Shown piece by piece: positions 1 through 64,000 of a stretch of 64,000 nt of DNA. Position numbers and translations under genes: made by a program. This stretch comes from a virus: positions 1-64,000 of the IMG/VR virus record IMGVR_UViG_3300035703_000041. One strand, given 5' to 3'. How positions within the stretch are numbered: position 1 is the first letter of the stretch; every line of letters starts with the position of its first letter. The notes under the pieces are model-generated. The model was not told the origin of the DNA. It did no database searches and saw only the letters and a list, made by a program, of their open reading frames with translations.

Positions 1-2
1 TA

Positions 3-1289
3 TTTGTTGAAACAAGAAGAGATGCATTAAACAGTAATCATATATGTATTGTTCACTATCAACAAAACAGTGTAGTTGCAATACATTGCAGGGACGCTGA
101 ATGGACACCTCAAACTGCTATATCTGGTTTTACTTCTATTAAACCTGGATTTAATTTAGCAGCAGTTAATAGTCAACAATTTGTTGGAACTGTAACTAAT
201 GCTGCAAACTTAGGCAATATTGAAGCTGTTCGTTATCTAAGAAATGATATAAGTGGTAGCATAGACGGTAGCTTAACATTAGCTAACGAAGGTTTGATAA
301 TTGGAGAGTTTGATGATCTTCAAGCATATATTGATGGTCCAGACGCTTACATAGCTAAACCTGAAGGTAAGATAAGTTTCCTATCGGGATTAACACCAAT
401 ATTAAACTTAGATGAGACTATACAAGCACAATTTGCTGATGGTAGTGAAGCAGAACCTAGTATTACTTTTATTAGTGATACAGATAGTGGTATGTTTAGG
501 ATTGATGAAGACATTATTGGCGTAGGAGTTAATGGAACTACAATACTTGAAATTAGTGATGGCGGATTGTTTGTTAATGGTGCAATACAAGCCACTGCTT
601 TTTCAGGAGTTTTAAACGCAACAAATGTTATTGCAACAAATATTCAAACAGTTAACTTAAATGTAACTGGTAATACTATCTTAGGTAATAATGCTAATGA
701 TAGTGTTCAAATACAAGCAAGCAATATTAGTATACCAAATGGATTGATATTTTCAAGTTCAGCTGTACAGTTTAACGGTCAAGTTAAACTTGGTGATATA
801 TTAACAAGCGATGATGGCATCGCTCCAATAACTATCGATCCTGATTTATATGTAACAGGTGATACCCAGATAGATGGTGACCTTGTAATAGGTGGCACAA
901 TCAACGTTGCTAACTTATTAATTGGTGATGAAAATGGTCGTTTGATATTTAATTCAGCAGTTGCTACTGGATATGCTAATGTTGGCGACTTTACTATGGG
1001 TCAAACTAACGGTATACGTAGTTATAATAGTCCTAAGATGTGGATTGCATGGAATGGTACGTTAGCTGGATTAGCAATTTACGATAGTTTCAACATTGAT
1101 TTTGTAACTAGAACTAGTACTAATAATTATAGTTTTACAACTGAATATCCTATTACAAGCGGCGCGATGGCAGTGATTGGCACTAACAGCACTAATATGC
1201 CATCTGCTCCAAGTATTGGTGCAACAAGTTTTTCAATAACTACAACAAGCGAAGGCACTAGAATGGCGCTAGTAGTCTTAAGTCAATAA
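3..1289 (+). CDS. Tail fibre / virion structural protein, C-terminal part
   Basis: The reading frame is open from the first bases of the window with no stop, so this is the 3' part of a longer gene; a methionine at 294 is internal, not the start. The protein is rich in Thr, Asn, Gly and Ile with short beta-strand repeats (NGAI-type, TGDTQIDGDLVIGG-type), the composition of trimeric phage fibres. The C-terminal ~110 residues look like a globular tip. Two short genes that look like fibre-assembly partners follow immediately. I infer a distal tail-fibre or adhesin role; the exact fibre cannot be assigned. Confidence 0.7.
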   Translation, partial: FVETRRDALNSNHICIVHYQQNSVVAIHCRDAEWTPQTAISGFTSIKPGFNLAAVNSQQFVGTVTNAANLGNIEAVRYLRNDISGSIDGSLTLANEGLIIGEFDDLQAYIDGPDAYIAKPEGKISFLSGLTPILNLDETIQAQFADGSEAEPSITFISDTDSGMFRIDEDIIGVGVNGTTILEISDGGLFVNGAIQATAFSGVLNATNVIATNIQTVNLNVTGNTILGNNANDSVQIQASNISIPNGLIFSSSAVQFNGQVKLGDILTSDDGIAPITIDPDLYVTGDTQIDGDLVIGGTINVANLLIGDENGRLIFNSAVATGYANVGDFTMGQTNGIRSYNSPKMWIAWNGTLAGLAIYDSFNIDFVTRTSTNNYSFTTEYPITSGAMAVIGTNSTNMPSAPSIGATSFSITTTSEGTRMALVVLSQ

Positions 1290-1299
1290 GGATTAACAA

Positions 1300-1512
1300 A
1301 TGAAGATAATTTATCCAAATGGAACAGGTGGAGTAGCAGTAGCAGCAGTAAATCCAAAATATACTGATTTAGTAGTTGCTGGAAAAAAGTTTATTCCAAA
1401 AGGGTTGCCATTTAAAATTGTAAATGACAACGATTTACCATCAGATGACACATTCTTTGATGCATGGGAATATGATTTTTCTAGTAAAGATGGGATAGGC
1501 GAGAGAGAATAA
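1300..1512 (+). CDS. Small protein after tail fibre
   Basis: A 70-residue protein with a good AAGGA ribosome site 8 bases before its ATG. It begins MKIIYPNG and ends in an acidic, charged tail; no catalytic motif is visible. Its stop overlaps the next start (TAATG), so it is probably co-translated with the following gene. Small genes of this form commonly sit between tail fibres and their assembly chaperones in marine T4-like phages. The function is unknown; fibre assembly is an inference from position. Confidence 0.6.
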   Translation: MKIIYPNGTGGVAVAAVNPKYTDLVVAGKKFIPKGLPFKIVNDNDLPSDDTFFDAWEYDFSSKDGIGERE

Positions 1513-1754
1513 TGATTACAATTAATATGGAAAAAGCCAAACTTATCTGGCGTGAAAAAATATTAACAGAACGCAAAGCAGCATTTGAAAAGAATGACAT
1601 AGCAATACGTGATGCACAGTTAGATAATGATGCTGAAAAGTTGGCAATAGCAATAACACGACGTGATGAATTGCGTGCTATTGGTGATATTATCGATGCA
1701 GCTAAAACAACGGATGAATTAAAAGCTACTTTAGAAATAATAAATAAAGTATAA
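1512..1754 (+). CDS. Putative tail fibre assembly chaperone-like protein
   Basis: An 80-residue, highly charged and probably all-helical protein beginning MITINMEKAKLIWREK. This opening resembles the small helical proteins found after fibre genes in many caudoviruses, where the family helps fibre folding or attachment. Its ATG overlaps the preceding stop codon. No enzymatic motif is visible. The assignment is by N-terminal likeness and location, not a confirmed family match. Confidence 0.55.
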   Translation: MITINMEKAKLIWREKILTERKAAFEKNDIAIRDAQLDNDAEKLAIAITRRDELRAIGDIIDAAKTTDELKATLEIINKV

Positions 1755-1765
1755 AGGAAAATTAG

Positions 1766-2521
1766 ATGGCTTCAAATGTTAATCCAAACAATATAGATGG
1801 CACATATCCTATTGCAGGACAGGATAATGACAGTCAAGGTTTTAGAACCAATTTTACAAATATAAAGAACAACTTTATATACACCAAAAGCGAAATAGAA
1901 GATCTCCAAGCAAAAGCTATTCTAAAGTCTGGCCTAACTGGTACTGTGCTTGACAATAACATGGCTGGTTCAACTTTTAGATCAGCAGAAGTTAGAGATT
2001 TGAGAGAAACAAGAGTTGATCTTGGCACCACTAGCGGAACTATCACACTTGATCACACTGCCGCACACTATTACGTTGTTATATCAAGTGGTAATTTAGA
2101 GATTTCTTTCGCTGGATTTCCAGCAGCAGGTCGCGTTGGAAGAATTCGTTTAGAAGTTACCATAACAGATACTACAGACGCACTTGTTCTTCCATCAAAC
2201 GTAACATATGGTACACAGGGACTTGCTGGTTTCGATGGTATTGATACAGTTGAATTCTTTGCTACTGGTACTTACATTTTTGAATTTATAACTGAAAACG
2301 GCGGCACTGATGTTCATATTGAAGATTTAAGCCGTGCAAGAACATTATTCCACAGCGAGCAAATTACACTACAACAAAGAACTCCAGCTGCTGAAGGTCG
2401 CGATGGCGACACTGCTGGAATGATTGCTGTTGACGGAGATTATCTATACGTATGCACTGATAACTATGACGGTGGTTCCACACAAATTTGGAAGCGCGTA
2501 TCACTAATACCTTATTCATAA
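1766..2521 (+). CDS. Virion structural protein of T4-like marine phages
   Basis: A 251-residue protein with an AAAGGA ribosome site. The N-terminal region (residues 1-75) has the pattern N-x-SQGFRTNFTNIKNNF followed by a helical stretch and an LRDLRET segment, which I recognise from structural proteins of marine T4-like phages. The middle is beta-rich and the C-terminus is a compact hydrophilic domain ending in YPYS. It is the last gene before a strong terminator, closing the fibre module. The specific virion location is not known from sequence. Confidence 0.65.
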   Translation: MASNVNPNNIDGTYPIAGQDNDSQGFRTNFTNIKNNFIYTKSEIEDLQAKAILKSGLTGTVLDNNMAGSTFRSAEVRDLRETRVDLGTTSGTITLDHTAAHYYVVISSGNLEISFAGFPAAGRVGRIRLEVTITDTTDALVLPSNVTYGTQGLAGFDGIDTVEFFATGTYIFEFITENGGTDVHIEDLSRARTLFHSEQITLQQRTPAAEGRDGDTAGMIAVDGDYLYVCTDNYDGGSTQIWKRVSLIPYS

Positions 2522-2564
2522 GGACGAAAAATAAAGCCCCGCTTATTTGTTTCGACAAAAGCAC

Positions 2565-2591
2565 CCCGGTAGTTCAGGCTGCCGGGTTTTT
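2565..2591 (+). terminator. Intrinsic terminator of tail-fibre module
   Basis: An 8-bp stem (CCCGGTAG/CTGCCGGG, one G-U pair) with a 6-base loop, followed directly by five T. It separates the structural module from the mazG operon, whose promoter begins three bases later. Confidence 0.85.
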
Positions 2592-2593
2592 AT

Positions 2594-2622
2594 TTGCATT
2601 GTTCTATAATACTTGCTACTAT
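2594..2622 (+). promoter_or_regulatory. Sigma-70-like promoter before mazG
   Basis: TTGCAT and TACTAT are separated by 17 bases, 18 bases before the mazG ATG, with an AGGAG ribosome site between. It lies directly downstream of the terminator, so the mazG-gp44 operon appears to be started independently. Confidence 0.6.
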
Positions 2623-2640
2623 TACTTTTAGGAGTAAAGC

Positions 2641-3075
2641 ATGTCGCAAATTGATTTAAACAAGTATCGAGAATTTGTATTAGAAGTAACCAGTAAGCCA
2701 AGCAAAGACCTAACGGAATTCATGAACCGATTAGATGAACTGGATGCAAACTACATTGGCGAAGGCAAGCACGGTCCTCAAATTAATGTACCACTACTTC
2801 TTACTGCTGGTGTTGGTCTCGCAAGTGAAGGTGGCGAGTTCAACGAGATTGTAAAGAAGATGTTCTTCCAAGGCAAACCACTTAATGATGACAATGTTTT
2901 CCATATGAAGCGAGAACTTGGGGATATTATGTGGTATTGGGTTAATGCTTGTACTGCACTTGGACTTGATCCAAACGAGGTAGTTGCTGAGAATGTTGAA
3001 AAGCTTAAAGCACGTTATCCAGGCGGTGAGTTTAACGTATGGCATAGTGAGAACCGTAAGGAAGGCGATCTCTAA
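2641..3075 (+). CDS. mazG: MazG-like nucleotide pyrophosphohydrolase
   Basis: A 144-residue all-alpha NTP pyrophosphohydrolase. The metal-binding signatures are visible as EGGEFNEIVKK (about residues 60-70) and KRELGDIMWYW (about 89-99), the E-x-x-E / E-x-x-D helices that bind Mg2+ in MazG/dUTPase-like enzymes. The family hydrolyses nucleoside triphosphates to monophosphates plus pyrophosphate; in cyanophages MazG has been linked to (p)ppGpp or dNTP pool control. The gene follows a terminator and its own promoter, which fits early expression. Confidence 0.88.
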   Translation: MSQIDLNKYREFVLEVTSKPSKDLTEFMNRLDELDANYIGEGKHGPQINVPLLLTAGVGLASEGGEFNEIVKKMFFQGKPLNDDNVFHMKRELGDIMWYWVNACTALGLDPNEVVAENVEKLKARYPGGEFNVWHSENRKEGDL

Positions 3076-3078
3076 ACT

Positions 3079-3303
3079 ATGGGGTTAGGTCCTCCTGTTT
3101 GCGAAAAGTGCAGAGTTATTGCTTCACTCGAAGCAATAAGGTTTAAATGGCATTGTAAATACTGTGGTAATAAAGATCCACAGTGGAACGCATGGGACTG
3201 TGGACTAACAGAAGAGGAACTGCACGAAAACAAACTTTTCCTCGATTTCGTAAAAGGAACACAGGATGCACCCACTAGCAGGAGATCTAACTCAATTAAG
3301 TGA
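3079..3303 (+). CDS. Small zinc-ribbon protein
   Basis: A 74-residue protein with C8-x2-C11 and C26-x2-C29 pairs, a typical zinc-ribbon or treble-clef spacing. No ribosome site is strong, and the ATG lies three bases after mazG, so translational coupling is likely. The C-terminus overlaps the next start by 38 bases. The function is not identifiable; a small nucleic-acid or protein-binding module is the usual reading of such folds. Confidence 0.6.
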   Translation: MGLGPPVCEKCRVIASLEAIRFKWHCKYCGNKDPQWNAWDCGLTEEELHENKLFLDFVKGTQDAPTSRRSNSIK

Positions 3304-3502
3304 TGAAGAGTTACTTAAAAAGCTAAATGAATTATATGATAGACTTAAGAAAGCTTATTACTTTCCAGATCCAAGTATAACTCATCAATTAAAGCTTTTA
3401 CTTGAATCGTACAGAAACGAACAAACACGCAGGGCACAAATTGCACAAGAAAAATTTATGCAGCAAAATAAAAAATTAGTTGACAGGATAGATATAAATT
3501 AA
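3266..3502 (+). CDS. Conserved small helical phage protein
   Basis: A 78-residue, charged, probably coiled-coil protein. The region LSDEELLKKLNELYDRLKKAY (residues 11-31) has heptad-like leucines. It overlaps the preceding gene and shares a TAATG junction with the next, placing it in one operon from mazG to gp44. No known function. Confidence 0.6.
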   Translation: MHPLAGDLTQLSDEELLKKLNELYDRLKKAYYFPDPSITHQLKLLLESYRNEQTRRAQIAQEKFMQQNKKLVDRIDIN

Positions 3503-4164
3503 TGTTTACATGGACAGCGGGATGGAATGGTATGATGTTACTAGATAACATCTTAGTTCCAAACGAATGGGAAATTAAAGTAGAGTTTAACGGAGAAGCA
3601 AACGATTTAGATCAAGAATTAATAGCATTTGATAGATGCAAGTTTTTAATTGAAGTTGCTTATCAAGAAGCATTGTTTATGCGTGTCGATGAAGTTACAT
3701 TTAGTAAATTATACGATAAAGTTATATGTCACAAAATAACTTTACCTGATGAAGCTATCGATAGTAATATAGCTATTGCTACATTAAGCAAAATGATGTG
3801 TATCGCAGAAGATCGTTTATCATTTGATGGTATACACATTACTAGCAGGATTTCAGAAGGAATCTCATTTTACTTTGATGCCAATGATATGAAGAATGTG
3901 CCTTGGTTAGTTGACAATCCAGTGCGTAAAATGTCAGGAGAACCTGCTTGGTTTATGCGTAGTGATGCAGGAACAACTGATATATGGTTACAAAGTAAAA
4001 AGAAGCACGAAATTATACGCGACATTGATGATTGGAAAAATCATAGATTAGATTGGGAACAAACACCAATGCCAAATCCAACTGAAAATCTAGTTTTACC
4101 ATCGCATAAACCAATCATCAAAAAAGGTTGGAAACCTAAAGTTATTGATGGCGGCAAGAAGTAA
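3502..4164 (+). CDS. Conserved T4-like phage protein, unknown function
   Basis: A 220-residue protein beginning MFTWTAGWNGM, with a basic, proline-rich tail after residue 180. It overlaps both neighbours by single-base TAATG junctions. The central region alternates strands and helices, but I see no catalytic motif that would support a function. Its position beside replication genes suggests an accessory role in DNA metabolism, which is inference only. Confidence 0.6.
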   Translation: MFTWTAGWNGMMLLDNILVPNEWEIKVEFNGEANDLDQELIAFDRCKFLIEVAYQEALFMRVDEVTFSKLYDKVICHKITLPDEAIDSNIAIATLSKMMCIAEDRLSFDGIHITSRISEGISFYFDANDMKNVPWLVDNPVRKMSGEPAWFMRSDAGTTDIWLQSKKKHEIIRDIDDWKNHRLDWEQTPMPNPTENLVLPSHKPIIKKGWKPKVIDGGKK

Positions 4165-4688
4165 TGTTTGATGAATATAATCGTAGGATAATAAGTGAGA
4201 AAGATCTAATAGATCTACTCTATAAAAATCCTACGATTGATTTATCAAACTTTTACTTAGATGATCCTATCAAACACAATGCTGCAATTGATATAAATTA
4301 TAGTGATATCCCAAAGCTAGCTACACTGTCAATTATTGAAGTATCACCACAAGAGTGGCATAAACAAAATCAAAGTAATTGGTTAATGCCAGATGAATAT
4401 AAAGACTTTGATATTGCTGCCTGGGTATTAAACCAATGTAATGGTAACGAAGTTGAACTACAGCGTTGTGGACAAGAGTTGTTAGAATATGCTGCTAGGG
4501 ATTTACTACCCTTATTACAATACCTTAAATACTTAGTAGATGTTATGCGTAAAAATAATATAGTATGGGGCGTTGGGCGAGGTAGTTCTGTCGCAAGCTT
4601 TGTACTATATAAAATTGGCATACATCGTATTAACTCAATTGAGTACGATTTACCAATTGAAGAATTTTTTAAAGAGCTAATAAGCTGA
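4164..4688 (+). CDS. DNA polymerase III alpha-like fragment (GRGS loop, no catalytic Asp)
   Basis: A 174-residue protein. Residues 136-169 (GVGRGSSVASFVLY, then DLPIEEFF) match the palm segment of C-family polymerases, where the G-P-G-R-G-S loop contacts the incoming nucleotide and is followed by PLEFDLLFERF. The gene ends exactly where DnaE would continue into its catalytic P-D-x-D residues, so those are absent and it cannot be a polymerase on its own. It lies in an operon with groES and gp44. It may be a relic, a nucleotide-binding subunit or a regulator. Confidence 0.65.
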   Translation: MFDEYNRRIISEKDLIDLLYKNPTIDLSNFYLDDPIKHNAAIDINYSDIPKLATLSIIEVSPQEWHKQNQSNWLMPDEYKDFDIAAWVLNQCNGNEVELQRCGQELLEYAARDLLPLLQYLKYLVDVMRKNNIVWGVGRGSSVASFVLYKIGIHRINSIEYDLPIEEFFKELIS

Positions 4689-4698
4689 GGAGAATAAC

Positions 4699-5154
4699 AT
4701 GGGTAAGATTTATAGAACCGCACAAGGTCGTTCGTTAGATATGGAAACAATTCGTTTACAAAACGAACTAGTACCAGCACTTGGAAATATGCGTGTTAAT
4801 GCACGCGGTGATCAATTAGGACCAGGTGGTAAAGTCATTAAAACAAGAGAAATGATTATGGATGAGCATTACGCTACACGCACAAGTGCAGCCGTTGATA
4901 ACATTCCAACACAAAGTTCCATCCCTACACGCAGTAATCCAACACGCAGGAAAAGCGATCCGCTTCCAATGAGCAGTAAGAAACAAGTTGAATTTACACC
5001 AGATGATGCAACACCAGATGTAATACTTCCAACTAACGAACCAGTTGCTGAAACAAAGACTAAAAAAACAAAAGAAACAAAGCTAAAGGGCGGTCTAGCT
5101 GCTGCTATCGCTAAAGCGCAAGAAACAGAAAAGAAAGTTAAAAGGATTGATTAA
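4699..5154 (+). CDS. Conserved marine T4-like phage protein with disordered tail
   Basis: A 151-residue protein with a strong GAGGAG ribosome site. The first 60 residues are a conserved block (MGKIYRTAQGRSLDM, later NARGDQLGPGGK); the rest is Pro/Ser/Thr-rich then Lys-rich and probably disordered. It overlaps groES by one base (TAATG). The family recurs in marine T4-like phages; its function is not known to me. Confidence 0.65.
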   Translation: MGKIYRTAQGRSLDMETIRLQNELVPALGNMRVNARGDQLGPGGKVIKTREMIMDEHYATRTSAAVDNIPTQSSIPTRSNPTRRKSDPLPMSSKKQVEFTPDDATPDVILPTNEPVAETKTKKTKETKLKGGLAAAIAKAQETEKKVKRID

Positions 5155-5504
5155 TGCCAATTACACATGTTGAAGGAAAAGTTATACCTATCAAAGATCA
5201 TATACTAGTAGAAGAAATGGATTTTGGTGAGCGCAAAACTCGTGCTGGTATTATCTTACCTGGGGACAATGGAGACTTACGTGGTATTAGACCTCGCTGG
5301 GGCCGTGTTTATGCAGTTGGTCATGAACAAAAAGATATTAAAGCAGGGCAATATATTCTAATAAGCCACGGACGTTGGACTCGCGGTGTTGAAGTTACAG
5401 ACGAAGGTAAAACAATTACTGTTCGCAGAGTTGATAATAACGATGTGCTGCTTGTTAGTGACGAACATCCTGGTGTAGATGAAAACGTAGGCGCTGGTGT
5501 ATGA
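5154..5504 (+). CDS. groES: GroES/gp31-like co-chaperonin
   Basis: A 116-residue GroES-fold protein. VIPIKDHILVEEMD corresponds to the first GroES strand (PLHDRVVV-type), followed by a mobile-loop region (KTRAGIILPGD, residues about 28-38) and GxVYAVG / AGQYILI strands. In T4 the analogous gp31 replaces host GroES as the cap of GroEL so that the major capsid protein can fold. It would act with host GroEL in the cytoplasm. The ending Val-Gly-Ala-Gly-Val overlaps the next start. Confidence 0.85.
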   Translation: MPITHVEGKVIPIKDHILVEEMDFGERKTRAGIILPGDNGDLRGIRPRWGRVYAVGHEQKDIKAGQYILISHGRWTRGVEVTDEGKTITVRRVDNNDVLLVSDEHPGVDENVGAGV

Positions 5505-5662
5505 CACAAAAAGAAATAATGACCGAGCTGGACATTCTAAAAAAGAATGTTGCAGACCTACAATTAGAATTGAACAAAGCCTACAAGCGTATTGCCGAGT
5601 TAAATGAACAAATTATTGCTTTACAGCGTGAGCAGAGTGTAAACTTAGGGCAACGTTATTAA
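5501..5662 (+). CDS. Small coiled-coil protein between groES and gp44
   Basis: A 53-residue ORF whose ATG overlaps the groES stop (ATGA) and ends ten bases before the gp44 ATG. The sequence has a leucine/isoleucine heptad pattern through most of its length (LDILKKNVADLQLELNKA, then RIAELNEQIIALQ), predicting a single helix forming a dimeric coiled coil. The tight coupling supports a real gene. The function is unknown. Confidence 0.65.
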   Translation: MTQKEIMTELDILKKNVADLQLELNKAYKRIAELNEQIIALQREQSVNLGQRY

Positions 5663-5671
5663 GAGGAATAC

Positions 5672-6598
5672 ATGAAGCAACTTTGGACAGAATTGTATAG
5701 GCCAAAAACTGTAGATGATTACGTATGGCGAGATGAAGAACAAAAGTCTCAAGTGGAGCAATGGGTAAATGAGAAATCAATCCCTCACATCTTGTTAAGC
5801 GGATCACCTGGTGTTGGTAAAACTACACTTGCTAAGATTTTAATCAACGCAATTGGTGTTGAAAAATATGATGTGCTAGAAGCAAACGGATCTAAAGAAG
5901 GTCGTAAGATTGAATGGATTGACAAGCTTATTAACTTTTGTCAAACTGTTCCGTTTGGTCCCTTTAAAGTTGTGCTAATTGATGAGGCTGATTATCTTAA
6001 CCCGCATTCAGTACAACCAGCATTGCGTAACTTAATGGAACAATTTAGTGATAGTGTACGTTTCATTTTAACTTGTAACTATCCTAATAAAATTATCCCA
6101 GCAATTCATTCACGCAGCCAAGGTTTCCACGTAGAAAAAATTGATCATACTGAGTTTACTGCAAGGTGCGCCACTATTCTTGTAAGTGAAGGAGTTGAGT
6201 TTGATCTTGATATGCTTGACATTTATGTTACTGCCGCTTACCCAGACTTACGTAAGTGCATTAACAACTTACAAATGGCAAGCGTAAATGGCAAATTAAG
6301 CAATCCAAAAGAATCAAACACAAGCACAATTGATTATAGAATCAAGATGGTTGAACTTTTTAAGTCTGGTAAAATTGCAGAAGCACGTAAGCTTGCTTGT
6401 GAGAATGTACGTCCAGATGAAATGGAAGATATGTTCCGTTGGATGTACAGCAATTTAGATTTATGGGCAAAAACTCCTGAAGGACGAGATCAAGCTATTG
6501 TTAAGATTAGAGATGGCTTAGTTAGTCATTCCTTAGTAGCTGATACTGAAATTAATCTTGCAGCCACACTTGTTGAACTAACCACAATAGAAGAATAA
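5672..6598 (+). CDS. 44: Clamp loader large subunit (gp44-like AAA+ ATPase)
   Basis: A 308-residue AAA+ protein. The Walker A GSPGVGKTTL lies at residues 44-53, Walker B is VVLIDEADYL near 104, and an arginine-finger-type SRSQGF lies near 148. The N-terminal LWTELYRPKTVDDYV is the RFC-box-like start of gp44. The complex loads the gp45 ring onto primer-template using ATP. The ribosome site is AGAGGA. In T4, gp44 sits beside gp45, gp62, regA and gp43; here gp43 and gp45 are about 54 kb away and no convincing gp62 follows. Confidence 0.92.
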   Translation: MKQLWTELYRPKTVDDYVWRDEEQKSQVEQWVNEKSIPHILLSGSPGVGKTTLAKILINAIGVEKYDVLEANGSKEGRKIEWIDKLINFCQTVPFGPFKVVLIDEADYLNPHSVQPALRNLMEQFSDSVRFILTCNYPNKIIPAIHSRSQGFHVEKIDHTEFTARCATILVSEGVEFDLDMLDIYVTAAYPDLRKCINNLQMASVNGKLSNPKESNTSTIDYRIKMVELFKSGKIAEARKLACENVRPDEMEDMFRWMYSNLDLWAKTPEGRDQAIVKIRDGLVSHSLVADTEINLAATLVELTTIEE

Positions 6599-6599
6599 A

Positions 6600-6932
6600 A
6601 TGAAAAAGCATCGTTACCTATTTGCCAAGTATCTAGCTAAACCACGCGATCCAACAAAGACACACATTAAGGGGTATATGACAGATCCAAAAAATGTGCG
6701 TTATGATGAAGTAGTTGGGTTTAGTGTTGGTCTAAAAAACAAGGATCACGAAAATCAAATCATCATTGACATTGATGGACAAAAAGTAATTAAAAACTCC
6801 ATGAACGAAAACAACGATTGGAGCCAATTGATGAATTACTTTTTGAGTACATATGAAAAGCAGTTGCTGAACTTTATGCGTAAAACAGGTGGAACTACAC
6901 CGCAGGTTGCAGTGGACACCCCAAAGAGCTAA
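6600..6932 (+). CDS. Conserved phage protein after gp44, unknown
   Basis: A 110-residue protein starting two bases after gp44. Residues 20-60 contain the conserved-looking GYMTDPKNVRYDEVVGFSVG and a beta-hairpin IIIDIDGQKVIKNS. The location is that of gp62 in T4, but the length and sequence do not show gp62 features that I can recognise, so I do not name it. It ends the mazG-gp44 operon. Confidence 0.55.
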   Translation: MKKHRYLFAKYLAKPRDPTKTHIKGYMTDPKNVRYDEVVGFSVGLKNKDHENQIIIDIDGQKVIKNSMNENNDWSQLMNYFLSTYEKQLLNFMRKTGGTTPQVAVDTPKS

Positions 6933-6983
6933 GTCCTTGTTTTCATTGCAGAATCTTTTTTTGCTATTTTGACACTTTTTTGG

Positions 6984-7011
6984 TTGACGTTCTGGACAGT
7001 GATGTTATTAT
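6984..7011 (+). promoter_or_regulatory. Early promoter (TTGACG-N16-TATTAT)
   Basis: A host-like sigma-70 promoter with a 16-base spacer. The predicted start is near 7018. The leader contains a 10-bp hairpin (7023-7046) and a TAGGAG ribosome site before the gene at 7064. Confidence 0.75.
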
Positions 7012-7022
7012 CCAAAATGTGA

Positions 7023-7046
7023 GCTGCGGGAAATTGTTCCTGTAGC
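7023..7046 (+). promoter_or_regulatory. 5' leader hairpin
   Basis: GCTGCGGGAA and TTCCTGTAGC form a 10-bp stem (two G-U pairs) around an ATTG loop, just after the predicted transcription start and just before the ribosome site. Such 5'-terminal hairpins can protect mRNA from decay; a regulatory role is inference. Confidence 0.5.
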
Positions 7047-7063
7047 AGTTAGGAGATTACTAT

Positions 7064-7498
7064 ATGGCTAAGCTTTTTTCCGTAGTTGGTGTGTCCCGTA
7101 TCCGTGAGAAGGATGCTATGAAGTTGCGTGTTGCTAATGGCAAGGCTGAGGCCCGCGCCAAGCGCCTTACGCGAGGTGGACACGTAGAAGTTGTGCTTTT
7201 TGATACTAAGCCTATGACGAAGGTGGACGCGCTTGCGTGGCTTGAGCGTACCCATCCCGACCTTGCTGCCCAGATTGGTGTTAAGCAGGCTGCTGCTGTG
7301 CGCGCCAAGGTTGCAAAGTCCGCTCCTAAAGCGGAAGTTGTAGAGGTCGCTGCTAAGGAAGTGGAAGTTGAGGTAGTTGATGAGCCCCTTAGCCCTGCTG
7401 CGAAGCTTGCACTTAAGCGCGTCAGGGACGCCGCTAGGAAGCGTGAAAAGCGCGCCCTGGAACGTGCTGTTAAGGAAGCTGCCAAGTCCGTAGCGTGA
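7064..7498 (+). CDS. Early basic phage protein, unknown
   Basis: A 144-residue protein with its own promoter, leader hairpin and terminator, so it is a monocistronic early unit and probably highly expressed. The N-terminal ~65 residues may be a small folded domain; the rest is Ala/Lys/Val/Glu-rich and ends in a strongly basic helix (RKREKRALERAVKEAAK). Lysine is encoded almost only by AAG here, unlike the AAA-rich genes elsewhere. A nucleic-acid-binding or host-takeover role is possible but not shown. Confidence 0.65.
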   Translation: MAKLFSVVGVSRIREKDAMKLRVANGKAEARAKRLTRGGHVEVVLFDTKPMTKVDALAWLERTHPDLAAQIGVKQAAAVRAKVAKSAPKAEVVEVAAKEVEVEVVDEPLSPAAKLALKRVRDAARKREKRALERAVKEAAKSVA

Positions 7499-7507
7499 CG
7501 TCTAATA

Positions 7508-7543
7508 GCCCTGCTAGGTGTTTGATCTAGCAGGGCATTCTTT
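7508..7543 (+). terminator. Intrinsic terminator
   Basis: A perfect 10-bp stem GCCCTGCTAG/CTAGCAGGGC with a 9-base loop, followed by ATTCTTTT. It ends the early unit at 7064-7498. Confidence 0.85.
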
Positions 7544-7568
7544 TATCCAAATTAACAAGAGGTTGCAA

Positions 7569-7814
7569 ATGGTACGTATATACAACTCGCATGTCTGGAA
7601 ACGTTTGGAACTTCGTCATAAAAAGCGAGAAGCACGACTTCCGTGCGTAATACTTGCTACACTCTTTTGGTTGTTTTGGTCACCCTTTTTATCTGCCTTT
7701 ATAGCAGGTTATTTTACAAGCACTACAGGCGGAGCATACTTGCTTTGGTTGTGCTTGTTTGGTCTTGCTACTTTTGGTTTATGGCGTGTATATGAGTGGG
7801 GTGATCTAAAATAA
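7569..7814 (+). CDS. Small membrane protein
   Basis: An 81-residue protein with two predicted membrane helices (about residues 24-45, LPCVILATLFWLFW onward, and 52-72, AYLLWLCLFGLATFGLW) and a basic N-terminus. The start is ATG 7569 because it has an AGAGG site 6 bases upstream; an in-frame upstream GTG (7518) lies inside the terminator loop and is unlikely. The short gap to the previous unit suggests expression by read-through. Unknown function. Confidence 0.6.
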   Translation: MVRIYNSHVWKRLELRHKKREARLPCVILATLFWLFWSPFLSAFIAGYFTSTTGGAYLLWLCLFGLATFGLWRVYEWGDLK

Positions 7815-7817
7815 TAG

Positions 7818-7845
7818 TTGACGAGTCTATAACTTAGTTTATTAT
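7818..7845 (+). promoter_or_regulatory. Early promoter (TTGACG-N16-TATTAT)
   Basis: It has the same architecture as the promoter at 6984, followed by the common leader GGTATAACAAGGAG. It drives 7869 onward. Confidence 0.75.
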
Positions 7846-7868
7846 GTTGGTATAACAAGGAGATGAGT

Positions 7869-8111
7869 ATGAACAAGTACCTCACCCAGTACATTGCCCA
7901 GCGTAATATGCAGCGCATGTGGTTTAACCAGGTGCAGATTGATCCCGCAAACATTTCCCCTAAGGAAGCTCGCGAGTTGCTCGACTCGCTTGAGGGTGAC
8001 CTTAGCCCCGAGAATTTGTGTTGCGATGGGGAACTGCGTGGTGCGCCGCTTCGTGCTAAGACCAAGATGCTTACTGAGGCCAAGAAGGCCCTGCTCCAAG
8101 GAGAATATTAA
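7869..8111 (+). CDS. Early small phage protein
   Basis: An 80-residue protein. The start ATG 7869 is preferred over the in-frame ATG 7863 because the AAGGAG site (7856-7861) is 7 bases from it rather than 1. The sequence is helical and charged, with LSPEN and AKTKMLTEAKK segments; no known motif. The codons are GC-richer than in late genes. The next gene begins exactly at its stop. Confidence 0.6.
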   Translation: MNKYLTQYIAQRNMQRMWFNQVQIDPANISPKEARELLDSLEGDLSPENLCCDGELRGAPLRAKTKMLTEAKKALLQGEY

Positions 8112-8365
8112 TGAAAGTGTTTCAAGTTAGAGCATTGAGCTCATCTCGAGTCAGTTACGATTGTGGGACTTTTTCTACTCAGGAACTTGCCGAGGCAAAA
8201 ATTAAAAAAATGAAAAGGGAACCTGGTTGGAAAACTGTTTGGGATTCTATCCAAATTTGGGAATTTACTGTAGAGGGTCCAGAAGCTAATTCAGATGCAA
8301 GCTGGGAAGTGGACAGGCTACGCGCCGAGGGCGCTTATGACACTGGAAGGGATGGTTGGCGATGA
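8111..8365 (+). CDS. Small phage protein, unknown
   Basis: An 84-residue protein starting at the last base of the preceding stop with an AAGGAG site. The first half looks like a small alpha/beta fold (KVFQVRALSSSRVSYDCGTF, then a helix AEAKIKKMKRE). Such short domains are frequent in phage early operons. No function can be assigned. Confidence 0.55.
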   Translation: MKVFQVRALSSSRVSYDCGTFSTQELAEAKIKKMKREPGWKTVWDSIQIWEFTVEGPEANSDASWEVDRLRAEGAYDTGRDGWR

Positions 8366-8526
8366 TAGACTTTAAAGAACAACTTGAACAAATGGTTGAA
8401 CCTCTTGCCCGTCAGTTTGCAGCGGAAAAGATGGCACTTGTAAAAGACATGCATGGCGAAAAACTTCCTGCGGAAATATGGAAGCAGGCTGTACCGCAGG
8501 CTCGTAAATTCCTTAACTTGGAGTAA
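8362..8526 (+). CDS. Very small helical protein
   Basis: A 54-residue ORF whose ATG overlaps the previous stop (ATGA) and which ends four bases before the next ATG. It is predicted to be two helices (FKEQLEQMVEPLARQFAAEK and AEIWKQAVPQARKFLN). The position within an uninterrupted operon supports it. Unknown function. Confidence 0.55.
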   Translation: MIDFKEQLEQMVEPLARQFAAEKMALVKDMHGEKLPAEIWKQAVPQARKFLNLE

Positions 8527-8530
8527 TATA

Positions 8531-8797
8531 ATGGCACGGGAATATACCAACAAGCTACTCGAAATGCTCGAAGAAGGATTGCTCGATAAGGACACAGTTA
8601 TTATGGCTTGTGTAAAGTACATGAGCGAGGATGACGTTAAGGACATGATGGAAGCAAACGAACTTCTTATAGATTGGGAAGGTGAGGAGGAAGGTTTCAG
8701 CCGCGACAATGACGTTTGGAGCACGGAAGACGATGACGAGGAAGAAGACGAAGATGAAACTTTTATTGATGTTAACCAAAATGGAGGAAAATGGTAA
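8531..8797 (+). CDS. Small acidic phage protein
   Basis: An 88-residue protein. The ATG at 8531 follows the preceding stop and gives a coherent protein, so I prefer it to an in-frame ATG at 8453 that would overlap another gene. The N-terminal 45 residues are a helical domain (LLEMLEEGLLDKDTVIMACVKYMSEDDV); the C-terminus is extremely acidic (EDDDEEEDEDE). Acidic early proteins can mimic DNA or bind basic host proteins, but that is speculation here. Confidence 0.6.
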   Translation: MAREYTNKLLEMLEEGLLDKDTVIMACVKYMSEDDVKDMMEANELLIDWEGEEEGFSRDNDVWSTEDDDEEEDEDETFIDVNQNGGKW

Positions 8798-9027
8798 TGG
8801 TACTATCGACTAAAAAGAAAAAACTACGCAAAACCGCAATCAATTTAATGCAGAAGCATTATCTTGTTACTGGTGTAAACCTATATTTCCGCAATCAAAT
8901 TTCTGTTGCAGTTAAGCATGAACACATTGAAGATGCAGTTAAATCTCTAGAAAAGGATGGCACTGTTACCCGTGTTATGGTTAAAGGAGCAGTTGCTTAT
9001 AAACTAAAGGATGAAATGCTGGTATGA
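8791..9027 (+). CDS. Small basic phage protein
   Basis: A 78-residue protein overlapping the preceding gene by 7 bases, with GGAGG shortly before the ATG (an alternative ATG at 8797 is also possible). It reads as a compact alpha/beta domain with a DAVKSLEKDG helix and beta strands TRVMVKG and AYKLKDE. No function recognised. Confidence 0.55.
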   Translation: MVMVLSTKKKKLRKTAINLMQKHYLVTGVNLYFRNQISVAVKHEHIEDAVKSLEKDGTVTRVMVKGAVAYKLKDEMLV

Positions 9028-9341
9028 CCTGGCGACTTTTCCTCGATGACGAGCGTATGCCCGTTCGCGAGGATGAATGGTTTATCGCTCGTGATGTGAA
9101 TGATGCGGTGTTCCTTGTTATCAAACAGGGAGTGCCCACTTACATCAGCTTCGACCATGATCTTGGTGATGGTGCTAACGGTGCTGCTTTTGCAAACTGG
9201 CTGATTAACCACATGCTGGATGAAGGAATCAAATTCCCAAAAGATTTTGACTACTTTATCCACAGCCAAAACCCAATTGGCGCTGCTAACATCCGTGCCA
9301 AAATGGATGCTGCTATTAAGCATATTGGGTACGAAAGCTAA
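9024..9341 (+). CDS. Cyclic-phosphate processing receiver-domain protein (cREC-like)
   Basis: A 105-residue protein with the hallmarks of the small receiver-like family linked to cyclic-phosphate processing in RNA repair: LFLDDERMP at residues 5-13, ISFDHDLGDG near 42-51, and the C-terminal HSQNPIGAANIRAKM near 78-92. It overlaps the previous gene by four bases (ATGA). RNA ligase, Pnkp-like phosphatase and kinase genes lie in the same early region, so a role in opening 2',3'-cyclic phosphate ends of cleaved RNA is a reasonable inference. The family match is from memory of its motif pattern. Confidence 0.7.
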   Translation: MTWRLFLDDERMPVREDEWFIARDVNDAVFLVIKQGVPTYISFDHDLGDGANGAAFANWLINHMLDEGIKFPKDFDYFIHSQNPIGAANIRAKMDAAIKHIGYES

Positions 9342-9406
9342 GTGTTTGAAATCATTACAGAATTTTTTTGTAGTAAAATCAAGCACTTAGCAACTAAAAA
9401 TAGTGG

Positions 9407-9434
9407 TTGACAGCACCCTATTTGGTGCTATTAT
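9407..9434 (+). promoter_or_regulatory. Early promoter with palindromic spacer
   Basis: TTGACA-N16-TATTAT. The spacer contains a perfect inverted repeat AGCACC-CTATTT-GGTGCT (9412-9429), which could be an operator or simply a hairpin. A leader ATATAACAAACAGGAG follows. Confidence 0.75.
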
Positions 9435-9463
9435 TACGATATAACAAACAGGAGATACACGTT

Positions 9464-9583
9464 ATGGTTACATTTATTGTTGGTGCCCTTGTTGGTGCAG
9501 TTGCTATGGACTACCTTTGGGCCCGCAAAACGGGTGTTGATAAGATGGTCTTTGCTAAGATCAAGTCCTTTTTTACCCGCTAA
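9464..9583 (+). CDS. 39-residue membrane protein
   Basis: A very short ORF with an excellent AACAGGAG site, its own promoter and its own terminator, which makes it a real monocistronic unit. A single hydrophobic segment (FIVGALVGAVAMDYLW, residues 3-18) is followed by a basic amphipathic tail (KIKSFFTR). It is probably an early inner-membrane peptide, the kind phages use to change host physiology or exclude other phages; its role is unknown. Confidence 0.7.
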   Translation: MVTFIVGALVGAVAMDYLWARKTGVDKMVFAKIKSFFTR

Positions 9584-9594
9584 GTGCTTGAAAT

Positions 9595-9623
9595 AAAAGC
9601 GCAATCTTTTTGGTTGCGCTTTT
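9595..9623 (+). terminator. Terminator overlapping next promoter
   Basis: A perfect 10-bp stem AAAAGCGCAA/TTGCGCTTTT with a 9-base loop. The right arm contains TTGCGC, which is also the -35 element of the next promoter. Confidence 0.8.
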
Positions 9624-9641
9624 ACCGTTTTCTGCTATTAT
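9614..9641 (+). promoter_or_regulatory. Early promoter (TTGCGC-N16-TATTAT)
   Basis: The same 16-base spacing as the other early promoters; the -35 is embedded in the terminator of the previous gene. A leader with TTAACAGGAG leads to 9674. Confidence 0.7.
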
Positions 9642-9673
9642 ACGAATATAAGCAATTAACAGGAGTTTAGCGC

Positions 9674-10405
9674 ATGGGATATTACCGTAGAGCTTACGCA
9701 CCCCGCATTTCCGCTGGTTATAACAAGCCCCAAAAAGCTGCTTTTATGTATAAGGCTGAGGACGTTTGGGCGGCCGCTGCTGCTGTAATGCGCGTTAACG
9801 GACAGTATTTGAAGGAAGCAACCTTCCGCGCCGTAACGGATGAAAACGGTTACACCTCAATGGTGCAGGAAAAGGAAGCTAACAAGGTGCTGGTGCGCCA
9901 GATGCTTGCTGCAAACACCACTTACACTGAGGAAGATATTGAGCGTGGTGCAGTTGCCCGCAAGTATTGGCAGGATAGCCTGCTTAGAATGCTTGGCGGT
10001 GCTGCTAACGATTTTGAACAGACTGCTATTGCACTTGCTAACAAGGAGCAGATTGAGACTGTTTATGACGTTAGCGTTATTGCTAGCCTCATTGCTAGTG
10101 CCGACCGCGCTCTTGCTCGTGAGGCGGTAAAGGAAGTTAAGTTGCAGACCAACTCCGTGCATGTTGGCAAGGTTAAGGACAACGTCGTTGTCCGCGATGC
10201 TGAGGTGCTGACCGTGCGCTACAATGCCAACTTTGGCAAGTACCGCGTTGATGTGCGTAGCAACGGTAACCTGTTTAGCTGGTGGGCTAGCAAGGACTAT
10301 ACTGTGGGTGCCCGCGTTAACATTAAGGGTAAGGTCAAGGCACACTATGCCGACCGTGACACTAACGTTGCTGTTACGCAGCTTAACTATGTAAAGGAGG
10401 TTTAA
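9674..10405 (+). CDS. Early phage protein, possible OB-fold C-terminus
   Basis: A 243-residue protein with its own promoter and AACAGGAG site. Residues about 25-165 are helical; residues about 170-243 are beta-rich (HVGKVKDNVVVRDAEVLTVR, NLFSWWASKD, GARVNIKGKVKAHY), a pattern suggestive of a small beta-barrel such as an OB fold, which would fit nucleic-acid binding. The codons are GC-rich with AAG lysines, as in other strongly promoted early genes. The function is unknown. Confidence 0.6.
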   Translation: MGYYRRAYAPRISAGYNKPQKAAFMYKAEDVWAAAAAVMRVNGQYLKEATFRAVTDENGYTSMVQEKEANKVLVRQMLAANTTYTEEDIERGAVARKYWQDSLLRMLGGAANDFEQTAIALANKEQIETVYDVSVIASLIASADRALAREAVKEVKLQTNSVHVGKVKDNVVVRDAEVLTVRYNANFGKYRVDVRSNGNLFSWWASKDYTVGARVNIKGKVKAHYADRDTNVAVTQLNYVKEV

Positions 10406-10594
10406 TTGAAAACTTTTTTTGTGCTTTGGATTTGGTCTGGACTTGGACATAGCCAAATAATGGCAATGGACCACTTCCCCACACTTGAGGAATGTGAAGC
10501 TGCTAAGGCTGCTGTGGTACAATTTTACGATGGTGATTGGGACCAAAATACAATTAAACAAGATATGGTTTGCTTAAAGGCAACAACGAAATAA
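10406..10594 (+). CDS. Small possibly exported protein
   Basis: A 62-residue protein starting with TTG directly after the previous stop and 6 bases after AAGGAGG. The first 16 residues are hydrophobic (FFVLWIWSGLGHSQIM), resembling a signal sequence or membrane anchor, followed by a TLEECEAAKAA helix with two cysteines in the mature part. Function unknown. Confidence 0.5.
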   Translation: MKTFFVLWIWSGLGHSQIMAMDHFPTLEECEAAKAAVVQFYDGDWDQNTIKQDMVCLKATTK

Positions 10595-10609
10595 AAAGGA
10601 GAACTAAAA

Positions 10610-10861
10610 ATGTCGAATGCAACTGGTAAGGTAGCTGAAAAAAGTTTTGTATATAACAACCGTACATCAAACTTTGTTGATTGGTGTCAGGAGGCACAGC
10701 GGCGATTTAAGGCAATTGGACTTGACCGCTTTGACGAATTTAATCTTGCGCCCAAACATGCTTACGAACTTGGGTACACGCCTGATAGTTGGGCGCGGGA
10801 AGTCCAGGATCAAACTGCAAGGGCAAAGCGGGTAAGGGAATTTAAGAAGTTCAATCCGTAA
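10610..10861 (+). CDS. Small phage protein, unknown
   Basis: An 83-residue protein with a strong AAAAGGAG site. It is a charged, mixed helical protein with two tryptophans (FVDWCQEAQRRF and DSWAREVQ). It lies between 10406 and the promoter of the phosphatase gene. No motif recognised. Confidence 0.55.
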   Translation: MSNATGKVAEKSFVYNNRTSNFVDWCQEAQRRFKAIGLDRFDEFNLAPKHAYELGYTPDSWAREVQDQTARAKRVREFKKFNP

Positions 10862-10869
10862 ATTTTTGG

Positions 10870-10897
10870 TTGACACTTGCCCAGCGTATGCTATATT
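10870..10897 (+). promoter_or_regulatory. Early promoter (TTGACA-N16-TATATT)
   Basis: A near-consensus promoter with a 16-base spacer and leader ATTAACAACAG, upstream of the Pnkp-like phosphatase gene. Confidence 0.78.
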
Positions 10898-10927
10898 TGC
10901 ATTATTAACAACAGATTGGAAATATAG

Positions 10928-11368
10928 ATGAACAAGGTAATTGTTTTTGACATCGATGGTACGCTGGCCAACATCGAGCACCGCAGGGGTTTTGTGGCTA
11001 GCAAGCCAAAGAACTTTAAGGCATTCGTTGCTGCAATCCCGCAGGATACGCCGCATGAGGAAATCGTGTTCCTCGCGCAGACGTTTGCTGCACTGGGCAA
11101 CCAGGTTATCCTGTGCTCGGGCCGTGGTGAGGAGGAGCGTGAAGTGACCGTTAAGCAGATGGAGGACTTTGGTGTGAAGTTCAACAAGCTGTTTATGCGT
11201 AGCGCAAAGGATTACAGGAAGGACTCGATCGTTAAGGTTGAGCTGCTTGCTCAGATCCGCGAGGAGTTTGGAACCCCCTATCTTTGGTTCGACGACAGGC
11301 AGCAGGTTGTTGACGCAATCCGTGCTGAGGGTGTGAAGGTTTGTCAGGTTGCGCCGGGGGACTTCTAA
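10928..11368 (+). CDS. Pnkp-like RNA/DNA 3'-phosphatase (HAD family)
   Basis: A 146-residue HAD hydrolase: DIDGT at residues 8-12 gives the D-x-D catalytic pair, CSGRGEE is motif II, and the C-terminal block DDRQQVVDAIRAEGVKV followed by QVAPGDF closely follows the end of T4 polynucleotide kinase (DDRTQVVE... QVASGDF). The T4 domain removes 3'-phosphates and opens 2',3'-cyclic phosphates so that broken tRNA can be ligated. Here it is a stand-alone gene; the kinase half is a separate gene at 20995. It has its own early promoter. Confidence 0.85.
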   Translation: MNKVIVFDIDGTLANIEHRRGFVASKPKNFKAFVAAIPQDTPHEEIVFLAQTFAALGNQVILCSGRGEEEREVTVKQMEDFGVKFNKLFMRSAKDYRKDSIVKVELLAQIREEFGTPYLWFDDRQQVVDAIRAEGVKVCQVAPGDF

Positions 11369-11604
11369 TGTCCCCTGTGCATACTGAAGTTAAAATTACC
11401 ACAAAAAATTTGGAAATGATTAGTATCCTTGATTGGTGCTGCACTACATTTGATGGGATGAAAAAGAAGAAGCGTGTTGCTAATTGTTTTACAAGCGGTA
11501 AAGGTTGGAGGAAAATATCTGGATCAGTGATTGGGGAAGGCGAACACACTTTTCAATTTGATAACGTAGAAGATGCGACATTATTTGCGTTGAGGTGGAC
11601 TTGA
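11368..11604 (+). CDS. LRW-family small paralogue 1
   Basis: A 78-residue protein. The start ATG 11368 overlaps the phosphatase stop (TAATG). It ends VEDATLFALRWT, the C-terminal signature shared with at least six other small proteins here (11606, 11890, 12126, 12482, 20765, 21428). The shared tail reads as a helix plus tryptophan-containing strand; the N-terminal halves differ. The function is unknown; the family recurs in T4-like phages. Confidence 0.65.
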   Translation: MSPVHTEVKITTKNLEMISILDWCCTTFDGMKKKKRVANCFTSGKGWRKISGSVIGEGEHTFQFDNVEDATLFALRWT

Positions 11605-11605
11605 C

Positions 11606-11893
11606 ATGTCTCCCCGCTACTTTATTGACTACGACGATAGCAGAGTTTTTGTTTCGTTTGACAAATTAGATCAGCAGATATTGAACCTTATCAAACACGT
11701 AAAAGAATGTTACAATATCCCAAGTCAAAATTTGGATTTGGTATCTTACACTGTAAAACAATTAGTAGAGAAAGAACATAATGCTGTCATTATTGGCGGC
11801 AATGTTATACGTATCGGCAAGGTAGGATTACAGTCTGCATTTGTTTTTGATACAATGTCTGATTTTACTATGTTTATGTTGAGATGGTCGTGA
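11606..11893 (+). CDS. LRW-family small paralogue 2
   Basis: A 95-residue protein starting two bases after the previous stop. It ends MSDFTMFMLRWS, a diverged form of the family tail in which Ala-Thr-Leu is replaced by Thr-Met. The middle has a VSFDKLDQQILNLIKHVKE helix. The last codons (TGG TCG TGA) overlap the next start, so translation is coupled. Function unknown. Confidence 0.65.
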   Translation: MSPRYFIDYDDSRVFVSFDKLDQQILNLIKHVKECYNIPSQNLDLVSYTVKQLVEKEHNAVIIGGNVIRIGKVGLQSAFVFDTMSDFTMFMLRWS

Positions 11894-12129
11894 GTTATTG
11901 CTTACCGGATAGATACAAAGATCCAAGTCAATTTGCAGAGTATCAACCATGGTTTAAAAAATCAATGGGTGATGTCCTAAAAATTACTAATATGAATGGA
12001 TTCGACGTTTACAAATTTTATGAAGCACAGTATAATGTGAAACTTTTCCGTAATTCGTTTGGTGTAATTGAGCAAGTTATCTTTCCTTCGGAAGAAGACG
12101 CATTGCTTTTCTTGTTGAGGTGGTCGTGA
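11890..12129 (+). CDS. LRW-family small paralogue 3
   Basis: A 79-residue protein. I choose GTG 11890, giving a GTGA overlap with the previous stop, over an in-frame ATG at 11884; the same GTGA junction recurs at the next gene. It ends EEDALLFLLRWS. The N-terminus has a Tyr/Trp-rich segment (FAEYQPWFKKSM). Unknown function. Confidence 0.6.
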   Translation: MSYCLPDRYKDPSQFAEYQPWFKKSMGDVLKITNMNGFDVYKFYEAQYNVKLFRNSFGVIEQVIFPSEEDALLFLLRWS

Positions 12130-12305
12130 GATATAAAATTATTGTCAAAAATGAAAATTTTATTGAAGCTGTTAAATGGGCAGAGCAACATTGCAGAGAA
12201 GATTATAACTTCAACCATTTACTTACCGAAAACGAGAAAGTAATGCTACGGTTTTATTTTAGGAAAAAATCAGACGCTACACTTTTTGCGCTACTGTGGA
12301 GTTAA
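12126..12305 (+). CDS. LRW-family small paralogue 4
   Basis: A 59-residue protein, the shortest of the array, starting at GTG 12126 with a GTGA overlap. It ends KSDATLFALLWS. It has one predicted helix (FIEAVKWAEQHC) and one strand (VMLRFYFR) before the tail, which may represent the minimal fold of the family. Function unknown. Confidence 0.6.
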   Translation: MRYKIIVKNENFIEAVKWAEQHCREDYNFNHLLTENEKVMLRFYFRKKSDATLFALLWS

Positions 12306-12308
12306 AAA

Positions 12309-12482
12309 ATGGAAGATCCAAATACCATTATTGAAAATGCTGTTGGTGAACTTTATCGCGGGTTTTACAAACTTCGCCAGTCCAAACAGTACCAAGAAGA
12401 ATATGATGCAATGGGCTCTTTGCTCAACATGCTAACACAGGATAGGGACTTCCTAAGGAAGAAACACAAAGTAAATCCATAA
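12309..12482 (+). CDS. Small helical protein inside LRW array
   Basis: A 57-residue ORF between two LRW paralogues but without the family tail. It starts three bases after the previous stop and its TAA overlaps the next ATG (TAATG). The sequence is helical and charged (IIENAVGELYRGFYKLRQSKQ). The tight packing supports it. Function unknown. Confidence 0.55.
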   Translation: MEDPNTIIENAVGELYRGFYKLRQSKQYQEEYDAMGSLLNMLTQDRDFLRKKHKVNP

Positions 12483-12691
12483 TGGCTAAAGTGACCATTC
12501 CATATAATATTATTGATCCAGCTCTAAAATGGGCAAAAGATAACTGTCCATCTTACATTACCAATAATGTGGTTCCTGTAAGCTTTGTTGAAGCAAATGA
12601 TTCTGACTATATATCAGTTCGTGTTATATTCCACTTTAGTGAAGAAAAGGATGCAACTCTGTTTGCTTTAAGATGGACCCAAAATGAGTGA
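12482..12691 (+). CDS. LRW-family small paralogue 5
   Basis: A 69-residue protein with the layout of paralogue 4: an early helix (IDPALKWAKDNC, compare FIEAVKWAEQHC), then strands (ISVRVIFHFS) and the tail EKDATLFALRW plus TQNE. The shared helix-strand-tail order is the clearest evidence that these genes arose by duplication. It overlaps the next start by 8 bases. Confidence 0.65.
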   Translation: MAKVTIPYNIIDPALKWAKDNCPSYITNNVVPVSFVEANDSDYISVRVIFHFSEEKDATLFALRWTQNE

Positions 12692-12965
12692 CAAAGTTTA
12701 CACTGCACTGTATCCTTTAGATTTTAGTGGTTACGAATTATACGAAAATGTGCAAACTGCAATTGAAAGTTATTACTATCACAAATTTCATCCAGGTGGA
12801 TTTGTTTACGCATTACTGTGTAACGATTTAGTTGGGGCAGTATTAAAAGCTGACTATTGGAATGCTTTTGAAATAAAGCAAATCGTGCTTTGGTTAGTTC
12901 AGCGTATGCCGCCCGCTGCGTGGGGAAGTAAAGAAGTAGTTGATGCTTGGTTAAAAATTGATTGA
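12684..12965 (+). CDS. Conserved small phage protein
   Basis: A 93-residue protein with a Tyr-rich N-terminus (FSGYELYENVQTAIESYYYHK) and a C-terminal helix IKQIVLWLVQRMPP followed by AWGSKEVVDAWLKID. It overlaps the previous gene. No motif gives a function. Confidence 0.55.
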   Translation: MSDKVYTALYPLDFSGYELYENVQTAIESYYYHKFHPGGFVYALLCNDLVGAVLKADYWNAFEIKQIVLWLVQRMPPAAWGSKEVVDAWLKID

Positions 12966-12989
12966 CTTTGATTTTAATTTCTATATAAC
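12962..12989 (+). promoter_or_regulatory. Early promoter (TTGACT-N16-TATAAC)
   Basis: A weaker member of the early promoter set, overlapping the stop of the preceding gene, with the usual 16-base spacer. An AAAGGA site precedes the next ATG. Confidence 0.6.
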
Positions 12990-13016
12990 AAAATAATAGT
13001 TACAAAGGAATAAATT

Positions 13017-13598
13017 ATGGCCACTAAAGATTGCACAATGGATTTAGACATTGCTTTTTTTAATGAACTTTTTCTTAAAGCTTATCCCAATGCATGTGAA
13101 ATTACTAAAAAACAATCTAAACAAATGCTAGCAGATGGCGTTATTCAAATTGAAACACTTTTTGAATTGTCCATTTCTAAAGTAGGAAATTTGGAAAGAA
13201 AGTCCGTAGATGGGATGGACTTCTCAGATTGGAGTGATGCTAAAAAGACAAGTGTTCGTACTTCTCGTTATGGTAACGCTTATTCTGCCCCAGTTTCTCA
13301 AATTCATAATAAAAAGGGGAAACTACGAGTAATGTGCTACGAAAGGAAAAAGAATAAATTTTATTATTTTGTTTTTCCAAAGTCTGCTTACAAACACATT
13401 ACGTCATCGAGCAATATTGAAATTCCATTTTATATGGATGGAACTCCACGACGAATTCCATCGAGACCAGTATTTACAAATTGGTGGAGATATCAAGTTG
13501 ACTCTTTTGAAGAAATGGCAGGTGCTAAGGATGCCAAAGAATTAACTTTAACTGAACTGGGAAATAAAGATCGTGCAGAAAATGCTCAATGTTGGTGA
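13017..13598 (+). CDS. Phage protein with possible nuclease-like core
   Basis: A 193-residue protein. The block DFSDWSDAKKTSVRTSRYG, then YSAPVSQIHNKKGKLR and VMCYERKKNKFYYFVFP (residues about 63-125), reads as a D...(D/E)-x-K-like beta core of the kind seen in restriction-endonuclease folds, but I cannot confirm the catalytic triad. It has its own promoter and an AAAGGA site. It overlaps the next gene. Unknown function; nuclease is only a suggestion. Confidence 0.5.
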   Translation: MATKDCTMDLDIAFFNELFLKAYPNACEITKKQSKQMLADGVIQIETLFELSISKVGNLERKSVDGMDFSDWSDAKKTSVRTSRYGNAYSAPVSQIHNKKGKLRVMCYERKKNKFYYFVFPKSAYKHITSSSNIEIPFYMDGTPRRIPSRPVFTNWWRYQVDSFEEMAGAKDAKELTLTELGNKDRAENAQCW

Positions 13599-13983
13599 TA
13601 CAGTTACAATTAAAGTAAAGAATCCAGTTTGGTGGATGAGAAAGGCATATGCAAGTTATGTACAAGTTCCAGAATTTAACACCTTTACAGGTAGAGTGGT
13701 TCGCGATCATCGTGCTATTAAGCCTGGTCAAATTGGGCTAACAACACAGGATCCAAACTTTGACTTGCGAGTTATTGATATAGAGCGTATTGTTGCTGTT
13801 GATGACACAGTTATTACTCAACCAGTTAAAACTGAGTCAAGCACAAAAACTTGGACCGTCCAGGGGTCTAAGGGAAAAACTTATACCGTGACGCTGGATC
13901 ACGGACGTTATGAATGTACATGCCCAGGCTTCCAATTCCGGCGGTCCTGCAAGCACGTAGATGAACAGAAGGAAAATGTTTAA
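13582..13983 (+). CDS. SWIM zinc-finger protein
   Basis: A 133-residue protein. Its C-terminus carries C112-x-C114...C123-x-H125 (YECTCPGFQFRRSCKHV), the SWIM zinc-finger signature known from DNA-binding or protein-binding modules in transposases and SWI/SNF-related proteins. The N-terminal ~75 residues are a beta-rich domain. ATG 13582 is taken as start; a GTG at 13573 is an alternative. It overlaps the upstream gene and abuts the TAXI gene. Confidence 0.65.
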   Translation: MLNVGDTVTIKVKNPVWWMRKAYASYVQVPEFNTFTGRVVRDHRAIKPGQIGLTTQDPNFDLRVIDIERIVAVDDTVITQPVKTESSTKTWTVQGSKGKTYTVTLDHGRYECTCPGFQFRRSCKHVDEQKENV

Positions 13984-14909
13984 TGATTAAGTCTGCTTTT
14001 ATGTTTAGTGCTGCTGTTGGTCTTGCTCTATTTGCGGGTACTGCTAACGCTGCCGAGAAGATGAAGATTAACCTGTGTACAGGCAGTGAAGGTCGTCCTT
14101 ATCATGAGACTGGGCAGTATATTGCTAGCTTCATGCGTGACAGCCGCAATGCTGAAATTAATGTTGTTACCAGCAAAGGCACATGGGACAACATTGAACG
14201 CACCGTGCTAACACCTGCTACACCAGAGAATGTAGGCAGTGGCGAAGCATGTCATGCTTTTATTGGTCAGCCTGATGGTGCTGTTCTACTAAAGCGTAAG
14301 AATCCAGCCGCTGCAACCAAGCTACGTATTATTGGTTTAGGTCCACGTGAATTCCTGCATGTGCTTTGCTCCAAGGAGTCAGGTGTAGATGATCTAAGTG
14401 ATCTTGCAGGTGACAATAGTAAGAGTGTTGCGCTTGGTGCTAGTGGCTCTGGTTCTTGGCTAATTTGGCAAAACTTTATTGCAGAAGACAAGAGCTATGC
14501 AGAAGTCCAAGTTACTAGCGAAGAAGGTGCTATTGCAATGGCTAGCGTAGCGTCAAACACCACTACTTGCATGATTGTTCCTGCTGCTGTTGGTAATGCT
14601 ACAGTAGCACAAGTAGATACTGACTTTGGTGATAGCATTAATCTAGTTGGTGCTAACGACAAGGACTTTAACGATGCAACCAACATTGATGGAAAGGTCC
14701 TATATCGCTGGCAGACAATTCCAAGTGGTACTTACCCGCAGAACCTACAAGCAGGTTGGTTCTCTAGTGCAGATACAGTTGCTTGGCAAGCAGGTGTTTA
14801 CGTAAACACTGAGTACTTTGCTGGTAACCAAAAGGCACTGGAAGACTTTATTACTGCGGTAGCTAAGGCTAAGCCTGCTATTAAAAAGACTTTTGGCGAA
14901 CTAAAATAA
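13983..14909 (+). CDS. TAXI-family TRAP transporter substrate-binding protein
   Basis: A 308-residue secreted protein. Residues 1-23 are a signal peptide (charged start, hydrophobic core, A-x-A cleavage at TANA). The mature part has the TAXI-type core: INLCTGSEGRPYHETGQYIA, VALGASGSGSWLIWQNF, and a C-terminal LEDFITAVAKA helix. TAXI proteins bind carboxylates in the periplasm and pass them to TRAP permeases. No permease gene is nearby, so it would have to use a host permease or act as a decoy binder. It uses AAG lysines and is followed by a terminator, suggesting strong expression. Confidence 0.8.
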   Translation: MIKSAFMFSAAVGLALFAGTANAAEKMKINLCTGSEGRPYHETGQYIASFMRDSRNAEINVVTSKGTWDNIERTVLTPATPENVGSGEACHAFIGQPDGAVLLKRKNPAAATKLRIIGLGPREFLHVLCSKESGVDDLSDLAGDNSKSVALGASGSGSWLIWQNFIAEDKSYAEVQVTSEEGAIAMASVASNTTTCMIVPAAVGNATVAQVDTDFGDSINLVGANDKDFNDATNIDGKVLYRWQTIPSGTYPQNLQAGWFSSADTVAWQAGVYVNTEYFAGNQKALEDFITAVAKAKPAIKKTFGELK

Positions 14910-14941
14910 AGGCGTGTAGGTAGTATACGTCTCCTCTGATG

Positions 14942-14964
14942 AAAGGGTCCTAACGGGCCCTTTT
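14942..14964 (+). terminator. Terminator after TAXI gene
   Basis: A 9-bp stem AAAGGGTCC/GGGCCCTTT (one T-G pair) with loop TAAC, ending in TTTT. A late promoter follows within three bases. Confidence 0.85.
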
Positions 14965-14966
14965 GT

Positions 14967-14974
14967 CATAAATA
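14967..14974 (+). promoter_or_regulatory. Late promoter CATAAATA
   Basis: A T4-type late promoter box. The ATG of the next gene lies only 4 bases downstream, at the position expected for +1/-1, which predicts a leaderless message. Confidence 0.75.
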
Positions 14975-14978
14975 TTAG

Positions 14979-16013
14979 ATGCTACTCGTTGATTTATTTG
15001 AAGGTGGTTGGACCACTACTGTAACCCAAGGTACTGTTATTCGTCCCAGTACCGTTAAAAAAGCTCTAGCAATAATGGAAAAGTTTATTGCTGATTTTAA
15101 TGTTTATGCAAAACAAAATGATATCCCAACAGTTAAGATTGGACACCCAACAGGTAGCAGCGCATATCACGAAGTAGATCCAGAAGATAAAATTTACGGT
15201 GATATCGATTTACAAATTGTTGTTCCAGAATTAAAAGACAAACCAAATATGACTACTGGACAAATACAGTATTTTTGGAATAAGCAATTTGGAGAGTTTG
15301 TAAAAGCAACTAATCCAAATTATGTACATCCTGATTCAACACCTGGACATCCAATCCTAAATATTGGAGGTGATGCTTGGGTACAGATTGATATAATGCC
15401 ACACCCAGAACCACTTGCTACGTGGGGACGATATAGAGCAACACCAGAGCGCGGTGTAAAAGGAATGCTTAACGGAAATATGTTTGCTGTAATAGGCGAA
15501 ATGCTTATGCTTAACTTGCAACATTCCGGAGTGCAATATAAGGAGCAAAATAGTCGTCGTGTTCCATATGCTGCAACTAAAAAAGATTATGAATTAAAAA
15601 CTATTACTACAAATGTAGAAACATTTGTGCGTGATATATTTGATAACGAATATAAAGACATCACATATCGTGATCCAAAAAATGCTAAAATTGATCCATT
15701 GTTAATTAAGCATCCAGGTAGTGACCTTAAAGAAGTAAAAATCAGTAACCTTGTTAATGCTGTAAAAGGTATGGCACGTAGTTTTGAAATGAACAATATG
15801 TATGGTAAAGACATACTTACTCCATATTTGAATGCAGAAGACTTTTTAAACAAGTTTGTTGAGATCTATATGAAAAAAGCACAAGGTGCAATTGATGCAC
15901 CAAAACGCGATAAGGCAGAAACTCCAGAAGCTAAAGCAAGAGCAGAAGCAGATAAGAAGTCTATTGCTCAAGGTGCCAAGATGGTTCAACAATTATTTGC
16001 AAAGAATGATTAA
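14979..16013 (+). CDS. Capsid-targeted nucleotidyltransferase-like protein
   Basis: A 344-residue protein. The N-terminus MLLVDLFEG-G carries an L-x-E/G site like the peptides that target T4 internal proteins to the prohead and are cut by gp21 protease. Residues about 52-135 form a Pol-beta-type nucleotidyltransferase core: GSSAYHE, GDIDLQIVV and a third carboxylate in WVQIDIMP. The same core appears at the N-terminus of the giant protein at 36103. The C-terminus is a helical, charged tail. The start is set by the late promoter; there is no ribosome site. Virion delivery is inference. Confidence 0.6.
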   Translation: MLLVDLFEGGWTTTVTQGTVIRPSTVKKALAIMEKFIADFNVYAKQNDIPTVKIGHPTGSSAYHEVDPEDKIYGDIDLQIVVPELKDKPNMTTGQIQYFWNKQFGEFVKATNPNYVHPDSTPGHPILNIGGDAWVQIDIMPHPEPLATWGRYRATPERGVKGMLNGNMFAVIGEMLMLNLQHSGVQYKEQNSRRVPYAATKKDYELKTITTNVETFVRDIFDNEYKDITYRDPKNAKIDPLLIKHPGSDLKEVKISNLVNAVKGMARSFEMNNMYGKDILTPYLNAEDFLNKFVEIYMKKAQGAIDAPKRDKAETPEAKARAEADKKSIAQGAKMVQQLFAKND

Positions 16014-16024
16014 CGTGCTATAAT
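15997..16024 (+). promoter_or_regulatory. Promoter TTGCAA-N16-TATAAT within palindrome
   Basis: A perfect -10 box flanked by GTGC and GCAC (16015-16028), with the standard 16-base spacer. The ATG of the next gene falls seven bases after the -10, i.e. at the predicted +1, with no ribosome site. Confidence 0.65.
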
Positions 16025-16030
16025 GCACAT

Positions 16031-16546
16031 ATGAGTAGAATCTTTATTATTTCAGATACGCATTTTGGACACGAAAACATTTTAAAGTTTCGTGATAGTA
16101 ACACTAATGAGTTGATCCGAAACTTTAGTGATATACATGATATGAATGAATACATGGTTGACCGTTGGAACAAAACTGTTAACGATGATGACATTGTTTA
16201 CCATCTCGGTGATGTTTACTTTGGTAAAGGACATGAGGTACTAGGCCGGCTAAAAGGACGCAAGCGTCTTATTCTTGGCAATCACGATCACGGCAAGGAT
16301 CAAAAGCTGCATCAACACTTCCAAAAGATTTTGATGTGGCGTATGTTCCCAGAATATAATTGCTTGCTAACGCATGTGCCAATTCACGAAAGTGGCATGT
16401 ACAAAGTCCAATACAACTTGCATGGGCATATTCATCAGCAAAAGAGTCCTACGGAACGGCACATCAACTGCTCCGTGGAAGTGCAGGATTATATGCCAAA
16501 ATTGATCACGGATTTGGTGCCAAATTTAGCTGTACAAAACGGTTGA
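16031..16546 (+). CDS. Calcineurin-like metallophosphoesterase
   Basis: A 171-residue enzyme with the full set of metallophosphoesterase motifs: SDTHFGH (residues 8-14), HLGDVYF, LGNHDHG, LTHVPIH and HGHIHQ. These bind two metal ions and hydrolyse phosphodiesters or phosphomonoesters. It directly precedes the RNA ligase gene with a 51-base gap and its own promoter, so RNA end-processing (for example 2',3'-cyclic phosphate or 2'-phosphate removal) is a plausible job, but the substrate cannot be read from sequence. Confidence 0.85.
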   Translation: MSRIFIISDTHFGHENILKFRDSNTNELIRNFSDIHDMNEYMVDRWNKTVNDDDIVYHLGDVYFGKGHEVLGRLKGRKRLILGNHDHGKDQKLHQHFQKILMWRMFPEYNCLLTHVPIHESGMYKVQYNLHGHIHQQKSPTERHINCSVEVQDYMPKLITDLVPNLAVQNG

Positions 16547-16570
16547 CATACCCCTTTTCTGTGTTATATT
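16543..16570 (+). promoter_or_regulatory. Early promoter (TTGACA-N16-TATATT)
   Basis: A near-consensus early promoter overlapping the last codons of the phosphoesterase gene; leader CTATAAACAGATAGGGG precedes the RNA ligase ATG. Confidence 0.8.
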
Positions 16571-16597
16571 AAGCTATAAACAGATAGGGGAAGCTTT

Positions 16598-17803
16598 ATG
16601 AAGTACGATTTTCCTGTAATTACGCACATTAACGAAGTGCTACCTGCAATTGCAGGACGCGACGAATTTATTGTCGCGCAGAAGGATGGGTACCAGGTTG
16701 TAAATTACGCCGTTATGATGGAGGACTCTTTCCCGCCCGTTTTTACTGCTGGCGGGTCCGCTGCTATGCGTGAGGAAGCTACCCTGCACAAGTCCATTTT
16801 GCGCGAGTGCCGTGGGCTTGTTTTTGACCTTGAGGGCAACCTAATCAATCGCCGTTATCACAAGTTCTTTAACGTAAATGAGCGTGATGAAACTCGCTTT
16901 GAAAAGATTGACTTTAGCAAGCCGCATGTGATCCTCGACAAGCTTGATGGGTCCATGGTGTCTCCTTGCATGGTAAACGGCCATGTTCGTTGGATGACGA
17001 AGATGGGCATTACTGATACGTCCTTGCAGGCAGAGCTCCACACTGTGCGTAACCGCATTTACCGTGAAATGGCTGAGTGGGAACTTAGCCGTGGATGGAC
17101 GCCTGTGTTTGAGTGGGTAAGCCGCGCTAGCCGTATTGTTCTTGATTATCCCGAGGATTCTCTCGTCCTTACTGCTATGCGCGAAACTGCAACCGGTCGT
17201 TATATGTTGTATAAGGACATGGTTGAACTTGGATATTACTATGATATCCCTGTTGTTAAGGCTTACGATTACCGTGCCGAAAACATCTTGGAAATCGTGC
17301 GCGAGCTCGAAGGTGCTGAAGGCGTAGTGATCCGTTTTGACGATGGGCATATGCTCAAGGTCAAGGCTGATTGGTACGTGTTGCGTCACAAGTCCAAGGA
17401 TGCAATCACACGCGAAAAGAACGTGCTTGATTATGTTGTCAACGACCGTGTTGACGATGTGCTTCCGTTCTTGCAGGTTGAGGATCAGGAGCGTTTGCTC
17501 AAGTTCCAGGACAAGTTTTGGGAAGGGTTTAAGGAGTCGCTTGCGGCTTATGAAGACCATTATCAGAACGTAGTTGCTGCTGGTGTTGACCGCAAGCAGT
17601 ATGCGTTGGAATGGAAACCGGTAATTGAAAAGACTTTTCCGTTTGCTCCGCAGTATGTTTTTGGTCGTATGTCTGGTCGTGATGGCCGTGACATGTTGCT
17701 TGATTACGTAGGCAAGAACATTGGAACTAAGTCTAAGATTGATGCTGTACGTAATGTTTGGGGTGGGACCGAATGGTCCTACTCTTTTGAAGGAGATGTG
17801 TAA
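16598..17803 (+). CDS. rnlA: T4 Rnl1-type RNA ligase
   Basis: A 401-residue ATP-dependent RNA ligase. Motif I is K115-LDGS (DKLDGSM), preceded by the Rnl1 hallmark RECRGLVFD and RRYHKFFNVNE; motif IV is EGVVIRF from residue 241 and motif V is LKVKADWYV shortly after. T4 Rnl1 seals tRNA cut in the anticodon loop by host anticodon nucleases. The length (T4 enzyme 374) is normal. It has a strong promoter and AGGGGAA site, and lies in the same region as the end-healing enzymes. Codons are GC-rich with AAG lysines. Confidence 0.92.
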   Translation: MKYDFPVITHINEVLPAIAGRDEFIVAQKDGYQVVNYAVMMEDSFPPVFTAGGSAAMREEATLHKSILRECRGLVFDLEGNLINRRYHKFFNVNERDETRFEKIDFSKPHVILDKLDGSMVSPCMVNGHVRWMTKMGITDTSLQAELHTVRNRIYREMAEWELSRGWTPVFEWVSRASRIVLDYPEDSLVLTAMRETATGRYMLYKDMVELGYYYDIPVVKAYDYRAENILEIVRELEGAEGVVIRFDDGHMLKVKADWYVLRHKSKDAITREKNVLDYVVNDRVDDVLPFLQVEDQERLLKFQDKFWEGFKESLAAYEDHYQNVVAAGVDRKQYALEWKPVIEKTFPFAPQYVFGRMSGRDGRDMLLDYVGKNIGTKSKIDAVRNVWGGTEWSYSFEGDV

Positions 17804-17967
17804 TGGCACTTGTAATTGCAAAATATGAAATTATATCTAGTGCTGGAATTATGGCATTACAACTGTTAGTAAATGATTATATTTCCCAAGGATGGGAACC
17901 ACTTGGTTCTCCGTTTGATTACGAAGGTAGAATTTGCCAAGCTATAGTTTTTAAGGAGGTAGCATAA
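17803..17967 (+). CDS. Small DUF1737-like protein
   Basis: A 54-residue ORF whose ATG overlaps the ligase stop and whose stop overlaps the next ATG (TAATG both times). The pattern YEIISS...VNDYISQGWEPLGSPF...QAIVF is that of the small DUF1737-type beta-alpha-beta domain. These are often stand-alone proteins of unknown function. Good overlap and family likeness support a real gene. Confidence 0.65.
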   Translation: MALVIAKYEIISSAGIMALQLLVNDYISQGWEPLGSPFDYEGRICQAIVFKEVA

Positions 17968-18443
17968 TGGAAAAACTTCCAGTACTGTACGTATTTGTTA
18001 ACACTGATCTGCCAAGTATGAACCCTGGTAAGGCGCAGGCTCACAGTGGTCACGCTGCTAATGCGTTTATTCATCAAAATGCAATTAAGCTTATGCTGGC
18101 TGGCAAGCGTGTAGACCCAATTCTTGCTGAATGGATGGGTGCTACGCCGTTTGGATTTGGCACACAGATCAACCTCAAGGGAAAGTGGGATGATGTTGTT
18201 AAAACCGTTGCTGACTGGTGTGAAACTGGTGGGCGCGGTGAACTGGTAATTGATCCAACCTATCCTTATATTGTTGATGCTGAAATTGTTAAGCTGATTG
18301 ACTCTAAAGTTCATACTGAAATTCCGTTTGATCTTGAGAACGGTAAGTTCCTGTGTCATCGTAATGAAGTGACCGCAGCTTATATCTTTGGTTATAAGCA
18401 GGATCTGGAACAGTTTGTTGGCAAGTATCCACTGCATCCATGA
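17967..18443 (+). CDS. Peptidyl-tRNA hydrolase, Pth2 type
   Basis: A 158-residue protein with the Pth2 core: a short strand ending in NTDLP, then NPGKAQAHSGHAANAF (residues about 19-34), in which the Lys-Ala-x-x-x-Gly-His-Ala pattern matches the active-site helix of archaeal/eukaryotic-type enzymes. Pth2 cleaves peptidyl-tRNA to recycle tRNA. It has AAGGAGG before its ATG, sits two genes after RNA ligase and shortly before a GGQ release-factor domain, so tRNA salvage after stalled translation is a coherent shared task. Confidence 0.78.
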   Translation: MEKLPVLYVFVNTDLPSMNPGKAQAHSGHAANAFIHQNAIKLMLAGKRVDPILAEWMGATPFGFGTQINLKGKWDDVVKTVADWCETGGRGELVIDPTYPYIVDAEIVKLIDSKVHTEIPFDLENGKFLCHRNEVTAAYIFGYKQDLEQFVGKYPLHP

Positions 18444-18628
18444 ACCTAAATGACAAAAAAGTACTACGTGTAGCACGAGCAATATGCTATGCTGCTGGTA
18501 CTGAAAACTTCAGTTATTGTGTAGTTTGTGATCCTGATAATAAAGGATTAGGGCCATCTAACTGCACAATGATTGAACAATTCAAGCGTGAGGCAGAGGC
18601 TGCAATTAAGGCAGCAAAGGGATATTAA
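18440..18628 (+). CDS. Small phage protein
   Basis: A 62-residue protein overlapping the Pth2 stop (ATGA) and ending at the base before the next ATG. It has a helical N-terminus (KVLRVARAICYAAG), two cysteines in FSYCVVCD and a C-terminal helix FKREAEAAIKAAK. Small proteins of this outline are common in phage early operons; no function is known to me. Confidence 0.55.
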   Translation: MNLNDKKVLRVARAICYAAGTENFSYCVVCDPDNKGLGPSNCTMIEQFKREAEAAIKAAKGY

Positions 18629-18901
18629 ATGACCAAAAATGAAATAATTGAAATGCTTAGGGGCGGAGTATATACAGTGACCTTTACCAAGGTAAATGGT
18701 GAGGAACGTAGTATGCCCTGCACACTAATGGAATCGTTTTTACCTCTACCAACAAAGAACGATCCAATTACGCAAAAGAAGGTGCGTGAAATTAATGATA
18801 AGGTAGTTGCTGCTTGGTGTGTTAATAAGCGGCAGTTCCGCAGTTTTAGAGTAGACAACGTCATTAAGATTGAAAAATATACAGAGAATAATAATGGCTA
18901 A
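18629..18901 (+). CDS. Small SH3-like beta-barrel phage protein (DUF2693-like)
   Basis: A 90-residue protein. VYTVTFTKVNGEERSMPCTL (residues 11-30) and the C-terminal KRQFRSFRVDNVIKI form the strand pattern of the small beta-barrel family found in T4-like phages (DUF2693-type). The function of the family is unknown. It overlaps the release-factor-like gene by 8 bases, implying coupled translation. Confidence 0.6.
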   Translation: MTKNEIIEMLRGGVYTVTFTKVNGEERSMPCTLMESFLPLPTKNDPITQKKVREINDKVVAAWCVNKRQFRSFRVDNVIKIEKYTENNNG

Positions 18902-19271
18902 AGAACTATTGTTTAGCGTGACCGCAGCAGATTGTGATTGGCAATACTTGCGTGGTACAGGTCCAGGTGGACAAAAACGCAACAAGACTGAGTCCAAAGT
19001 TCGTTGCGTCCATCGTGCTAGCGGCGCAGTAGGCGAAAGTGACCTTACTCGTAGTCAACACGAAAACAAACGTATTGCATTTCGCAAAATGGCAGAAAGC
19101 AACGAATTCAAACTTTGGCATAAACTAGAAACGGCACGGCGCATGGGCGATCAACTTACTGTTGAGGAGAAGGTTGACAAAGCCATGAACGATGCTAATT
19201 TACGTATTGAAGGTAAAGCTGGCGGGCGTTGGGTTCCAATTGAAGAAGCGCCGTTTGAGGAAACAAAGTAA
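18894..19271 (+). CDS. Release-factor-like GGQ domain protein (ribosome rescue)
   Basis: A 125-residue protein containing only the catalytic RF-1 domain: RGTGPGGQKRNKTESKV at residues 20-36, with the invariant G25-G26-Q27 that triggers peptidyl-tRNA hydrolysis on the ribosome. The codon-recognition domains of RF1/RF2 are absent, as in ArfB/ICT1. Unlike ArfB, the C-terminus is acidic (EEAPFEETK) rather than a basic tail that enters the empty mRNA channel, so the stalled substrate may differ. ATG 18894 is preferred over a non-overlapping upstream ATG because it gives the family start. Confidence 0.85.
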   Translation: MAKELLFSVTAADCDWQYLRGTGPGGQKRNKTESKVRCVHRASGAVGESDLTRSQHENKRIAFRKMAESNEFKLWHKLETARRMGDQLTVEEKVDKAMNDANLRIEGKAGGRWVPIEEAPFEETK

Positions 19272-19501
19272 TGAAACTAATCAGTGTTATGTTGTTTATT
19301 CTTAGTATGGCGTTGTTGATTTCAACGCTTAAAACAATTAGTCTTCGCCATGAAAATAATTTTCTAGCAGCAGATCGAGAGTTCTTAAAAAAGAACTATG
19401 ACTATTATTTTGATGGAGCAGTTAAAAGGCAATACCTTGATATTTGTAAAAATGCAAAAGGTGAAATTGGTAGTTGGTTCAAAGATGAGTGTGTGAAATA
19501 A
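19271..19501 (+). CDS. Small membrane-anchored protein
   Basis: A 76-residue protein. Residues 4-22 (ISVMLFILSMALLISTLK) form one membrane helix or uncleaved signal; the remainder is a charged, probably periplasmic domain with two cysteines (C59 and C74) that could form a disulfide. It starts at the last base of the preceding stop. Function unknown. Confidence 0.55.
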   Translation: MKLISVMLFILSMALLISTLKTISLRHENNFLAADREFLKKNYDYYFDGAVKRQYLDICKNAKGEIGSWFKDECVK

Positions 19502-19725
19502 TGGAAAAACTTTTAGAGCTTGCTAAAGAAGCTGGACTTAAAGGACAGTTTGAAACTGGACTAAGTCCGCAAGAGCAAAAATTTGCTGAACTAATCATCA
19601 AAGAATGCGGCATAACATTGCTCGATAGCCGATACAAGATTGCCGAGACTGATTATTATGATGGTTTCAATGAAGCTTTAGTATACAGCGCAAATAGAAT
19701 AGAAGAGCTTTTTGGTTTTGAGTAA
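19501..19725 (+). CDS. Small helical phage protein
   Basis: A 74-residue protein beginning MEKLLELAKEAGLKGQF, a start often seen in small phage proteins that continue with FAELIIKECG. ATG 19501 (TAATG overlap) is preferred to an upstream in-frame ATG. All-helical by eye, no catalytic motif. Unknown. Confidence 0.6.
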   Translation: MEKLLELAKEAGLKGQFETGLSPQEQKFAELIIKECGITLLDSRYKIAETDYYDGFNEALVYSANRIEELFGFE

Positions 19726-19903
19726 GCATAAACATATCGATGATGCCGGCGAACGTGCTATAAAAAAGCATCAACAGTTGTTACATGCAAAAGTACTAGA
19801 ATTGGTTCTTGGAGACATGGTAGGAATAGACGGGGTGCATGAAACTAGACAAAAATTAAAATGGTACTATGACCATTTAGAGGAATTTGATAATGGACTT
19901 TGA
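19718..19903 (+). CDS. Small helical protein with TTG start
   Basis: A 61-residue protein overlapping the previous gene; the start is a TTG at 19718 (or 19712), there being no ATG in this segment. The composition is basic and His-rich (KHKHIDDAGERAIKKHQQLLHAK). It ends within the next gene. The weak start makes it less certain than its neighbours. Confidence 0.45.
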   Translation: MSKHKHIDDAGERAIKKHQQLLHAKVLELVLGDMVGIDGVHETRQKLKWYYDHLEEFDNGL

Positions 19904-20126
19904 TGGAGTTATGATGACAAAACATTTTAGAAACGATGACGATGTGCCAGATGGTTTTCTTTGGCCAACTTGGTCAGCATTTGAAAAAGATATGGAAGAA
20001 GAACTAGAGCGCATGAAGACTGAAGGCGTACGTCTTGGCAAATTAGAAGTAACACCTGAAGGATGGTTAAAAGGTCATGGACACCTAGACAACTGGTTCG
20101 ATGCAGTCTGTAAGAAAGACGACTAA
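19893..20126 (+). CDS. Small acidic phage protein
   Basis: A 77-residue protein starting at ATG 19893 inside the end of the previous gene. It has a run FRNDDDVPDGFLWPTWSAFEKDMEEELERM, Trp-rich and acidic, and a Gly/His motif KGHGHLDNWF near the end. No function recognised. Confidence 0.5.
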   Translation: MDFDGVMMTKHFRNDDDVPDGFLWPTWSAFEKDMEEELERMKTEGVRLGKLEVTPEGWLKGHGHLDNWFDAVCKKDD

Positions 20127-20358
20127 AGAAGTTCCACAGCACTACGATAAACTTGGAACAGAACTTTTTCCAGGCGATTTCGTTGCTGCTCCTTGCGTTC
20201 ATAAAAAAATACAGATTGCAAAGGTGATAAAACTTAATCCTAAAATGCTAACAATCTGCAAGATTGGGACAAAGTATAATACAAATACATATGCTAATGA
20301 AACAGTAAAACTTGACCCTGCACTTGTTTCTATGTATATTTTACGAAACAAAAAGTAG
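20101..20358 (+). CDS. Small phage protein, beta-rich
   Basis: An 85-residue protein overlapping the previous gene by 26 bases. The middle reads as a small beta-barrel ([29 protein letters not shown]), like SH3-type domains. The basic first 10 residues may not be translated if a later start is used. Unknown function. Confidence 0.5.
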
Positions 20359-20363
20359 ATAAT

Positions 20364-20765
20364 ATGCGAGCAGAATTTGAATCACTTCTTGGCAAGACAC
20401 TTATAAAAATTGAGTCAGATCCACAAGAGATCAAATTCTACACATTTACCCATGTGTATACATTGACGCATGATCAGGATTGTTGTGAGTCTGTTACTGT
20501 AGAAAGCATCAACGGTAACTTAGAGGATTTAATTGGTAGTCCTATTCTTCTTGCAGAAGAAGCAAGTAATAGTTGGGATGCAACAGATGATGCAAGAGTA
20601 ATGCATGCCTTAATGCCAAATGAACCTATATCATCTGGTGATGAAAGTTGGACATGGACATTTTACAAGTTAGCAACTATTAAGGGCTATGTTGATATAC
20701 GTTGGTATGGTACTAGCAATGGTTACTACAGCGAAACTGTAAGTTTTTATTGTAATGAGTACTAA
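20364..20765 (+). CDS. Phage DUF7448-like protein
   Basis: A 133-residue protein with a strongly conserved-looking core: [21 protein letters not shown] (first 20 residues of the block from about 37) and [20 protein letters not shown] near 99-118, ending with NGYYSE. I recognise this pattern from a widespread phage family annotated only as a domain of unknown function. Its TAA overlaps the next ATG. The acidic Cys-Cys segment could bind metal. Confidence 0.62.
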
Positions 20766-20995
20766 TGGAAATTTATTTTTATAAGATGCCTGCTACACCA
20801 CCAAATGTTTGGTTTACAAATTTTAATGGTGTAGTAATTTCTGAATGGTGTGCTGAACATAACATTCGTTATAAAATGTATAGCTTTAATGGATTTAGTA
20901 CCGGAATTGTTCTTGAAGATGAAAAAGATAGAGTGTATTTTGAATTAAGATGGGGTGGGAAACCTCCTACACACATAGAGGATTATATAGACTAA
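20765..20995 (+). CDS. LRW-family small paralogue 6
   Basis: A 76-residue protein with the family tail in a diverged, non-terminal form (KDRVYFELRWGG) followed by 14 extra residues. The N-terminal [17 protein letters not shown] segment and a WCAEHN helix (compare WAEQHC of paralogue 4) support membership. It lies about 8 kb from the main array and overlaps the kinase gene by one base. Confidence 0.55.
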   Translation: MEIYFYKMPATPPNVWFTNFNGVVISEWCAEHNIRYKMYSFNGFSTGIVLEDEKDRVYFELRWGGKPPTHIEDYID

Positions 20996-21450
20996 TGGCT
21001 ACAATATACATGCTTGTGGGAGTTCCCGGTTCGGGCAAAACTACGTGGATTAAGAATAATAAGCACAATGCTGTTGTTCTAAGCACCGACGATTATATCG
21101 AAAAGGTTGCCGCTAAACAGGGCAAGACTTATAGCGAAGCATTCAAAGACGTTATTGGCGATGCTACAGATCAAATGGAAAAAGATCTTATCCAAGCTGT
21201 GCGTAACGAGCGCGACATCATTTGGGATCAAACAAATCTTACTGCTAAGACTCGTAAGAGCAAATTAAGTCGTATTCCAAAAAGTTATAAGAAGGTTGGG
21301 GTATACTTTTCTGTACCGCACGACTTGCGTGATCGTTTAGCAAGTCGTCCAGGAAAAACTATTCCAGAACCTGTTGTGCTGAGTATGATTAACCAACTTC
21401 AACCTCCATCAAAAGAGGAAGGATTTGATGAGATCGTCCACGCAAGCTGA
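20995..21450 (+). CDS. Pnkp-like polynucleotide 5'-kinase
   Basis: A 151-residue P-loop kinase. GVPGSGKTTW occupies residues 9-18 and STDDY residues 30-34, matching the kinase half of T4 Pnkp (GCPGSGKSTW, NRDDY), where the Asp is the general base for 5'-OH phosphorylation. DQTNLTAKTR is the lid/Walker B-like strand (T4: DTNLNPERR). The T4 protein fuses kinase and phosphatase; here the halves are separate genes about 9.6 kb apart. ATG 20995 overlaps the previous stop. Confidence 0.85.
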   Translation: MATIYMLVGVPGSGKTTWIKNNKHNAVVLSTDDYIEKVAAKQGKTYSEAFKDVIGDATDQMEKDLIQAVRNERDIIWDQTNLTAKTRKSKLSRIPKSYKKVGVYFSVPHDLRDRLASRPGKTIPEPVVLSMINQLQPPSKEEGFDEIVHAS

Positions 21451-21703
21451 TTGGTTGCCCGTAAGCGAATACATGAGTTACGTAGGTGAACTACAAAGAA
21501 AAAGTGGTGAACCATATAATTGGAGTTATTATCTACCTAAAAGTGGCTATTACTCTGTTTTACTCCGCGATCCATTACAGTGGAGTAACGCACATGCTTG
21601 GGCAACCGATACTGCTGGTCTTGGTTATTATTGTTGGGCTGGTAGCGTTTTTTATTTTAATAGAGAAAGCGATGCACTTCTATTTGCACTACAATTTGGA
21701 TAA
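21428..21703 (+). CDS. LRW-family small paralogue 7
   Basis: A 91-residue protein ending ESDALLFALQFG, a diverged family tail (Arg-Trp replaced by Gln-Phe). The body is Tyr/Trp/Ser-rich (YNWSYYLPKSGYYSVLL). It overlaps the kinase gene; ATG 21428 is preferred to TTG 21425. Function unknown. Confidence 0.55.
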   Translation: MRSSTQADWLPVSEYMSYVGELQRKSGEPYNWSYYLPKSGYYSVLLRDPLQWSNAHAWATDTAGLGYYCWAGSVFYFNRESDALLFALQFG

Positions 21704-21706
21704 AAT

Positions 21707-22231
21707 ATGGATCTACCTAAGTTAGAACATTTCTATGAAAGTGTAGAGGGATGGTTCACTGATCAAGACGCAGCAATGTATAAGTTTGCAATTGACCGTA
21801 GCCCAAACCCTGCACATTTTGTAGAAATTGGTTGTCACAAAGGTCGCAGTTCTTCTTATGCTGCTACAGAAATTGCTAACAGCGGAAAGAGCATTACATT
21901 TGATTGCATTGATATTTGGGAAGATAACTTAGTCTTTGAAGAGTTTAAAGTCAACATGAAACCACTTGAAAAGTATCACACTGCAATTAATTTAGCTTCA
22001 ATGGAAGCAGTTAAACTTTATCAAAACTCTAGTTTAGATTTTGTTTTCATTGACGGGGACCATCATCTAGCGGCAGTAACTTACGATATAAAAAAATGGT
22101 ATCCAAAAGTTAAACCGCAAGGGATACTTGCTGGACATGATTTACATTTTGAAACTGTTAAAACAGCAGTAGAAAAGATATTTGAAAATTACCAAACAAT
22201 AGGTAATTGCTGGTATGTAATTAAAAAGTGA
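21707..22231 (+). CDS. Class I SAM-dependent methyltransferase
   Basis: A 174-residue Rossmann methyltransferase of the small type 24-like group. HFVEIGCHKGRSSSYAA (residues about 37-53) is motif I binding S-adenosylmethionine, ITFDCIDIWED is motif II with the acidic ribose-binding residue, and LDFVFIDGDHHLAAV near 116 is a metal-binding motif common to O-methyltransferase-like members. The substrate is unknown; sugar or small-molecule methylation is typical for this group. Confidence 0.75.
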   Translation: MDLPKLEHFYESVEGWFTDQDAAMYKFAIDRSPNPAHFVEIGCHKGRSSSYAATEIANSGKSITFDCIDIWEDNLVFEEFKVNMKPLEKYHTAINLASMEAVKLYQNSSLDFVFIDGDHHLAAVTYDIKKWYPKVKPQGILAGHDLHFETVKTAVEKIFENYQTIGNCWYVIKK

Positions 22232-22240
22232 GAGAAAAAT

Positions 22241-22591
22241 ATGTGGCCATTTAAGAAAAAAATTGAAGTAGCTGAAGAAAAAGTTAAAGAAGAATCTGAA
22301 ACCATTACTATCTATGCAAATGATGATGGTATGCGCCGTGCAGAAGTTGCTATGCGTATGGCCGGGTTTGCGATTAATACCACAATGTATAATCAGCTTC
22401 CTTGGATTGCCAAGGCATTTGATGAATACAAAAAACTAGATTATGCAGCTGGTGCTAATTCACGTAAAAAGAAAAAACCAAAGAACACCTACTGCCCTGG
22501 ATGTAAGAGATATCTAGATGAGATTAAAAAAGATGGTTGCGGATCACAACGTTGTCCACCTCTTACAGCAGGACCTTCACCTAACGATTAA
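22241..22591 (+). CDS. Zinc-ribbon phage protein
   Basis: A 116-residue protein. The first part has acidic/basic helices; residues 75-81 are a KKKKP cluster, and C85-x2-C88...C100-x4-C105 (CPGCKRYLD, GCGSQRCPP) form a zinc ribbon. A basic stretch next to a zinc ribbon suggests nucleic-acid binding. It ends converging with the minus-strand gene, overlapping its stop by 4 bases. Confidence 0.55.
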   Translation: MWPFKKKIEVAEEKVKEESETITIYANDDGMRRAEVAMRMAGFAINTTMYNQLPWIAKAFDEYKKLDYAAGANSRKKKKPKNTYCPGCKRYLDEIKKDGCGSQRCPPLTAGPSPND

Positions 22592-23196
22592 TTGCTGTTG
22601 GCAATAAACGCAGGCACCCATTCCAATACTTCTGTGTGCTTTGTTAGAAAATGAAACCCTAGCCCTGCTCCAAAATCTTCTATTCTAAAATAAAACTTTG
22701 ATGCACTTGGATCTATAACATTAAGTATCTCAAACAAATGAGCATCTGACGTTATCTCATCTTCCTCCATTTTAGTTGAAGATGATATGATTATTGGATG
22801 CTTATGAATTCCAAGAATTGCCATAGCTGTTAATTTTTTATTACCTTTGTAGACGACATACTTTTCTTTAAAAAAGTTTAGACATATTGGTGATCTAACA
22901 GGGTTGTTTGGTAATTCTGATATTAAGTATTCAACTGCTGCAACCGTTCGTCGTTTAGTATAATCGCTTGATTGAATAATTTCTTGATAAGAATTATTGT
23001 ATGAGCTTGCTAATGATGTAGGATCTACTTTCAAAAGTTCAAAAGGGTTACAAGACTTAAAGTAAAGTTTGTAACCTTGAGTATTGAAGTAGGGAATAAC
23101 TCCGTCAATAAGCTTGTTAGTTTCAGACTGGTTATTCTCTACTTCGCCAATAAACTTTCCTATATCAAGTAAAATAACTGGATTATTCGTCACCAT
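22588..23196 (-). CDS. Unknown protein downstream of phoH
   Basis: A 202-residue protein, third gene of the minus operon, overlapping the end of phoH by 14 bases. A segment YVVYKGNKKLTAMAILG (around residues 112-128) vaguely recalls the G-x-x-R-x-x-A turn of ParB/sulfiredoxin-like folds, but the rest does not support a firm match. Its tight coupling to phoH suggests related function. Confidence 0.55.
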   Translation of the reverse strand: MVTNNPVILLDIGKFIGEVENNQSETNKLIDGVIPYFNTQGYKLYFKSCNPFELLKVDPTSLASSYNNSYQEIIQSSDYTKRRTVAAVEYLISELPNNPVRSPICLNFFKEKYVVYKGNKKLTAMAILGIHKHPIIISSSTKMEEDEITSDAHLFEILNVIDPSASKFYFRIEDFGAGLGFHFLTKHTEVLEWVPAFIANSN

Positions 23197-23929
23197 AAAT
23201 TTTTAATACTTCTGCTACTGCTGGGTGCCTTTCTATATCTTTATAACCAAATGCAGTCCATCCAATAAATTTACTTTCGCCAAAGCTTTGTAACAAACGG
23301 TCAAAGTCAATTAGACCATTGTCTTCGCCTTTGCGATCTGCCTGCATAACGTCACCTGTAACCACCATGCGTGAACCTTCGCCTAATCGAGTAAGTAACA
23401 TTTTCATCTGGCCCGGTGTAGCGTTTTGCATTTCATCAGCAATTATATAACTGTCTTTGAAAGTGCGTCCACGCATAAATGCCAGTGGGCTTATTTCTAA
23501 TATGCCTTCTTCGAGCATCATTTGTGTATCTTTTGGAGTATAATGTTCGTGCAATACATCAAATATTGGTCGTGTCCATGGTTCCATCTTTTGATTAAGA
23601 TCACCAGGTAAGAATCCATGTTTTTCACCATCAACTCCAACTGCTGGACGAGTTACAATAATTTTCTTTATATCACCTTCTTTGAGTGCTTTAACGGCTG
23701 CTAATACTGCTAACATTGTTTTACCAGTACCAGCAGGACCTGTTGCAAATACTATGCTTAAGTCTGGACTTAATAAGTTATAAATGTAATCTTCTTGTCT
23801 TCTATTTCGCGGAATTAATTCTATGCGCTTATTATGTTTTTTATATTCATTAAAGTTTATAGTGTTATTTGATTGTTTAGTTTCATTGTTTTTAAACTCA
23901 TTCCATGAGCGTTTTGTTTTTCTAGACAA
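23183..23929 (-). CDS. phoH: PhoH-like ATPase
   Basis: A 248-residue P-loop ATPase. Walker A ATGPAGTGKTML is at residues 62-73, the PhoH signature TRPAVGVDGEKHGFLPGD follows near 100-117, and Walker B SYIIADEMQNATPGQ with TGDVMQAD completes it. PhoH is a common marine phage gene; the family has ATPase and RNA-helicase-like features and its role in infection is unresolved. The start is TTG with GGGAGC 9 bases upstream. It is in one operon with a methyltransferase upstream. Confidence 0.9.
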   Translation of the reverse strand: MSRKTKRSWNEFKNNETKQSNNTINFNEYKKHNKRIELIPRNRRQEDYIYNLLSPDLSIVFATGPAGTGKTMLAVLAAVKALKEGDIKKIIVTRPAVGVDGEKHGFLPGDLNQKMEPWTRPIFDVLHEHYTPKDTQMMLEEGILEISPLAFMRGRTFKDSYIIADEMQNATPGQMKMLLTRLGEGSRMVVTGDVMQADRKGEDNGLIDFDRLLQSFGESKFIGWTAFGYKDIERHPAVAEVLKIYGDE

Positions 23930-23951
23930 GTAAATTTGCTCCCATAAATGA

Positions 23952-23980
23952 AGGGCAGCCCTACTAGGGCTAATTGCCCT
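23952..23980. promoter_or_regulatory. Nested hairpin upstream of phoH
   Basis: AGGGCA...TGCCCT encloses an inner hairpin GCCCT-ACT-AGGGC. It lies between the methyltransferase stop and the phoH start on the minus-strand transcript and lacks a T-run, so it looks like an mRNA structure or processing site rather than a terminator. Confidence 0.45.
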
Positions 23981-24045
23981 CCAAAAGTATTTACGGTGTT
24001 TTACAAAACGATTGCTTCAAATGCTACTTTTATAATACTAGCATT

Positions 24046-24777
24046 TTACTTTTCAAAAACAAAGTACAAGCGATTTCCGTTATCTTTTTTAAGTGTAATT
24101 AACTTTACATTGTGATCTTTAGCAAGACGATAAACGCTATCAAAGTCGTAAGGATAAATTTCAATATAAGAACCATTTTTGTGCGTTTCTCCTGGATTTG
24201 CTCGCACATAGACGCGACCACCAGGCGCAGTCAATTCAAATACTTTCTTAAATTTTGCACTCACATCTTCATAACTACCAAAGTTAATACTACCTAAAAC
24301 AAGTACAGCATCATATGTATTAGGTTCTACATTGTAATCGAGAATATCCACCATAAAGTCTGCACTGTTATTGTACTTGTCAATGCCAACTAGGTTTGGA
24401 ATACGTGGTTTAAATTGATTGTAACCACATCCAACATCTAACACTGCTTTAGGATTTTCTTTTAAAACTGTATCAACTAATCCCCACCCGGTGTATTGAT
24501 ATTGATCAGTCTTTGGTTGCCAGATACCTTGTCCCCAAAAACGTTCGCTATACTTCTCATCAATGTTATCTACTAGATTGCGTATTGTTCCACTAAAGTT
24601 TATATCATTTAATCCAAATTCATCTGCACACGCAATTTGAAACTTCTCAAAACGAGCAGGTGTCCAAGGAAGATCGTTTATAAATGTATACTCATGAAAG
24701 GTTAAAGAATTGTATTTTGGTAATTTAAAGCTGTCTTGCAATTTTTCGCTTACGTACCTAAAAATTTTTTTATTCAC
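24046..24777 (-). CDS. SAM-dependent methyltransferase
   Basis: A 243-residue class I methyltransferase. AVLDVGCGYNQFKPR (residues about 113-127) is motif I, NLVGIDKYN motif II, YDAVLVLGSINFG motif IV and APGGRVYVRANPG motif VI. The N-terminal ~100 residues may recognise substrate. The start is GTG 24777 with an AAGGAAA site, downstream of a minus-strand late promoter. The substrate is unknown. Confidence 0.75.
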   Translation of the reverse strand: MNKKIFRYVSEKLQDSFKLPKYNSLTFHEYTFINDLPWTPARFEKFQIACADEFGLNDINFSGTIRNLVDNIDEKYSERFWGQGIWQPKTDQYQYTGWGLVDTVLKENPKAVLDVGCGYNQFKPRIPNLVGIDKYNNSADFMVDILDYNVEPNTYDAVLVLGSINFGSYEDVSAKFKKVFELTAPGGRVYVRANPGETHKNGSYIEIYPYDFDSVYRLAKDHNVKLITLKKDNGNRLYFVFEK

Positions 24778-24793
24778 TAGAAATTTCCTTTAT

Positions 24794-24822
24794 TTGTTAA
24801 AAATCTATTTATAGTATATAAT
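24794..24822 (+). promoter_or_regulatory. Sigma-70-like promoter before sulfotransferase/symporter cluster
   Basis: TTGTTA-N17-TATAAT, 42 bases before the ATG at 24864. It overlaps the minus-strand late promoter, so the two directions share one control region. Confidence 0.5.
24806..24813 (-). promoter_or_regulatory. Late promoter TATAAATA (minus)
   Basis: A perfect T4 late box on the minus strand, 28 bases before the GTG of the methyltransferase gene; it would drive methyltransferase-phoH-22588. Confidence 0.75.
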
Positions 24823-24863
24823 TTTTTATTAATATAAGTAAATTTATTAAAGAAAGCAAAAAA

Positions 24864-25598
24864 ATGACACAGTTAATATGTTTAGCGTACCAACCTGGAT
24901 CTTACGGAAGTTTTACAAGTTGGGTCGTAGATCGCTTTAGTGCAGAACATAAAAAGTATGAAGCAGTAGCAGATGATCCACTATTGCCAGATGGCAGTGG
25001 TCACAAGTATGTAACTTACTGCAAGATTCAAAACAATGACAACTTTATTGCAATGATGGATCATGCAAAGTCAAAGCAAAAACCATGGGGCTATAACATC
25101 TATGCTGGATGGCCTGTTGGGGTGCGTGAAGACATAAACGTTTGCATGATGAAAGCAATTGGCAATCTTAAAGACAACGACAAAATGATCTTAATTGAAT
25201 GTACAAACATGGAGGAACATTTCATTCGTTATCTACGTAATGAGCCAACTATGGATCAAGCACGTTGGTATGGTATGTTAGAGGTGACCGACGAAGAGGA
25301 TTTGTACGTTCGTCTCAAGGTAGACGTGGAAGCAAGACAACTTGCACCTAATTATTACAATAAGAACTTACTACGCATTAACATGCAAGACATTAACTTT
25401 GCTGAGCCATATGTTTTGTTTGATAAAATCACAAATTTTCTTGCGTGGGATATTTGCGACAGAGAACTTTTTGGTGAAATCTTTAATCGCAGACAAAAAC
25501 TTCAGGTGCCATACTATGAGCAGTTGAAAAGAGTAATGACTGGTGATGTTCGCACACCAGCAGAACGTGTAGTTTACAGATACATTAAAGGAGAATAA
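24864..25598 (+). CDS. P-loop / sulfotransferase-like protein A
   Basis: A 244-residue protein. It opens with a strand and phosphate-binding-type loop, ICLAYQPGSYGSFTSWVVDR (residues 4-23), resembling the 5'-PSB loop by which sulfotransferases bind PAPS. A strand MILIECTN near 108 could be the second half of the fold. I do not see the full 3'-phosphate-binding signature, so the family is provisional. It ends one base before the symporter gene and is clearly co-transcribed with it. Confidence 0.5.
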   Translation: MTQLICLAYQPGSYGSFTSWVVDRFSAEHKKYEAVADDPLLPDGSGHKYVTYCKIQNNDNFIAMMDHAKSKQKPWGYNIYAGWPVGVREDINVCMMKAIGNLKDNDKMILIECTNMEEHFIRYLRNEPTMDQARWYGMLEVTDEEDLYVRLKVDVEARQLAPNYYNKNLLRINMQDINFAEPYVLFDKITNFLAWDICDRELFGEIFNRRQKLQVPYYEQLKRVMTGDVRTPAERVVYRYIKGE

Positions 25599-25599
25599 T

Positions 25600-27063
25600 A
25601 TGGATTTCACAACTCTATTCCCGTTGTTTAGTCAATCAACGGGATGGGCAATTGTTGGTCTTTACGGACTAGTAGTTTTAGCATTAACTACATTTTACGT
25701 TAAGGGCTATGCAGATAATAAAACAAGCTTCCTTGTTGCACGCCGTGAGATTGGTGGTGTAGCAGGATCAATGAGTATTGCAGCAGCGTGGGCATGGGCA
25801 CCCGCACTGTTTATTTCTGCCCAGATGGCATATCAAAACGGTATTGCAGGGTTGTTTTGGTTTACCATCGGTAACTTTTTAACACTCATTCTCTTTGGAT
25901 GGTTTGTCCCCAAGATACGAGAACGAATGCCTGAAGGATTTACGCTTGCTGGCTACGTCAAAGAAAAGTTTAGCAACCGTGTACAAAACATCTTCTTGCT
26001 AGAACTTTGGATGCTTGCAAGCTGTGCATTTGCTATTAACGCACTTGCCGGATCAAAAGCAGTCGAGACAATTACTGGTCTTAACTACCACGTAACTAGC
26101 CTTGTACTAGCAGGTATTGCACTTGTTTACGCATTGCGCGGCGGACTTAAGGCATCAGTTGTAACTGAGATCTTCAAAATTGTTGTGCTATGGGCAGGTA
26201 TTATCCTTGTTATTCCTTGGGCTTGGAGTGCAGCAGGTGGCAGCTTAACACTTGCAAATGGCCTAGGCGGTATTACCGGTAATGGCGCTAGCTTAATTAA
26301 CGAGTTTGCGCTTGGTGTATTCATGGCCGTAGGTATGAGTACAGCACTAGGACACTTGGGTGCACCATGGGGTGACAACGGGTTCTATCAACGTGCATTT
26401 GCTATTAAGCAAAATGCAATTAGAAAGGCATTTATTGGTGGTGCGTTTGTATTCGTATTTGTTCCGCTAATGATTGGTTCACTTGGTTTCCTTGCAGCAG
26501 GCATGGGCTTACAGATTCCTAAGGAACTTGTAGGCATGACAACTGTTATTACAATTGGTAGCGTACTACCAAGCTGGACAGTGTTAGTACTTGTATTCAT
26601 GTTGCTTGCAGGTCTAGTTGCAGTTCTTGACAGTCAACTTAACAGTGCTGCAAGTCTTGTAGGACATGACATTAAGAACAAGTTTAGCAGTGATACTTCT
26701 GAGACTGCAAACATTCGCTGGTCACGCGCTGGTATGTTTGCGTTAGCTGCAATGGCACTTAGTATTGCAAATTGGCCTGGCATGACTCTACTAACAATCT
26801 TCTTGTTCTTTGGTGTTATGAGAGCAACTGTTTGGTGGCCAATGATGCTACATCTATGGAAACCAAACTTAATTACTGAACGTGGTATGTTCTGGGGTAT
26901 CGTAATCGCATTCGTGCTTGGGTTCCCAACATTCGTTTACGGTCAACAATTTGGCGGCGGTGCAAATCTAACTATGATTGGTACACTTGTAGCAATCTTT
27001 GGTTCAGGCGCACTTGCTTACCTTATCAGCAAGTTGGATAATAAGAAGTTAGCACATGCCTAA
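25600..27063 (+). CDS. Sodium:solute symporter (SSS family)
   Basis: A 487-residue polytopic membrane protein with about 12-13 predicted membrane segments. The SSS signature features are visible: SFLVARREIGGVAGSMSIAA near the start (substrate/Na+ site), GFTLAGYVKEKF, YALRGGLKASVVTEIFK and the later LAGLVAVLDSQLNSAASLVGHD. The family imports sugars, amino acids, urea or organic acids with Na+. Full length is unusual for a phage. It has an AAGGAG site, follows gene 24864 by one base and overlaps the next gene by 8 bases. The substrate is unknown. Confidence 0.88.
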   Translation: MDFTTLFPLFSQSTGWAIVGLYGLVVLALTTFYVKGYADNKTSFLVARREIGGVAGSMSIAAAWAWAPALFISAQMAYQNGIAGLFWFTIGNFLTLILFGWFVPKIRERMPEGFTLAGYVKEKFSNRVQNIFLLELWMLASCAFAINALAGSKAVETITGLNYHVTSLVLAGIALVYALRGGLKASVVTEIFKIVVLWAGIILVIPWAWSAAGGSLTLANGLGGITGNGASLINEFALGVFMAVGMSTALGHLGAPWGDNGFYQRAFAIKQNAIRKAFIGGAFVFVFVPLMIGSLGFLAAGMGLQIPKELVGMTTVITIGSVLPSWTVLVLVFMLLAGLVAVLDSQLNSAASLVGHDIKNKFSSDTSETANIRWSRAGMFALAAMALSIANWPGMTLLTIFLFFGVMRATVWWPMMLHLWKPNLITERGMFWGIVIAFVLGFPTFVYGQQFGGGANLTMIGTLVAIFGSGALAYLISKLDNKKLAHA

Positions 27064-27682
27064 CAAATATATATTCGTTGCCGGCGCACCGGGCTCCAAA
27101 TGGAGCTCGGTCGTCAAAAACATTTATTACAGTCCTAGCATTGATCGTAGCGACTACAGCGATGATAGAACTTATTATCACAGTGCGTGGGGTAAACCAG
27201 AGTTAATGCATTTAGGTGCATACTACGATCCAGGCATGGAGTTTGGCAAAAAGTTTATGCGACTTCCGTTAATGGAAACTAAAGACGCAGAACAAGAATT
27301 TAATCGACCATTTAATGGCAAAGGTTCGCGTATAGTTAAGAGCCATGTGTTTTGTCACTACTTAGATTATCTTAAACACACTTGGCTAGATTCACCAATT
27401 GTATTAGTACATAGACCAAATGATGCATGTCTAGGTTGGTGGGTACGTTGTGGACAGTTTGACATTACGTATCCTAACTATCAATACTACAGCAATCTAC
27501 AAATGATGGCTATGCATATTGACCAACAAAACGCAGACATGTTAAAGTATTGCGTTGAAAATGATGTTGATTTTGATGTTGAAGACAATTACGATTTATG
27601 CGATCGTCTTGGTATTGAACGACCATCTATCGAATACAAACAAAACTATGCACAATGCGATATAAGGGTAGCAATAGTATGA
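27056..27682 (+). CDS. P-loop / sulfotransferase-like protein B
   Basis: A 208-residue protein. IFVAGAPGSKWSSVVKNIYY (residues 5-24) is a P-loop or PSB-type loop, and SPIVLVHRPNDACLGWWV near 117-134 resembles the sulfotransferase 3'-phosphate site (strand, then R-x-P, then a Trp-rich helix). It overlaps the symporter gene by 8 bases, so translation is coupled. Sulfation of a glycan or metabolite is inference. Confidence 0.55.
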   Translation: MPNKYIFVAGAPGSKWSSVVKNIYYSPSIDRSDYSDDRTYYHSAWGKPELMHLGAYYDPGMEFGKKFMRLPLMETKDAEQEFNRPFNGKGSRIVKSHVFCHYLDYLKHTWLDSPIVLVHRPNDACLGWWVRCGQFDITYPNYQYYSNLQMMAMHIDQQNADMLKYCVENDVDFDVEDNYDLCDRLGIERPSIEYKQNYAQCDIRVAIV

Positions 27683-28305
27683 AAATGATTATACTATTTG
27701 GTCCTCAAGGATCTGGTAACCACTTGTTTGGTAAAATCTTTAGTATGCATCCAGCAGTGCATGGATGGAAAGATTCTTTAAAACCTGATGGGTATTTTAT
27801 TCCACACTATAAAGAACCCTTTAACTGGTATTGGAATAATATAGATAAGATCGACATTGATATAATGGGCGGTAAGGATTATGCTGTAACAAGTATTAGC
27901 GCGCCTTATATTGAAAACTGGTTACCTAAAATTCCACCTGTACATGATTTTATGAAAGCAGTAGAGAATCTTGGCATTACTGTACAGCCTGTTGTTATTT
28001 CAAGAGATCAAAACATTCTTACACATCAGCAAACACGAGTACGAGGCGGACCAACGTGGGGCTGCGTTACACAATTAATACAGCACATGATTACTCCACC
28101 ATTTTTTGTTAACCAAGAAGCACTTTATTTGTACCGTAGACATTATATCAGAAGTTTACAGCATTGGTTAGATTTCCCGTTGGCATGGGATGATCCACAA
28201 GTTGATGAAATTTTAAAACAAGATGCAAATGAAAAATATGTTCATGCCGCTGATAGTTGGTGGCTGGATGAGCACTTAAAAAACATTCTAACTCCCCCAA
28301 ACTAA
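27679..28305 (+). CDS. P-loop / sulfotransferase-like protein C
   Basis: A 208-residue protein starting ATG 27679, which overlaps the previous stop (ATGA). IILFGPQGSGNHLFGKIFSM (residues 4-23) is the phosphate-binding loop, very like sulfotransferases (P-x-G-S-x-x-x-L). TVQPVVISRDQNILTHQQ near 106 may be the cofactor-binding Arg/Ser site. Third in the series of such proteins around the symporter. Confidence 0.55.
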   Translation: MKMIILFGPQGSGNHLFGKIFSMHPAVHGWKDSLKPDGYFIPHYKEPFNWYWNNIDKIDIDIMGGKDYAVTSISAPYIENWLPKIPPVHDFMKAVENLGITVQPVVISRDQNILTHQQTRVRGGPTWGCVTQLIQHMITPPFFVNQEALYLYRRHYIRSLQHWLDFPLAWDDPQVDEILKQDANEKYVHAADSWWLDEHLKNILTPPN

Positions 28306-28316
28306 TTTGACTTTTT

Positions 28317-28324
28317 AATAAATA
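28317..28324 (+). promoter_or_regulatory. Late promoter AATAAATA
   Basis: A late box with a 5-base gap to the next ATG, putting the A of ATG exactly at the predicted +1; no ribosome site is present. Confidence 0.7.
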
Positions 28325-28329
28325 CTACT

Positions 28330-28923
28330 ATGGATATTAAAGACGCTATAAAAAATACCAAAACTATCTATATGAGTAATAGTAGTTTAAATGTATTACT
28401 TGATTTTGAGCGAGTTATAGATGAGCTCGATCTATATGTGTTTGATAATTGGGAAAAAGGCGAATTAGTTGAAGGCCCAGTTATTGAAAAATATTGGGTT
28501 AGATGTAAATTTATGTGGCCACGCAAAATGATGCCAGATCCAAATGGTGCTGAAAGATTGCTTCCATATGGATGTAAAGTAACTTATGAAAAAACTAACA
28601 TACAAATACCTACTAAAGTCAAAGAACCAGATGATTTTAGACCTGATGGTAGTCGCAAAGGCAAGTTAATTGAAGTTCCAGTTTGGTTAGTTGATATTAA
28701 AATGCCTAAAGAATTAATTGCAGATATTGAACAGGGTAGCTTAGAAATTGCTGGTGAAGATATGGATCTTGAAGATATCCAAAACGCTTACCAGCAGGGC
28801 ATTGATCAACAAGCCAATGTTCAAAAAGAAGATGAATCTAATTTTGCTCCAGAAGCTGGAGCAGAACTAGGTATGGGTGCTCCAGAACAAGCAATTCCAG
28901 GAGGACTACCAGGTGTCGCTTAA
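28330..28923 (+). CDS. Late protein, unknown, probably virion-related
   Basis: A 197-residue protein. Residues 20-130 form a conserved-looking globular region (LDLYVFDNWEKGELVEGP, VRCKFMWPRKMMPDP, PVWLVDIKMPKEL); the C-terminus is acidic then Gly/Pro/Ala-rich. It is transcribed from a late promoter with a leaderless start and lies upstream of holin-like genes. I recognise the outline from marine T4-like phages but know no function. Confidence 0.6.
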   Translation: MDIKDAIKNTKTIYMSNSSLNVLLDFERVIDELDLYVFDNWEKGELVEGPVIEKYWVRCKFMWPRKMMPDPNGAERLLPYGCKVTYEKTNIQIPTKVKEPDDFRPDGSRKGKLIEVPVWLVDIKMPKELIADIEQGSLEIAGEDMDLEDIQNAYQQGIDQQANVQKEDESNFAPEAGAELGMGAPEQAIPGGLPGVA

Positions 28924-29446
28924 AAAATTGGAACTTAAAGATAGTATTTGGGATACAATACACGTTGACGAATACAAAGCTAAAATGGGTGATGACGCAG
29001 ACGTGATTGTTCTTAGCTTTAAGTCTAAGTATAAAGATCAAGCATGGGATCTAGTTAACTTTTTGGAAAAAGGGTATGAATGGATCCTTGATGCAGATGT
29101 TAGTGCTGGCGAATTAGAAGATGGCGGATACTTGGTTTTTATTGAAGCACTACGCAGACCAACTATACCTAATAAAATACTAAAACTACTCGATGATATG
29201 GCTAATTTAACTGGATTAAAACCAGAAGAATATCGCTTACAATACCATAAAGAAATAAGTTACGTTCCGTTAACTATGGAAAATATAACAAATAAGGTTC
29301 CATTAGAACCACGTAAGTATAAAAAAATGCATAAGAGTCAAGATGATGTTGAACTTGAAAATATGCAAATGGCAGCTGGGTTAGCACCTAAGACTGAAGA
29401 AACAACAGATCCTGAAATTAAGCACTTTGTTAATTTAAGCAAGTAG
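28913..29446 (+). CDS. Late protein, unknown, paired with 28330
   Basis: A 177-residue protein. GTG 28913 is preferred because GGAGG lies 8 bases upstream; it overlaps the previous gene. The start MSLKKLELKDSIWDTIHVDEY is followed by a central domain (IVLSFKSKYKDQAWDLVNFLEKGYEWILDADVSAGE would be the core, residues about 33-68) and a disordered tail. No function recognised. Confidence 0.55.
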   Translation: MSLKKLELKDSIWDTIHVDEYKAKMGDDADVIVLSFKSKYKDQAWDLVNFLEKGYEWILDADVSAGELEDGGYLVFIEALRRPTIPNKILKLLDDMANLTGLKPEEYRLQYHKEISYVPLTMENITNKVPLEPRKYKKMHKSQDDVELENMQMAAGLAPKTEETTDPEIKHFVNLSK

Positions 29447-29447
29447 C

Positions 29448-29455
29448 TATAAATA
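29448..29455 (+). promoter_or_regulatory. Late promoter TATAAATA
   Basis: A perfect T4 late box 29 bases before the next ATG, with an AAAGGAG ribosome site in between. Confidence 0.8.
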
Positions 29456-29484
29456 ATAATATAATAAAATAAAGGAGCCAACAA

Positions 29485-29802
29485 ATGGCTACTAGGAGAT
29501 CTGAAACTTGGATCCAGTATTACTGGCGCCCAGCAATGGCATGGCAATATTTTGTTGTTTGCATATTTGACTTTTTCCTTGCACCAATATTAACTGGGGT
29601 ATTTCACTATTTAAATGGTAGTGCATATGAACCATGGCAACCACTTACTTTAACTAACGGTGGATTATATCATTTAGCTATGGGAACAATAGTTGGCGTT
29701 GCTGCTTGGAGTAGAACTAAAGAAAAAATACAAAAAATGTTAATGGATGGTACTACTTTTGAGTCACAAGAAGAAACAACAACACAAACAATAAAAAAGT
29801 AA
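29485..29802 (+). CDS. Holin-like membrane protein 1
   Basis: A 105-residue protein with two hydrophobic segments (about 20-41, WQYFVVCIFDFFLAPILTG; about 57-75, GGLYHLAMGTIVGVAAW) and a charged C-terminal tail. The size, late promoter and adjacency to another small membrane protein fit holin/antiholin pairs. No motif proves this, and I see no lysis endolysin adjacent. Confidence 0.5.
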   Translation: MATRRSETWIQYYWRPAMAWQYFVVCIFDFFLAPILTGVFHYLNGSAYEPWQPLTLTNGGLYHLAMGTIVGVAAWSRTKEKIQKMLMDGTTFESQEETTTQTIKK

Positions 29803-29815
29803 TTAGGGGAAATAA

Positions 29816-30391
29816 ATGATTACATTAATCTCTACGATATTTGGTGTATTATCAGGATTATTGCCAAATGTCATTAAAATATTTGAAAAAAGGTTAGATT
29901 ATAAGCATGAAATCGAACTCACTAAAATCAAAATGGATGCAGCTCGAGAAGGTCTCATACTACAGCTCCAAATTGAAGGCATTAAAGCGGATACTGCGGA
30001 GGGAGAATCTATTCGCAAGCATGATAGCGATATTGAGTATACTGGCTTTTGGGGAGCATTACGAGCTTCTATCAGGCCAACCATTACCTACGCTTTCTTC
30101 GCTTTATTCGTTGGCATTAAAATAGCAGCGTTTATGGTATTAGTAGATCGCGGTGCTTCACCAACTGAACTATTAACATTAGTTTGGGATAGCGAAACAA
30201 TGGCAATATTCTCAGCTATTATTGGTTTCTGGTTTGGTAGCCGCGCTATTGAAAAGTTTGGAAACTTCTATACTGGCACAACATTCAGTTTAGCTTCAAA
30301 ACAAGGTGTTAGCGCAGTTACAATGAATGCAAAACCTTTGTCTGTACCTGTTAAAAAAGCAGCACCAAAGAAGCGAACTAAAAGAAATTAG
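29816..30391 (+). CDS. Holin-like membrane protein 2 (3TM type)
   Basis: A 191-residue protein: an N-terminal hydrophobic segment, an amphipathic helix (KIMDAAREGL region), then two membrane segments (YAFFALFVGIKIAAFMV and MAIFSAIIGFWFGSRAIEK), with a basic C-terminus (KKAAPKKRTKRN). The block GALRASIRPTIT-YAFFALFVG...ETMAIFSAIIGFWFGSRA resembles 3-TM holins of gene-transfer-agent/phage type. Late operon with 29485. Confidence 0.6.
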   Translation: MITLISTIFGVLSGLLPNVIKIFEKRLDYKHEIELTKIKMDAAREGLILQLQIEGIKADTAEGESIRKHDSDIEYTGFWGALRASIRPTITYAFFALFVGIKIAAFMVLVDRGASPTELLTLVWDSETMAIFSAIIGFWFGSRAIEKFGNFYTGTTFSLASKQGVSAVTMNAKPLSVPVKKAAPKKRTKRN

Positions 30392-30403
30392 TTTTTACTT
30401 GCA

Positions 30404-30446
30404 GGATCACGCGCGATAGCATAAATTATTATATCATGCGTGATCC
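30404..30446 (+). promoter_or_regulatory. Start-codon hairpin enclosing a late-type box (dnaJ)
   Basis: A perfect 9-bp inverted repeat GGATCACGC/GCGTGATCC whose right arm overlaps the dnaJ ATG (30436). A CATAAATT box lies in the loop (30420-30427). Read-through transcripts would hide the start; transcripts begun inside the loop would not. Confidence 0.6.
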
Positions 30447-31305
30447 TTATCAAACACTTGGCGTACAAAGAACTGCTACCCCTGAAGAAATTAAAGCAGC
30501 TTATCGTAAATTAGCAAAACAGTATCACCCTGATCTTGGTGGCGATCCTGAAAAGTTTAAAGAACTAAACGAAGCTAACGATATACTAAGCGATCCTAAT
30601 AAAAAAGCTCAGTATGATATGGGCGGGTTTAACTATCAAAACTTTAATCCTGGCGCACAAGCATATAGAAGTGGCACCCACTTCCACTTTGAGGACATAT
30701 TCTCAAACGAAGACTTTATGAATATCTTTGCTCAAGCAGCAGGATTTCCAGGTGGACGTCGCAGACCAAAAAATAGTAATATCAGGATTCGAATGAATGT
30801 TACACTTGAATCTATATTACAAGAACAAATCAAAACAATTGATATCAACACATCCACAGGCAGCAAACAAGTTGAAATCAAAATTCCTGCAGGCATTCAC
30901 GATGGAGCAATCATAACATATAGAGGCATGGGACAAAACACTTATTCAGATCAACCAGCTGGGGATCTAATGGTTGAAGTTACAATAGCACCACACGAAC
31001 GATTTGTAAGAATGAATGAAGATCTTCATTCAAACATCACGCTTGATTGTTTCAAGGCTACACTTGGTACTGTAATGGAATTTACAACTATTAGAAATAA
31101 AAGAGTTAAAGTAACTATACCAGCTGGTAGTCAAAATGGCACTGTGCTACGTTTGCCAAGTGAAGGATTGCCAAGTATGAATAGAAACAAATATGTTGGC
31201 AGTCAGTACTTAAAAATTAATGTTTCAATTCCAAACAATTTGACTAATGAACAAATTGATTTAGTAAAAAAGATCGTTGACATACAAAACGGTTTAAATA
31301 CTTAA
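30436..31305 (+). CDS. dnaJ: DnaJ/CbpA-like co-chaperone
   Basis: A 289-residue protein. The J domain is at residues 1-65 with the essential HPD at 31-33 (QYHPDLGG); a Gly/Phe/Asn linker follows, then two C-terminal substrate-binding beta domains (IDINTSTGSKQVEIKIPAGI and GTVMEFTTIRNKRVKVTIPAG). No zinc finger is present, as in CbpA/DnaJ class II. It would stimulate host DnaK. ClpA follows with its own promoter. No ribosome site; the start lies in a hairpin. Confidence 0.9.
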   Translation: MRDPYQTLGVQRTATPEEIKAAYRKLAKQYHPDLGGDPEKFKELNEANDILSDPNKKAQYDMGGFNYQNFNPGAQAYRSGTHFHFEDIFSNEDFMNIFAQAAGFPGGRRRPKNSNIRIRMNVTLESILQEQIKTIDINTSTGSKQVEIKIPAGIHDGAIITYRGMGQNTYSDQPAGDLMVEVTIAPHERFVRMNEDLHSNITLDCFKATLGTVMEFTTIRNKRVKVTIPAGSQNGTVLRLPSEGLPSMNRNKYVGSQYLKINVSIPNNLTNEQIDLVKKIVDIQNGLNT

Positions 31306-31321
31306 TAGTACAATATATCGC

Positions 31322-31349
31322 TTGACACTGTGTAAATCTGTACTATATT
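31322..31349 (+). promoter_or_regulatory. Early promoter (TTGACA-N16-TATATT)
   Basis: A consensus early promoter with 16-base spacer and leader ACATAACAAC, driving the ClpA-like gene; it lies within the late-gene region. Confidence 0.78.
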
Positions 31350-31379
31350 ATACATAACAACTTTAATGGAGAAAAACAG

Positions 31380-33650
31380 TTGGCACTTCAAAATAATCCA
31401 GAAATTGATCGGATCGTAGCACATGCTATTGATATTGCAAAAGCCGCTAGCCATAAACTAGTTACAACGGAACATTTGGCACTAGCATTAATTGTCAACG
31501 AAGGCTTTAGAAATGTCATTGAAGATGCCGGTGTTGATCAAAATTCGCTAGTTGATGAGATTTCTAAACACCTAGCACAACAAACTCACCTTATGGGCGA
31601 TGCAGTAGAACAGCCAAATAAAACACATGCACTTGAACGTGTATTCAATCGAGCATTTACACAAGTTCTGTTTAGCAATCGTCAAGTAATGCAACCAGTT
31701 GACTTGTATCTAAGTCTTAGCAATGAGACTGATAGTTGGGCTGCATACTTCTTTACCAAATATGGTATGGAAAAGTCTAAGATTGTAACTTCGCATAATA
31801 ACAAAAATGCGCGTGGCGGTAATTTAGATTCTTCTGGTGCGGATGCAATTCTAAAAGAGTATTGTACTGATCTAAATGAACTTGCTGAGAATAACGAAAT
31901 CGATCCAGTTATTGGTCGCGAAAACGAACTTACTGAGATCGCACAGATCCTTGCACGTCGTAATAAAAACAACGTGCTTATGGTTGGTGATCCAGGTGTA
32001 GGCAAGACTGCAATTGCAGAAGGGCTTGCACTTAACATTGTTAATAAAAATGTTCCAAAGTTCTTAAAAGACTGGCGTGTCTATAACTTGGACATTGGTA
32101 CATTACTTGCTGGATCTAAATTCCGTGGTGAGTTTGAAGAAAAGCTACGTGAAGTAATTAACGCTCTAAGTAAGAAGGGTAAGTCTATTCTATTCGTAGA
32201 TGAAGCGCACCAAATGCGCGGAGCCGGTTCAGGCGGACACAGCGATGTTGACTTCTCTAACATGATTAAGCCAGCTCTTGCAAAAGGTAAGATCAAAGTT
32301 ATTGCCTCAACTACGTGGGAAGAATACAGCACAAGCTTTGAAAAGGATCGCGCACTTATGCGTCGTTTCCATAGGCTTACTGTTGATGAACCTACTCCTG
32401 TACATGCTAAGGAAATCCTAAAAGGATTACGTCCTTACTTTGAGAAGTTCCACACTGCTACAATTACAGATGATGCTATTGAAGCAGCAGTTGATCTTAG
32501 TGTTCGTTATCAAAGCGATAAGAAGCTACCAGACAAGGCACTTGACTTAATCGACAGTGCTTGTGCTCGTGAGAAAGTAAAAGATCACAAGAATTTTGCT
32601 GTTACACGTGGCATGATTGTTGATGAGATTAGTACTGCAACAAAGATTCCAATTAGCCAAATTGATGCTAAGAGTGATGAAGTTGCTGTTGATCTTGAAG
32701 GTGCAATTAAGTCTAAGCTGTACGGACAAGATGCAGCAGTAGACAATGTACTTGAAAAGGTATATGTTGCTAAAGCTGGACTTAAGAGCATCAACAAGCC
32801 AATGGGTGTGTTCCTCTTCTTAGGACCAACTGGTACAGGTAAGACTGAGCTTGCTAAGTTGCTTGGTGAAAACATGGGCATGAAGCTACTACGCTATGAC
32901 ATGGGCGAATACCAAGAGAAGCATAGCGTTGCAAGGCTTATTGGTGCACCTCCAGGATATGTAGGATATGATGACGGTAACTTAGGTGGTGGTTTGCTAA
33001 TTAGCGAAATTACTAAAAACCCAAACGCAATTATCCTCTTTGACGAAGTGGAAAAGGCACATCCTGATGTTATGACAGCACTGCTTGCTCTCATGGACGA
33101 GGGTATGGTAACCGGATCAAACGGTAAGAAAGCTGATGCACGTAATTGTCTTGTTATTATGACAAGCAATCTGGGTGCTCAGGAGAGCGAGAAGAACAGC
33201 ATCGGTTTTGGATCTCCTGAAAAGAAGGGAGAGGACGATAAGGCGGTGCAGCAGTACTTCCGCCCAGAATTCCGCAACCGTTTAGATGGTATTGTTAAGT
33301 TTGGTAAGCTTGATCAAATGAGCTTGCGTAAAATCGTAGCTAAGTTCATTGTTGAGATTAATGAACTGCTTGGTGATCGTGGTATTAAACTACGTCTTGA
33401 TGAACCAGTAGTTGATTTAATTATTGAACAGGGCTATGATGCTAAGATGGGTGCGCGTCCTATTAGTCGTAAGATTAATGAACTCGTAAAAGTTCCACTT
33501 AGCCGCAAAATTCTCTTTGATAAGATCCCTGCAGGTGTTACACTTGTAGCGAAGCTTACTGATGGTAAAATTGAATTTGTACAACATGACGACAACAAAG
33601 TGGTAGGAGATGATGGAATTATCCGCGTTGATGGCTCGGTTACAATCTAA
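31380..33650 (+). CDS. clpA: ClpA-like AAA+ unfoldase
   Basis: A 756-residue Clp ATPase: N-domain (residues 1-140), first AAA+ module with Walker A GDPGVGKT at 203-210 and second module with GPTGTGKT around K488. The ClpP-docking tripeptide is present as I608-G609-F610 in the same place as the IGL of E. coli ClpA, so it could deliver substrates to host ClpP. Length equals E. coli ClpA (758). The start is TTG with a GGAG site; no in-frame ATG is nearby. It may redirect host proteolysis. Confidence 0.92.
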   Translation: MALQNNPEIDRIVAHAIDIAKAASHKLVTTEHLALALIVNEGFRNVIEDAGVDQNSLVDEISKHLAQQTHLMGDAVEQPNKTHALERVFNRAFTQVLFSNRQVMQPVDLYLSLSNETDSWAAYFFTKYGMEKSKIVTSHNNKNARGGNLDSSGADAILKEYCTDLNELAENNEIDPVIGRENELTEIAQILARRNKNNVLMVGDPGVGKTAIAEGLALNIVNKNVPKFLKDWRVYNLDIGTLLAGSKFRGEFEEKLREVINALSKKGKSILFVDEAHQMRGAGSGGHSDVDFSNMIKPALAKGKIKVIASTTWEEYSTSFEKDRALMRRFHRLTVDEPTPVHAKEILKGLRPYFEKFHTATITDDAIEAAVDLSVRYQSDKKLPDKALDLIDSACAREKVKDHKNFAVTRGMIVDEISTATKIPISQIDAKSDEVAVDLEGAIKSKLYGQDAAVDNVLEKVYVAKAGLKSINKPMGVFLFLGPTGTGKTELAKLLGENMGMKLLRYDMGEYQEKHSVARLIGAPPGYVGYDDGNLGGGLLISEITKNPNAIILFDEVEKAHPDVMTALLALMDEGMVTGSNGKKADARNCLVIMTSNLGAQESEKNSIGFGSPEKKGEDDKAVQQYFRPEFRNRLDGIVKFGKLDQMSLRKIVAKFIVEINELLGDRGIKLRLDEPVVDLIIEQGYDAKMGARPISRKINELVKVPLSRKILFDKIPAGVTLVAKLTDGKIEFVQHDDNKVVGDDGIIRVDGSVTI

Positions 33651-34314
33651 GGGAGTCGAGGTCTCCCTTAGACCTAACTTTAAAAAGTACTACAATAGAT
33701 TTCCTCAAGTTATTCGTTTAAATGATAGAATAAATCAAGGCAATAGCCGTAATGGGTATTTGATTCACCAACATTTATCTAAACGTGTCTATGAAGATCT
33801 AAACAAAAAATTAACTAAAGAGGATTTTCGTTCTCGTCACGAATATTATGAATTAGTTATCTTTTGTTACGATGCAAAAAAGGTGTTATCATCAATAAAA
33901 ATGGACACACTTAAAGAATTTAATACGATCACTATTGGTATTATGGAAGATAAAGTTTTTGAAGAATCAAAAACTAAAGTTGATCTTCCACGAGCTCAAA
34001 CTGTAGTAGTTAAAAAACTACCACACAAGGGATATCGTTATCGTGTGTTTTGGCCAAAATCCGGCAAATTTAGAAAAATAGGCAAAGATGCACTTGGCGC
34101 AATTGTAGATCAAATTAACAATGATCCACATACACGACCACTAAGTGGAGTTGCGACTGATTATTTGAAAAGAGGAAGCTATTATGGGGGCACTTACTTC
34201 TATACTAATAGCGAAGATTTGTTCTCAATTATTAGTTTAATTGATTCTCGCTTCATTGCTAAGATTGAAAAGTTTACTACAATTGAGGAACTAAATGAAA
34301 AAACAGCTAGCTGA
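33631..34314 (+). CDS. Unknown protein after ClpA
   Basis: A 227-residue protein overlapping the end of the ClpA gene; ATG 33631 and 33610 are both possible starts. Basic N-terminus (SLRPNFKKYYNRFPQ), an all-alpha middle, and a conserved-looking RYRVFWPKSGKFRKIGKDALGAI block around 140-160. It overlaps the AT-hook gene by about 20 bases. No function recognised. Confidence 0.55.
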   Translation: MARLQSKGVEVSLRPNFKKYYNRFPQVIRLNDRINQGNSRNGYLIHQHLSKRVYEDLNKKLTKEDFRSRHEYYELVIFCYDAKKVLSSIKMDTLKEFNTITIGIMEDKVFEESKTKVDLPRAQTVVVKKLPHKGYRYRVFWPKSGKFRKIGKDALGAIVDQINNDPHTRPLSGVATDYLKRGSYYGGTYFYTNSEDLFSIISLIDSRFIAKIEKFTTIEELNEKTAS

Positions 34315-34696
34315 AGCTCTTATCAATAAGGGTATTATGAAGCCCGGTACACTACTGTATGGTTATACACAAACATCTGGGCTAGGACAAACACTACAAA
34401 CTCTTCCATTAGAATTAATGATGGAAGAGTTTGATGGAACTACATTTTATTGCAGAGATAGATTAGGAAAAAATTATACCATGCACATTAACGATGTACA
34501 AGAAGTTGATGGCATGGAACCAACGCGATTAGCAAGTGTGTTCAATATTAAAGCAAATGGCGAAAATAAAATTGCTGGTAAAAAGCGTGGACGTAAACCT
34601 AAAGTAAAAACTACGCAGTTAATGGAAATAAATACTGTGGAGGGAGAAATCCATGGCAAAGATAAACGAACAGAAGATAACATTCACATTGAGTAA
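34295..34696 (+). CDS. AT-hook protein
   Basis: A 133-residue protein. KKRGRKPK at residues 96-103 is a classic AT-hook (R-G-R-K-P), which binds the minor groove of AT-rich DNA. The N-terminal 85 residues form a separate domain (beta-rich, YTQTSGLGQTLQTLPLELMM). The genome is AT-rich, so the hook could bind phage DNA. It overlaps the neighbours on both sides. Confidence 0.6.
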   Translation: MKKQLAEALINKGIMKPGTLLYGYTQTSGLGQTLQTLPLELMMEEFDGTTFYCRDRLGKNYTMHINDVQEVDGMEPTRLASVFNIKANGENKIAGKKRGRKPKVKTTQLMEINTVEGEIHGKDKRTEDNIHIE

Positions 34697-34811
34697 GTTA
34701 GTACGCAACGGTGAAGAAAACGATGCAATACTAGATGATGAGATGCTCGCAACCTTATTCCAAGCGTTACAGGAAATGGTTGGTAAAGAAGTTCTTATCG
34801 AACTTGAATAA
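34653..34811 (+). CDS. 52-residue phage protein
   Basis: An ORF starting ATG 34653 with a GGAGGGAGA site just upstream, inside the 3' end of the AT-hook gene. The sequence (ITFTLSKLVRNGEEND, then a helix ATLFQALQEMVGKEVLIELE) looks like a small folded protein. The excellent ribosome site supports it. Unknown function. Confidence 0.6.
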   Translation: MAKINEQKITFTLSKLVRNGEENDAILDDEMLATLFQALQEMVGKEVLIELE

Positions 34812-34821
34812 CAGGTAAACA

Positions 34822-35652
34822 ATGACAGAAGAAGTAAATCAAAATCTTTCACCTGAGGAAGCGCAAAAGCAAGCTATAGAAAGATTACAAAAGATTCATA
34901 TCCATTTTGGTACTCCTTGTTATGGTGGTAACATTATGGAACCATGCTTTGCAAGCTATTTAAGATTTTCAATGTTAGCAATGAAGTATGGTATTAACTT
35001 CAGTGTTGATACTATGGTAAATGAAAGTCTTATTCCGCGAGGAAGAAATAACTTAGTAGCTAAGTTTTTAGCGAATGAAAAAGCCACACATCTAATGTGG
35101 ATTGACGCAGACATTCGTTGGGAACCAGAAGCTGTGCTACGCATGGCATTGTATAATGCCGGGGTAGTTTGTGGACTTTATCCTATGAAGGGTATCCCAA
35201 TACGATATGTATTAAACTCGTTGCCTGGTGGAAGGCGCGTTGGTCCTTTATTAGAAGTATCAACATCTGGCACAGGGTTTATGTTAATTAAAAGAGAAAT
35301 TATCGAACAGCTTATTGAAAAAATGCCTGAAACAAAATACAAGGATAGTTTAAATTTAGGCAAACAATATGAGCCATATATGTATGCGCTGTTTGATACT
35401 ATGATTGATGAAAATGGACATTACTTAAGTGAAGATTGGACCTTCTGCAAACGTGTTCGAGAAAAACTTAATGTTCCAGTTTGGGTTGATACTGAAATTA
35501 AATTAGATCATTGCGGCACATACACGTTCCCAGGTGATGTTGAAGTGATTAAAAAGCTTGCAGATGAATGGTCTGCAAACTTAAAAGATAATGCTGAACA
35601 GCTAAAAGCATATGAAAAAATAGAGTCAAATGCAAACAACCTTAAATCTTGA
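34822..35652 (+). CDS. GT-A-type glycosyltransferase
   Basis: A 276-residue protein. IHFGTPCYGGN opens the nucleotide-sugar domain and HLMWIDADIRW (residues about 94-104) gives the D-x-D metal site; SGTGFMLIKREI and YLSEDWTFCKRVRE match the acceptor half of GT-A folds. It would transfer a sugar to DNA, a protein or a glycan; in T4-like marine phages such genes are common but their acceptor is unknown. It overlaps the next gene by 23 bases. Confidence 0.8.
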   Translation: MTEEVNQNLSPEEAQKQAIERLQKIHIHFGTPCYGGNIMEPCFASYLRFSMLAMKYGINFSVDTMVNESLIPRGRNNLVAKFLANEKATHLMWIDADIRWEPEAVLRMALYNAGVVCGLYPMKGIPIRYVLNSLPGGRRVGPLLEVSTSGTGFMLIKREIIEQLIEKMPETKYKDSLNLGKQYEPYMYALFDTMIDENGHYLSEDWTFCKRVREKLNVPVWVDTEIKLDHCGTYTFPGDVEVIKKLADEWSANLKDNAEQLKAYEKIESNANNLKS

Positions 35653-36064
35653 GCCAATTGAAATATCAATTGTTCTTTCAAGTACTTTTTGGAAGGATCC
35701 ACCAAAAGTTCGAACGTATATAGATGATAATTTAATATTTGATGGTGAAATAACTGATCAAAAAACTATCAAATGGGTTGGAGAACTAACAGAAGATAAG
35801 CATAAATTAGTTGTTGAATTATATGGAAAAGATAAGTATCAAACTATTTTAGAAAATAATAAAATAGTAAAGGATCAACTTTTAAACATAGAATCTATTG
35901 AATTTGATGAAATAGAAATTGGAAACTTAAAGCATTCATTATCAAACTATTACCCTGTTGATGTTCAAGAACCAATAAAAAATTGTGTAAATTTAGGATG
36001 GAATGGGCGGTGGGAATTTGAGTTTACTACACCCATTTACATTTGGTTACTTGAAAACATTTAA
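35630..36064 (+). CDS. Unknown beta-rich protein
   Basis: A 144-residue protein with an immunoglobulin-like strand pattern (RTYIDDNLIFDGEITDQ, KHKLVVELYGKD). The gene at 45658 has a similar pattern (YRFWVNDTLYNEREF, KHTFLIEK), so the two may be paralogues acting as small ligand- or virion-binding domains. No function known. Confidence 0.55.
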   Translation: MQTTLNLEPIEISIVLSSTFWKDPPKVRTYIDDNLIFDGEITDQKTIKWVGELTEDKHKLVVELYGKDKYQTILENNKIVKDQLLNIESIEFDEIEIGNLKHSLSNYYPVDVQEPIKNCVNLGWNGRWEFEFTTPIYIWLLENI

Positions 36065-36068
36065 TACA

Positions 36069-36076
36069 AATAAATA
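36069..36076 (+). promoter_or_regulatory. Late promoter AATAAATA
   Basis: A late box 26 bases before the ATG of the giant gene at 36103; the predicted leader is about 21 bases with no clear ribosome site. Confidence 0.65.
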
Positions 36077-36102
36077 GTCTATATACATTAATGGGCTATT
36101 AA

Positions 36103-39100
36103 ATGATCAATAAAACAATACTAAATGAGGGCGGCAATGTTGAAATAGATGGCATTGCTGCCCAACGTCTTGATTTAAACAAAGTTTCTCGCAGTGCTGT
36201 AGTTGCTGAAATAGATAAAGCACTACAAATTATTAACAGCACATTTAATAAAGCATACGGAGTTCCTTTATGGAGCCCAGAATTAATAAAAAACAAAGAG
36301 TTTTTAAGTGGTAGTGCGTTTCACTTCTTTAACGTAAAAATACCAGATGATCAATTCACTAAAGTTAAGTCTAGCGTTGGTGACATCGACACTATGGTTG
36401 ATAAAGATTTAGCACAAAAAGCAAGTGACTTTTTAACTAAAGCAAAAGGCAAGCAGTTTGGACCAGCAAAGTTAGTTGGCTTTAAACCTAACCCAGGAAT
36501 GGATACACTTATTAGTTTGTGGCAATTCAACAATCCACCTGTGAATGTACAAATAGATATGGAACTTGTCGACTACGATAAAGGTAGTCCAACAGAGTGG
36601 AGCAAGTTTAGCCACAGTAGCGCATGGGAAGATTTAAGTGTTGGTGTTAAAGGCGTATTCCACAAGTATCTATTGCGTTCGCTAACACATAAAGATGCTA
36701 AAGATCGCTACATTCAAATGAAAACAAAGCTTAAAAAAGTTACAGCAGCGGATTTAGCGTTTGCTGTTTCAGGTGGCGTGCGTAATAAGTTTGAACCAGT
36801 AATTGATCCAAAAACTAAAAAAACAGCAGTAGCACCAGACGGACTTCCAATATACAAGGAAGTGCCAGCAAGTGAAAGCAAGTATGTAACAGACATTAAA
36901 GGTATGTTTACACTTTTAATTGGACGCAAACCAGTTAAAGGTGAAGAAAAATTATTGGGTAGTTTTGTTGGCGTACTATCTTTAATCAACAAATATTTTA
37001 GCAATGAAGATAAAGATAAAATCACAAGTGCATTTATGGCATTAATATTTGGCCCTGCTGCTCAACAACTATACAAAGGTGATCCAGCAACAGATAAAAG
37101 AGAAAAAGAAATTGCTCTTAACAAAATGTTGGAAATTTTAAAAGTTAATGTTGATAAAGCAAGTTTAGCAAAAACTGTTGCAGATTATTATTCTAAGTAT
37201 AAAGCTGAATCAATTACAGAAGCAGATGCACCAGACTATAAGCGTCAAGGCATCAAGCACATTTATAATCCTGGCTCAACTGTTGAAATGAAAGATGTTG
37301 ACTTCTTAGCATTTATTGATGCAATTGCTAAGAATGGTGGCACACTTGATAACATACCAATTACACTTAAAGTAGATGGTGCAGGTATACGCTTTGGACG
37401 AGATCAAAGTGATAAACCATTTTTTATGACTAGTCGTGTTACAAATCCAATTTACGCTGATAACGTTGGTATGTTTGAAAAGTACGCTAGAGATAATAAT
37501 GGCAATGAAGAACAAATTGCTCGTGCTGAAAAGTATGATCAAGCATTAAGTTTAATTGTTAACAGCGACTTTATTAAAGTATTACCAAAAGACACAATTG
37601 TCCAAGCAGAAATGATGTACAATCCAATGGCTGAAAAGACAAGTGCTGGACTTAAGTTTGTAAACATCCCATATGATCCAAAGTTACTTGGTAAACAAAT
37701 GACGCTTGTGCCAATTGTCGCAAGTACATATTCAACTGGCGAAGCATTACCAAACACAATTCTTCAAAAAGTAATAAGCAAGTCTACTCCTCAAATTAAA
37801 ATACTTGGTACTGAGTTACAGCATAGCGATATTGATGTAAAAAATATTGTTGAACCAATTGCTAAGATGGATGATACGCTTCGTGCTGCGTTAGCAAGTA
37901 GGAAGAAAAATGATCCAGCAAAAGCAAAAGCAAAAGAAATACTAACAACAGCACGCAAGGCAATTAGTGATGCAATCATTAATAGCCCTAACATTAAAGG
38001 TAAAGATAAGCTAGGTAAGACTATTGAAGGTTTAGTTATTGCTATGCCAAATGGTCAACTTGCTAAAGTTACCAGTAGCGAAATGAAAGGTGCAATGGCT
38101 GCAAAAGCTATTAAGAAAGCACCAACAACAGGCAGCAATAGAACTAAAGCTGCTATTGTTACTGCTGGTAGCTTTGTTGGCCACATAGGTCATCAAAAAG
38201 TTGTTGATACTGTTATTAACTTTGCTAAAAAAGTTGGCGGTGACCCGTACATTTACATTAGCAGTAAAGTGGGACCAGATGATCCTATTCCACCAGAAGT
38301 AAAATTAGCTACTTGGAAGAAAATGTATCCAGAGTATGCAAAAAGTTTCCAACTAATTGTAAGCCCAGATGGTGTAACTGTTCCAAGTCCAGTTAAAAAG
38401 ATTGAAAAAGAATTAGTACTACCAGCAAACAGTCCTTACAAAAAGATTGTATTAATGGTTGGTACTGATCGTTATGAAGGTTTCAAGAAGTGGATGGATA
38501 CTCTTGAAAAGCGTATGAAGGATCCAGTAGCATTAGCAAAATATGGTGGAACACAAGATCAAGTTGATTACGAAACTATTGCTATACCACGCGGCGCAGC
38601 ATTAGGTGGTATTGATGCAAGCTTCACACAACTACGCAATACATTAAAAGATCCTAATCTTTCACTAAAAGAAAAGTTAGCTGTTTGGTCAAAAGGATTT
38701 GGTGGAAAGCTAGACGAAGATTGGATCAAAAAGTTAATGATGCTTTCTGCTCAAGGCATGGGAATTAAGTTAGGAGAAGCTAAATCACCATGGGATAAAA
38801 TGGTTAGAGCTGTTCCCAAACTAAAAGGACATGAAGATAGAGTTAACGATATATTAAAAGCAATTAAGCAAGCAAATGCAGAATATCAAGCAATACTTGA
38901 TAAAGAAAAAAATCCATTAAAAGAAGATGATGATCTAAATGTCCGTTTCCATGATACATTAAATCCAGCACTATTTAGAAATAACAAGATGAGTCCTATC
39001 GTAAGAGAAAAGCTGCTAAAAATAGCAGAGGACTTTAAGGATAGTTTAGGTGTTAAGTTACCAAATCTAAAAGACATTACTGTAAGTGGCAGTAATGCTG

Positions 39101-42100
39101 CATTCACTTATACACCAAAAAGTGATATTGATCTACACTTAGTTGTTGATTTACCTGAAGCAGATGGCGATGCTACTTATAGGGAATTGTTTGATGCTAA
39201 GAAGTTCCAATACAACGAGCAGCATGACTACAAGATTAAAGAATACGATGTAGAACTTTATGTGCAAAATGCAAATGATGAACATGTAAGTCAAGGTATC
39301 TACAGTGTAATGAATGATGCTTGGATTAAAGAACCACAACCAGTAAGTGGCGAGTACGATGAAGACAGCACACGCGCCAAATATGATCAAATAAAGTATC
39401 TCATACAAAAAGCATTAACTGTAAGAGATTATGCTTTAGCAGACAAGCTACGTCGAACTATTAAAAAGTATCGTCAAGTTGGGTTACATTCAACTGGTGA
39501 GTTTGGTCCTGAAAATCTTGCATTCAAAGCATTGCGTGCTAATGGCTACATTAAGAAACTGTATGAGTTATTAAATGATATTAAGGACAAAGAGTTTAGT
39601 TTAGAGAGTAACGATCAACGATTACTTGAAATTGATATGAGTCCAGGAGCACTCAAAAAGTTCTCAACTACTGAGATTGCAAAGTCAACTAGTGTTGGTT
39701 TTGAGTTTGAAATGATCGTACCTAACATGATAGATGACGGCAGTGAAAGTGAACCAGATTACGATTATGATGAATATGTAACAGATTCAACTGTTACTGC
39801 TATGCAAGATGATTTAATTAGATTCTTTAGAGATACTGAAACAAGTACAGCAATTAAACGAGCAGTTGAAGAAGTATCAGATGAAATAAATGATTTTATT
39901 TTAATGGAGTTTGATGGTGAATTAGATTCTGTAGATCAGCAGAGACGATTAAGAGAATTGTATAAAGCAGATACTTCACTCGAAGATGATGAAATAGAAA
40001 AGAGCATTGAAGATCAAGATAGCACTTATGACGAAGTATTAAGTTCTTTGAGAGATGAGTATATGGAAGACTGGGACAATCTAAGTGGATTCTTAGAATA
40101 TAACAGTCTTGAAATGATGTCTGAATGGGCTAGTAGATTTAATTGGGAATGGCCACACTACACTGAAGCTGGCAGCGATGAAGTCGACGAACAAGCAATG
40201 CGTGAAGTAGCAGATGAAATCAAAAACGCTGTTAGTATGTCAGTTAGGTCTTCTCCTAATTATCATGCATTTAAGAAAAATAGAGAATCTGGTGTTTGGT
40301 ATTTAGAAACTGATAGTTCAATTAATGCTGATGAAAGTTCTGGTGAAGGTGGACTAGAATTAGTAAGTCCTCCATTGCCACTTGAGCAAGCATTAGAAAA
40401 GTTAGATGCAGTTCTAAATTGGATGCAGAGATACGGCGCATATACTGATAGTTCAACTGGGTTCCATATGGGTGTAAGCATTCCGCAAATGGAAAATGTT
40501 GACTACATTAAGTTAATATTATTCCTAGGTGACAAATATGTATTAGATCAATTTGGTCGTTTAGGCAATTCATACACCCGCAGCGCACTAGATAAGATGG
40601 AAGTACAAAATGTTCCATATGTTATGAAAAACATGCCAACTGTATTTGATGCTCTAAAAGGTGGATTAAACAAAGCAGCATTAAAAATGCTTGAATCAGC
40701 TCTTGTACCTCGAGGAGACAAATATACTAGCGTAAACATTAAGGGCAGCACAACACCTAGTGGAGACATCAAGGATAATTACATTGAATTCCGTAGTGCT
40801 GGTGGAGATTACTTAGAAGCGATTGAAAAGATTAAAAATACACTATTGCGTTATGTTCGTGTAATGGCGCTTGCTGCTGATCCAAATGAAGCAAAGGAAG
40901 AGTATGCTAAGAAACTCTACAAGATGCTATACAATGCTCAAAGCAATAAAAATGAAGATAATGTAGTTAGATTGTTTAGTATGTTTGCTAGCGGCAATAT
41001 TTCAAAAGCAGAACTTGTAATGAAGCTTAAGGCAAAACAAGAATTAAGATTGGCAAAGAAAAGAGGCCCAATTGATTACGCAGTCTTAGATAGGAATAGC
41101 GATCCTATTACTATAGTTAAAGCAATTAACAATAGCGAAGCTTTAACAAAAGGAATAGAATGGGAAAGAAGCAACCCAGTATCTGGCGGTGTGAGAGGTG
41201 TAAGATTAGCGACACTAGACGATATAAAAGCTGTAGCTAATAGAAATACTGAAGGACAATGGCAACGTTGGAATGTTTATGGACACGAAGGACAAATCTT
41301 TACTAGTGTTTCAGCTCGCAATCGTCAAGAAGCAAGTCAACTTGCACTACGCTGGGGAAGAGAAAACGATAGTGTTATTTCTCATGTTACTCCTGAATCT
41401 GAGGATGAATTTGCAGCACTACATAGAACAGAATCAAAAGAAGTTGTAACTGAACTTGCTAACAAGCCATACCCTTTTAAAACACAAGGCAATAAAAAGC
41501 ATTTTCAAGCTCGTTTCGTAACAGACAACAAACTAGTGTATAATGTTATGATTTTGGTCCCTCTTGAAGATTTTGAACCAAATAAAGCAGAAATAGAATT
41601 TTTCTCTGAAAATGAAGATGTTTTAAGAGGACATAAAATAACTGGAACTGGTGATTCTTTTAAAGTATTTGCGACTGTGTTAGAAATAATAAAAGCTTAT
41701 CTAACAAAGCACAAAACAATCAACGAATTTGAATTTGGTGCTAACAAAAGTGAACCGTCCCGTGTAAAGTTGTATGACACTATGGCAAAAATGTTACCAA
41801 AATATATTAATAATTTCAAATTTTTCAATAAGTATCCAAATAACTATAACGGATTCGCGTACCATTTTGTAAAAGTCAAAAAACCAACTACAGTAAAAGA
41901 AAATGAATTTGTAACTGAACTTGCTAATAAACCATATGAATATGATTTAGAAAGCGATAGCAGAGTTCTTCGTGCTACCTTTAAAACAGATGCTGGTCAA
42001 CCTTATAGAATTTATATCGTAAAAGAGAAAGACGAAGAAGGGGAAGTAAAATATATCTCTGTTGAGTTCTCTGCTCTTAAATATGTAGATGGTCGATTCT

Positions 42101-42510
42101 TAACTACACAAGCTAAAACCGGAACAGGTGACGCATTTAGAATATTTGCAACAGTTGGTGCAGTACTAAAACGCTATTTGGATGAAAATCCAGAAATTAC
42201 TAGATTTGAATTCTCTGGTGATAAGGATGAACCAAGTCGAATAAAGCTATATGACACTATGGCTAAAATGTTGCCTAAGTTTATTCCACAATTCAAACTA
42301 ATTGAAATTGAAAAAGGATTTATGTTTAATCATTATCAATTTTCAAAAGTAAGTAATGAATCAAAAAATCCAAGTTCATTGAAAGAATATATTGAAGTAT
42401 CTTACAAACCTTTTATTCGAGAAAAGAAAGAAGAACCAAAAAAAGAGTTAACAGACATGCAAAAAGCGTGTATACTAGGCGGACAAGAATATACAGGTGA
42501 GATAAACTAA
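36103..42510 (+). CDS. Giant multi-domain virion enzyme (nucleotidyltransferases + amidoligase)
   Basis: A 2,135-residue protein. The N-terminus MINKTILNE-G carries an L-x-E/G site like T4 prohead-targeting peptides. Domains read in order: Pol-beta-type nucleotidyltransferase (GS at 70, GDID 93-96, QID 150-152); ligase-type adenylation domain (K423-VDG, E642-GLVI, K655); HIGH cytidylyltransferase-like (GSFVGHIGH 689-697, S-x-T-x-x-R 840-845); a second Pol-beta-type fold (SGSN 995-998, SDID 1007-1010); an amidoligase-like ATP-grasp domain (EFE 1201-1203, ETDSS near 1402, GLELVSPP, GFHMG near 1453); and two tandem copies of a ~140-residue domain (from about 1783 and 1940). I infer a packaged enzyme; it has no T4 counterpart I know. 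No frameshift is seen. Confidence 0.7.
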   Translation: MINKTILNEGGNVEIDGIAAQRLDLNKVSRSAVVAEIDKALQIINSTFNKAYGVPLWSPELIKNKEFLSGSAFHFFNVKIPDDQFTKVKSSVGDIDTMVDKDLAQKASDFLTKAKGKQFGPAKLVGFKPNPGMDTLISLWQFNNPPVNVQIDMELVDYDKGSPTEWSKFSHSSAWEDLSVGVKGVFHKYLLRSLTHKDAKDRYIQMKTKLKKVTAADLAFAVSGGVRNKFEPVIDPKTKKTAVAPDGLPIYKEVPASESKYVTDIKGMFTLLIGRKPVKGEEKLLGSFVGVLSLINKYFSNEDKDKITSAFMALIFGPAAQQLYKGDPATDKREKEIALNKMLEILKVNVDKASLAKTVADYYSKYKAESITEADAPDYKRQGIKHIYNPGSTVEMKDVDFLAFIDAIAKNGGTLDNIPITLKVDGAGIRFGRDQSDKPFFMTSRVTNPIYADNVGMFEKYARDNNGNEEQIARAEKYDQALSLIVNSDFIKVLPKDTIVQAEMMYNPMAEKTSAGLKFVNIPYDPKLLGKQMTLVPIVASTYSTGEALPNTILQKVISKSTPQIKILGTELQHSDIDVKNIVEPIAKMDDTLRAALASRKKNDPAKAKAKEILTTARKAISDAIINSPNIKGKDKLGKTIEGLVIAMPNGQLAKVTSSEMKGAMAAKAIKKAPTTGSNRTKAAIVTAGSFVGHIGHQKVVDTVINFAKKVGGDPYIYISSKVGPDDPIPPEVKLATWKKMYPEYAKSFQLIVSPDGVTVPSPVKKIEKELVLPANSPYKKIVLMVGTDRYEGFKKWMDTLEKRMKDPVALAKYGGTQDQVDYETIAIPRGAALGGIDASFTQLRNTLKDPNLSLKEKLAVWSKGFGGKLDEDWIKKLMMLSAQGMGIKLGEAKSPWDKMVRAVPKLKGHEDRVNDILKAIKQANAEYQAILDKEKNPLKEDDDLNVRFHDTLNPALFRNNKMSPIVREKLLKIAEDFKDSLGVKLPNLKDITVSGSNAAFTYTPKSDIDLHLVVDLPEADGDATYRELFDAKKFQYNEQHDYKIKEYDVELYVQNANDEHVSQGIYSVMNDAWIKEPQPVSGEYDEDSTRAKYDQIKYLIQKALTVRDYALADKLRRTIKKYRQVGLHSTGEFGPENLAFKALRANGYIKKLYELLNDIKDKEFSLESNDQRLLEIDMSPGALKKFSTTEIAKSTSVGFEFEMIVPNMIDDGSESEPDYDYDEYVTDSTVTAMQDDLIRFFRDTETSTAIKRAVEEVSDEINDFILMEFDGELDSVDQQRRLRELYKADTSLEDDEIEKSIEDQDSTYDEVLSSLRDEYMEDWDNLSGFLEYNSLEMMSEWASRFNWEWPHYTEAGSDEVDEQAMREVADEIKNAVSMSVRSSPNYHAFKKNRESGVWYLETDSSINADESSGEGGLELVSPPLPLEQALEKLDAVLNWMQRYGAYTDSSTGFHMGVSIPQMENVDYIKLILFLGDKYVLDQFGRLGNSYTRSALDKMEVQNVPYVMKNMPTVFDALKGGLNKAALKMLESALVPRGDKYTSVNIKGSTTPSGDIKDNYIEFRSAGGDYLEAIEKIKNTLLRYVRVMALAADPNEAKEEYAKKLYKMLYNAQSNKNEDNVVRLFSMFASGNISKAELVMKLKAKQELRLAKKRGPIDYAVLDRNSDPITIVKAINNSEALTKGIEWERSNPVSGGVRGVRLATLDDIKAVANRNTEGQWQRWNVYGHEGQIFTSVSARNRQEASQLALRWGRENDSVISHVTPESEDEFAALHRTESKEVVTELANKPYPFKTQGNKKHFQARFVTDNKLVYNVMILVPLEDFEPNKAEIEFFSENEDVLRGHKITGTGDSFKVFATVLEIIKAYLTKHKTINEFEFGANKSEPSRVKLYDTMAKMLPKYINNFKFFNKYPNNYNGFAYHFVKVKKPTTVKENEFVTELANKPYEYDLESDSRVLRATFKTDAGQPYRIYIVKEKDEEGEVKYISVEFSALKYVDGRFLTTQAKTGTGDAFRIFATVGAVLKRYLDENPEITRFEFSGDKDEPSRIKLYDTMAKMLPKFIPQFKLIEIEKGFMFNHYQFSKVSNESKNPSSLKEYIEVSYKPFIREKKEEPKKELTDMQKACILGGQEYTGEIN
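41452..42350 (+). repeat. Tandem domain duplication in giant protein
   Basis: Two ~140-residue copies share TELANKPY at the start, TGTGD-x-F-x-x-FATV in the middle and EPSR(V/I)KLYDTMAKMLPK near the end. The copies differ widely between these blocks, so this is an old protein-level duplication, not a DNA repeat. Confidence 0.75.
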
Positions 42511-42511
42511 A

Positions 42512-42658
42512 ATGCCAGAGAAAAAGTTTAATGATGACACTGCTAAAACTATTTGGAACAAACTAAAAGGTAAGGATGTTCCACAAGACTACAGTGATAA
42601 AGACAAGGAAGATATTGTTAAACGATACTGGCATAAAGCAATGGAAAGCGAACAGTAG
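42512..42658 (+). CDS. 48-residue phage protein
   Basis: A small ORF beginning one base after the giant gene and ending at the first base of the next gene. The sequence is charged and helical (AKTIWNKLKGKD, DIVKRYWHKAMESEQ). Tight packing supports it. Unknown function. Confidence 0.5.
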   Translation: MPEKKFNDDTAKTIWNKLKGKDVPQDYSDKDKEDIVKRYWHKAMESEQ

Positions 42659-43188
42659 TGTTATTAACAGATTACTATAAATCTGTTTTAGAAAAAGAAC
42701 ACGCCAACGGAGAATGGGGTATTGCTTCTGTTCATTATGCACCACGTGTTGCAAATATGATGAAGCGTTATAATCTAAATGAAGTTTTAGATTACGGTTC
42801 AGGTGCAGGCAATTTAGAAAAAACACTAAAAACTATATTACCTGATGTAATTGTTTATAATTATGAGCCAGGTATACCTAAATGGAATATTATTCCAGCA
42901 CCATGTAAAATGGTTGCTTGTATTGATGTTATTGAACATATTGAACCTGAGTGTATAGATTCTGTATTAGATGATTTAGAAAGAATTATTGAGGGTTACG
43001 CATTTATATCAATTTCTACTACATTAGCAAATAGAGTATTAAACAATGGATGGAATGCTCACATTTGCCTAAAAGATCCACAAGAATGGAAAGAAATTTT
43101 TGAGAGAAGATTTCAAATAATTTGCCCTGGAATGTATGACGGCGGTGTAGAAATTGAAATATGCAGGAGAGACAATGAAAATATATGA
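42658..43188 (+). CDS. SAM-dependent methyltransferase
   Basis: A 176-residue class I methyltransferase: EVLDYGSGAGNLEK (residues about 42-55) is motif I, IVYNYEPGIPKW motif II, VACIDVIEHIEPE motif IV (about 86-98). The start is GTG overlapping the previous stop. It ends within the start region of the nucleotidase gene. The target is unknown; lipid or sugar methylation is typical of this motif IV. Confidence 0.72.
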   Translation: MLLTDYYKSVLEKEHANGEWGIASVHYAPRVANMMKRYNLNEVLDYGSGAGNLEKTLKTILPDVIVYNYEPGIPKWNIIPAPCKMVACIDVIEHIEPECIDSVLDDLERIIEGYAFISISTTLANRVLNNGWNAHICLKDPQEWKEIFERRFQIICPGMYDGGVEIEICRRDNENI

Positions 43189-43693
43189 GTTAGCAGGTAA
43201 ACCAACAGTTTTCGTAGATATGGATGGCGTGCTTGCTGACCTGTTTAACCACGTTGGTGACATTCACGATGTTGAACATTACAATCAAATGACTGATCAA
43301 CAGTGGCAAGATTTTTTTCAAAATACTAATGCTTATCACTTGTTTAAGGATTTACCCCCATTCCCAACAGCAAATCGTTTACTACGTATGGTAAAAGGAA
43401 TGGTTGGTGGATACAAAATTCTTTCAAGTCCACTTAACTTTGACCGTGAAGGCAGCATAAAAGGCAAGCGTGAGTGGTTAAGTAGGCATATATCTGTAGC
43501 CCCAGATGGCGTTATTTTCGAGCATGAAAAATACAAATATGCTGTTAGTAACGGTAAACCAAACATATTAATTGATGATTACGGTGTAAACATTAAAAAA
43601 TGGCGTGCTGCTGGCGGTATTGGAATTAAGTACCAAGCAGATGAAAACAGTTTAGAAGAATTAGCGGAACAGTTAGCGGCTGCTTTGAAATAA
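43175..43693 (+). CDS. HAD-family 5'-nucleotidase-like
   Basis: A 172-residue HAD enzyme starting ATG 43175 (AGGAGA site). VFVDMDGVLADLFN gives the D15-x-D17 nucleophile and acid/base pair; SSPLNF is motif II and LIDDYGVNIKKW motif IV, as in deoxyribonucleotidase-type enzymes. The N-terminus MKIYELAGKP resembles the head-targeting start of neighbours but lacks the glutamate, so packaging is doubtful. It could recycle nucleotides or act on other phosphates. Confidence 0.75.
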   Translation: MKIYELAGKPTVFVDMDGVLADLFNHVGDIHDVEHYNQMTDQQWQDFFQNTNAYHLFKDLPPFPTANRLLRMVKGMVGGYKILSSPLNFDREGSIKGKREWLSRHISVAPDGVIFEHEKYKYAVSNGKPNILIDDYGVNIKKWRAAGGIGIKYQADENSLEELAEQLAAALK

Positions 43694-43696
43694 ATA
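43689..43696 (+). promoter_or_regulatory. Late promoter AATAAATA
   Basis: A late box overlapping the end of the nucleotidase gene, with the start codon of 43716 twenty bases away and a GGA ribosome site in the loop of a 7-bp hairpin (43697-43716). Confidence 0.7.
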
Positions 43697-43716
43697 TTAC
43701 ATAGGAACTTATGTAA
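43697..43716 (+). promoter_or_regulatory. Hairpin over the ribosome site of 43716
   Basis: TTACATA-GGAACT-TATGTAA forms a perfect 7-bp stem whose loop holds the GGA ribosome site and whose right arm ends at the A of the ATG. It could tune late translation. Confidence 0.5.
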
Positions 43717-45401
43717 TGAAAATTAAAGAATTATTAGAGGGTGTTGGACGCATTACACCATATAATCAAACAGTTGATGTAGGGCCAAACGAAATCAAAA
43801 AACAAGCAGCTAAGTTTGGATTTAAAGTAGACAAGGACGGTTATCCTCCTGTTATAGGCAACGGACGCTACGCTAAAAATTCCACCCCTAACAAACTAAT
43901 GAATCTTGGACTTACTGAATCAAAAATTATTGAGGCTAGAGGTGTAACTGCTCGCGTTGCTGGTGAGCGATACATAAATGATAAAGATCCAAATGATTAC
44001 AGAGTTATCCAATCCATTAAAGTTATAAATCCACCAAAAACTCCAGCATACAAAACCGCTGAAGAACTTAAAGCTGCTATCAAGGAATATCTTCCTAGAA
44101 ATGCTAAAACAGTCGATGACAACAAACATGGCAGTGATTTAAGAGCTGCAATCATAGCAAAAGTTGCTACACCATCAAATGATGTTGAGTATTGGATAAG
44201 GTATATTAAAGCAGTACCTCCAACGGGTGTACATCAAATGTGGCAAACACTACGCGGATACAGTTATGATAATCCAAGATCAGCTAGTGAAAAGATTAAA
44301 CTTAAACCATCTGATTTAATTAAAGATGAAAGTCCTAAAAATCTAAAACAACTAGCAACAGAAATTATGTCTTCTATCGAAGCAATGGGTGATGAAGAGT
44401 TGACAAACGCAATGCGTCAAGCAGTTAATCATGCCGTACAAGGTAAAGACATTGTAATTAAAGATGGTGTTAAATTTGCTACAGCTATATCTAAATATGC
44501 AGGAGAATATTTAGGTGCAATGTCGCTGATGACCGGTAAGATCATGAAAGGTGATCTTAAAAAAGCTATGGAAGCATTAGACATTAATACATTAAAAGGC
44601 AGTAAAATTACTTTCCCACAAGCAAGATTGCAAGAACTATATGACAGCACTTTAACAACATCAGATGGCAAAATATTACAAATAAGCACCAAGATGCATA
44701 AAACCGGTTCTGGATCAAGTTTAAGCGGTGTAGTAAAGCAACTTAATGATGATATTGAATCACAGTATCCAAAAGGTGCTGCTGTTTTACGTATGCTTGG
44801 TGGTGAATCAAGTGGTGCAGCTGGTGTGTTAAAAGCTGCTCAAGAGTACAAATTAATTAATGCCTCAGATGTAAAAGAAGTAATGAGTATGGATCCTGGT
44901 TCTAAAGATCCAACAATTATTAAAAGTCCAAGATTGCAAAGATTATTTTCAGAACAAAAAGTTAGTGCTGGAGCACCAAAAAGATTTGGTTACACAATAC
45001 GCAGACATTTAATGGCTGCTATTGCAAACAGGACAGTTAAAACAATTAATGAAGATAATGAAGTATTAACTGCACTTATGCTCGCTTTAAACAACAACAA
45101 TTATTTGCAAGTTGTTACTGAAACATCTATAACTGGCAACGATGTTACTATGACTTTTTATACAAAATATCCAACAGAATTTAGTGGCAAACCTAAATTA
45201 CAAAATGCTGCTTTTTGGAGCACTGGTGAACAAGGTAGAATAGCATTCTCATTACCTACAACTAATGTTGATGTTGAAGTTGAAGAACCAGAAGTAGAAG
45301 TTCCAGTAAAAAGAAAACCAGTACCAATTACAGCAAGAAATCCTAAATTAGATAAATCAAAGTCAGCCCCGAAAGGAGTTGGTCGCGGTAAGAGGGATTA
45401 A
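43716..45401 (+). CDS. Head-targeted virion protein, unknown
   Basis: A 561-residue protein. The N-terminus MKIKELLE-G fits the L-x-E/G prohead protease site, and the following DVGPNEIKKQAAKFGFKVD is a block I associate with the start of several marine T4-like phage proteins. The middle (residues 180-480) is helical; the C-terminus is acidic then basic. It is downstream of a late promoter. An internal head protein is inferred. Confidence 0.6.
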   Translation: MKIKELLEGVGRITPYNQTVDVGPNEIKKQAAKFGFKVDKDGYPPVIGNGRYAKNSTPNKLMNLGLTESKIIEARGVTARVAGERYINDKDPNDYRVIQSIKVINPPKTPAYKTAEELKAAIKEYLPRNAKTVDDNKHGSDLRAAIIAKVATPSNDVEYWIRYIKAVPPTGVHQMWQTLRGYSYDNPRSASEKIKLKPSDLIKDESPKNLKQLATEIMSSIEAMGDEELTNAMRQAVNHAVQGKDIVIKDGVKFATAISKYAGEYLGAMSLMTGKIMKGDLKKAMEALDINTLKGSKITFPQARLQELYDSTLTTSDGKILQISTKMHKTGSGSSLSGVVKQLNDDIESQYPKGAAVLRMLGGESSGAAGVLKAAQEYKLINASDVKEVMSMDPGSKDPTIIKSPRLQRLFSEQKVSAGAPKRFGYTIRRHLMAAIANRTVKTINEDNEVLTALMLALNNNNYLQVVTETSITGNDVTMTFYTKYPTEFSGKPKLQNAAFWSTGEQGRIAFSLPTTNVDVEVEEPEVEVPVKRKPVPITARNPKLDKSKSAPKGVGRGKRD

Positions 45402-45415
45402 AATGGGAGATCAAT

Positions 45416-45658
45416 ATGAAAATAAAAAATACATTGGAGGATTTTACAATCCCCTTCAAACCAACATCACCCCCTGGAACGATCAAAAGAAAAGCTTTAG
45501 AATACTTAGGTAAAAAGCTTGGAGAAAAACTCTCCAAAAAAGATTTAAAACTTGTGGAATCTAAAGCAGACAAAATAAAGAAATCCACAGTTAAGGCAGA
45601 TAGGCAAATAAATCATCAATTAGTAAAACAAGTTGAACTAATTAAAGATATAGAATAA
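45416..45658 (+). CDS. Small basic protein
   Basis: An 80-residue Lys-rich protein starting MKIKNTLEDF, similar in its first residues to the neighbouring packaged proteins but without a cleavage glutamate before Gly/Ala. GEKLSKKDLKLVESKADKIKK suggests a coiled helix. A basic small head protein is possible. It is joined to the next gene by TAATG. Confidence 0.5.
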   Translation: MKIKNTLEDFTIPFKPTSPPGTIKRKALEYLGKKLGEKLSKKDLKLVESKADKIKKSTVKADRQINHQLVKQVELIKDIE

Positions 45659-45972
45659 TGCTAGTTCAAATTAATGTAGATGTATATGCTTATTACAAGC
45701 ATCAACCCCCAGTTTATAGATTTTGGGTAAATGATACCCTTTACAACGAAAGAGAATTTTGGGTTGATTGTTTATCAAACTATATAGAAGAAGAAATGTA
45801 TGTTGAACTAGAACCTGGCAAACATACTTTTTTAATAGAAAAAGTAACTACTGACATACATTCTAAAATATGGGTAGAAAAGTTTGTTGTAAAATACAAT
45901 GAAACTGTAAATACAGTGTTTTTAAATATAGATCCACAAGATAAACAAATAATTAATTTTGAAATAGGATAA
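45658..45972 (+). CDS. Small beta-rich protein
   Basis: A 104-residue protein with an Ig-like strand pattern, paralogous in outline to 35630: YRFWVNDTLYNEREFWVD, MYVELEPGKHTFLIEK, KFVVKYNE. It overlaps the previous gene and ends just before a late promoter. Function unknown; a virion decoration or ligand-binding role is possible. Confidence 0.55.
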   Translation: MLVQINVDVYAYYKHQPPVYRFWVNDTLYNEREFWVDCLSNYIEEEMYVELEPGKHTFLIEKVTTDIHSKIWVEKFVVKYNETVNTVFLNIDPQDKQIINFEIG

Positions 45973-45975
45973 ATA
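45968..45975 (+). promoter_or_regulatory. Late promoter GATAAATA
   Basis: A late box 25 bases before the next ATG, with a CGGAGA ribosome site in between. Confidence 0.7.
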
Positions 45976-46000
45976 ATATTATTATACGGAGACGCAAGTC

Positions 46001-46387
46001 ATGACTAAGAAGAGAATTAAAGAAGGCCTCAGCGACGAAGCTATGGCAGTTGACCGCGACCATGAGGTACAAATGGCTCGCGCTCAACTTTATCATTTAG
46101 CTAATGATGCTGTACGCTTACATAAGTTGTTAAAGAACGTAACTGAATCAGAAGGACTAGAAGGTTGGATGCAAAGCAAGATTACACTTGCTGCGGACTA
46201 CATTAAATCAACTGCTGATTACTTGGAATACGATAAGATTAAAGCACCTAGACCAGTAACAGTTACTCCAGCACCAATGATGCCAACTGCTGGTATGCCT
46301 GAAAGTGTAAGCGCAGGTGGTATGGGTGCTGGATCGGTTGCTACTGCTCCAATGGCTCTTAAAAAGAAACCATTAGTTAGAAGATAA
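46001..46387 (+). CDS. Conserved virion-associated protein
   Basis: A 128-residue protein. The conserved-looking helical core is AMAVDRDHEVQMARAQLYHL and SKITLAADYIKSTADYLE (residues 14-82); the tail is Pro/Met/Gly-rich. The start MTKKRIKE-G also fits an I-x-E/G site. This type is widespread in marine T4-like phages as a structural protein. It converges with the PMM gene, overlapping its stop by 15 bases. Confidence 0.62.
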   Translation: MTKKRIKEGLSDEAMAVDRDHEVQMARAQLYHLANDAVRLHKLLKNVTESEGLEGWMQSKITLAADYIKSTADYLEYDKIKAPRPVTVTPAPMMPTAGMPESVSAGGMGAGSVATAPMALKKKPLVRR

Positions 46388-47083
46388 TTTCAATATTTCC
46401 CAAGTATGCTCCCAGTTTTCAACACGGTGAGCAATATCAACACTAACAGCCAGGGGGTAATCATTTCCCCCTGGCAATGTTTTATCACCAAAGAAAATAA
46501 CTGGGCCTGTAGGTTTAATAAACTCTAATACTTGGCGCTTATCTTTACCTGTAGGGTAAATGTCTATTCCAGTATCACCACCAATCATAAAGTCAATGTT
46601 TTTGAACTGGCGTTCAAGTCTTAATGCTATATCAATCCGCTCACCGTGTTCTTCATCATACTTTTTGTATGTGTCTCGCTGTTGGGAATCAGCGCCGCGA
46701 CCTAATACACTAAAATTTACTAGTCCAGTTCGAATTTCTATATGATTCCCTGTACGTATGGGAAACTTACTGTTAGTTAATTCTTCATCTAACGCATCAA
46801 TTAGTTCGTGTGGTGGTTGCCAGTTTGAAGCATGTGTTATTAGCTTACCTATTCTTACTTCGTTCCCGCAACAGTTAAAGATCATTTTAGCGTTATCTAT
46901 TACTTCTTCCCCAACTTGTGCTAAAGTTTTAGGATAATCACTTCCAGTAACAAGATAAGTATTATGTGTTTTTTGCCACTCAACAAACCAATCTTTAAAT
47001 TTAGGATCCATTTTAGCCCTGCTTGGTGTTAGTGTACCATCTACGTCAAAAACATAACTTATATTCATGTTTAAATTTAACAT
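46373..47083 (-). CDS. Phosphomannomutase-like HAD enzyme (eukaryotic PMM type)
   Basis: A 236-residue protein. D13-VDG-T at the start, the PMM-type middle NFSVLGRGADSQQRDTYKKYD and IALRLERQF, and the C-terminal GGDTGIDIYPTGKDKRQVL with FFGDKTLPGGNDYPLA match the alpha-PMM (PMM1/PMM2) group rather than the bacterial ManB type. The reaction interconverts mannose-6-P and mannose-1-P for GDP-mannose synthesis. It is the only minus-strand gene here and its ATG lies in a 7-bp hairpin (47078-47096). Sugar supply for glycosyltransferases is inference. Confidence 0.75.
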   Translation of the reverse strand: MLNLNMNISYVFDVDGTLTPSRAKMDPKFKDWFVEWQKTHNTYLVTGSDYPKTLAQVGEEVIDNAKMIFNCCGNEVRIGKLITHASNWQPPHELIDALDEELTNSKFPIRTGNHIEIRTGLVNFSVLGRGADSQQRDTYKKYDEEHGERIDIALRLERQFKNIDFMIGGDTGIDIYPTGKDKRQVLEFIKPTGPVIFFGDKTLPGGNDYPLAVSVDIAHRVENWEHTWEILKLSSN

Positions 47084-47096
47084 AAGTTATATGTTA
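47078..47096 (-). promoter_or_regulatory. Hairpin over PMM start codon
   Basis: A 7-bp inverted repeat TAACATA/TATGTTA with a 5-base loop covers the ATG (47083-47081) of the minus-strand gene. Confidence 0.45.
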
Positions 47097-47102
47097 AAAT
47101 CA

Positions 47103-47110
47103 AATAAATA
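47103..47110 (+). promoter_or_regulatory. Late promoter AATAAATA
   Basis: A late box 20 bases before the ATG at 47130, with a TGGAGA ribosome site. Confidence 0.7.
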
Positions 47111-47129
47111 AACAATATTGGAGACTTGA

Positions 47130-47558
47130 ATGTCACGCGGATTAATGAAAAAGTATATAGATATACTAATGGAAGCTTTAAGCTATTCCAGCTTGCAAGA
47201 TGCAGGAGATGATTATAGTCCTGGCAATACTCAAATTTGGTATTGGAGAGAAGATCTTGGACGCGATATGATGATGGGATATGATTTCCTTAAAAAGCAA
47301 AACAAGCTTCCGGATCCAGCAAATTTATCAGCTACACATGTACTAATTGGTAGCATTGCTGAAACTAATTTAGATAAAATTTATTCAATGATGCAATCAG
47401 AAAGTTGGAGCCCACAGGGTGAAGCTAGAGATTTAATTAATAAAAGCGGGGCTGGTCATACAAGTATGAGTGTTGGTGATATTATTGTAATTAATAATGA
47501 TGCATCTATGGTTGATAAAGTTGGGTTCGTAAACCTAGCAACAGGGGAAGAAATATAA
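47130..47558 (+). CDS. Head-targeted virion protein, unknown
   Basis: A 142-residue protein. The stretch MKKYIDILME-A is nearly superimposable on the T4 internal-protein targeting peptide MKTYQEFIAE-A, including Met-Lys-x-Tyr and the cleaved Glu-Ala at the same position; translation may begin at ATG 47130 or at that methionine (47145). The remaining domain has LPDPANLSATHVLIG and a Gly/Ser-rich region but no catalytic motif. Start overlaps next gene by one base. Confidence 0.65.
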   Translation: MSRGLMKKYIDILMEALSYSSLQDAGDDYSPGNTQIWYWREDLGRDMMMGYDFLKKQNKLPDPANLSATHVLIGSIAETNLDKIYSMMQSESWSPQGEARDLINKSGAGHTSMSVGDIIVINNDASMVDKVGFVNLATGEEI

Positions 47559-48934
47559 TGTTACTTGAAAGTTTATTAAAAGAGTTTGATGAAGCAGTAA
47601 ACAAACCTAAATTTACTGGTTATTGGAAAGCTCAAGATAAAGCACCTCCAGGCAAGAAAATGGTTGGTGAAGAAGAAAAAACTACAGAAGCATCAACTTT
47701 GGATACTGACATTGAATATGAACCAAGTGTAGATCAAGAGTTTGATAAGAAAGAGCTTGCAGCATTGTTAACTCAAAAATTAACAGGACTAGCACCAAAA
47801 GAAGAACGAGCAATTAGATTAAAAATATTTTATGATTATACTTATGATCAAATTGGTGAAAAATTTGGGGTATCTGGTGATAGAGCAAGAGACATCTTTA
47901 TGAAGGGAATTAGAAAATTGAGGCACCCTTCTCGCGCGAGAGAAATTAGACCTTTCCTTGAGGATGAAAATCCAACAGATAAAATTACAATGGATATACC
48001 ACTATTTTTACGTATGATGGAATATGCTAAAGAAGATGCAAAAACAGATATGGACTTGCATCAAGTAACTGCTCGCGCAATAGAATTAATGCAACAACAT
48101 GACTACCTATGTATGGATAATTATGATACTATCATAAACAATAGCGAACCTATAGATGAAGGTTGGTTAGATAAAGTTTACTCTGCTGGTCGTAACTTTG
48201 CTGATACTGCCACTCTAGGTGGTTACAAGTATGCACGAGCTGGTGCTGATTACGCTGCTAAGAACATTGGCAATAAATTAGGGTTCGATGTGAAACCTAC
48301 CACATATCAAAAAGAACTTGATCAGGAAGTTGAAAAACTTAACAAAGATTGGGAAAAGGAACCAGGTGCAAGTCTAGCTGGCATGGGTGGAGCAATGGCT
48401 TTACCTCTAGCCGGTCAATACGGCGCTGCTGTTAAAGGCGCACAGGGGTTAGGTGGTCAAGCATTAGATGCTTACGGTAAGTTTGTTAAAACATATCCAT
48501 TGGCTAAAAAAGCTTTAGGTTTAGAAAACAAAGATGAAGATATAGATGAAGAGAAAAAAGGTCTTTACTATTATGTAAACAAGCGTAAAAAGGCTGGCAC
48601 AAGCAGACCAGCTAGTCATCCAAAAGCACCAAGCGAACAAGATTGGAAGAACGCTGCTAAGACTGCAAAGAAAGAAAGTGTGGGCGAAGCGGGTCAATTT
48701 TCATATGGAGCTAAAACTCCACGCAAAGGCACAGTTGCTTACAACGCAGCACAAAAGCGTAAAGAAGATGAAAAAAGACAAAAACCAATTGAGCCAAAAG
48801 ATCAAATGGTCGGTGTTGCTAAGGTAACAAAAGAAGGCAAGGAAAAAGGCGCTGATGGCAAAGCTTGCTGGCCAGGTTATCGTTATGCTGGCACAGAGAA
48901 CGGCAAAGACAAGTGTGTGAAAGTTAAGAAGTAA
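47558..48934 (+). CDS. Virion protein with sigma-70 region 4 domain
   Basis: A 458-residue protein. Residues 67-136 follow sigma-70 region 4: a helix pair, then AIRLKIFYDYTYDQIGEKFG and the recognition-helix GVSGDRARDIFMKGIRKLRHPSR, ending RPFLED. In sigma factors this domain reads the -35 hexamer. Residues 140-195 form a second helical domain (MDIPLFLRMMEYAKEDAKTD). The middle is Gly/Ala-rich with a possible membrane-active segment (~275-310); the C-terminus has modules GLYYYVNKRKKAGTSRP and GKACWPGYRYAG. The N-terminus MLLESLLKEFDEA resembles but does not exactly match the head-targeting site. Confidence 0.65.
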   Translation: MLLESLLKEFDEAVNKPKFTGYWKAQDKAPPGKKMVGEEEKTTEASTLDTDIEYEPSVDQEFDKKELAALLTQKLTGLAPKEERAIRLKIFYDYTYDQIGEKFGVSGDRARDIFMKGIRKLRHPSRAREIRPFLEDENPTDKITMDIPLFLRMMEYAKEDAKTDMDLHQVTARAIELMQQHDYLCMDNYDTIINNSEPIDEGWLDKVYSAGRNFADTATLGGYKYARAGADYAAKNIGNKLGFDVKPTTYQKELDQEVEKLNKDWEKEPGASLAGMGGAMALPLAGQYGAAVKGAQGLGGQALDAYGKFVKTYPLAKKALGLENKDEDIDEEKKGLYYYVNKRKKAGTSRPASHPKAPSEQDWKNAAKTAKKESVGEAGQFSYGAKTPRKGTVAYNAAQKRKEDEKRQKPIEPKDQMVGVAKVTKEGKEKGADGKACWPGYRYAGTENGKDKCVKVKK

Positions 48935-50539
48935 ATGTTAATTAAAGATTTGCTACAAGGATCTACGCATGTTAATGAGGATGCTATATCAGATCTTGCC
49001 AGTAAATTAAAGAGTACTAAAGCAACAAGTTATGATAATATCGATGCAATTATGCAAAAGATAGCAAAAGACAATAATATAACAGCTAAAGAATTACACG
49101 ACATTTGGGTAAAAAAGTACGGTGAAAAACCAGATGATTGGATTAAAGATCAACTTAATGAAGCATTAACCGCTAAAGATACAGTTGAACGTTGGATTGC
49201 TGTTTTTAAAAGTAGTAAGCATCCAAAGTTTGCAGGTAAAACTCCTGAGCAGCGTGAGAAGATGGCAAGAGCTGCACAATATCGTGCAGTTCATAATAAA
49301 AAAATTAATGAAGCAAAAGTAACACTATATACTGATCCATCATACTATGGTGCTGAAGTTGCAGACAATGCTGGCGAAGGTATACCCGTACAAGAAATAC
49401 CATTAGACAATTTAGTTGGGTTTGAACCTGACGTTAAAATGCAGGACAAAAAGAGTGCAGCCAATATGTCTAAAATGGTTGACCTATTGAAAGCAGGCAA
49501 GGGCAAAGAACTACCACCAATACTAGTACGCAAGTATAAAAATGGTTATCAAGTATTAGATGGACATCATAGATTCCATGCTTACAAGAAAGCTGGAATA
49601 AAAACTATTCCAGCTAAACTTGTTCCTGATGAAGATATCAAAGTTGTTGATAAAATTGAAGAAGGTCCAGTTTGGGATAAAGTAAAGAATACTGCACTTG
49701 CTGGAACAATGGCAGGTGCGCTAGGGTATGGTGCGCTAACAGGGCAGTTACGTGACGAACCAAGGCAAGTGCCAGTTGACAAACCTCCTTTAGAAATTAC
49801 TATACCAGGTGGTCAAGCAGAACCTGAAGTTAAAAAAGAACCAGAAAAACTATCACCAAGTACCGCTACAAACGCAAACAAAGAAATGGAAAAACTCGTG
49901 CTAACTGTTGCTTATCGCTCTGGGATAAGAGGTCAAGAGTTGGCACAATTCATGGGACAAGTTGCTCATGAGACACTAGGATTTCAACGTTTAGTAGAAG
50001 TTGGTAGCGCAGAATACTTTAATAGATATGATCCAGAACATAGTCCTAAAAAAGCAAAGATACTTGGTAATGTTAATCCTGGTGACGGCATACGTTATAA
50101 AGGTCGCGGGTTTATACAAATAACTGGGCGTGACAACTATAAGCGTGCTGGGAAAGCACTAGGGATTGATTTAGAAAATAACCCAAAGTGGGCAAGCAGT
50201 CCTAAAATTGCTGCTAAGATCGCTGTATGGTATTGGAAAAGTAGAGTAAAACCAGCAGTGGATGACTATACTGATACTATTGGTGTTACTTCAAAAATTA
50301 ATCCTAGTATGAATGGTCTTGGTGATAGAGACATGAACTTTCATCATTATTTAGAAAAGCTTAATTTAAATGAAAATTTTGCTGATGGAAAGAAACCAGG
50401 ACGCAAGGGATTAGCCAAAAGAGTTGGTGTTAATTGTAAACAAAGCGTGACAAAGTTAAGAAAAATTGCTAGTAATAGTAGTGGTGAAAAACAGCGTATG
50501 GCACATTGGTGTGCAAATATGAAAGGCGGCAAAAAATGA
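48935..50539 (+). CDS. ParB-like / GH19 lysozyme virion protein
   Basis: A 534-residue protein. N-terminus MLIKDLLQ-G resembles the head-targeting start (Gln instead of Glu). Residues ~150-225 are a ParB/sulfiredoxin-like domain (LPPILVRKYKNGYQVLDGHHRFHAYKKAG: catalytic-type G-H-H-R). Residues ~325-475 match GH19 chitinase/lysozymes: VAHETLGF with a Glu near 346, and GRGFIQITGRDNYKRAG near 390. The C-terminus has a KPGRKGLAKRVG module seen in other phage virion proteins. A role as a peptidoglycan-cutting enzyme during DNA entry is inferred. Confidence 0.72.
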   Translation: MLIKDLLQGSTHVNEDAISDLASKLKSTKATSYDNIDAIMQKIAKDNNITAKELHDIWVKKYGEKPDDWIKDQLNEALTAKDTVERWIAVFKSSKHPKFAGKTPEQREKMARAAQYRAVHNKKINEAKVTLYTDPSYYGAEVADNAGEGIPVQEIPLDNLVGFEPDVKMQDKKSAANMSKMVDLLKAGKGKELPPILVRKYKNGYQVLDGHHRFHAYKKAGIKTIPAKLVPDEDIKVVDKIEEGPVWDKVKNTALAGTMAGALGYGALTGQLRDEPRQVPVDKPPLEITIPGGQAEPEVKKEPEKLSPSTATNANKEMEKLVLTVAYRSGIRGQELAQFMGQVAHETLGFQRLVEVGSAEYFNRYDPEHSPKKAKILGNVNPGDGIRYKGRGFIQITGRDNYKRAGKALGIDLENNPKWASSPKIAAKIAVWYWKSRVKPAVDDYTDTIGVTSKINPSMNGLGDRDMNFHHYLEKLNLNENFADGKKPGRKGLAKRVGVNCKQSVTKLRKIASNSSGEKQRMAHWCANMKGGKK

Positions 50540-50964
50540 GGCAGTGGATTAATTTGTTTGAAGACATTAATGATGAATGGTTCAGTAACGGCGGTTTCCA
50601 AGCATGGAAACAACCAGTCCCAGTAAAGTATACTACAGCAGCAGACTCAGGCACTATTCAAACACTTGAAGGTCCAGTAGCATATGGTGCTGGATTTAAA
50701 ATTATTACTGGACCAAAAGGTGAACAGTATCCAGTTCCTCCACAAAAGTTTGCAGAACTATATGATGATAATGAAGATGGTACTGCTACACCAAAGAAGA
50801 TTGTTAAGACCGCTAAAGTAGCAGATCACAACGGCGCTGTTAAGACAAGCTGGGGCGAGACGCTAAACTATACTGCAGGTGAGGATGTGATTGTACGACA
50901 TGGACCAGGCGATTATGGTGTAGTTAAGAAAGATATTTTCGCTAAAACTTATACAACTTCTTAA
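50536..50964 (+). CDS. PGDYG-domain virion protein
   Basis: A 142-residue protein starting ATG 50536, overlapping the previous stop. It contains two related halves: residues ~45-75 (GAGFKIITGPKGEQYPVPPQKFAELY) and the C-terminal RHGPGDYGVVKKDIFAKTY with the PGDYG motif. N-terminus MRQWINLFED is amphipathic like its neighbours, with Glu-Asp in place of Glu-Gly. A packaged or structural role is inferred; function unknown. Confidence 0.6.
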   Translation: MRQWINLFEDINDEWFSNGGFQAWKQPVPVKYTTAADSGTIQTLEGPVAYGAGFKIITGPKGEQYPVPPQKFAELYDDNEDGTATPKKIVKTAKVADHNGAVKTSWGETLNYTAGEDVIVRHGPGDYGVVKKDIFAKTYTTS

Positions 50965-52394
50965 GTTAATCTTACAAATACCTGCCCACTTACTTGATAG
51001 TAAGGATTACCAACAGCAACCCCAGCTAATGCAGCGGCTGCATCGTCAGCATAAGGACCAGGGATACCTGGCCATGCAGTTGATTGTACAGTATTATCAG
51101 GGAAAGTTAAATTACCATCAGTCTTAAAAGTCCACTCATACGCAGTAAGTTCAATGCCAAGCCCGCCGGTTGTGATTTTTACTTCACCTGAATCAGCCTC
51201 ATTGAATGTTGCTATTGCTACATTGCCCATTTCAAAAGCATTTTCGCCCCAACCTAGCTGCATGCCGCCGCCAACGCCTGAGGTTGTAAATACCAAAAGT
51301 TCAGCAGGGGCTTGTAGCATCAAGGTTCCGTTAACAGGAGCATAATTTCCAATAGGAGATATAGTTAAATTCCCTGGTAAACTAAAGGAACCATCCTCAC
51401 CAAATGTCCAACGTCTTAGTGTGCTGTCTGTTAGGTTGATGTCTATGTTGATAGCACTTTCGCTACCAATGTTGCCAGGTATGGTTAGATCACCGTCACT
51501 ACCAAATATCCAAGACTTGCTGCTTTCACTATTTGCATTGGTTAGAACAGCAAACCCATCGTCGCTGAATACTACCAGTCCAGGTTCGTCTTCACTTATC
51601 CTGCCATTGCTGCTTCCAGGAAAAATTAAATCACCACTTGAATTAAATGTCCAAGTCTTATACAATGCGCCAAATAAAACTGTTTGTGGCCCATCATCAA
51701 ATCCTGCGGTAATATCTTGATCGACATGTATTTGCCAGTTGCCAGCATCTTGTTGGATATCTGTAATCGTAGCAGTTATCGGTGTTCCCCATGCTGTGGT
51801 TACAGCACCACCTATTTGAATATTTGATCCCAATGCAGGATAGGTGTTGTCGTTGATAAACAAACGCCAAACATTGCCCGGAGGCACAAGTTCATCTACA
51901 GTGTGTACCGTGATATTCTCTATTAATGGATTTCCTATTGATATAAATGCATTAGTTGAGCTATTAATATTAACCGCGCTATTTGTGTCACTTACTTTTA
52001 CATGGTTTATTTCACCACCGAGAAATAGATCGGCTGTGCTTTGATCTATGCTCCCACCTGCTCTGATATGTATGTGACTAGGTTCACCACCAGTAGGTTC
52101 TATCACAAGATATTGATCGCTGCCGTTTCTCCTAAGTTCTTCGTCAGGAACCAGTTTAATAGTATCAAATTCATTGCCGTCACTGCTGTCTGCATCACCA
52201 CCATAGAAGGTGCCTTTGTTTAGGACCTTGCTTTTTACATGTGTTCGAATGCCGTCAAACATCAATAATTCTAATTTACCGTTGTCACCAACATAAAGAG
52301 CAAGTTCACCATAGGGACGGATTTCGTCTGTGCTAGTATTGTTAGCGCCGTCACCTTCAATTTGACTTACATTTATTCTTCTTACTCTCGTCAC
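50961..52394 (-). CDS. Tail-fibre-like protein (minus strand)
   Basis: A 477-residue Gly/Thr/Asn/Ser-rich protein with repeats such as KTWTFNSSGDLIFPG, SWIFGSDGDLTIPGN and RWTFGEDGSFSLPGN (W-x-F-x-x-x-G-x-L-x-x-P-G), typical of beta-helical fibres. It is the second gene of the minus-strand fibre operon, 15 bases after 52410. The C-terminus is likely the receptor tip. It converges with 50536 with a 4-base overlap. Confidence 0.7.
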   Translation of the reverse strand: MTRVRRINVSQIEGDGANNTSTDEIRPYGELALYVGDNGKLELLMFDGIRTHVKSKVLNKGTFYGGDADSSDGNEFDTIKLVPDEELRRNGSDQYLVIEPTGGEPSHIHIRAGGSIDQSTADLFLGGEINHVKVSDTNSAVNINSSTNAFISIGNPLIENITVHTVDELVPPGNVWRLFINDNTYPALGSNIQIGGAVTTAWGTPITATITDIQQDAGNWQIHVDQDITAGFDDGPQTVLFGALYKTWTFNSSGDLIFPGSSNGRISEDEPGLVVFSDDGFAVLTNANSESSKSWIFGSDGDLTIPGNIGSESAINIDINLTDSTLRRWTFGEDGSFSLPGNLTISPIGNYAPVNGTLMLQAPAELLVFTTSGVGGGMQLGWGENAFEMGNVAIATFNEADSGEVKITTGGLGIELTAYEWTFKTDGNLTFPDNTVQSTAWPGIPGPYADDAAAALAGVAVGNPYYQVSGQVFVRLT

Positions 52395-52409
52395 TTTGTT
52401 TGCCCCTAA

Positions 52410-55283
52410 TTAATCGTTGTTGTATTCTGAACCGTAGAATATCTTAGCAGTCCATTGTATCTTAAGTGTATTGACCTCACCATCTAATCTACGGTAGCTG
52501 ATAGTGCCTTCATTCTGCACGAACCACAAGTCATCATTTTCGCCATCTGTTGACCCGCTTGATACCTCAGTGTGAGTGATGTTCTCTTCACCATCGTCAT
52601 CTACTATGTGTATGGTTCCTATGATGGTAGCATCGCCAGTAAACGCATGATAATCAATTATTGCACCGCGGAAGTCGTCACTGCCACCTGAAAGATCATT
52701 CTTATCCCACCATACAACAGGTTCAGCACCTGTTGAAACTCTATAATAAACCGTGTCTCCCTGTGTGACGGAAACATAACGATCACCTATGTGGTATAAC
52801 TGAAGGAAGTTATTTGTGCTGCTGCCCACTACCTCAGCTGGATACCAAGTGCTGTTATCGAGACTAAATTCCAATTCATAGTCTGTTGGTCCATCGTAGA
52901 GAGTGTATAGATCTACATCCCAGTTTATGAATGTGTAATAATCGTTTCTAGTGTCAAAAGCAGTTGCCGCTACTGATGTTTGAGTTATTCTTTCAGTTAC
53001 TGATACTTGTTTGTAACCAACAGCTTCTTCAATCCTGCGTTCGTCTGTTGCTCTAAGTTTAACGCGACCCAACCCTTCTGCGGATTTTAATATAGTACCA
53101 TCAACAAATTTGATACCTTCATTTAGTTTAGTTCTATCTATCTCATAACGTAGATAACTAAAACCGCCTCCACCTCCTTGTGTCCAGCTTAACCAATATA
53201 TACCAAAATATTGATCAGTGTCAGGAATATACATAATTGCTTTACTACCAGGGACTTTGTTACCTAACCCGCCGTTACCATATGCTTCATAAAAAGGAAG
53301 ATAAGTTCTATCTTCCAAATTAGTTAAGTCATCCCACCCAGCAATGTTCCACAATGTTCCTAGAGGGCTTACATCTGAGTCCCATCCGTTTTCTCTGTAC
53401 GGGTTATAGATGCCGTTGTTGGCATCTCTAGTTATACCAATTTGTAAGGTTGAGTCATCGTTTTCTACGAAAGTATCTATCAAATTGCTATTATCAGGTT
53501 TTAGGAAATAGTTTGGATTAGTGATTTGAGTTCTTGTGTAAGCAAATGATCCACCGTTATTTTGTCCCCAATCAGTAAACTCAAACTTGTAATACTTGTC
53601 GTTTATTGTGTCGTGCATTACAAGCTCAGCTTCAAGAATATTATTACCAACTTGGTTGTTAAGTGCTGAACGGAATGTAGTATAACTTCTAGATTCTAAA
53701 TTTAATAAGTCTCCCCAACCATCGTTGTTCCATTCAGTGCCTAGAGGACTTAGATAAGTGTTATTGTCATACTCAATTTCAGCTTCTATATTATACAATG
53801 CTTGGTTACTACTGCGAGCGAGAGTTAAACCTGTATCTATCTCATCAGTTTGAGAACCATCTGCTGTTCTTGTAAATTCAAAAGGTTCACCTAAGACTGC
53901 TGCTTGCACAATAAGTGGATTGTTTGTTAGCTCTAGATAAGGTTGCGAAGTACTGCCGCCTCCTCCAGTAATAACATTGCCATCTACTAATAAATTACCT
54001 GTATTATCTATACTTAAAGCAACATTGCCCAAGTATATTGTGCTATTGCTTACATATAAATCTTTCCATGGACGATCAATAGTACCTAAACTATGTTGAG
54101 GGGTTAAGTCTGGGCCTTCTATTACACCTGGTAATAAATCTCCATCAAAATAAACATCCCCAGTTCCATCAAACAAAGTAGTGTGGAATTCATTTGTCGC
54201 TCTATCAACACGGGAAATTCTTATATCTTCAAAATTCATATTGATAGCTAATAATCCGTCTTCTGTTGCTATTTTACTACCAACAGTTGGTACTCTTAAT
54301 TCGCCATCACCTAAAAATCTCCAAGCTTTACTTGGATTATTTTGCCATTGTGTTTGAATAAATGGACCAACAGCATCAATACCAATAAAGCTATCTAAAT
54401 CATAACTTGCTAACTCAACATAACTATTGGCTGCTGCTCTTATGTCTAAGCTATGTTGTCCTGCGGGATCATTAGGATTGCCTTGTTCTCCGTACCAAAT
54501 TTCTAAACGTGGCCCGTCATTTAAATGTGTTAGATCGTTAAATCTAATAAATCCTCCATCCCCAACATTGTGATCGGGGTCTGTTGAATTGTCTTCAAAT
54601 ATAATACTTTGTGATCTAAATCTAAATTCTAAAGTATCTAAACTTGTTTCTATTAAATTGTTAGAAACGTTTAAATTACCAATAGTGATATTTGATACCA
54701 CGTTGCTAAATTCTATTCCATTTTCAGTGCTATTAACTTTAAGCAACAAACCTGCTTGGCTAGCAAAGCTATCAGGTGTTTCACCAATATTTGTAAATGT
54801 TATGTTTGGGACTCCATCTATAGTAGATGTTGCTGTTGGATTATAGTTCCAAGCATCTTCAATTGTAATTGGAGTAAATGCACCATAGTTATCATCAAGG
54901 TATAAAATTTCACCTGAACTTACGCTACTACCATCATCAGGATCAACTAAACGAGCAATTAGATGATAAAAACGATGTTGAAGATATCTTAAATCTTCTT
55001 CAGTAAATGTAATTGTAGCTACACCAGAAGCTGGTGCAGTAATAGTAGCAGTTTTAGTTACAAAATGCTCTTTAGTTTCACGATCAACAATTTGAACTTG
55101 AACATCATAATTAGTCAAGTTCACTACTTTTTGATTTACGCTAAAAACAACTAACCTAAATTGATTAGCAGTTCCTTTGTAAAGCATAATAGGCTGTTGA
55201 TAAGCCATACGCCAATTAGTACCTGTTGTATTAGTACCAGTTGCGATTACGGGGTTATAACTGAAGGCATATATAGTTTGCAT
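52410..55283 (-). CDS. Large tail-fibre-like protein (minus strand)
   Basis: A 957-residue protein. The N-terminal ~130 residues (PIMLYKGTANQFRLVVF, a beta sandwich) resemble baseplate/fibre attachment domains of BppU type; the rest is rich in Asn, Asp, Gly, Thr, with repeated W-x-D-L-x-x-L-E-x-R-(T/S)-Y motifs and a C-terminal VYYRVSTG sandwich. It is probably the trimeric fibre. Its ATG is 5 bases from a minus-strand late box, so its message is predicted leaderless. Confidence 0.72.
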   Translation of the reverse strand: MQTIYAFSYNPVIATGTNTTGTNWRMAYQQPIMLYKGTANQFRLVVFSVNQKVVNLTNYDVQVQIVDRETKEHFVTKTATITAPASGVATITFTEEDLRYLQHRFYHLIARLVDPDDGSSVSSGEILYLDDNYGAFTPITIEDAWNYNPTATSTIDGVPNITFTNIGETPDSFASQAGLLLKVNSTENGIEFSNVVSNITIGNLNVSNNLIETSLDTLEFRFRSQSIIFEDNSTDPDHNVGDGGFIRFNDLTHLNDGPRLEIWYGEQGNPNDPAGQHSLDIRAAANSYVELASYDLDSFIGIDAVGPFIQTQWQNNPSKAWRFLGDGELRVPTVGSKIATEDGLLAINMNFEDIRISRVDRATNEFHTTLFDGTGDVYFDGDLLPGVIEGPDLTPQHSLGTIDRPWKDLYVSNSTIYLGNVALSIDNTGNLLVDGNVITGGGGSTSQPYLELTNNPLIVQAAVLGEPFEFTRTADGSQTDEIDTGLTLARSSNQALYNIEAEIEYDNNTYLSPLGTEWNNDGWGDLLNLESRSYTTFRSALNNQVGNNILEAELVMHDTINDKYYKFEFTDWGQNNGGSFAYTRTQITNPNYFLKPDNSNLIDTFVENDDSTLQIGITRDANNGIYNPYRENGWDSDVSPLGTLWNIAGWDDLTNLEDRTYLPFYEAYGNGGLGNKVPGSKAIMYIPDTDQYFGIYWLSWTQGGGGGFSYLRYEIDRTKLNEGIKFVDGTILKSAEGLGRVKLRATDERRIEEAVGYKQVSVTERITQTSVAATAFDTRNDYYTFINWDVDLYTLYDGPTDYELEFSLDNSTWYPAEVVGSSTNNFLQLYHIGDRYVSVTQGDTVYYRVSTGAEPVVWWDKNDLSGGSDDFRGAIIDYHAFTGDATIIGTIHIVDDDGEENITHTEVSSGSTDGENDDLWFVQNEGTISYRRLDGEVNTLKIQWTAKIFYGSEYNND

Positions 55284-55288
55284 ATGAA

Positions 55289-55296
55289 TATTTATT
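55289..55296 (-). promoter_or_regulatory. Late promoter AATAAATA (minus)
   Basis: A late box on the minus strand with a 5-base gap to the fibre ATG at 55283. It is 11 bases from the plus-strand late box at 55307. Confidence 0.75.
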
Positions 55297-55306
55297 TGAA
55301 ACTACC

Positions 55307-55314
55307 TATAAATA
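55307..55314 (+). promoter_or_regulatory. Late promoter TATAAATA
   Basis: A perfect late box for the plus-strand virion genes at 55338-57914; TTAGGAA ribosome site follows. Confidence 0.8.
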
Positions 55315-55337
55315 CATATAGTTATTAGGAACATGCC

Positions 55338-55661
55338 ATGCGAGCAACAGACATTATAAGACAAGTTTTAAATATGATTGACAGCATAGAAACAAACATG
55401 GCACAGGGCAAAGAAGAACCTGTTGTTAGTGTTGAAATTGAAGCTGGTGCCGATGATGAATTAGCTCGTATGAAACAGATTGCAGGTCTACTAGGATCTG
55501 GGGAAACTCAATATAGCAATCAACCTCAGGAACGTATTGCAAGTATTGAAGCAGTAACAACTGATGCTGGGGGAGGCGTTAATGGTCCAAAACATCCAGC
55601 TGATATGAGAGCAGATAGCATAAGCATGTATCCAAATCATCAACATAAGCCAGGAATGTAA
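55338..55661 (+). CDS. Small virion-region protein
   Basis: A 107-residue protein: helical start MRATDIIRQVLNMID, then an acidic block (EIEAGADDELARMKQIAGLL) and a Gly/His/Pro tail ending in YPNHQHKPGM. I recognise similar proteins from marine T4-like phages near virion genes. It has a TTAGGAA site and a late promoter. Function unknown. Confidence 0.6.
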   Translation: MRATDIIRQVLNMIDSIETNMAQGKEEPVVSVEIEAGADDELARMKQIAGLLGSGETQYSNQPQERIASIEAVTTDAGGGVNGPKHPADMRADSISMYPNHQHKPGM

Positions 55662-55664
55662 AAT

Positions 55665-56084
55665 ATGGCAAATATAACAATAAGCGTACAAAGCTTTTTA
55701 AACGCGGCAGACACACTTAGTATTACTATTGCAGATACTAATACTGTAGCTCAATTGAAAACTGCTATAAGTTTGCAGGAAGCTGTTCCAACAACTCAGA
55801 TGAAGTTGTTTTTCAACAATGCATTATTGGGTAATACTAGCACTTTAGTTAGTTTAGGAATTGTAAGTGGAAGTTATATTAAAACAGCTAATACAATTGC
55901 TCGTTTATCAACAAGAGAAGATAGACAAAAAGCTAAATTGGATTTAGCAGCACTTGATCGTGCAGCATATGGTTCTCGTCCAAGCACATACGACATAAAC
56001 AAACTTCCAAATCCATATAATGGCAATAGTGTTGATCCTGATGACGGTGCTTCAACACTAACAACAGGCCGTCCCTGGAGTTAA
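55665..56084 (+). CDS. Virion-region protein with ubiquitin-like fold
   Basis: A 139-residue protein. Residues 1-73 follow the ubiquitin beta-grasp order: strand ITISVQSF, strand LSITIADTNTV, helix AQLKTAISLQEAVP, strand MKLFFNNALLG, TLVSLGIVSGSYI, parallel to ubiquitin's TIENVKAKIQDKEGIPPDQ, QRLIFAGKQL and TLHLVL. There is no di-glycine end; the C-terminal half (LSTREDRQKAKLDLAALDRAAYG...RPWS) is separate. A structural role is likely; ubiquitin-like function is not implied. Confidence 0.6.
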   Translation: MANITISVQSFLNAADTLSITIADTNTVAQLKTAISLQEAVPTTQMKLFFNNALLGNTSTLVSLGIVSGSYIKTANTIARLSTREDRQKAKLDLAALDRAAYGSRPSTYDINKLPNPYNGNSVDPDDGASTLTTGRPWS

Positions 56085-56087
56085 TAA

Positions 56088-57914
56088 ATGGCAGGCAGAG
56101 AAGGCCCTTACAGGCGAGATTACAATTCAACTGATTATATCCATCCTAATGAAGAGAATCTGTTCAATCTTCACAAGGCTATGCAATATAATAATGCTGG
56201 ACAACCTGTTATACGAACTCATGTGGATGGTATCACTTTAGAAGGCGATGTACTCGTAGATAAAGTTAGAGTTGAAGTTAATGCTGCTGGCGATACTATA
56301 ACGCCTGATACCCCTGTATCAATAAGCAAAGATGATAATCCTAACTCGAGCAGCAATCCAATCTATGTTGCAGCTAACATAACAGGTGGTAATGTTAATG
56401 CTGCTGTGACCGGCACTGTTACTGTGAGTAGCATTACTAATACTGCTAATGTTAACATATTAAACATACCAAGTGTGACAATCAATAGTGGAACAATTAC
56501 TGCTATTACAAACACTGTAAATGTTAATGTTCTTAATATTCCGAGCGTAACTGTTAACAGTGGAAACATTACATTAGCTACAGGTAGCAATGTCATTGGA
56601 CAAGTCAATCAAGCTACTGCTAGCAATCCGTGGCATGTTGATGGAAATGTAAATGCCACTATCACAGGCACGGTAACAACCACCGTTGTTGATGGTGCAG
56701 TAGATGCTTTTGGTAGGTTAAGAGTAAGTGAAGCATTTACACTGGGTGACTACAAACACACCTACGGTATTGATCCTAACTTTAGGGACACACTGTCTAA
56801 TGGTGGAACCGTGACCCACATTACCAATCAAGCCGCTGCAAGATTGGCAACTACTAATAACTCTAGTAGCCGTGTCATTCATCAGACAAAAATGTATCAC
56901 AACTACATGCCTGGTAAAAGCCAACTGGTTAAAAGCACCATAAACTTTTACAGTGCCACAGCAAATGTAACCAAACGCACGGGATACTATGATGATCTGA
57001 ATGGCATTTACTTTGAGCAGATTGGCACCGGAGAGTTGGCATTTGTGATCAGGACAGATACCAGTGGCACTGCCAGTGATGCTCGCAGAGCAATTCAATC
57101 CAGCTGGAACAAAGATAAGTGTGATGGCACAGGACCGAGTGGATTTAACTTAGACATTACAAAAACACAAATTTTCTTTACTGATTTTCAATGGTTGGGT
57201 GTAGGTCGAGTTCGCTGTGGATTCGTTCATGATGGACTAACGATTATAGCGCACGAGTTTTATAACAGCAATAACTTAGCCACAGTGTATATGAGCAATC
57301 CTAACTTACCTATTCGTTGTGAAATCTTAAACACAGGTGCTACTGCTGGTGGATACTTTGATCAAATCTGCTCCACTGTAATTTCTGAGGGTGGGTATAT
57401 AGAAAGTGGTATCGACTTTAGCGTCGACAGTGGTCAAACATCGCAGAGCGTTACTGTTGCTAATGGAATGTATCCTATTGTTGCTATCAGATTGAAGAAT
57501 ACATTTAGAGGATATCCCAACAGAGTTGTGGTGCGTTCAGGTAATATTAACGTGTATGCTGAAGAATTTCCAGCATACTGGGCATTGTTCAAACTGTCAG
57601 GTTTATCTGCTATCACATTGTCTGATGCCACTTGGACTTCTGCTAATGCTGATTCGGCAGTGGAGTATAGTTTAAATGCTACAGCATTTACTGGTGGCGA
57701 CAGATTAGATGGTGGAATTGTAGGAACAACAAGTCCTGGCGGTTCAGCGAAAGGTACAGGCACTGCACCTGTGAATCAACCAAGCAACGCTAAGAAAAAC
57801 TTTATCGCACAGAATCAAGACAGTACTGATAGTGAGATTTACCTAGTCTGTGCAAAAGCAATAGGTGGAACCAGCAAGCTATGGGTTGACTTTCAGTGGC
57901 GTGAGATTTATTAA
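56088..57914 (+). CDS. Virion fibre / receptor-binding-like protein
   Basis: A 608-residue protein. The start MAGREGPYRRDYNSTDYIHP is an adapter-like segment; residues ~110-190 contain repeats of ITNTVNVNVLNIPSV-type with NSG turns (two clear copies), a beta-helical pattern; residues ~210-608 form a large beta-rich domain (GVGRVRCGFVHDGL, WALFKLSGLSAITL) like tail-spike or receptor-binding heads. It is the last of the late plus-strand cluster. Confidence 0.68.
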   Translation: MAGREGPYRRDYNSTDYIHPNEENLFNLHKAMQYNNAGQPVIRTHVDGITLEGDVLVDKVRVEVNAAGDTITPDTPVSISKDDNPNSSSNPIYVAANITGGNVNAAVTGTVTVSSITNTANVNILNIPSVTINSGTITAITNTVNVNVLNIPSVTVNSGNITLATGSNVIGQVNQATASNPWHVDGNVNATITGTVTTTVVDGAVDAFGRLRVSEAFTLGDYKHTYGIDPNFRDTLSNGGTVTHITNQAAARLATTNNSSSRVIHQTKMYHNYMPGKSQLVKSTINFYSATANVTKRTGYYDDLNGIYFEQIGTGELAFVIRTDTSGTASDARRAIQSSWNKDKCDGTGPSGFNLDITKTQIFFTDFQWLGVGRVRCGFVHDGLTIIAHEFYNSNNLATVYMSNPNLPIRCEILNTGATAGGYFDQICSTVISEGGYIESGIDFSVDSGQTSQSVTVANGMYPIVAIRLKNTFRGYPNRVVVRSGNINVYAEEFPAYWALFKLSGLSAITLSDATWTSANADSAVEYSLNATAFTGGDRLDGGIVGTTSPGGSAKGTGTAPVNQPSNAKKNFIAQNQDSTDSEIYLVCAKAIGGTSKLWVDFQWREIY

Positions 57915-57958
57915 AGTACATGCAAATTATCATAAATTACTAAAAAGGAGAAATCAAA

Positions 57959-58120
57959 ATGTCTAAAGCAAAAATTGGCGGTCAAGGCGCTGCAAAAAAC
58001 ATGCTTGGCCGCGCAGGAAGTGGTAAAAAGACTAGCATCGGCGCTAGTAACAATAGCCGACCAAAAAGTCGCAGCGCAAAACTAAGTACAAAAGCTTATC
58101 GCGGGCAAGGTCGTCCGTAA
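57959..58120 (+). CDS. Small basic protein (53 residues)
   Basis: A strongly basic protein (MSKAKIGGQGAAKNMLGR, then GKKTSIGASNNSRPKSRS) with a good AAAAGGAG site. It has Gly, Ser, Arg and Lys in place of any hydrophobic core, so it is probably disordered and may bind DNA or RNA, for example in the capsid. Unknown function. Confidence 0.6.
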   Translation: MSKAKIGGQGAAKNMLGRAGSGKKTSIGASNNSRPKSRSAKLSTKAYRGQGRP

Positions 58121-58176
58121 TTAAATTTTGCTTTTTATCTCTAAGACTGTTAGCTTATGTTATCTAAGGAGCATAT

Positions 58177-58440
58177 ATGACAACTACTCGAAACTTTAAT
58201 GCTGAAGAAAAGGCCAAGCTTACTCAGATCATCCGCGAAGGTTCAACCATCCTACAAGAAGTAGAAGACCTTAATGGTAGTCTTAGTGATACAATTAAAG
58301 CTGTAGCAGAAGAGCTACAGATTAAACCAAGCATTCTTAAAAAAGCAATTGCTATTGCTCACAAGGGCGAATATCAACGCCATGCTGAGGACTTTAGTAT
58401 TCTCGAAGACGTACTCGCTGCTGTTGGTAAAGCAGAATAA
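58177..58440 (+). CDS. dsbA: DsbA-like dsDNA-binding protein
   Basis: An 87-residue helical protein with an AAGGAG site. The features (REGSTILQEVEDLNGSLSD, then KAVAEELQIKPSILKKAIAIAHKGE) match the small DsbA proteins of T4-like phages, whose T4 member binds double-stranded DNA near late promoters. It is followed ten bases later by the glycosyltransferase-like gene. A role in late transcription would fit the ATAAATA promoters. Confidence 0.7.
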   Translation: MTTTRNFNAEEKAKLTQIIREGSTILQEVEDLNGSLSDTIKAVAEELQIKPSILKKAIAIAHKGEYQRHAEDFSILEDVLAAVGKAE

Positions 58441-58449
58441 AAATAAGTA

Positions 58450-59526
58450 ATGGCGAGTTTAACCACAGTTGGTCCAAGGATCAAATCAATATGTGGTATG
58501 TTGAGCGATATAGGTCGCGATCAATCAACAGAAGTTATTGATTTATACTCGCCATTACTTAAAATAAAAAATCAAAAATCAGTTTGGGTTGGGATAAATT
58601 TAATATTTCCATCAAAAAAAGAATTGTTAGTTCCTGTTACAAAGGAAACTAAATGTTATATTGCAACCTTTCATGGTGATCCTATTGATTCAAAATGGAT
58701 TAAATCTACTTCAGAAAGACTATTACAATATGATAAAAACTTATTAAAAAATTTTATTGTATGCAGCAATTATCCAAATCCACAAATACCACAAAATATC
58801 AAACATTTTCAAATTGAGCATTTGCATTTGTTGCCAAAATTTTATGGTAATAGCAACTTACACTTATCTCGCCCTGCAAAATATAGACAATTTAATTTTA
58901 GTTTTTATTCTTTTCGACCAAGTTGGTATAGGACAGCATTATTCATTTGTCTATACCGTTTAGAAAAAGCAATTTTATCTTTTCCTAACAACCCAGACTT
59001 AAACGATAAAGAATTAAGAAACTTTTTAAAAGAGAATGATATTGAATGCTCATTTGAGGATTTAGAAAGTTTTTTACCACTGCCAGTAGATAATTATTTT
59101 GAAAGTAATACAGACTTGCAACACGCATGGTCAGTAAATAATATCGCGTATCAAAACTGCCTTATTAATGTTGTAAATGAATCATCTATAGAATATACTG
59201 GACATATGAGTGAAAAAAGTTTTAAACCGCTTATTAGCAAAACTTTACCAATTTATAGTAATCAAGCACAAATTTCTCGTCTTAGAGAATTTGGATTTAA
59301 AATAAATTCATCTTTTTATGATAATCATCCAAATTCAATTATTAGGCAAGTTAACACACTAAAAAACTTGTTAAAATTACCTAACAGTAAATTAATTGAC
59401 GTTGTTAACGAATATGCAGATCATAATAGAGATTGGTTTTTTAATAATTTTTATGATAAAATTACAGAGGAAAATCAAGGTGTTTTAAAAGAGCTAGTTG
59501 AATATGTTAAAAATATTGTAGATTAA
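58450..59526 (+). CDS. Glycosyltransferase-like protein
   Basis: A 358-residue protein with low similarity to fucosyltransferase-type (GT10-like) folds: INVVNESSIEYTGHMSEKSFKPLI (residues ~237-260) resembles the E...x-E-K-x-W-K-P donor-site helix, followed by LPIYSNQAQISRLREFGF. The N-terminal half has Rossmann-like strands (YIATFHGDP, FIVCSNYP). AT-rich codons. I am moderately confident of a glycosyltransferase; the acceptor is unknown. Confidence 0.55.
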   Translation: MASLTTVGPRIKSICGMLSDIGRDQSTEVIDLYSPLLKIKNQKSVWVGINLIFPSKKELLVPVTKETKCYIATFHGDPIDSKWIKSTSERLLQYDKNLLKNFIVCSNYPNPQIPQNIKHFQIEHLHLLPKFYGNSNLHLSRPAKYRQFNFSFYSFRPSWYRTALFICLYRLEKAILSFPNNPDLNDKELRNFLKENDIECSFEDLESFLPLPVDNYFESNTDLQHAWSVNNIAYQNCLINVVNESSIEYTGHMSEKSFKPLISKTLPIYSNQAQISRLREFGFKINSSFYDNHPNSIIRQVNTLKNLLKLPNSKLIDVVNEYADHNRDWFFNNFYDKITEENQGVLKELVEYVKNIVD

Positions 59527-59575
59527 TAACAAGAATAATACTATTGTATTCGTGTTAAAAACACATGTAGAGGTA

Positions 59576-59599
59576 GGTCAGCCGCAAGTGACTAGGAGG
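59576..59599 (+). promoter_or_regulatory. Putative gp43 translational operator hairpin
   Basis: GGTCA-GCCGCAAG-TGACT forms a 5-bp stem (one G-U) with an 8-base loop and is followed directly by AGGAGG and the gp43 ATG. T4 gp43 represses its own translation by binding a hairpin with a 5-bp stem and 8-base loop at the same place. Confidence 0.6.
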
Positions 59600-59603
59600 T
59601 TTC

Positions 59604-62264
59604 ATGAGTTATGTAGACTGTCTGTTTGACAGAGAGCGTGATCGCATTCACGTTGTAGAACGAGTTAACGGAGAACGCCGTTACACAGATTATCCCGCAC
59701 AATATATTTTCTATTACGATGATCCTAAAGGTAAGTTTAAAACTATCTACGATACTCCAGTAAGTAGATTTAGTACACGTAATAACAAAGAATTCCGCAA
59801 GGAACTAGCAGTACGCAAAGGTAAGACAACATGGGAAAGCGATATGAATCCTGTGTTTCGTTGTCTTGCTGAACATTATTTAGGCAAAGACGCGCCTAAA
59901 CTACATGTAGCATTTTTCGACATCGAAACAGATTTTGATCCTGAACGAGGATTTAGTAGCCCAGAAGATCCGTTTACTAAAATTACGGCTGTTACTGTTT
60001 ATCTACAGTGGCTAGATCAACTAGTTACACTTGCTATGCCACCTAAATCTATGAGCATGGAAAGTGCAAATGAAATTGCTGCTAAGTTTGATAACACATT
60101 TATGTTTGAAGATGAAACAGATTTAATTAAAACTTTCTTAGATCTAATTGAAGATGCTGATGTATTGAGTGGATGGAACAGTGAAGGATTTGATATTCCT
60201 TATATGATTAATCGCACTACAAACATCTTAAGTAAAGATGATACTAGACGTTTTTGTTTGTGGCAACAACTTCCTAAAGGCAGAGAATACGAAAAGTTTG
60301 GTGCAACACGTCAAACATATGACTTAGTTGGTCGTATACATGTTGACTATATGAACTTGTATCGCAAGTATACATATGAAGAACGTCACAGCTATAGTCT
60401 CGATGCTATTGGTGATTATGAGTTAGGTGAACGCAAGGTAATTTATGAAGGTAGTTTGGATGCATTATATAACAAGGACTTTGAAAAGTTTATTGCGTAT
60501 AACAGACAAGACGTTGCACTACTTGGTAAACTAGATAACAAACTTAAATTTATGGATTTAAGTAATGTGCTCGCACATGAGAACACAGTGCTTATTCAAA
60601 CAACTATGGGCGCAGTAGCACTTACTGAACAAGCTATTATTAACGAAGCACATAGTCTTGGATTAGTTGTACCTGATCGTAAAAATCATGGCAGCGATAC
60701 ACAAGCTGCTGGTGCTTATGTTGCTTATCCTAAAACTGGATTACATGAATGGATTGGTGCAATTGACATTAATTCGCTTTATCCTTCAAACATTCGCGCA
60801 CTAAACATGGCGCCAGAAACTATCGTTGGGCAATTGCGTCCAATCATGACTGACAAATACATTAACAATAAAATTGATAATGAAAAATGTTCCTTTGCAG
60901 AAGCATGGGAAGGACTTTTTGGTAGTTTAGAATACACTGCGGTGATGGAGCAAAAACGAGGAGTGGAGATCACTGTTGATTGGGTAGATGGCACTGAAGA
61001 TATTTTTACTGGCCATGAAGTCTACAACATGATTTTTAAGAGTAATCAACCTTGGATCCTAAGTGCAAACGGAACGATCTTTAGTTATGAACGCAAAGGT
61101 GTTGTACCTGGACTGCTTGAACGTTGGTATGCAGAACGTAAAGTACTACAAAAGAACTTGAAGGCAGCTATCGCAGCAGGTGACAAAGAACAAATTGAAT
61201 TTTGGGACAAGCGCCAGCTAGTTAAGAAAATTAACTTGAACTCACTGTATGGTGCAATTCTTAATCCTGGTTGTAGGTTCTTCGACAAACGCATTGGACA
61301 ATCAACTACGCTTACTGGTCGTACAATTGCAAAGCATATGGATGCTTATGTTAACGAGTGTATTACTGGCAAATACGATCACACAGGTGATGCAATCATT
61401 TATGGTGATACAGACTCTGTTTACTTTAGTGCATGGCCAATTATTAAAGATGATGTTGAAGCTGGCCGTATGGAATGGAACAAAGAAATTTGTGTGCAGC
61501 TATATGATAGCATTGCAGATCAAGTTAATCAAAGTTTTCCTGCATTTATGGAACAAGCATTCCACTGCCCACGTGAACTTGGTGAAATCATTAAAGGTGG
61601 TCGTGAACTTGTAGCTACACGTGGTCTGTATATTACCAAAAAACGTTATGCTGTTATGATTTATCAAAAAGAAGATAAACGTATTGATGTTGATGGTAAA
61701 CCTGGCAAAGTAAAAGCTATGGGACTTGATCTTAAACGAAGTGATACTCCTAAAGTTGTACAAGACTTTTTAATGAAAGTTCTAATGGATGTATTACAAG
61801 GTGCTAACGAACAACAGGTACTAGATAAGATTGTTGAATTCCGTAAGGAGTTTAGTGAACGACCTGCATGGGAAAAGGGCACACCAAAGCGTGTCAATAA
61901 ACTTACATATTATGGAAACATGGAAAAGCAACACGGTAAATTTAACATGCCAGGACATGTAAGAGCCGCTGTAAATTGGAACACACTACGTAAGATGCAT
62001 GGTGATAACTATAGTCAAAAGATAACTGATGGACAAAAAGTTATTGTATGTAAGCTTAAGGATAATCCACTAGGTTATACTAGTGTTGCCTATCCAATTG
62101 ATGAAAATCACTTACCTGAATGGTTCTTAGAAATGCCATTTGATCATAGTTCTATGGAAGGAACTATTGTTGATGGTAAGGTTAAAAACTTGCTTGGTGT
62201 TCTTAACTGGAATTTAGCAAGCACTGCTGGTGACCAAAACTCATTTAATCTAATGTTTGGATAA
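59604..62264 (+). CDS. 43: Family B DNA polymerase (gp43)
   Basis: An 886-residue replicative polymerase, about the length of T4 gp43 (898). Exonuclease motifs: FFDIETDF with D106 and E108, SGWNSEGFDIPYM (Exo II), and YNRQDVALL (Exo III). Polymerase motifs: DINSLYPSN with D388, KINLNSLYGA (motif B) and YGDTDS with D602 and D604. It would work with gp44 and gp45. The AGGAGG site is set within a translational-operator-like hairpin. No intein or split is seen. Confidence 0.96.
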   Translation: MSYVDCLFDRERDRIHVVERVNGERRYTDYPAQYIFYYDDPKGKFKTIYDTPVSRFSTRNNKEFRKELAVRKGKTTWESDMNPVFRCLAEHYLGKDAPKLHVAFFDIETDFDPERGFSSPEDPFTKITAVTVYLQWLDQLVTLAMPPKSMSMESANEIAAKFDNTFMFEDETDLIKTFLDLIEDADVLSGWNSEGFDIPYMINRTTNILSKDDTRRFCLWQQLPKGREYEKFGATRQTYDLVGRIHVDYMNLYRKYTYEERHSYSLDAIGDYELGERKVIYEGSLDALYNKDFEKFIAYNRQDVALLGKLDNKLKFMDLSNVLAHENTVLIQTTMGAVALTEQAIINEAHSLGLVVPDRKNHGSDTQAAGAYVAYPKTGLHEWIGAIDINSLYPSNIRALNMAPETIVGQLRPIMTDKYINNKIDNEKCSFAEAWEGLFGSLEYTAVMEQKRGVEITVDWVDGTEDIFTGHEVYNMIFKSNQPWILSANGTIFSYERKGVVPGLLERWYAERKVLQKNLKAAIAAGDKEQIEFWDKRQLVKKINLNSLYGAILNPGCRFFDKRIGQSTTLTGRTIAKHMDAYVNECITGKYDHTGDAIIYGDTDSVYFSAWPIIKDDVEAGRMEWNKEICVQLYDSIADQVNQSFPAFMEQAFHCPRELGEIIKGGRELVATRGLYITKKRYAVMIYQKEDKRIDVDGKPGKVKAMGLDLKRSDTPKVVQDFLMKVLMDVLQGANEQQVLDKIVEFRKEFSERPAWEKGTPKRVNKLTYYGNMEKQHGKFNMPGHVRAAVNWNTLRKMHGDNYSQKITDGQKVIVCKLKDNPLGYTSVAYPIDENHLPEWFLEMPFDHSSMEGTIVDGKVKNLLGVLNWNLASTAGDQNSFNLMFG

Positions 62265-62272
62265 GTATATGC

Positions 62273-63274
62273 ATGGGACTTCCTCTAAGTGAAATATTCA
62301 ATCGTCTTATTAAAATAAGAAATTTGAATTTTGATGGCAATAAACAAGATATCTTAAACAAGATTGATAGTTTTAATAACTACCTTAAAAACGTTAAATT
62401 TATAGAATCCAATGAATTAAAAAGTATTGAAGAAAAGCTAGTTAAAGAATTAAACAATTATAGCGAGTTAATTAAAAAAATTGAACTTAAATTAGAAAAA
62501 GCAGTTTTAGATAATGAAGCATCTTACATTAAAGCAAGCAAAAAAATGTATGTTGAAAATTTAGAAAAAATGTTGTTTGAAGAACATTTAGAGTGGAGTC
62601 AACTATGGCCGCCAACTGATTTAGAATTTGATCATTTTTTAAATCAAATCAAACAATATATTAATTGGCAAGAACCATCTTTAATTTTTGGTGCTAATAA
62701 TTCTAAAATATTAAAAGCAACGATCGGTACTGAGCCAATTTATATTTTAGAACGCTATCCAGAATATTTTAACTTACAAAAAGAAAAATTTAATGTAAGC
62801 TTTTCAAGAAAATTACGTTTTTATGATATTAACTCAATTAATTTATTACCTAAAAATAGTATTGGGTTATTGATATGCTTTAATGAACTTAACTTTCTGC
62901 CGTGGGATATTAGTTCTTATCTATTAACTACGTTTTCTCAAATATTATCACCAGGCGGGAAACTTATTTTCAATTATAATAACTGTAAGACACTTAGAGG
63001 TTTTGTAGAATTTGAAAACCAAAGTATGGTATTTTCAACTCCTGAAATGTATATTAAACATTTAAAAAAATATAATTTAAATTGTATACACGAATATACA
63101 TCAAACAGAGAAACATTTAGTTTTATGATTTTTGAAAAAAGCGGAGTTAAAAACTTAGTTAAGAAAAGTCCTAGTGTTGGATATATTAAACAACAGCTAA
63201 CATTATCAAAACCTGTTGAACACAAAGCTAGAATTGAACATATTGAAAAATTAATAAACAATAAATTGACCTAG
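62273..63274 (+). CDS. Methyltransferase-like protein with coiled-coil N-terminus
   Basis: A 333-residue protein. Residues ~1-120 are Lys/Glu/Leu-rich with a coiled-coil pattern; residues ~135-290 have a Rossmann-like methyltransferase form (PSLIFGANNSKILKATIG as motif I, PIYILERYPEYF, LLPKNSIGLLICFNELNFL, LSPGGKLIFNYNN). Motif I lacks the usual acidic-x-G-x-G, so activity is uncertain. It sits between gp43 and gp45, the place of regA/gp62 in T4. Confidence 0.5.
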   Translation: MGLPLSEIFNRLIKIRNLNFDGNKQDILNKIDSFNNYLKNVKFIESNELKSIEEKLVKELNNYSELIKKIELKLEKAVLDNEASYIKASKKMYVENLEKMLFEEHLEWSQLWPPTDLEFDHFLNQIKQYINWQEPSLIFGANNSKILKATIGTEPIYILERYPEYFNLQKEKFNVSFSRKLRFYDINSINLLPKNSIGLLICFNELNFLPWDISSYLLTTFSQILSPGGKLIFNYNNCKTLRGFVEFENQSMVFSTPEMYIKHLKKYNLNCIHEYTSNRETFSFMIFEKSGVKNLVKKSPSVGYIKQQLTLSKPVEHKARIEHIEKLINNKLT

Positions 63275-63275
63275 C

Positions 63276-63283
63276 GATAAATA
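63276..63283 (+). promoter_or_regulatory. Late-type promoter before gp45
   Basis: GATAAATA 37 bases before the gp45 ATG, with AAAGGT as a weak ribosome site; an extra late promoter would help keep the clamp abundant during late transcription, as gp45 is needed for T4 late transcription. Confidence 0.6.
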
Positions 63284-63320
63284 AAACTTATAATAATAAC
63301 ATTAACAATAAAGGTAAAAT

Positions 63321-64000
63321 ATGAAAGACTACTTAATCGACATCGTTAAGCACACTGTCAACATGGGGTGTTTTGAAACACTACGCATTGACGGTACAGA
63401 TGCTGAAACTAAACTTAGTTCAACTGAAAAAGAACGTACAGTTGTTCTAAGAGCAAAACTACATGGTACCATTAAAGAGTTTGAAGGTACTTTTGGTGTA
63501 CCAAACTTAGCATTGCTTAATACAATTTTGAATATTCCAGAGTATCAAAGTGATGATGCTAAGATTACTGTGGAACGTAGAGCTATTAATAACGTAGAAC
63601 AACCAACTAGCATTAAGTTTGAAAATGGTGTTGGTGACTTTAAGAACGAGTTTCGTTTGATGGCATCTAACTTAATTGAAGCTATCGAGCCACTACTCAA
63701 GTTCAACGTTACAAGTTGGCCAGCTACATTTGTACCAACAGTAGCAGCACAAAGCAGACTTAAGTATCAAGCATCTGCACATCCAGAAGAAAAAGCTGTA
63801 ACTTTCCGTATTGAAAATGGCGAAGTACGTGCAAATATGGGTGATGGTTCAAGTCACAATGGTAGCTTTGTTTTCCATACTGGCGTAGACAAAAAGATCA
63901 AGGAAACAATTGTAGTTCCCGTAGCGGTTGTAACAAGTGTGCTTGCACTTGCTGGCGACAAAACAATGCAAATGGGTGGACCAGGAATGATGATTAGCGT
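63321..64000 (+). CDS. 45: Sliding clamp (gp45), 5' part
   Basis: The frame is open from ATG 63321 to the window end (226 codons, no stop), so the gene is truncated by the window. It begins MKDYLIDIVKHTVNMGCFETLRIDGTDAETK, with FGVPNLALLNTILNIPEY (an interdomain-type helix, residues ~58-75) and a second domain from ~115 (EFRLMASNLIEAIEPLLKF). It is the processivity ring and, in T4, also the link between replication and late transcription. Confidence 0.85.
   Translation, partial: MKDYLIDIVKHTVNMGCFETLRIDGTDAETKLSSTEKERTVVLRAKLHGTIKEFEGTFGVPNLALLNTILNIPEYQSDDAKITVERRAINNVEQPTSIKFENGVGDFKNEFRLMASNLIEAIEPLLKFNVTSWPATFVPTVAAQSRLKYQASAHPEEKAVTFRIENGEVRANMGDGSSHNGSFVFHTGVDKKIKETIVVPVAVVTSVLALAGDKTMQMGGPGMMIS

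Follow-up and report, generated by a model that had tools for sequence, protein, structure and literature searches.

The window analysed here comprises the first 64,000 of the 95,224 bases in the record of an uncultured, T4-like phage, whose T4-type features include an RNA ligase/tail-fibre attachment protein (phrog_562) and a match to a sigma factor. A sequence-only reading of this DNA had described a transporter gene of the sodium:solute symporter (SSS) family, coupled to three genes for P-loop proteins. All four open reading frames are present on the plus strand at the positions given in that reading, with the SSS gene separated by one base from the gene preceding it and overlapping the gene that follows by eight bases, and the QPGSYGS, GAPGSKW and GPQGSGN loops are each in place. 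The last two genes share an ATGA stop/start, and because of this overlap the later of two readable starts is favoured for the last one. One member of the module had been overlooked: a divergently oriented methyltransferase-like gene (Table 1). Proteins are referred to below by the first coordinate of their genes, and their families as A2 to A5.

Table 1. Genes and candidate promoter elements of the SSS locus (window coordinates).
Feature	Position	Strand	Remarks
Methyltransferase-like gene, family A5	24046..24777	-	Divergent from the plus-strand operon
Sigma-70-like promoter candidate, TTGTTA-17-TATAAT	24794..24822	+	Weak; in front of the plus-strand operon
TATAAATA, T4-type late-promoter core	24806..24813	-	36 nt before the start of the methyltransferase-like gene, at 24777 (-)
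P-loop-like protein, family A4	24864..25598	+	YQPGSYGS loop
SSS-family (PF00474) carrier, DUR3-like branch	25600..27063	+	487 aa
Predicted sulfotransferase-fold protein, family A3	27056..27682	+	GAPGSKWS loop
Predicted sulfotransferase-fold protein, family A2	27679..28305	+	GPQGSGNH loop; ORF readable from 27655

The transporter is complete, as the sequence-only reading had it: the PF00474 profile is covered end to end (positions 1-405 of 406; 82.4 bits against a cut-off of 22.8, E=4e-23), and the gene is intact, with no decay. Comparison with an 84%-identical homologue yields a dN of 0.116 and a dS of about 1.6, the latter near saturation, for a dN/dS of about 0.07; a second pair, formed by two relatives, gives a dN of 0.054 and a dS of 0.69. 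The carrier is under strong purifying selection. It belongs with phrog_20720 (E=5e-89), a phage family that bears no function label, and a profile search identifies DUR3 urea carriers as its closest solved relatives, aligned over their full length (E=6e-30). Assignment as a Na+/glucose, proline or pantothenate carrier was rejected, as the corresponding equivalog models score far under their cut-offs.

Urea-site residues of UreA (W82, W84, Y106, N279, T282, D286 and Y437; PMC9783183) were mapped onto the carrier through a HMMER alignment. Both tryptophans and the aspartate are kept (W64, W66 and D259), and Y106, A110, N279, T282, Y289 and Y437 are replaced by F88, N92, H252, A255, F262 and F401, respectively; across the cassette carriers, the T282 counterpart is A or G255. 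With Y106, N279, T282 and Y437 replaced, the carrier falls outside the DUR3/UreA group proper, and import of urea as such was rejected, since these are selectivity residues. The replacements are not peculiar to the window: W64, W66, F88, N92, H252, D259, F262, D344 and F401 are invariant in the 55 full-length cassette carriers, all of which thus display an N92/H252/D259 binding-site signature. Twelve non-cassette carriers (six from phages or prophages with PAPS-reductase/ParB genes, six from Patescibacteria) instead have L252 and Q260.

A canonical Na2 site is recognized by a Ser/Thr pair on TM8, corresponding to S342/S343 in SiaT (PMC5931594) and S392/S393 in hSGLT1. Sequence alignment places A341/V342 at these positions in the window carrier, and A or S followed by V or I in 55/55 full-length cassette carriers, whereas S-T is found in all six PAPS-reductase/ParB carriers and five of the six from Patescibacteria. 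Given these replacements, urea is probably not what the cassette carriers transport, and Na2 is probably not used, in which case the coupling ion there would not be classical Na+; that they are driven by H+, like DUR3, is a guess by analogy. Family membership of the proposed sodium:solute symporter therefore stands, but sodium coupling is doubtful, and 'sodium symporter' may be a misnomer for the cassette carrier, because urea-selectivity residues and canonical Na2 hydroxyls alike have given way to a signature common to all 55 full-length cassette carriers.

Structure prediction of 27056 and 27679, proposed along with the sequence-only reading, returned sulfotransferases as the best structural matches of both. 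AlphaFold2 models were obtained at pLDDT 95.5 for 27056 (48 aligned relatives) and 94.7 for 27679 (75 aligned relatives). With a structural aligner, the top matches of 27056 are the tyrosylprotein-type enzymes TPST1 and TPST2 with bound PAP, led by TPST1 (Z 11.3; 166 residues aligned at an rmsd of 3.5). The 27679 model is closest to the sulfotransferase domain of an olefin synthase (Z 11.5; 164 residues at an rmsd of 3.0), followed by CurM, TPST and 3-OST. Top Foldseek matches in PDB and BFVD agree with a sulfotransferase fold at modest E-values, those of 27679 in BFVD being annotated sulfotransferases. Based on these confident models, both proteins are predicted to have the sulfotransferase fold; PAPS may be their cofactor, although a shared fold does not establish function.

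At the sequence level, the resemblance is faint. Sulfotransfer_3 is weakly matched by 29 of 48 A3 relatives (best E=7e-5), none of nine A3 matches from a whole-record search reaches the curated cut-off of 27 bits, and 27056 itself has no match in Pfam. None of the 75 A2 members matches a sulfotransferase family, an A2 profile search of PDB found no sulfotransferase, and neither A2 nor A3, taken as single proteins, scores above a sequence threshold in Pfam or PDB. All 75 A2 members share R109 and several further invariant residues, and the GSGNH loop of 27679 is without the kinase lysine. In alignments, the usual Ser of the 3'-phosphate-binding motif is replaced by Q in A2 and by W in A3. A weak PHROG match of 27056 to 'QueC' (E=0.07) was dismissed as noise.

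The claim that all three P-loop proteins are sulfotransferase-like thus holds for 27056 and 27679, by fold and, for the 27056 family, weakly by sequence, while 24864 is left unassigned, showing no such relation by sequence. The latter protein has no match in Pfam or PDB; one of 11 A4 members matches Sulfotransfer_3 weakly (E=0.08), and hhalign detects no relation of A4 to A2 or A3. Mutual homology of the three P-loop proteins was rejected, as the hhalign probability is below 10% for each pair. All 16 non-redundant A4 relatives lie in SSS cassettes. The product of the divergent gene is probably a class I SAM-dependent methyltransferase-like protein: it carries the SAM-binding motif VLDVGCGYNxFK / GID, within which VLDVGCGYN is conserved in the alignment, and matches phrog_4752 (tRNA methyltransferase) at E=3e-4, with Pfam methyltransferase domains scoring under cut-off.

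IMG/VR scans found carrier relatives, 38-84% identical, at 66 viral loci (67 with the window included), and neighbour families were sought within 5 kb of the SSS gene using profiles built from the first ten loci. A2 is the most constant partner of the SSS gene, usually touching it, and occurs in 56/67 loci, with A5 in 54, A3 in 19 and A4 in 16; the figures count contigs that are related, and sometimes incomplete, rather than independent events. Thinning at 90% carrier identity leaves 39 loci, of which 30 contain A2 and 28 contain A5; in 20 of the 39, A2 and the SSS gene share a strand and are no more than 200 bp apart, and in five the two are on opposite strands. Gene order varies (A5-A4-SSS-A2; A4-SSS-A3-A2; A2-A5 divergent from oxygenase-A4-SSS-A3), as does strand, while the same families stay, indicating that the set persists through rearrangement. 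The SSS arrangement sought in other virus contigs therefore recurs in many other phages, and the recurrence of the same gene families beside SSS genes in 56/67 viral loci argues that the cassette is not a product of chance, although the linkage may partly reflect common phage ancestry. Neither outcome named beforehand as speaking against the sequence-only reading (three P-loop proteins unrelated to sulfotransferases, or a symporter that shows decay and is found in this arrangement in no other phage) was encountered. In the reverse direction, the best 80 A2 loci contain A5 in 70 cases, A3 in 56 and SSS in 38, from which the tailoring genes appear to form a broader set, with the carrier as an addition in some loci.

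Relatives of the cassette harbor further enzyme genes. A family resembling 2OG oxygenases is found in 61 of the best 80 A2 loci; it has no match in Pfam, yet shows the 2OG/Fe(II) oxygenase pattern, with H138xD140, H205 and R215 conserved at 95-98%. APS-kinase-like and nucleotidyltransferase genes, sometimes fused, are present in the same gene run in 26 of the best 80 A2 loci and in 6/66 SSS loci, and in relatives such as L005 they lie directly between SSS and A3 (PF01583, E=1e-14 in L005; PF01467). The APS kinase match in relatives involves the N-terminal half alone, scoring 55 bits against a Pfam cut-off of 21.1 and 53 against an NCBIfam cut-off of 138.7. Since the nucleotidyltransferase resembles NMN-adenylyltransferase at least as closely as ATP sulfurylase, PAPS synthase is one possible assignment for this pair. 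The window's own 95-kb record contains no APS-kinase-like, nucleotidyltransferase or oxygenase-like gene, so synthesis of PAPS by this phage was rejected; as an APS-kinase-like gene is present in only 6/50 SSS-bearing records, viral PAPS synthesis does not appear to be general, and the host would therefore have to supply PAPS.

Phylogenetic analysis places 35 of 48 carrier rows in a single branch (support 100/100), a virus-typical clade made up of the cassette carriers together with three that are PP-loop-linked and two others from phages. The substrate-site signature of the cassette follows this tree. Viral carriers are jointly separated from those of Patescibacteria (100/98), and recent capture from a host was rejected, because the nearest non-viral rows are these Patescibacteria carriers, outside the viral branch, and prophage-like Firmicutes loci at 38% identity. 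Inspection by eye of the Patescibacteria SSS neighbourhoods revealed a TrmB-like regulator and no substrate clue. A search of genome contigs for the cassette carrier recovered only three loci, a consequence of virus-typical search patterns, and the best relative among plasmids is 27% identical. Related phage SSS genes adjoin either PP-loop ATPase genes or, in related Firmicutes phages, PAPS-reductase-domain and ParB genes; in both groups, the SSS gene is again directly beside ATP-activating enzymes, in parallel to the cassette.

As to timing, TATAAATA, the T4 late promoter core, occurs three times in the 64-kb window against eight expected, each copy preceding a gene start by 31-37 nt; one of these genes is the methyltransferase-like gene. 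Among relatives, the core lies upstream of the oxygenase-like gene, often the first in its gene run, in 10/57 cases against 0.4 expected, and upstream of A2 in 5/101 and of A5 in 5/84. The sigma-70-like candidate in front of the plus-strand operon agrees with the consensus at 10/12 positions, which is not above shuffled background. Because T4-type late-promoter cores adjoin cassette genes, at least partly late expression is suggested, and the cassette may serve a late-phase function.

We read the locus, with confidence that is about evenly balanced, as a five-gene phage tailoring cassette that couples solute import to sulfation and/or methylation and is expressed late at least in part. The DUR3-like carrier would import a small solute, presumably to feed the enzymes; 27056, 27679 and the SAM-dependent methyltransferase would then sulfate and/or methylate this solute or some target made from it, the likeliest being a component of the host surface or the virion. 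More tentatively, and with considerable doubt, the locus could represent a widespread new class of phage module, in which a dedicated importer whose ion and substrate sites are altered is combined with sulfation and methylation enzymes (in some cases also with hydroxylation and PAPS synthesis), such that an environmental compound taken up late in infection decorates virions or the host surface.

A simpler account, which we regard as rather unlikely, treats the SSS gene as a stand-alone nutrient-uptake gene supplying the infected cell with nitrogen, carbon or sulfur, its tailoring neighbours having landed in the same insertion hotspot as unrelated cargo. It would explain why A2, A3 and A5 occur together in many loci where no SSS gene is detected (SSS being found in 38 of the best 80 A2 loci), why 11 loci have SSS without A2, and fits with reports of phage SSS genes of another kind (Aeromonas phage 44RR2, PMC6163359). 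It sits poorly with the 20/39 non-redundant loci in which A2 touches SSS and with a substrate-site signature that is missing from non-cassette relatives, although that signature also tracks the tree.

The remaining accounts concern what the enzymes or the carrier handle. We know of no SSS transporter that carries sulfate, which weighs against a line running from sulfur import to sulfation, with sulfate or another sulfur oxyanion entering through the carrier to feed sulfate activation. The APS-kinase-like and nucleotidyltransferase genes that immediately follow SSS in relatives, PAPS-reductase-domain genes beside related Firmicutes-phage SSS genes, and H252, which could hold an anion where the urea carrier has N279, are consistent with such a line; its scarce APS-kinase-like gene (6/50 records) and a double-Trp site that is the urea carrier's own (PMC9783183) are not, and we judge it the most improbable of the accounts weighed here. 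It is also improbable, if slightly less so, that the predicted sulfotransferase-fold proteins are other P-loop enzymes, for instance kinases whose substrates are modified DNA bases or metabolites, and that the cassette hypermodifies DNA or nucleosides from an imported precursor. P-loop kinases do match the models (Z up to 8.8 for 27056 and 9.4, for the best kinase-type protein, for 27679), and the PP-loop ATPase or PAPS-reductase-domain/ParB neighbours of related phage SSS genes are reminiscent of nucleic-acid modification; but the top structural matches of both proteins are all sulfotransferases, the GxGK[ST] of kinases is GSGNH in A2, and the weak matches of A3 members are to Sulfotransfer_3, with none to a kinase family.

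Auxiliary genes in phages are, as a rule, single, host-derived metabolic genes. In contrast, many uncultured phages here combine a transporter from a virus-typical clade with a constant set of tailoring enzymes. If carrier and enzymes act in one line, as in the import-and-tailoring reading that we favour, these phages would own an import-and-modify pathway, and sulfation, hardly studied in phages, would become directly testable, with the linked importer and methyltransferase providing a handle on the targets of phage sulfotransferases.

Each component can be set beside known systems. Like the DUR3/UreA urea-H+ symporters (PDB 9j7c, 9x5u and 9vim), the window carrier has both urea-site tryptophans and the binding-site aspartate (D286, here D259), but it lacks their long C-terminal part. 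The A2 and A3 models share their predicted fold with TPST1/2, CurM, the olefin synthase sulfotransferase and 3-OST and carry a phosphosulfate-type loop at the corresponding position, and all have a conserved Arg after the following strand; A2 and A3 are shorter (about 208 aa versus 250-300), only 10-16% identical, and do not conserve the Ser of the 3'-phosphate motif, and A2 is without a sequence-level match. Sulfotransferase genes of unclear role have been described in OM43-phage genomes (PMC10580990); these and other marine and giant-virus sulfotransferases (PMC10580990; BFVD entries) are virus-encoded like A2, but their descriptions mention no linked transporter. Aeromonas phage 44RR2 resembles the window phage in being a T4-like phage with an SSS gene, annotated 'sodium/glucose cotransporter' and reported to be close to bacterial Na/glucose carriers (PMC6163359); tblastn with the window carrier did not recover it. 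In 50,697 GenBank phage records, tblastn gave no match to the A2 family, two distant matches to the carrier, and matches of A3 and A5 to one marine single-cell virus only. The sequence-only reading had known of no described phage cassette of this form, and keyword searches of the open literature, which leave most subscription journals outside, likewise found none. The cassette is made of parts of known kinds, and it is their combination and spread that are new.

L003, which is closely related, has an O-carbamoyltransferase-type gene upstream of its cassette, in keeping with a tailoring island. Further along the window's own record, the tRNA with a CUA anticodon may be an amber suppressor; across that whole record, TAG serves as stop in only 9 of 125 long ORFs.

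Features of the window, its record and related loci
Feature	Position	Remark
PhoH-like ATPase	within window 22588-33650	close to cassette
DnaJ-like and ClpA/B-like proteins	within window 22588-33650	close to cassette; by eye
Single ORF	window 48935-50539	middle part ParB-like, C-terminal part endolysin-like
tRNA gene, CUA anticodon	L148:15806-15881 (record 79806-79881)	ARAGORN call: tRNA-Pyl
O-carbamoyltransferase-type gene	L003:2712-4241	Carbam_trans_N/C
PP-loop ATPase gene	L127:6821-8011	immediate neighbour of SSS gene
PP-loop ATPase gene	L132:5786-6427	immediate neighbour of SSS gene
PP-loop ATPase gene	L134:6308-6958	immediate neighbour of SSS gene

Among the loci pairing a sodium:solute symporter (SSS) gene with a PP-loop ATPase, L127 also contains a class III aminotransferase. 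In Firmicutes phages or prophages (L136, L140, L141, L150, L151, L160), the related SSS gene is adjoined by PAPS-reductase-domain genes and likewise by ParB-like proteins, the latter recognised by eye, with an additional class II glutamine amidotransferase in L151.

Follow-up and report, generated by a model that had tools for sequence, protein, structure and literature searches.

A single gene in the viral DNA analysed here (the window, 64,000 nucleotides) encodes a 2,135-residue protein that is probably a polyprotein of enzymes from a T4-like myovirus, loaded into the capsid during assembly and cut there by the head protease. The argument is built on the domains of the protein, the conserved positions of the sites between them, the correspondence of genes that are fused in some relatives to genes that are split in others, and the presence of a gp21-type protease in related genomes; from these we infer packaging, cutting and injection of the 2,135-residue protein. 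The reading frame (36103–42510; like all features below, on the plus strand), which starts with ATG, is upheld as real, and two relatives, L001 and L002, match its product end to end with identity of up to 83%.

Domains of the 2,135-residue protein

The first domain, NTase1 (residues 10–373; 36130–37221), is a Pol-beta-type nucleotidyltransferase, assigned from alignments, phrog_19290 and Foldseek, where DNA Pol mu is among the matches (probability 0.99); a Pfam search gave no match. Its motifs GS (GS70-71) and GDxD (GDID93-96) and a third acidic site, QxDxE150-154, are invariant across the 56 relatives aligned. It is followed by a ligase-like covalent nucleotidyltransferase domain (about residues 380–672; 37240–38118; alignments and Foldseek) that carries K423xDG (K423-VDG), E503, E642-G and K655. 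The K, D, G, E and EG are invariant in the alignment, so that motifs I (KxDG), III (E) and IV (EG) are present, and Foldseek returned the archaeal RNA ligase 5d1o, T4 Rnl2 and DNA ligase I. Because motif V has one lysine (KVT) and not two, and no Pfam ligase was matched, we call the domain ligase-like and place it outside any named ligase family. The third domain, a HIGH-motif nucleotidyltransferase (about residues 680–892; 38140–38778), contains GHIGH and SFTQLR and matches the phrog_3041 cytidyltransferase (5e-14). Its fold is NMNAT-like, with Foldseek matches to NaMN adenylyltransferase (NaMNAT) and FAD synthetase; FAD_syn was matched in 16 of 56 relatives. For the AlphaFold2 model of residues 1–916 as a whole (pLDDT 87.8), the best PDB matches found by Foldseek were NaMN adenylyltransferase, FAD synthetase, ATP-dependent RNA and DNA ligases and DNA Pol mu, so that motif sets one to three sit in the folds expected of them.

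NTase2, a second Pol-beta-type nucleotidyltransferase (about residues 955–1170; 38965–39612), was assigned from phrog_36119 (7e-39) and the motifs SGSN...SDIDLH...VELY; against NTP_transf_2 (PF01909) it scored 8e-4 and 20.1 bits, where the gathering cut-off is 21. The Amidoligase_2 domain (about residues 1177–1640; 39631–41022), which has 179 viral relatives, matches PF12224 at residues 1366–1462 (4.2e-12, 46.9 bits versus a cut-off of 22). Residues 1641–1784 (41023–41454) matched no family in Pfam and PHROG profile searches and end VVTE/LANK (a slash marks a proposed cut), a site kept in the close relative L002 only. Two DUF6934 repeats follow (residues 1785–1939, 41455–41919; residues 1940–2095, 41920–42387, starting TE/LANKPY), assigned from PF22028, the alignment of the repeats and Foldseek. 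Both are probably GNAT-like, judging from the model of this region, which matched AAC(6')-Ib/SpeG with a Foldseek probability of 1.00 at middling model confidence and with aligned residues not reported. Among the relatives scanned, DUF6934 was found in the two close ones only, and a search of the C-terminal 356 residues against the phage collection gave no match. The tail (residues 2096–2135; 42388–42507) is without predicted structure, pLDDT being <50 across most of 2086–2135.

A sequence-only reading of this DNA had listed a pair of Pol-beta NTases, a ligase-like domain with KxDG, a HIGH nucleotidyltransferase and an amidoligase. Every motif that it named is where it had been placed, and the domain list is borne out by motifs, profile matches, AlphaFold2 and Foldseek. 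It had overlooked the DUF6934 repeats, the LxE/GGN leader and the LxE sites at junctions, as well as the fact that in other phages neighbouring, separate genes encode these modules.

Leader, junction sites and split genes

In T4, a capsid-targeting sequence directs cargo to the head and gp21 has L/I-x-E specificity (PMC9026906). The 2,135-residue protein begins with MINKTILNE (residues 1–9; 36103–36129), a proposed capsid-targeting sequence with an L-N-E/G end, recognized from the alignment of relatives; pLDDT is <50 over residues 1–11. The leader MKTFKEYLVE/GGN of relatives resembles that of T4 IPIII, MKTYQEFIAE/A (checked against T4 records), and in every relative with a leader its end is the gp21 motif. 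Immediately before the conserved NTase1 start, G[GS]N, stands [LIV]xE in 61/61 distinct relatives, with P3 mostly L or I and in a few V; for the looser [LIVMFY]xE the background frequency per residue is 1.8%. The rule holds after leaders of 9–22 residues and after 124–509 residues of other upstream modules. For L070 the site is FVLE/GGN, the first GGN being a start-codon artefact. Leaders are absent from several relatives. NTase1 of X1, Mendera and pv27 starts at M-GGN, and the identical mature N-terminus is therefore reached in two ways.

Sites of the same type lie between modules. At the NTase1/ligase junction, E373 (37219–37221) is P1 of the proposed site SITE/ADAP, identified from fused relatives and from pLDDT <50 at residues 368–375; a strict site occurs in this linker in 40 of 43 fused relatives, where 4.3 would be expected. 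The linker between the ligase-like and HIGH domains has a strict site in 0 of 39 proteins, and, of the predicted products, these two domains alone seem to remain joined. C-terminal to the HIGH domain, E892 (38776–38778) is P1 of the proposed site KLGE/AKSP (pLDDT <50 at 893–895), and sites were found downstream of this domain in 28 of 37 relatives (expected, 7.1). N-terminal to the amidoligase, E1176 (39628–39630) is P1 of the proposed site LLE/IDMSP; all 49 distinct amidoligase relatives (49/49) have [LI]xE immediately before xxM[SNTG], both at gene starts (12–20 residues) and internally (up to 1290). The sites before the C-terminal repeats, E1784 and E1939, have Leu at P1' and are backed by close relatives only; pLDDT is <50 at residues 1770–1795, and E1939, like E1176, lies just outside the low-confidence segments. 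Within the modelled residues, 3/3 strict [LIV]xE[AGS] sites fall in disordered segments (p 0.004). For the looser [LIV]xE, 7 of the 22 occurrences in the 2,135-residue protein are in disordered parts (p 0.05), a weak tie drawn from one protein. LxE is found within folded domains as well.

In other phages the same modules are encoded as separate adjacent genes in unchanged order, and the modules after the HIGH domain are exchanged freely among relatives. Where the genes are split, the ligase gene has its own leader (for example, MKSFKEYLKE/DV). Xanthomonas phage X1 and Stenotrophomonas phage Mendera share the order NTase1, ligase-like, cytidyltransferase, but as separate genes, with an M-GGN start and no leader, and with an additional gene between NTase1 and the ligase. 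The Campylobacter phages CP21 and IBB_35 also encode NTase1, which in CP21 starts MKLSELILILE/GGN.

Similar leaders mark open reading frames downstream of the polyprotein gene (47130–50964), which probably encode further packaged cargo: a YodL-like one at 47130 (MKKYIDILME/A), one at 48935 with ParB_N and a GH19 endolysin and several xxE/[AGDN] junctions, and one at 50506 (MRQWINLFE/D). More widely, 167 of 723 neighbours of NTase1 loci (23%) have leaders of this type, versus a background of 7.8%. Counted across every gene start in G000 and G005, [LIV]xE[AGSD] is only weakly enriched (0.0044–0.0049 versus 0.0034–0.0035 per residue), and the leader is therefore a trait of a subset of genes.

Proposed packaging and cutting, and the alternatives

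A gp21-type protease is present in G005, X1, CP21, pv27 and Mendera, as it is in 9 of the 11 relative contigs that are at least about 200 kb long; gp23 N-termini in related genomes read LGE/S, LAE/S, LNE/A and VNE/G. Within the phage's own 95-kb record, a genome fragment, gp21 was not detected and a credible gp23 was not found. PF07068 (gp23) matches in that record were rejected as a capsid gene, being short fragments, one of them containing stops.

Mass spectrometry of virions of the isolated cyanophage S-CREM2 detected gp154, a homologue of the HIGH domain, and gp156, a homologue of NTase2 (PMC10665884). We note that gp154 has the leader MKNFSSFLTE/A, with a predicted mature start at ADEKQ, and that gp156 is a stand-alone NTase2 homologue. 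S-PM2 and P-HM2 have folds similar to the gp154 'cytidylyltransferase'. Upstream of the gene studied here, the sequence reads as a T4-late-promoter-like AATAAATAG (36069–36077), with the start codon about 26 nt further downstream; ATAAATA occurs ≤90 nt upstream in 8 of 61 relatives versus 1.95% of random 90-mers. The proposal that the protein is virion-associated and T4 Alt-like, made from the sequence alone, is thus backed by the leader, the LxE sites, the virion homologues and the promoter-like sequence.

We propose that MINKTILNE would direct the precursor to the prohead core, where a gp21-type prohead protease would cleave after L/I/V-x-E at the leader and the module junctions. The predicted products are NTase1 starting with a free Gly-Gly-Asn, one bifunctional protein made up of the RNA-ligase-like and HIGH nucleotidyltransferase domains, NTase2, the amidoligase and a pair of DUF6934 proteins that are probably GNAT-like. 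Once freed, the enzymes would remain in the head and, as a whole toolkit, probably reach the host along with the DNA, like T4 Alt and the IP proteins. Very tentatively, NTase1, the ligase and the HIGH domain might act within the first minutes of infection, in RNA-end nucleotidyl transfer or repair or by nucleotidylating host targets.

It is unlikely that the protein is instead made during infection and left unpackaged, as a multi-enzyme protein of the cytoplasm that serves RNA repair or nucleotide or cofactor metabolism, its leader having some other purpose. Phage RNA repair does pair Pol-beta NTases with RNA ligases (RlaP), the leaderless versions of X1, Mendera and pv27 would fit such a role, those of X1 and Mendera lie near replication genes, and the S-CREM2 detections could be contamination, which the authors conceded to be possible in virion preparations (PMC10665884). 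However, the T4-like leader with its gp21 motif end in every leader-bearing relative, the late-promoter-like sequence and the detection of two module homologues in virions all argue against it.

We give still less credence to one uncleaved, multifunctional virion enzyme that works as a single chain, the form in which the sequence-only reading had cast its T4 Alt-like weapon, one that could adenylylate, ligate or amidate host targets. All domains are held by one open reading frame, and T4 Alt is itself a single packaged enzyme (PMC9026906); but the junction sites are kept in position and sequence, in other phages separate genes encode the modules in that order, and the C-terminal modules exchange freely after the HIGH domain. 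These comparative data favour a precursor that is divided into some six products.

Release of a polyvalent protein by a zincin metallopeptidase, either its own or that of a neighbour (the model of Iyer et al., 2017), is the least probable reading: autoproteolysis has been proposed for such proteins and an HExxH zincin occurs in the same chain of many relatives, but we set self-processing aside because Pfam and PHROG profile searches found no zincin in the 2,135-residue protein, and the sites obey the L/I-x-E rule of gp21 and are found, too, at the ends of short leaders at gene starts where a zincin is absent.

Implications and comparison with known systems

We lean towards a broader reading of the capsid-loaded polyprotein, in which T4-like phages of many environments head-load enzyme sets as cleavable polyproteins with one leader and one protease, modules being gained and lost by fusion of leader-bearing neighbours at L/I-x-E sites, and the E/GGN cut exposing a Gly-Gly-Asn that NTase1 needs. 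This suggests an evolutionary route in which neighbouring cargo genes fuse and the cut site is retained. If true, RNA-virus polyproteins would have a counterpart in DNA phages, operated by the capsid protease. A leader and L/I-x-E directly before a module would give a sequence rule for spotting head cargo among unassigned genes of T4-like phages, and the same rule should mark the starts of mature enzymes and fused genes that are several proteins. It picks out the conserved NTase–ligase–HIGH trio and the amidoligase as probable parts of the head cargo, and makes the arrival of enzymes in the host ahead of any phage gene expression directly testable. Searching the literature for T4-like phages with a polyprotein cut by gp21 turned up nothing beyond the polyvalent-protein paper and the T4 and SPN3US head papers.

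The protein shares with T4 IPI-III and Alt a short N-terminal leader, the L/I-x-E motif and a gp21-type protease, the last seen here in related genomes. T4 cargo, however, is one protein per gene and its enzyme an ADP-ribosyltransferase, whereas here up to six modules or more, among them NTases, a ligase-like domain and an amidoligase, share one leader and have internal sites.

With at least two disparate catalytic domains in one chain, the protein resembles the polyvalent proteins (PMC5512222), which likewise combine several unrelated catalytic domains and for which injection is thought likely. Further likenesses are the zincin and ParB-like modules in relatives and the YodL-like one in the neighbourhood. 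The zincin-like peptidase, the commonest but non-obligatory polyvalent domain, is present in relatives and absent here, and where embedded peptidases were proposed for release, we propose the head protease acting at L/I-x-E. The Pol-beta NTases of polyvalent proteins are minimal, mainly Firmicute forms, and amidoligase is not mentioned (PMC5512222).

The cyanophage virion 'cytidylyltransferase', S-CREM2 gp154, is similar in its homologous HIGH domain, its leader and its presence in virions, but it is a stand-alone protein, fused to neither NTase1 nor an amidoligase. Finally, the RlaP–RNA ligase repair systems of jumbo phages (PMC7824862) also have a Pol-beta NTase adjoining an RNA-ligase-fold enzyme; here a HIGH domain is added, and NTase1 looks like a different Pol-beta family.

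Domains and folds of the 2,135-residue protein

The open reading frame at 36103-42510 (+) is genuine and conserved, and lies in a 95,224-base IMG/VR record of a myovirus with a phage DNA polymerase and head and packaging genes. From the N- to the C-terminus, its 2,135-residue product carries a Pol-beta-type nucleotidyltransferase (NTase1), a ligase-like domain, a HIGH-motif nucleotidyltransferase (HIGH), a second Pol-beta-type nucleotidyltransferase (NTase2), Amidoligase_2, a stretch without assignment and two copies of DUF6934. AlphaFold2 modelled residues 1-916, with 56 relatives, at a pLDDT of 87.8 (low-confidence segments: 1-11, 368-375, 674-676, 834-836, 893-895 and 901-916). Because Foldseek matched NTase1 to DNA Pol mu, the ligase part to archaeal RNA ligase, T4 Rnl2 and DNA ligase I, and the HIGH part to NaMN adenylyltransferase and FAD synthetase, the motifs that the sequence-only reading had proposed for these three domains do lie in the expected folds. 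For the C-terminal model (pLDDT 72), the matches were to GNAT acetyltransferases and most likely represent the DUF6934 repeats, assigned by size and strand-helix order rather than by aligned residues.

Proposed protease sites at module boundaries

The T4 prohead protease, gp21, cleaves at L/I-x-E, and a 10-residue leader targets T4 internal proteins (PMC9026906). In our protein, NTase1 follows a leader, MINKTILNE/GGN (slash, proposed cut), as it does at viral locus L004 (MQLFDLIRNKKPLLE/GGN) and in Campylobacter phage CP21 (MKLSELILILE/GGN); T4 IPIII, which we checked (MKTYQEFIAE/A), is close to leaders among the relatives, such as MKTFKEYLVE/GGN. A scan of viral contigs gave 154 NTase1 relatives, from which 80 loci were kept, 61 being distinct. 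GGN or GSN is immediately preceded by [LIV]-x-E in 61/61; the single seeming exception was a start-codon artefact. In this and the other counts given here, relatives are non-independent samples and percentages cannot be taken as probabilities. The upstream stretch is mostly 9-22 residues, but five relatives, in which a further module is fused ahead of NTase1, have 124-509 (for L071 and L081 this module is a zincin). Xanthomonas phage X1, Stenotrophomonas phage Mendera and Vibrio phage pv27 have a stand-alone NTase1 gene starting Met-Gly-Gly-Asn. As the mature GGN is conserved and reached by either of two routes, head protease or Met removal, we suggest that a free N-terminus may matter to NTase1.

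With P3 left free, [LI]-x-E immediately precedes xxM[SNTG] in all 49 distinct amidoligase relatives, both inside long proteins and at gene starts (e.g. MKYLELKEQLLNE/INMSP). On sequence grounds, the amidoligase is a second, unrelated module with NTase1-like site behaviour. The strict site, [LIV]xE[AGSD], occurs in the NTase1-ligase linker of 40/43 fused proteins, against an expectation of 4.3 based on windows of the same length in these proteins, but in the ligase-HIGH linker of 0/39; the predicted sites therefore mark particular joints, not any flexible linker. Fused and split genes are equivalent in this respect, the ligase gene of split-gene relatives having its own leader (e.g. MKSFKEYLKE/DV). 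Downstream of HIGH, several relatives retain a leader-like stretch within the chain (ALGE/MRLFNALMSPKKIVNE/K in L072), as if neighbouring cargo genes had been fused. Enrichment of the loose motif in the disordered parts of our protein is only marginal (p 0.05), but the strict motif falls there in 3/3 cases (p 0.004). The two C-terminal sites, E1784 and E1939, have support from close relatives only.

Several other genes were noted. Between NTase1 and the ligase, X1 and Mendera carry a gene that is PD-(D/E)xK-nuclease-like by eye (L009:9008-10012 and L012:6908-7852). A stand-alone Pol-beta-type NTase of 344 residues at 14979-16013 (+) (TGSSAYHE...YGDIDLQIV...VQIDIMP) has its own leader and site, MLLVDLFE/GGW, again giving a GG N-terminus, and no relative in the phage collection. 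In a second polyprotein-like gene, at 48935-50539 (+), sites (HVNE/D, QLNE/A, KINE/A, KIEE/G, NLNE/N) lie between a ParB-like DGHHR domain, a GH19 endolysin and a module at the C-terminus (NFADGK...AHWCANMKGGKK) that also ends unrelated proteins in L117 and L071. In long frames at L004:13436-16129 and L117:4609-9486, the segments are set apart by a recurring 'QGVAE[AG]' or 'xxAE/G', which is probably a cut site of this kind used repeatedly. Runs of small, probably paralogous frames at 11341-12691 and 21425-21703, and at 85.5-87.8 kb of the full record, share a '..(A)TLFALRW[ST]'-like tail.

Protease, late-promoter-like sequence and virion proteins

A gp21-type protease is encoded by X1, CP21, pv27, Mendera and a further genome with a relative of our protein (G005), and overall by 10/24 relative contigs, including 9/11 of about 200 kb or more; it was not found in our own record, itself a genome fragment. 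Four gp21-bearing phages have matching N-terminal capsid-protein motifs (LGE/S, LAE/S, LNE/A, VNE/G). Short frames beyond the window, at 81478-81618 and 87448-87654 of the record, resemble one helix of the capsid protein gp23 and may be a fragment, chance or a decoy. Just 5' of our gene lies the T4-late-promoter-like AATAAATAG; ATAAATA is upstream in 8/61 relatives, where chance would give 2%.

For two modules, others have shown homologues to be present in virions. The proteome of Synechococcus phage S-CREM2 virions includes gp154 (3 peptides), gp155 (5), gp156 (6) and gp160 (7), with its authors' own caution that co-purification is possible (PMC10665884). Gp154 (MKNFSSFLTE/A) matches the HIGH part of our protein and gp156 its NTase2 (34%, 4e-35).

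Proposed route and comparison with known systems

We infer that our protein is packaged, cut and injected. The precursor would be made late in infection, and its leader would bind the prohead core; as the head matures, its protease would cut at leader and joints, releasing enzymes that would stay with the DNA and then be injected.

That a Pol-beta NTase accompanies an RNA-ligase fold is reminiscent of RNA repair in phages (RlaP, PMC7824862), although the added HIGH domain and a single-lysine motif V leave room for other roles. Since the same phage encodes a complete T4 RNA ligase 1 homologue at 16598-17803 (+) (RNA_lig_T4_1, 4e-27), the polyprotein's ligase-like domain probably has a different job.

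In its proposed mode of loading, judged from sequence, our protein resembles T4 Alt and the IP proteins, and in architecture the polyvalent proteins described by Iyer et al. (PMC5512222). The descriptions of either that we found in the literature do not include several enzymes behind one leader that the head protease separates at L/I-x-E, as we propose for our protein.
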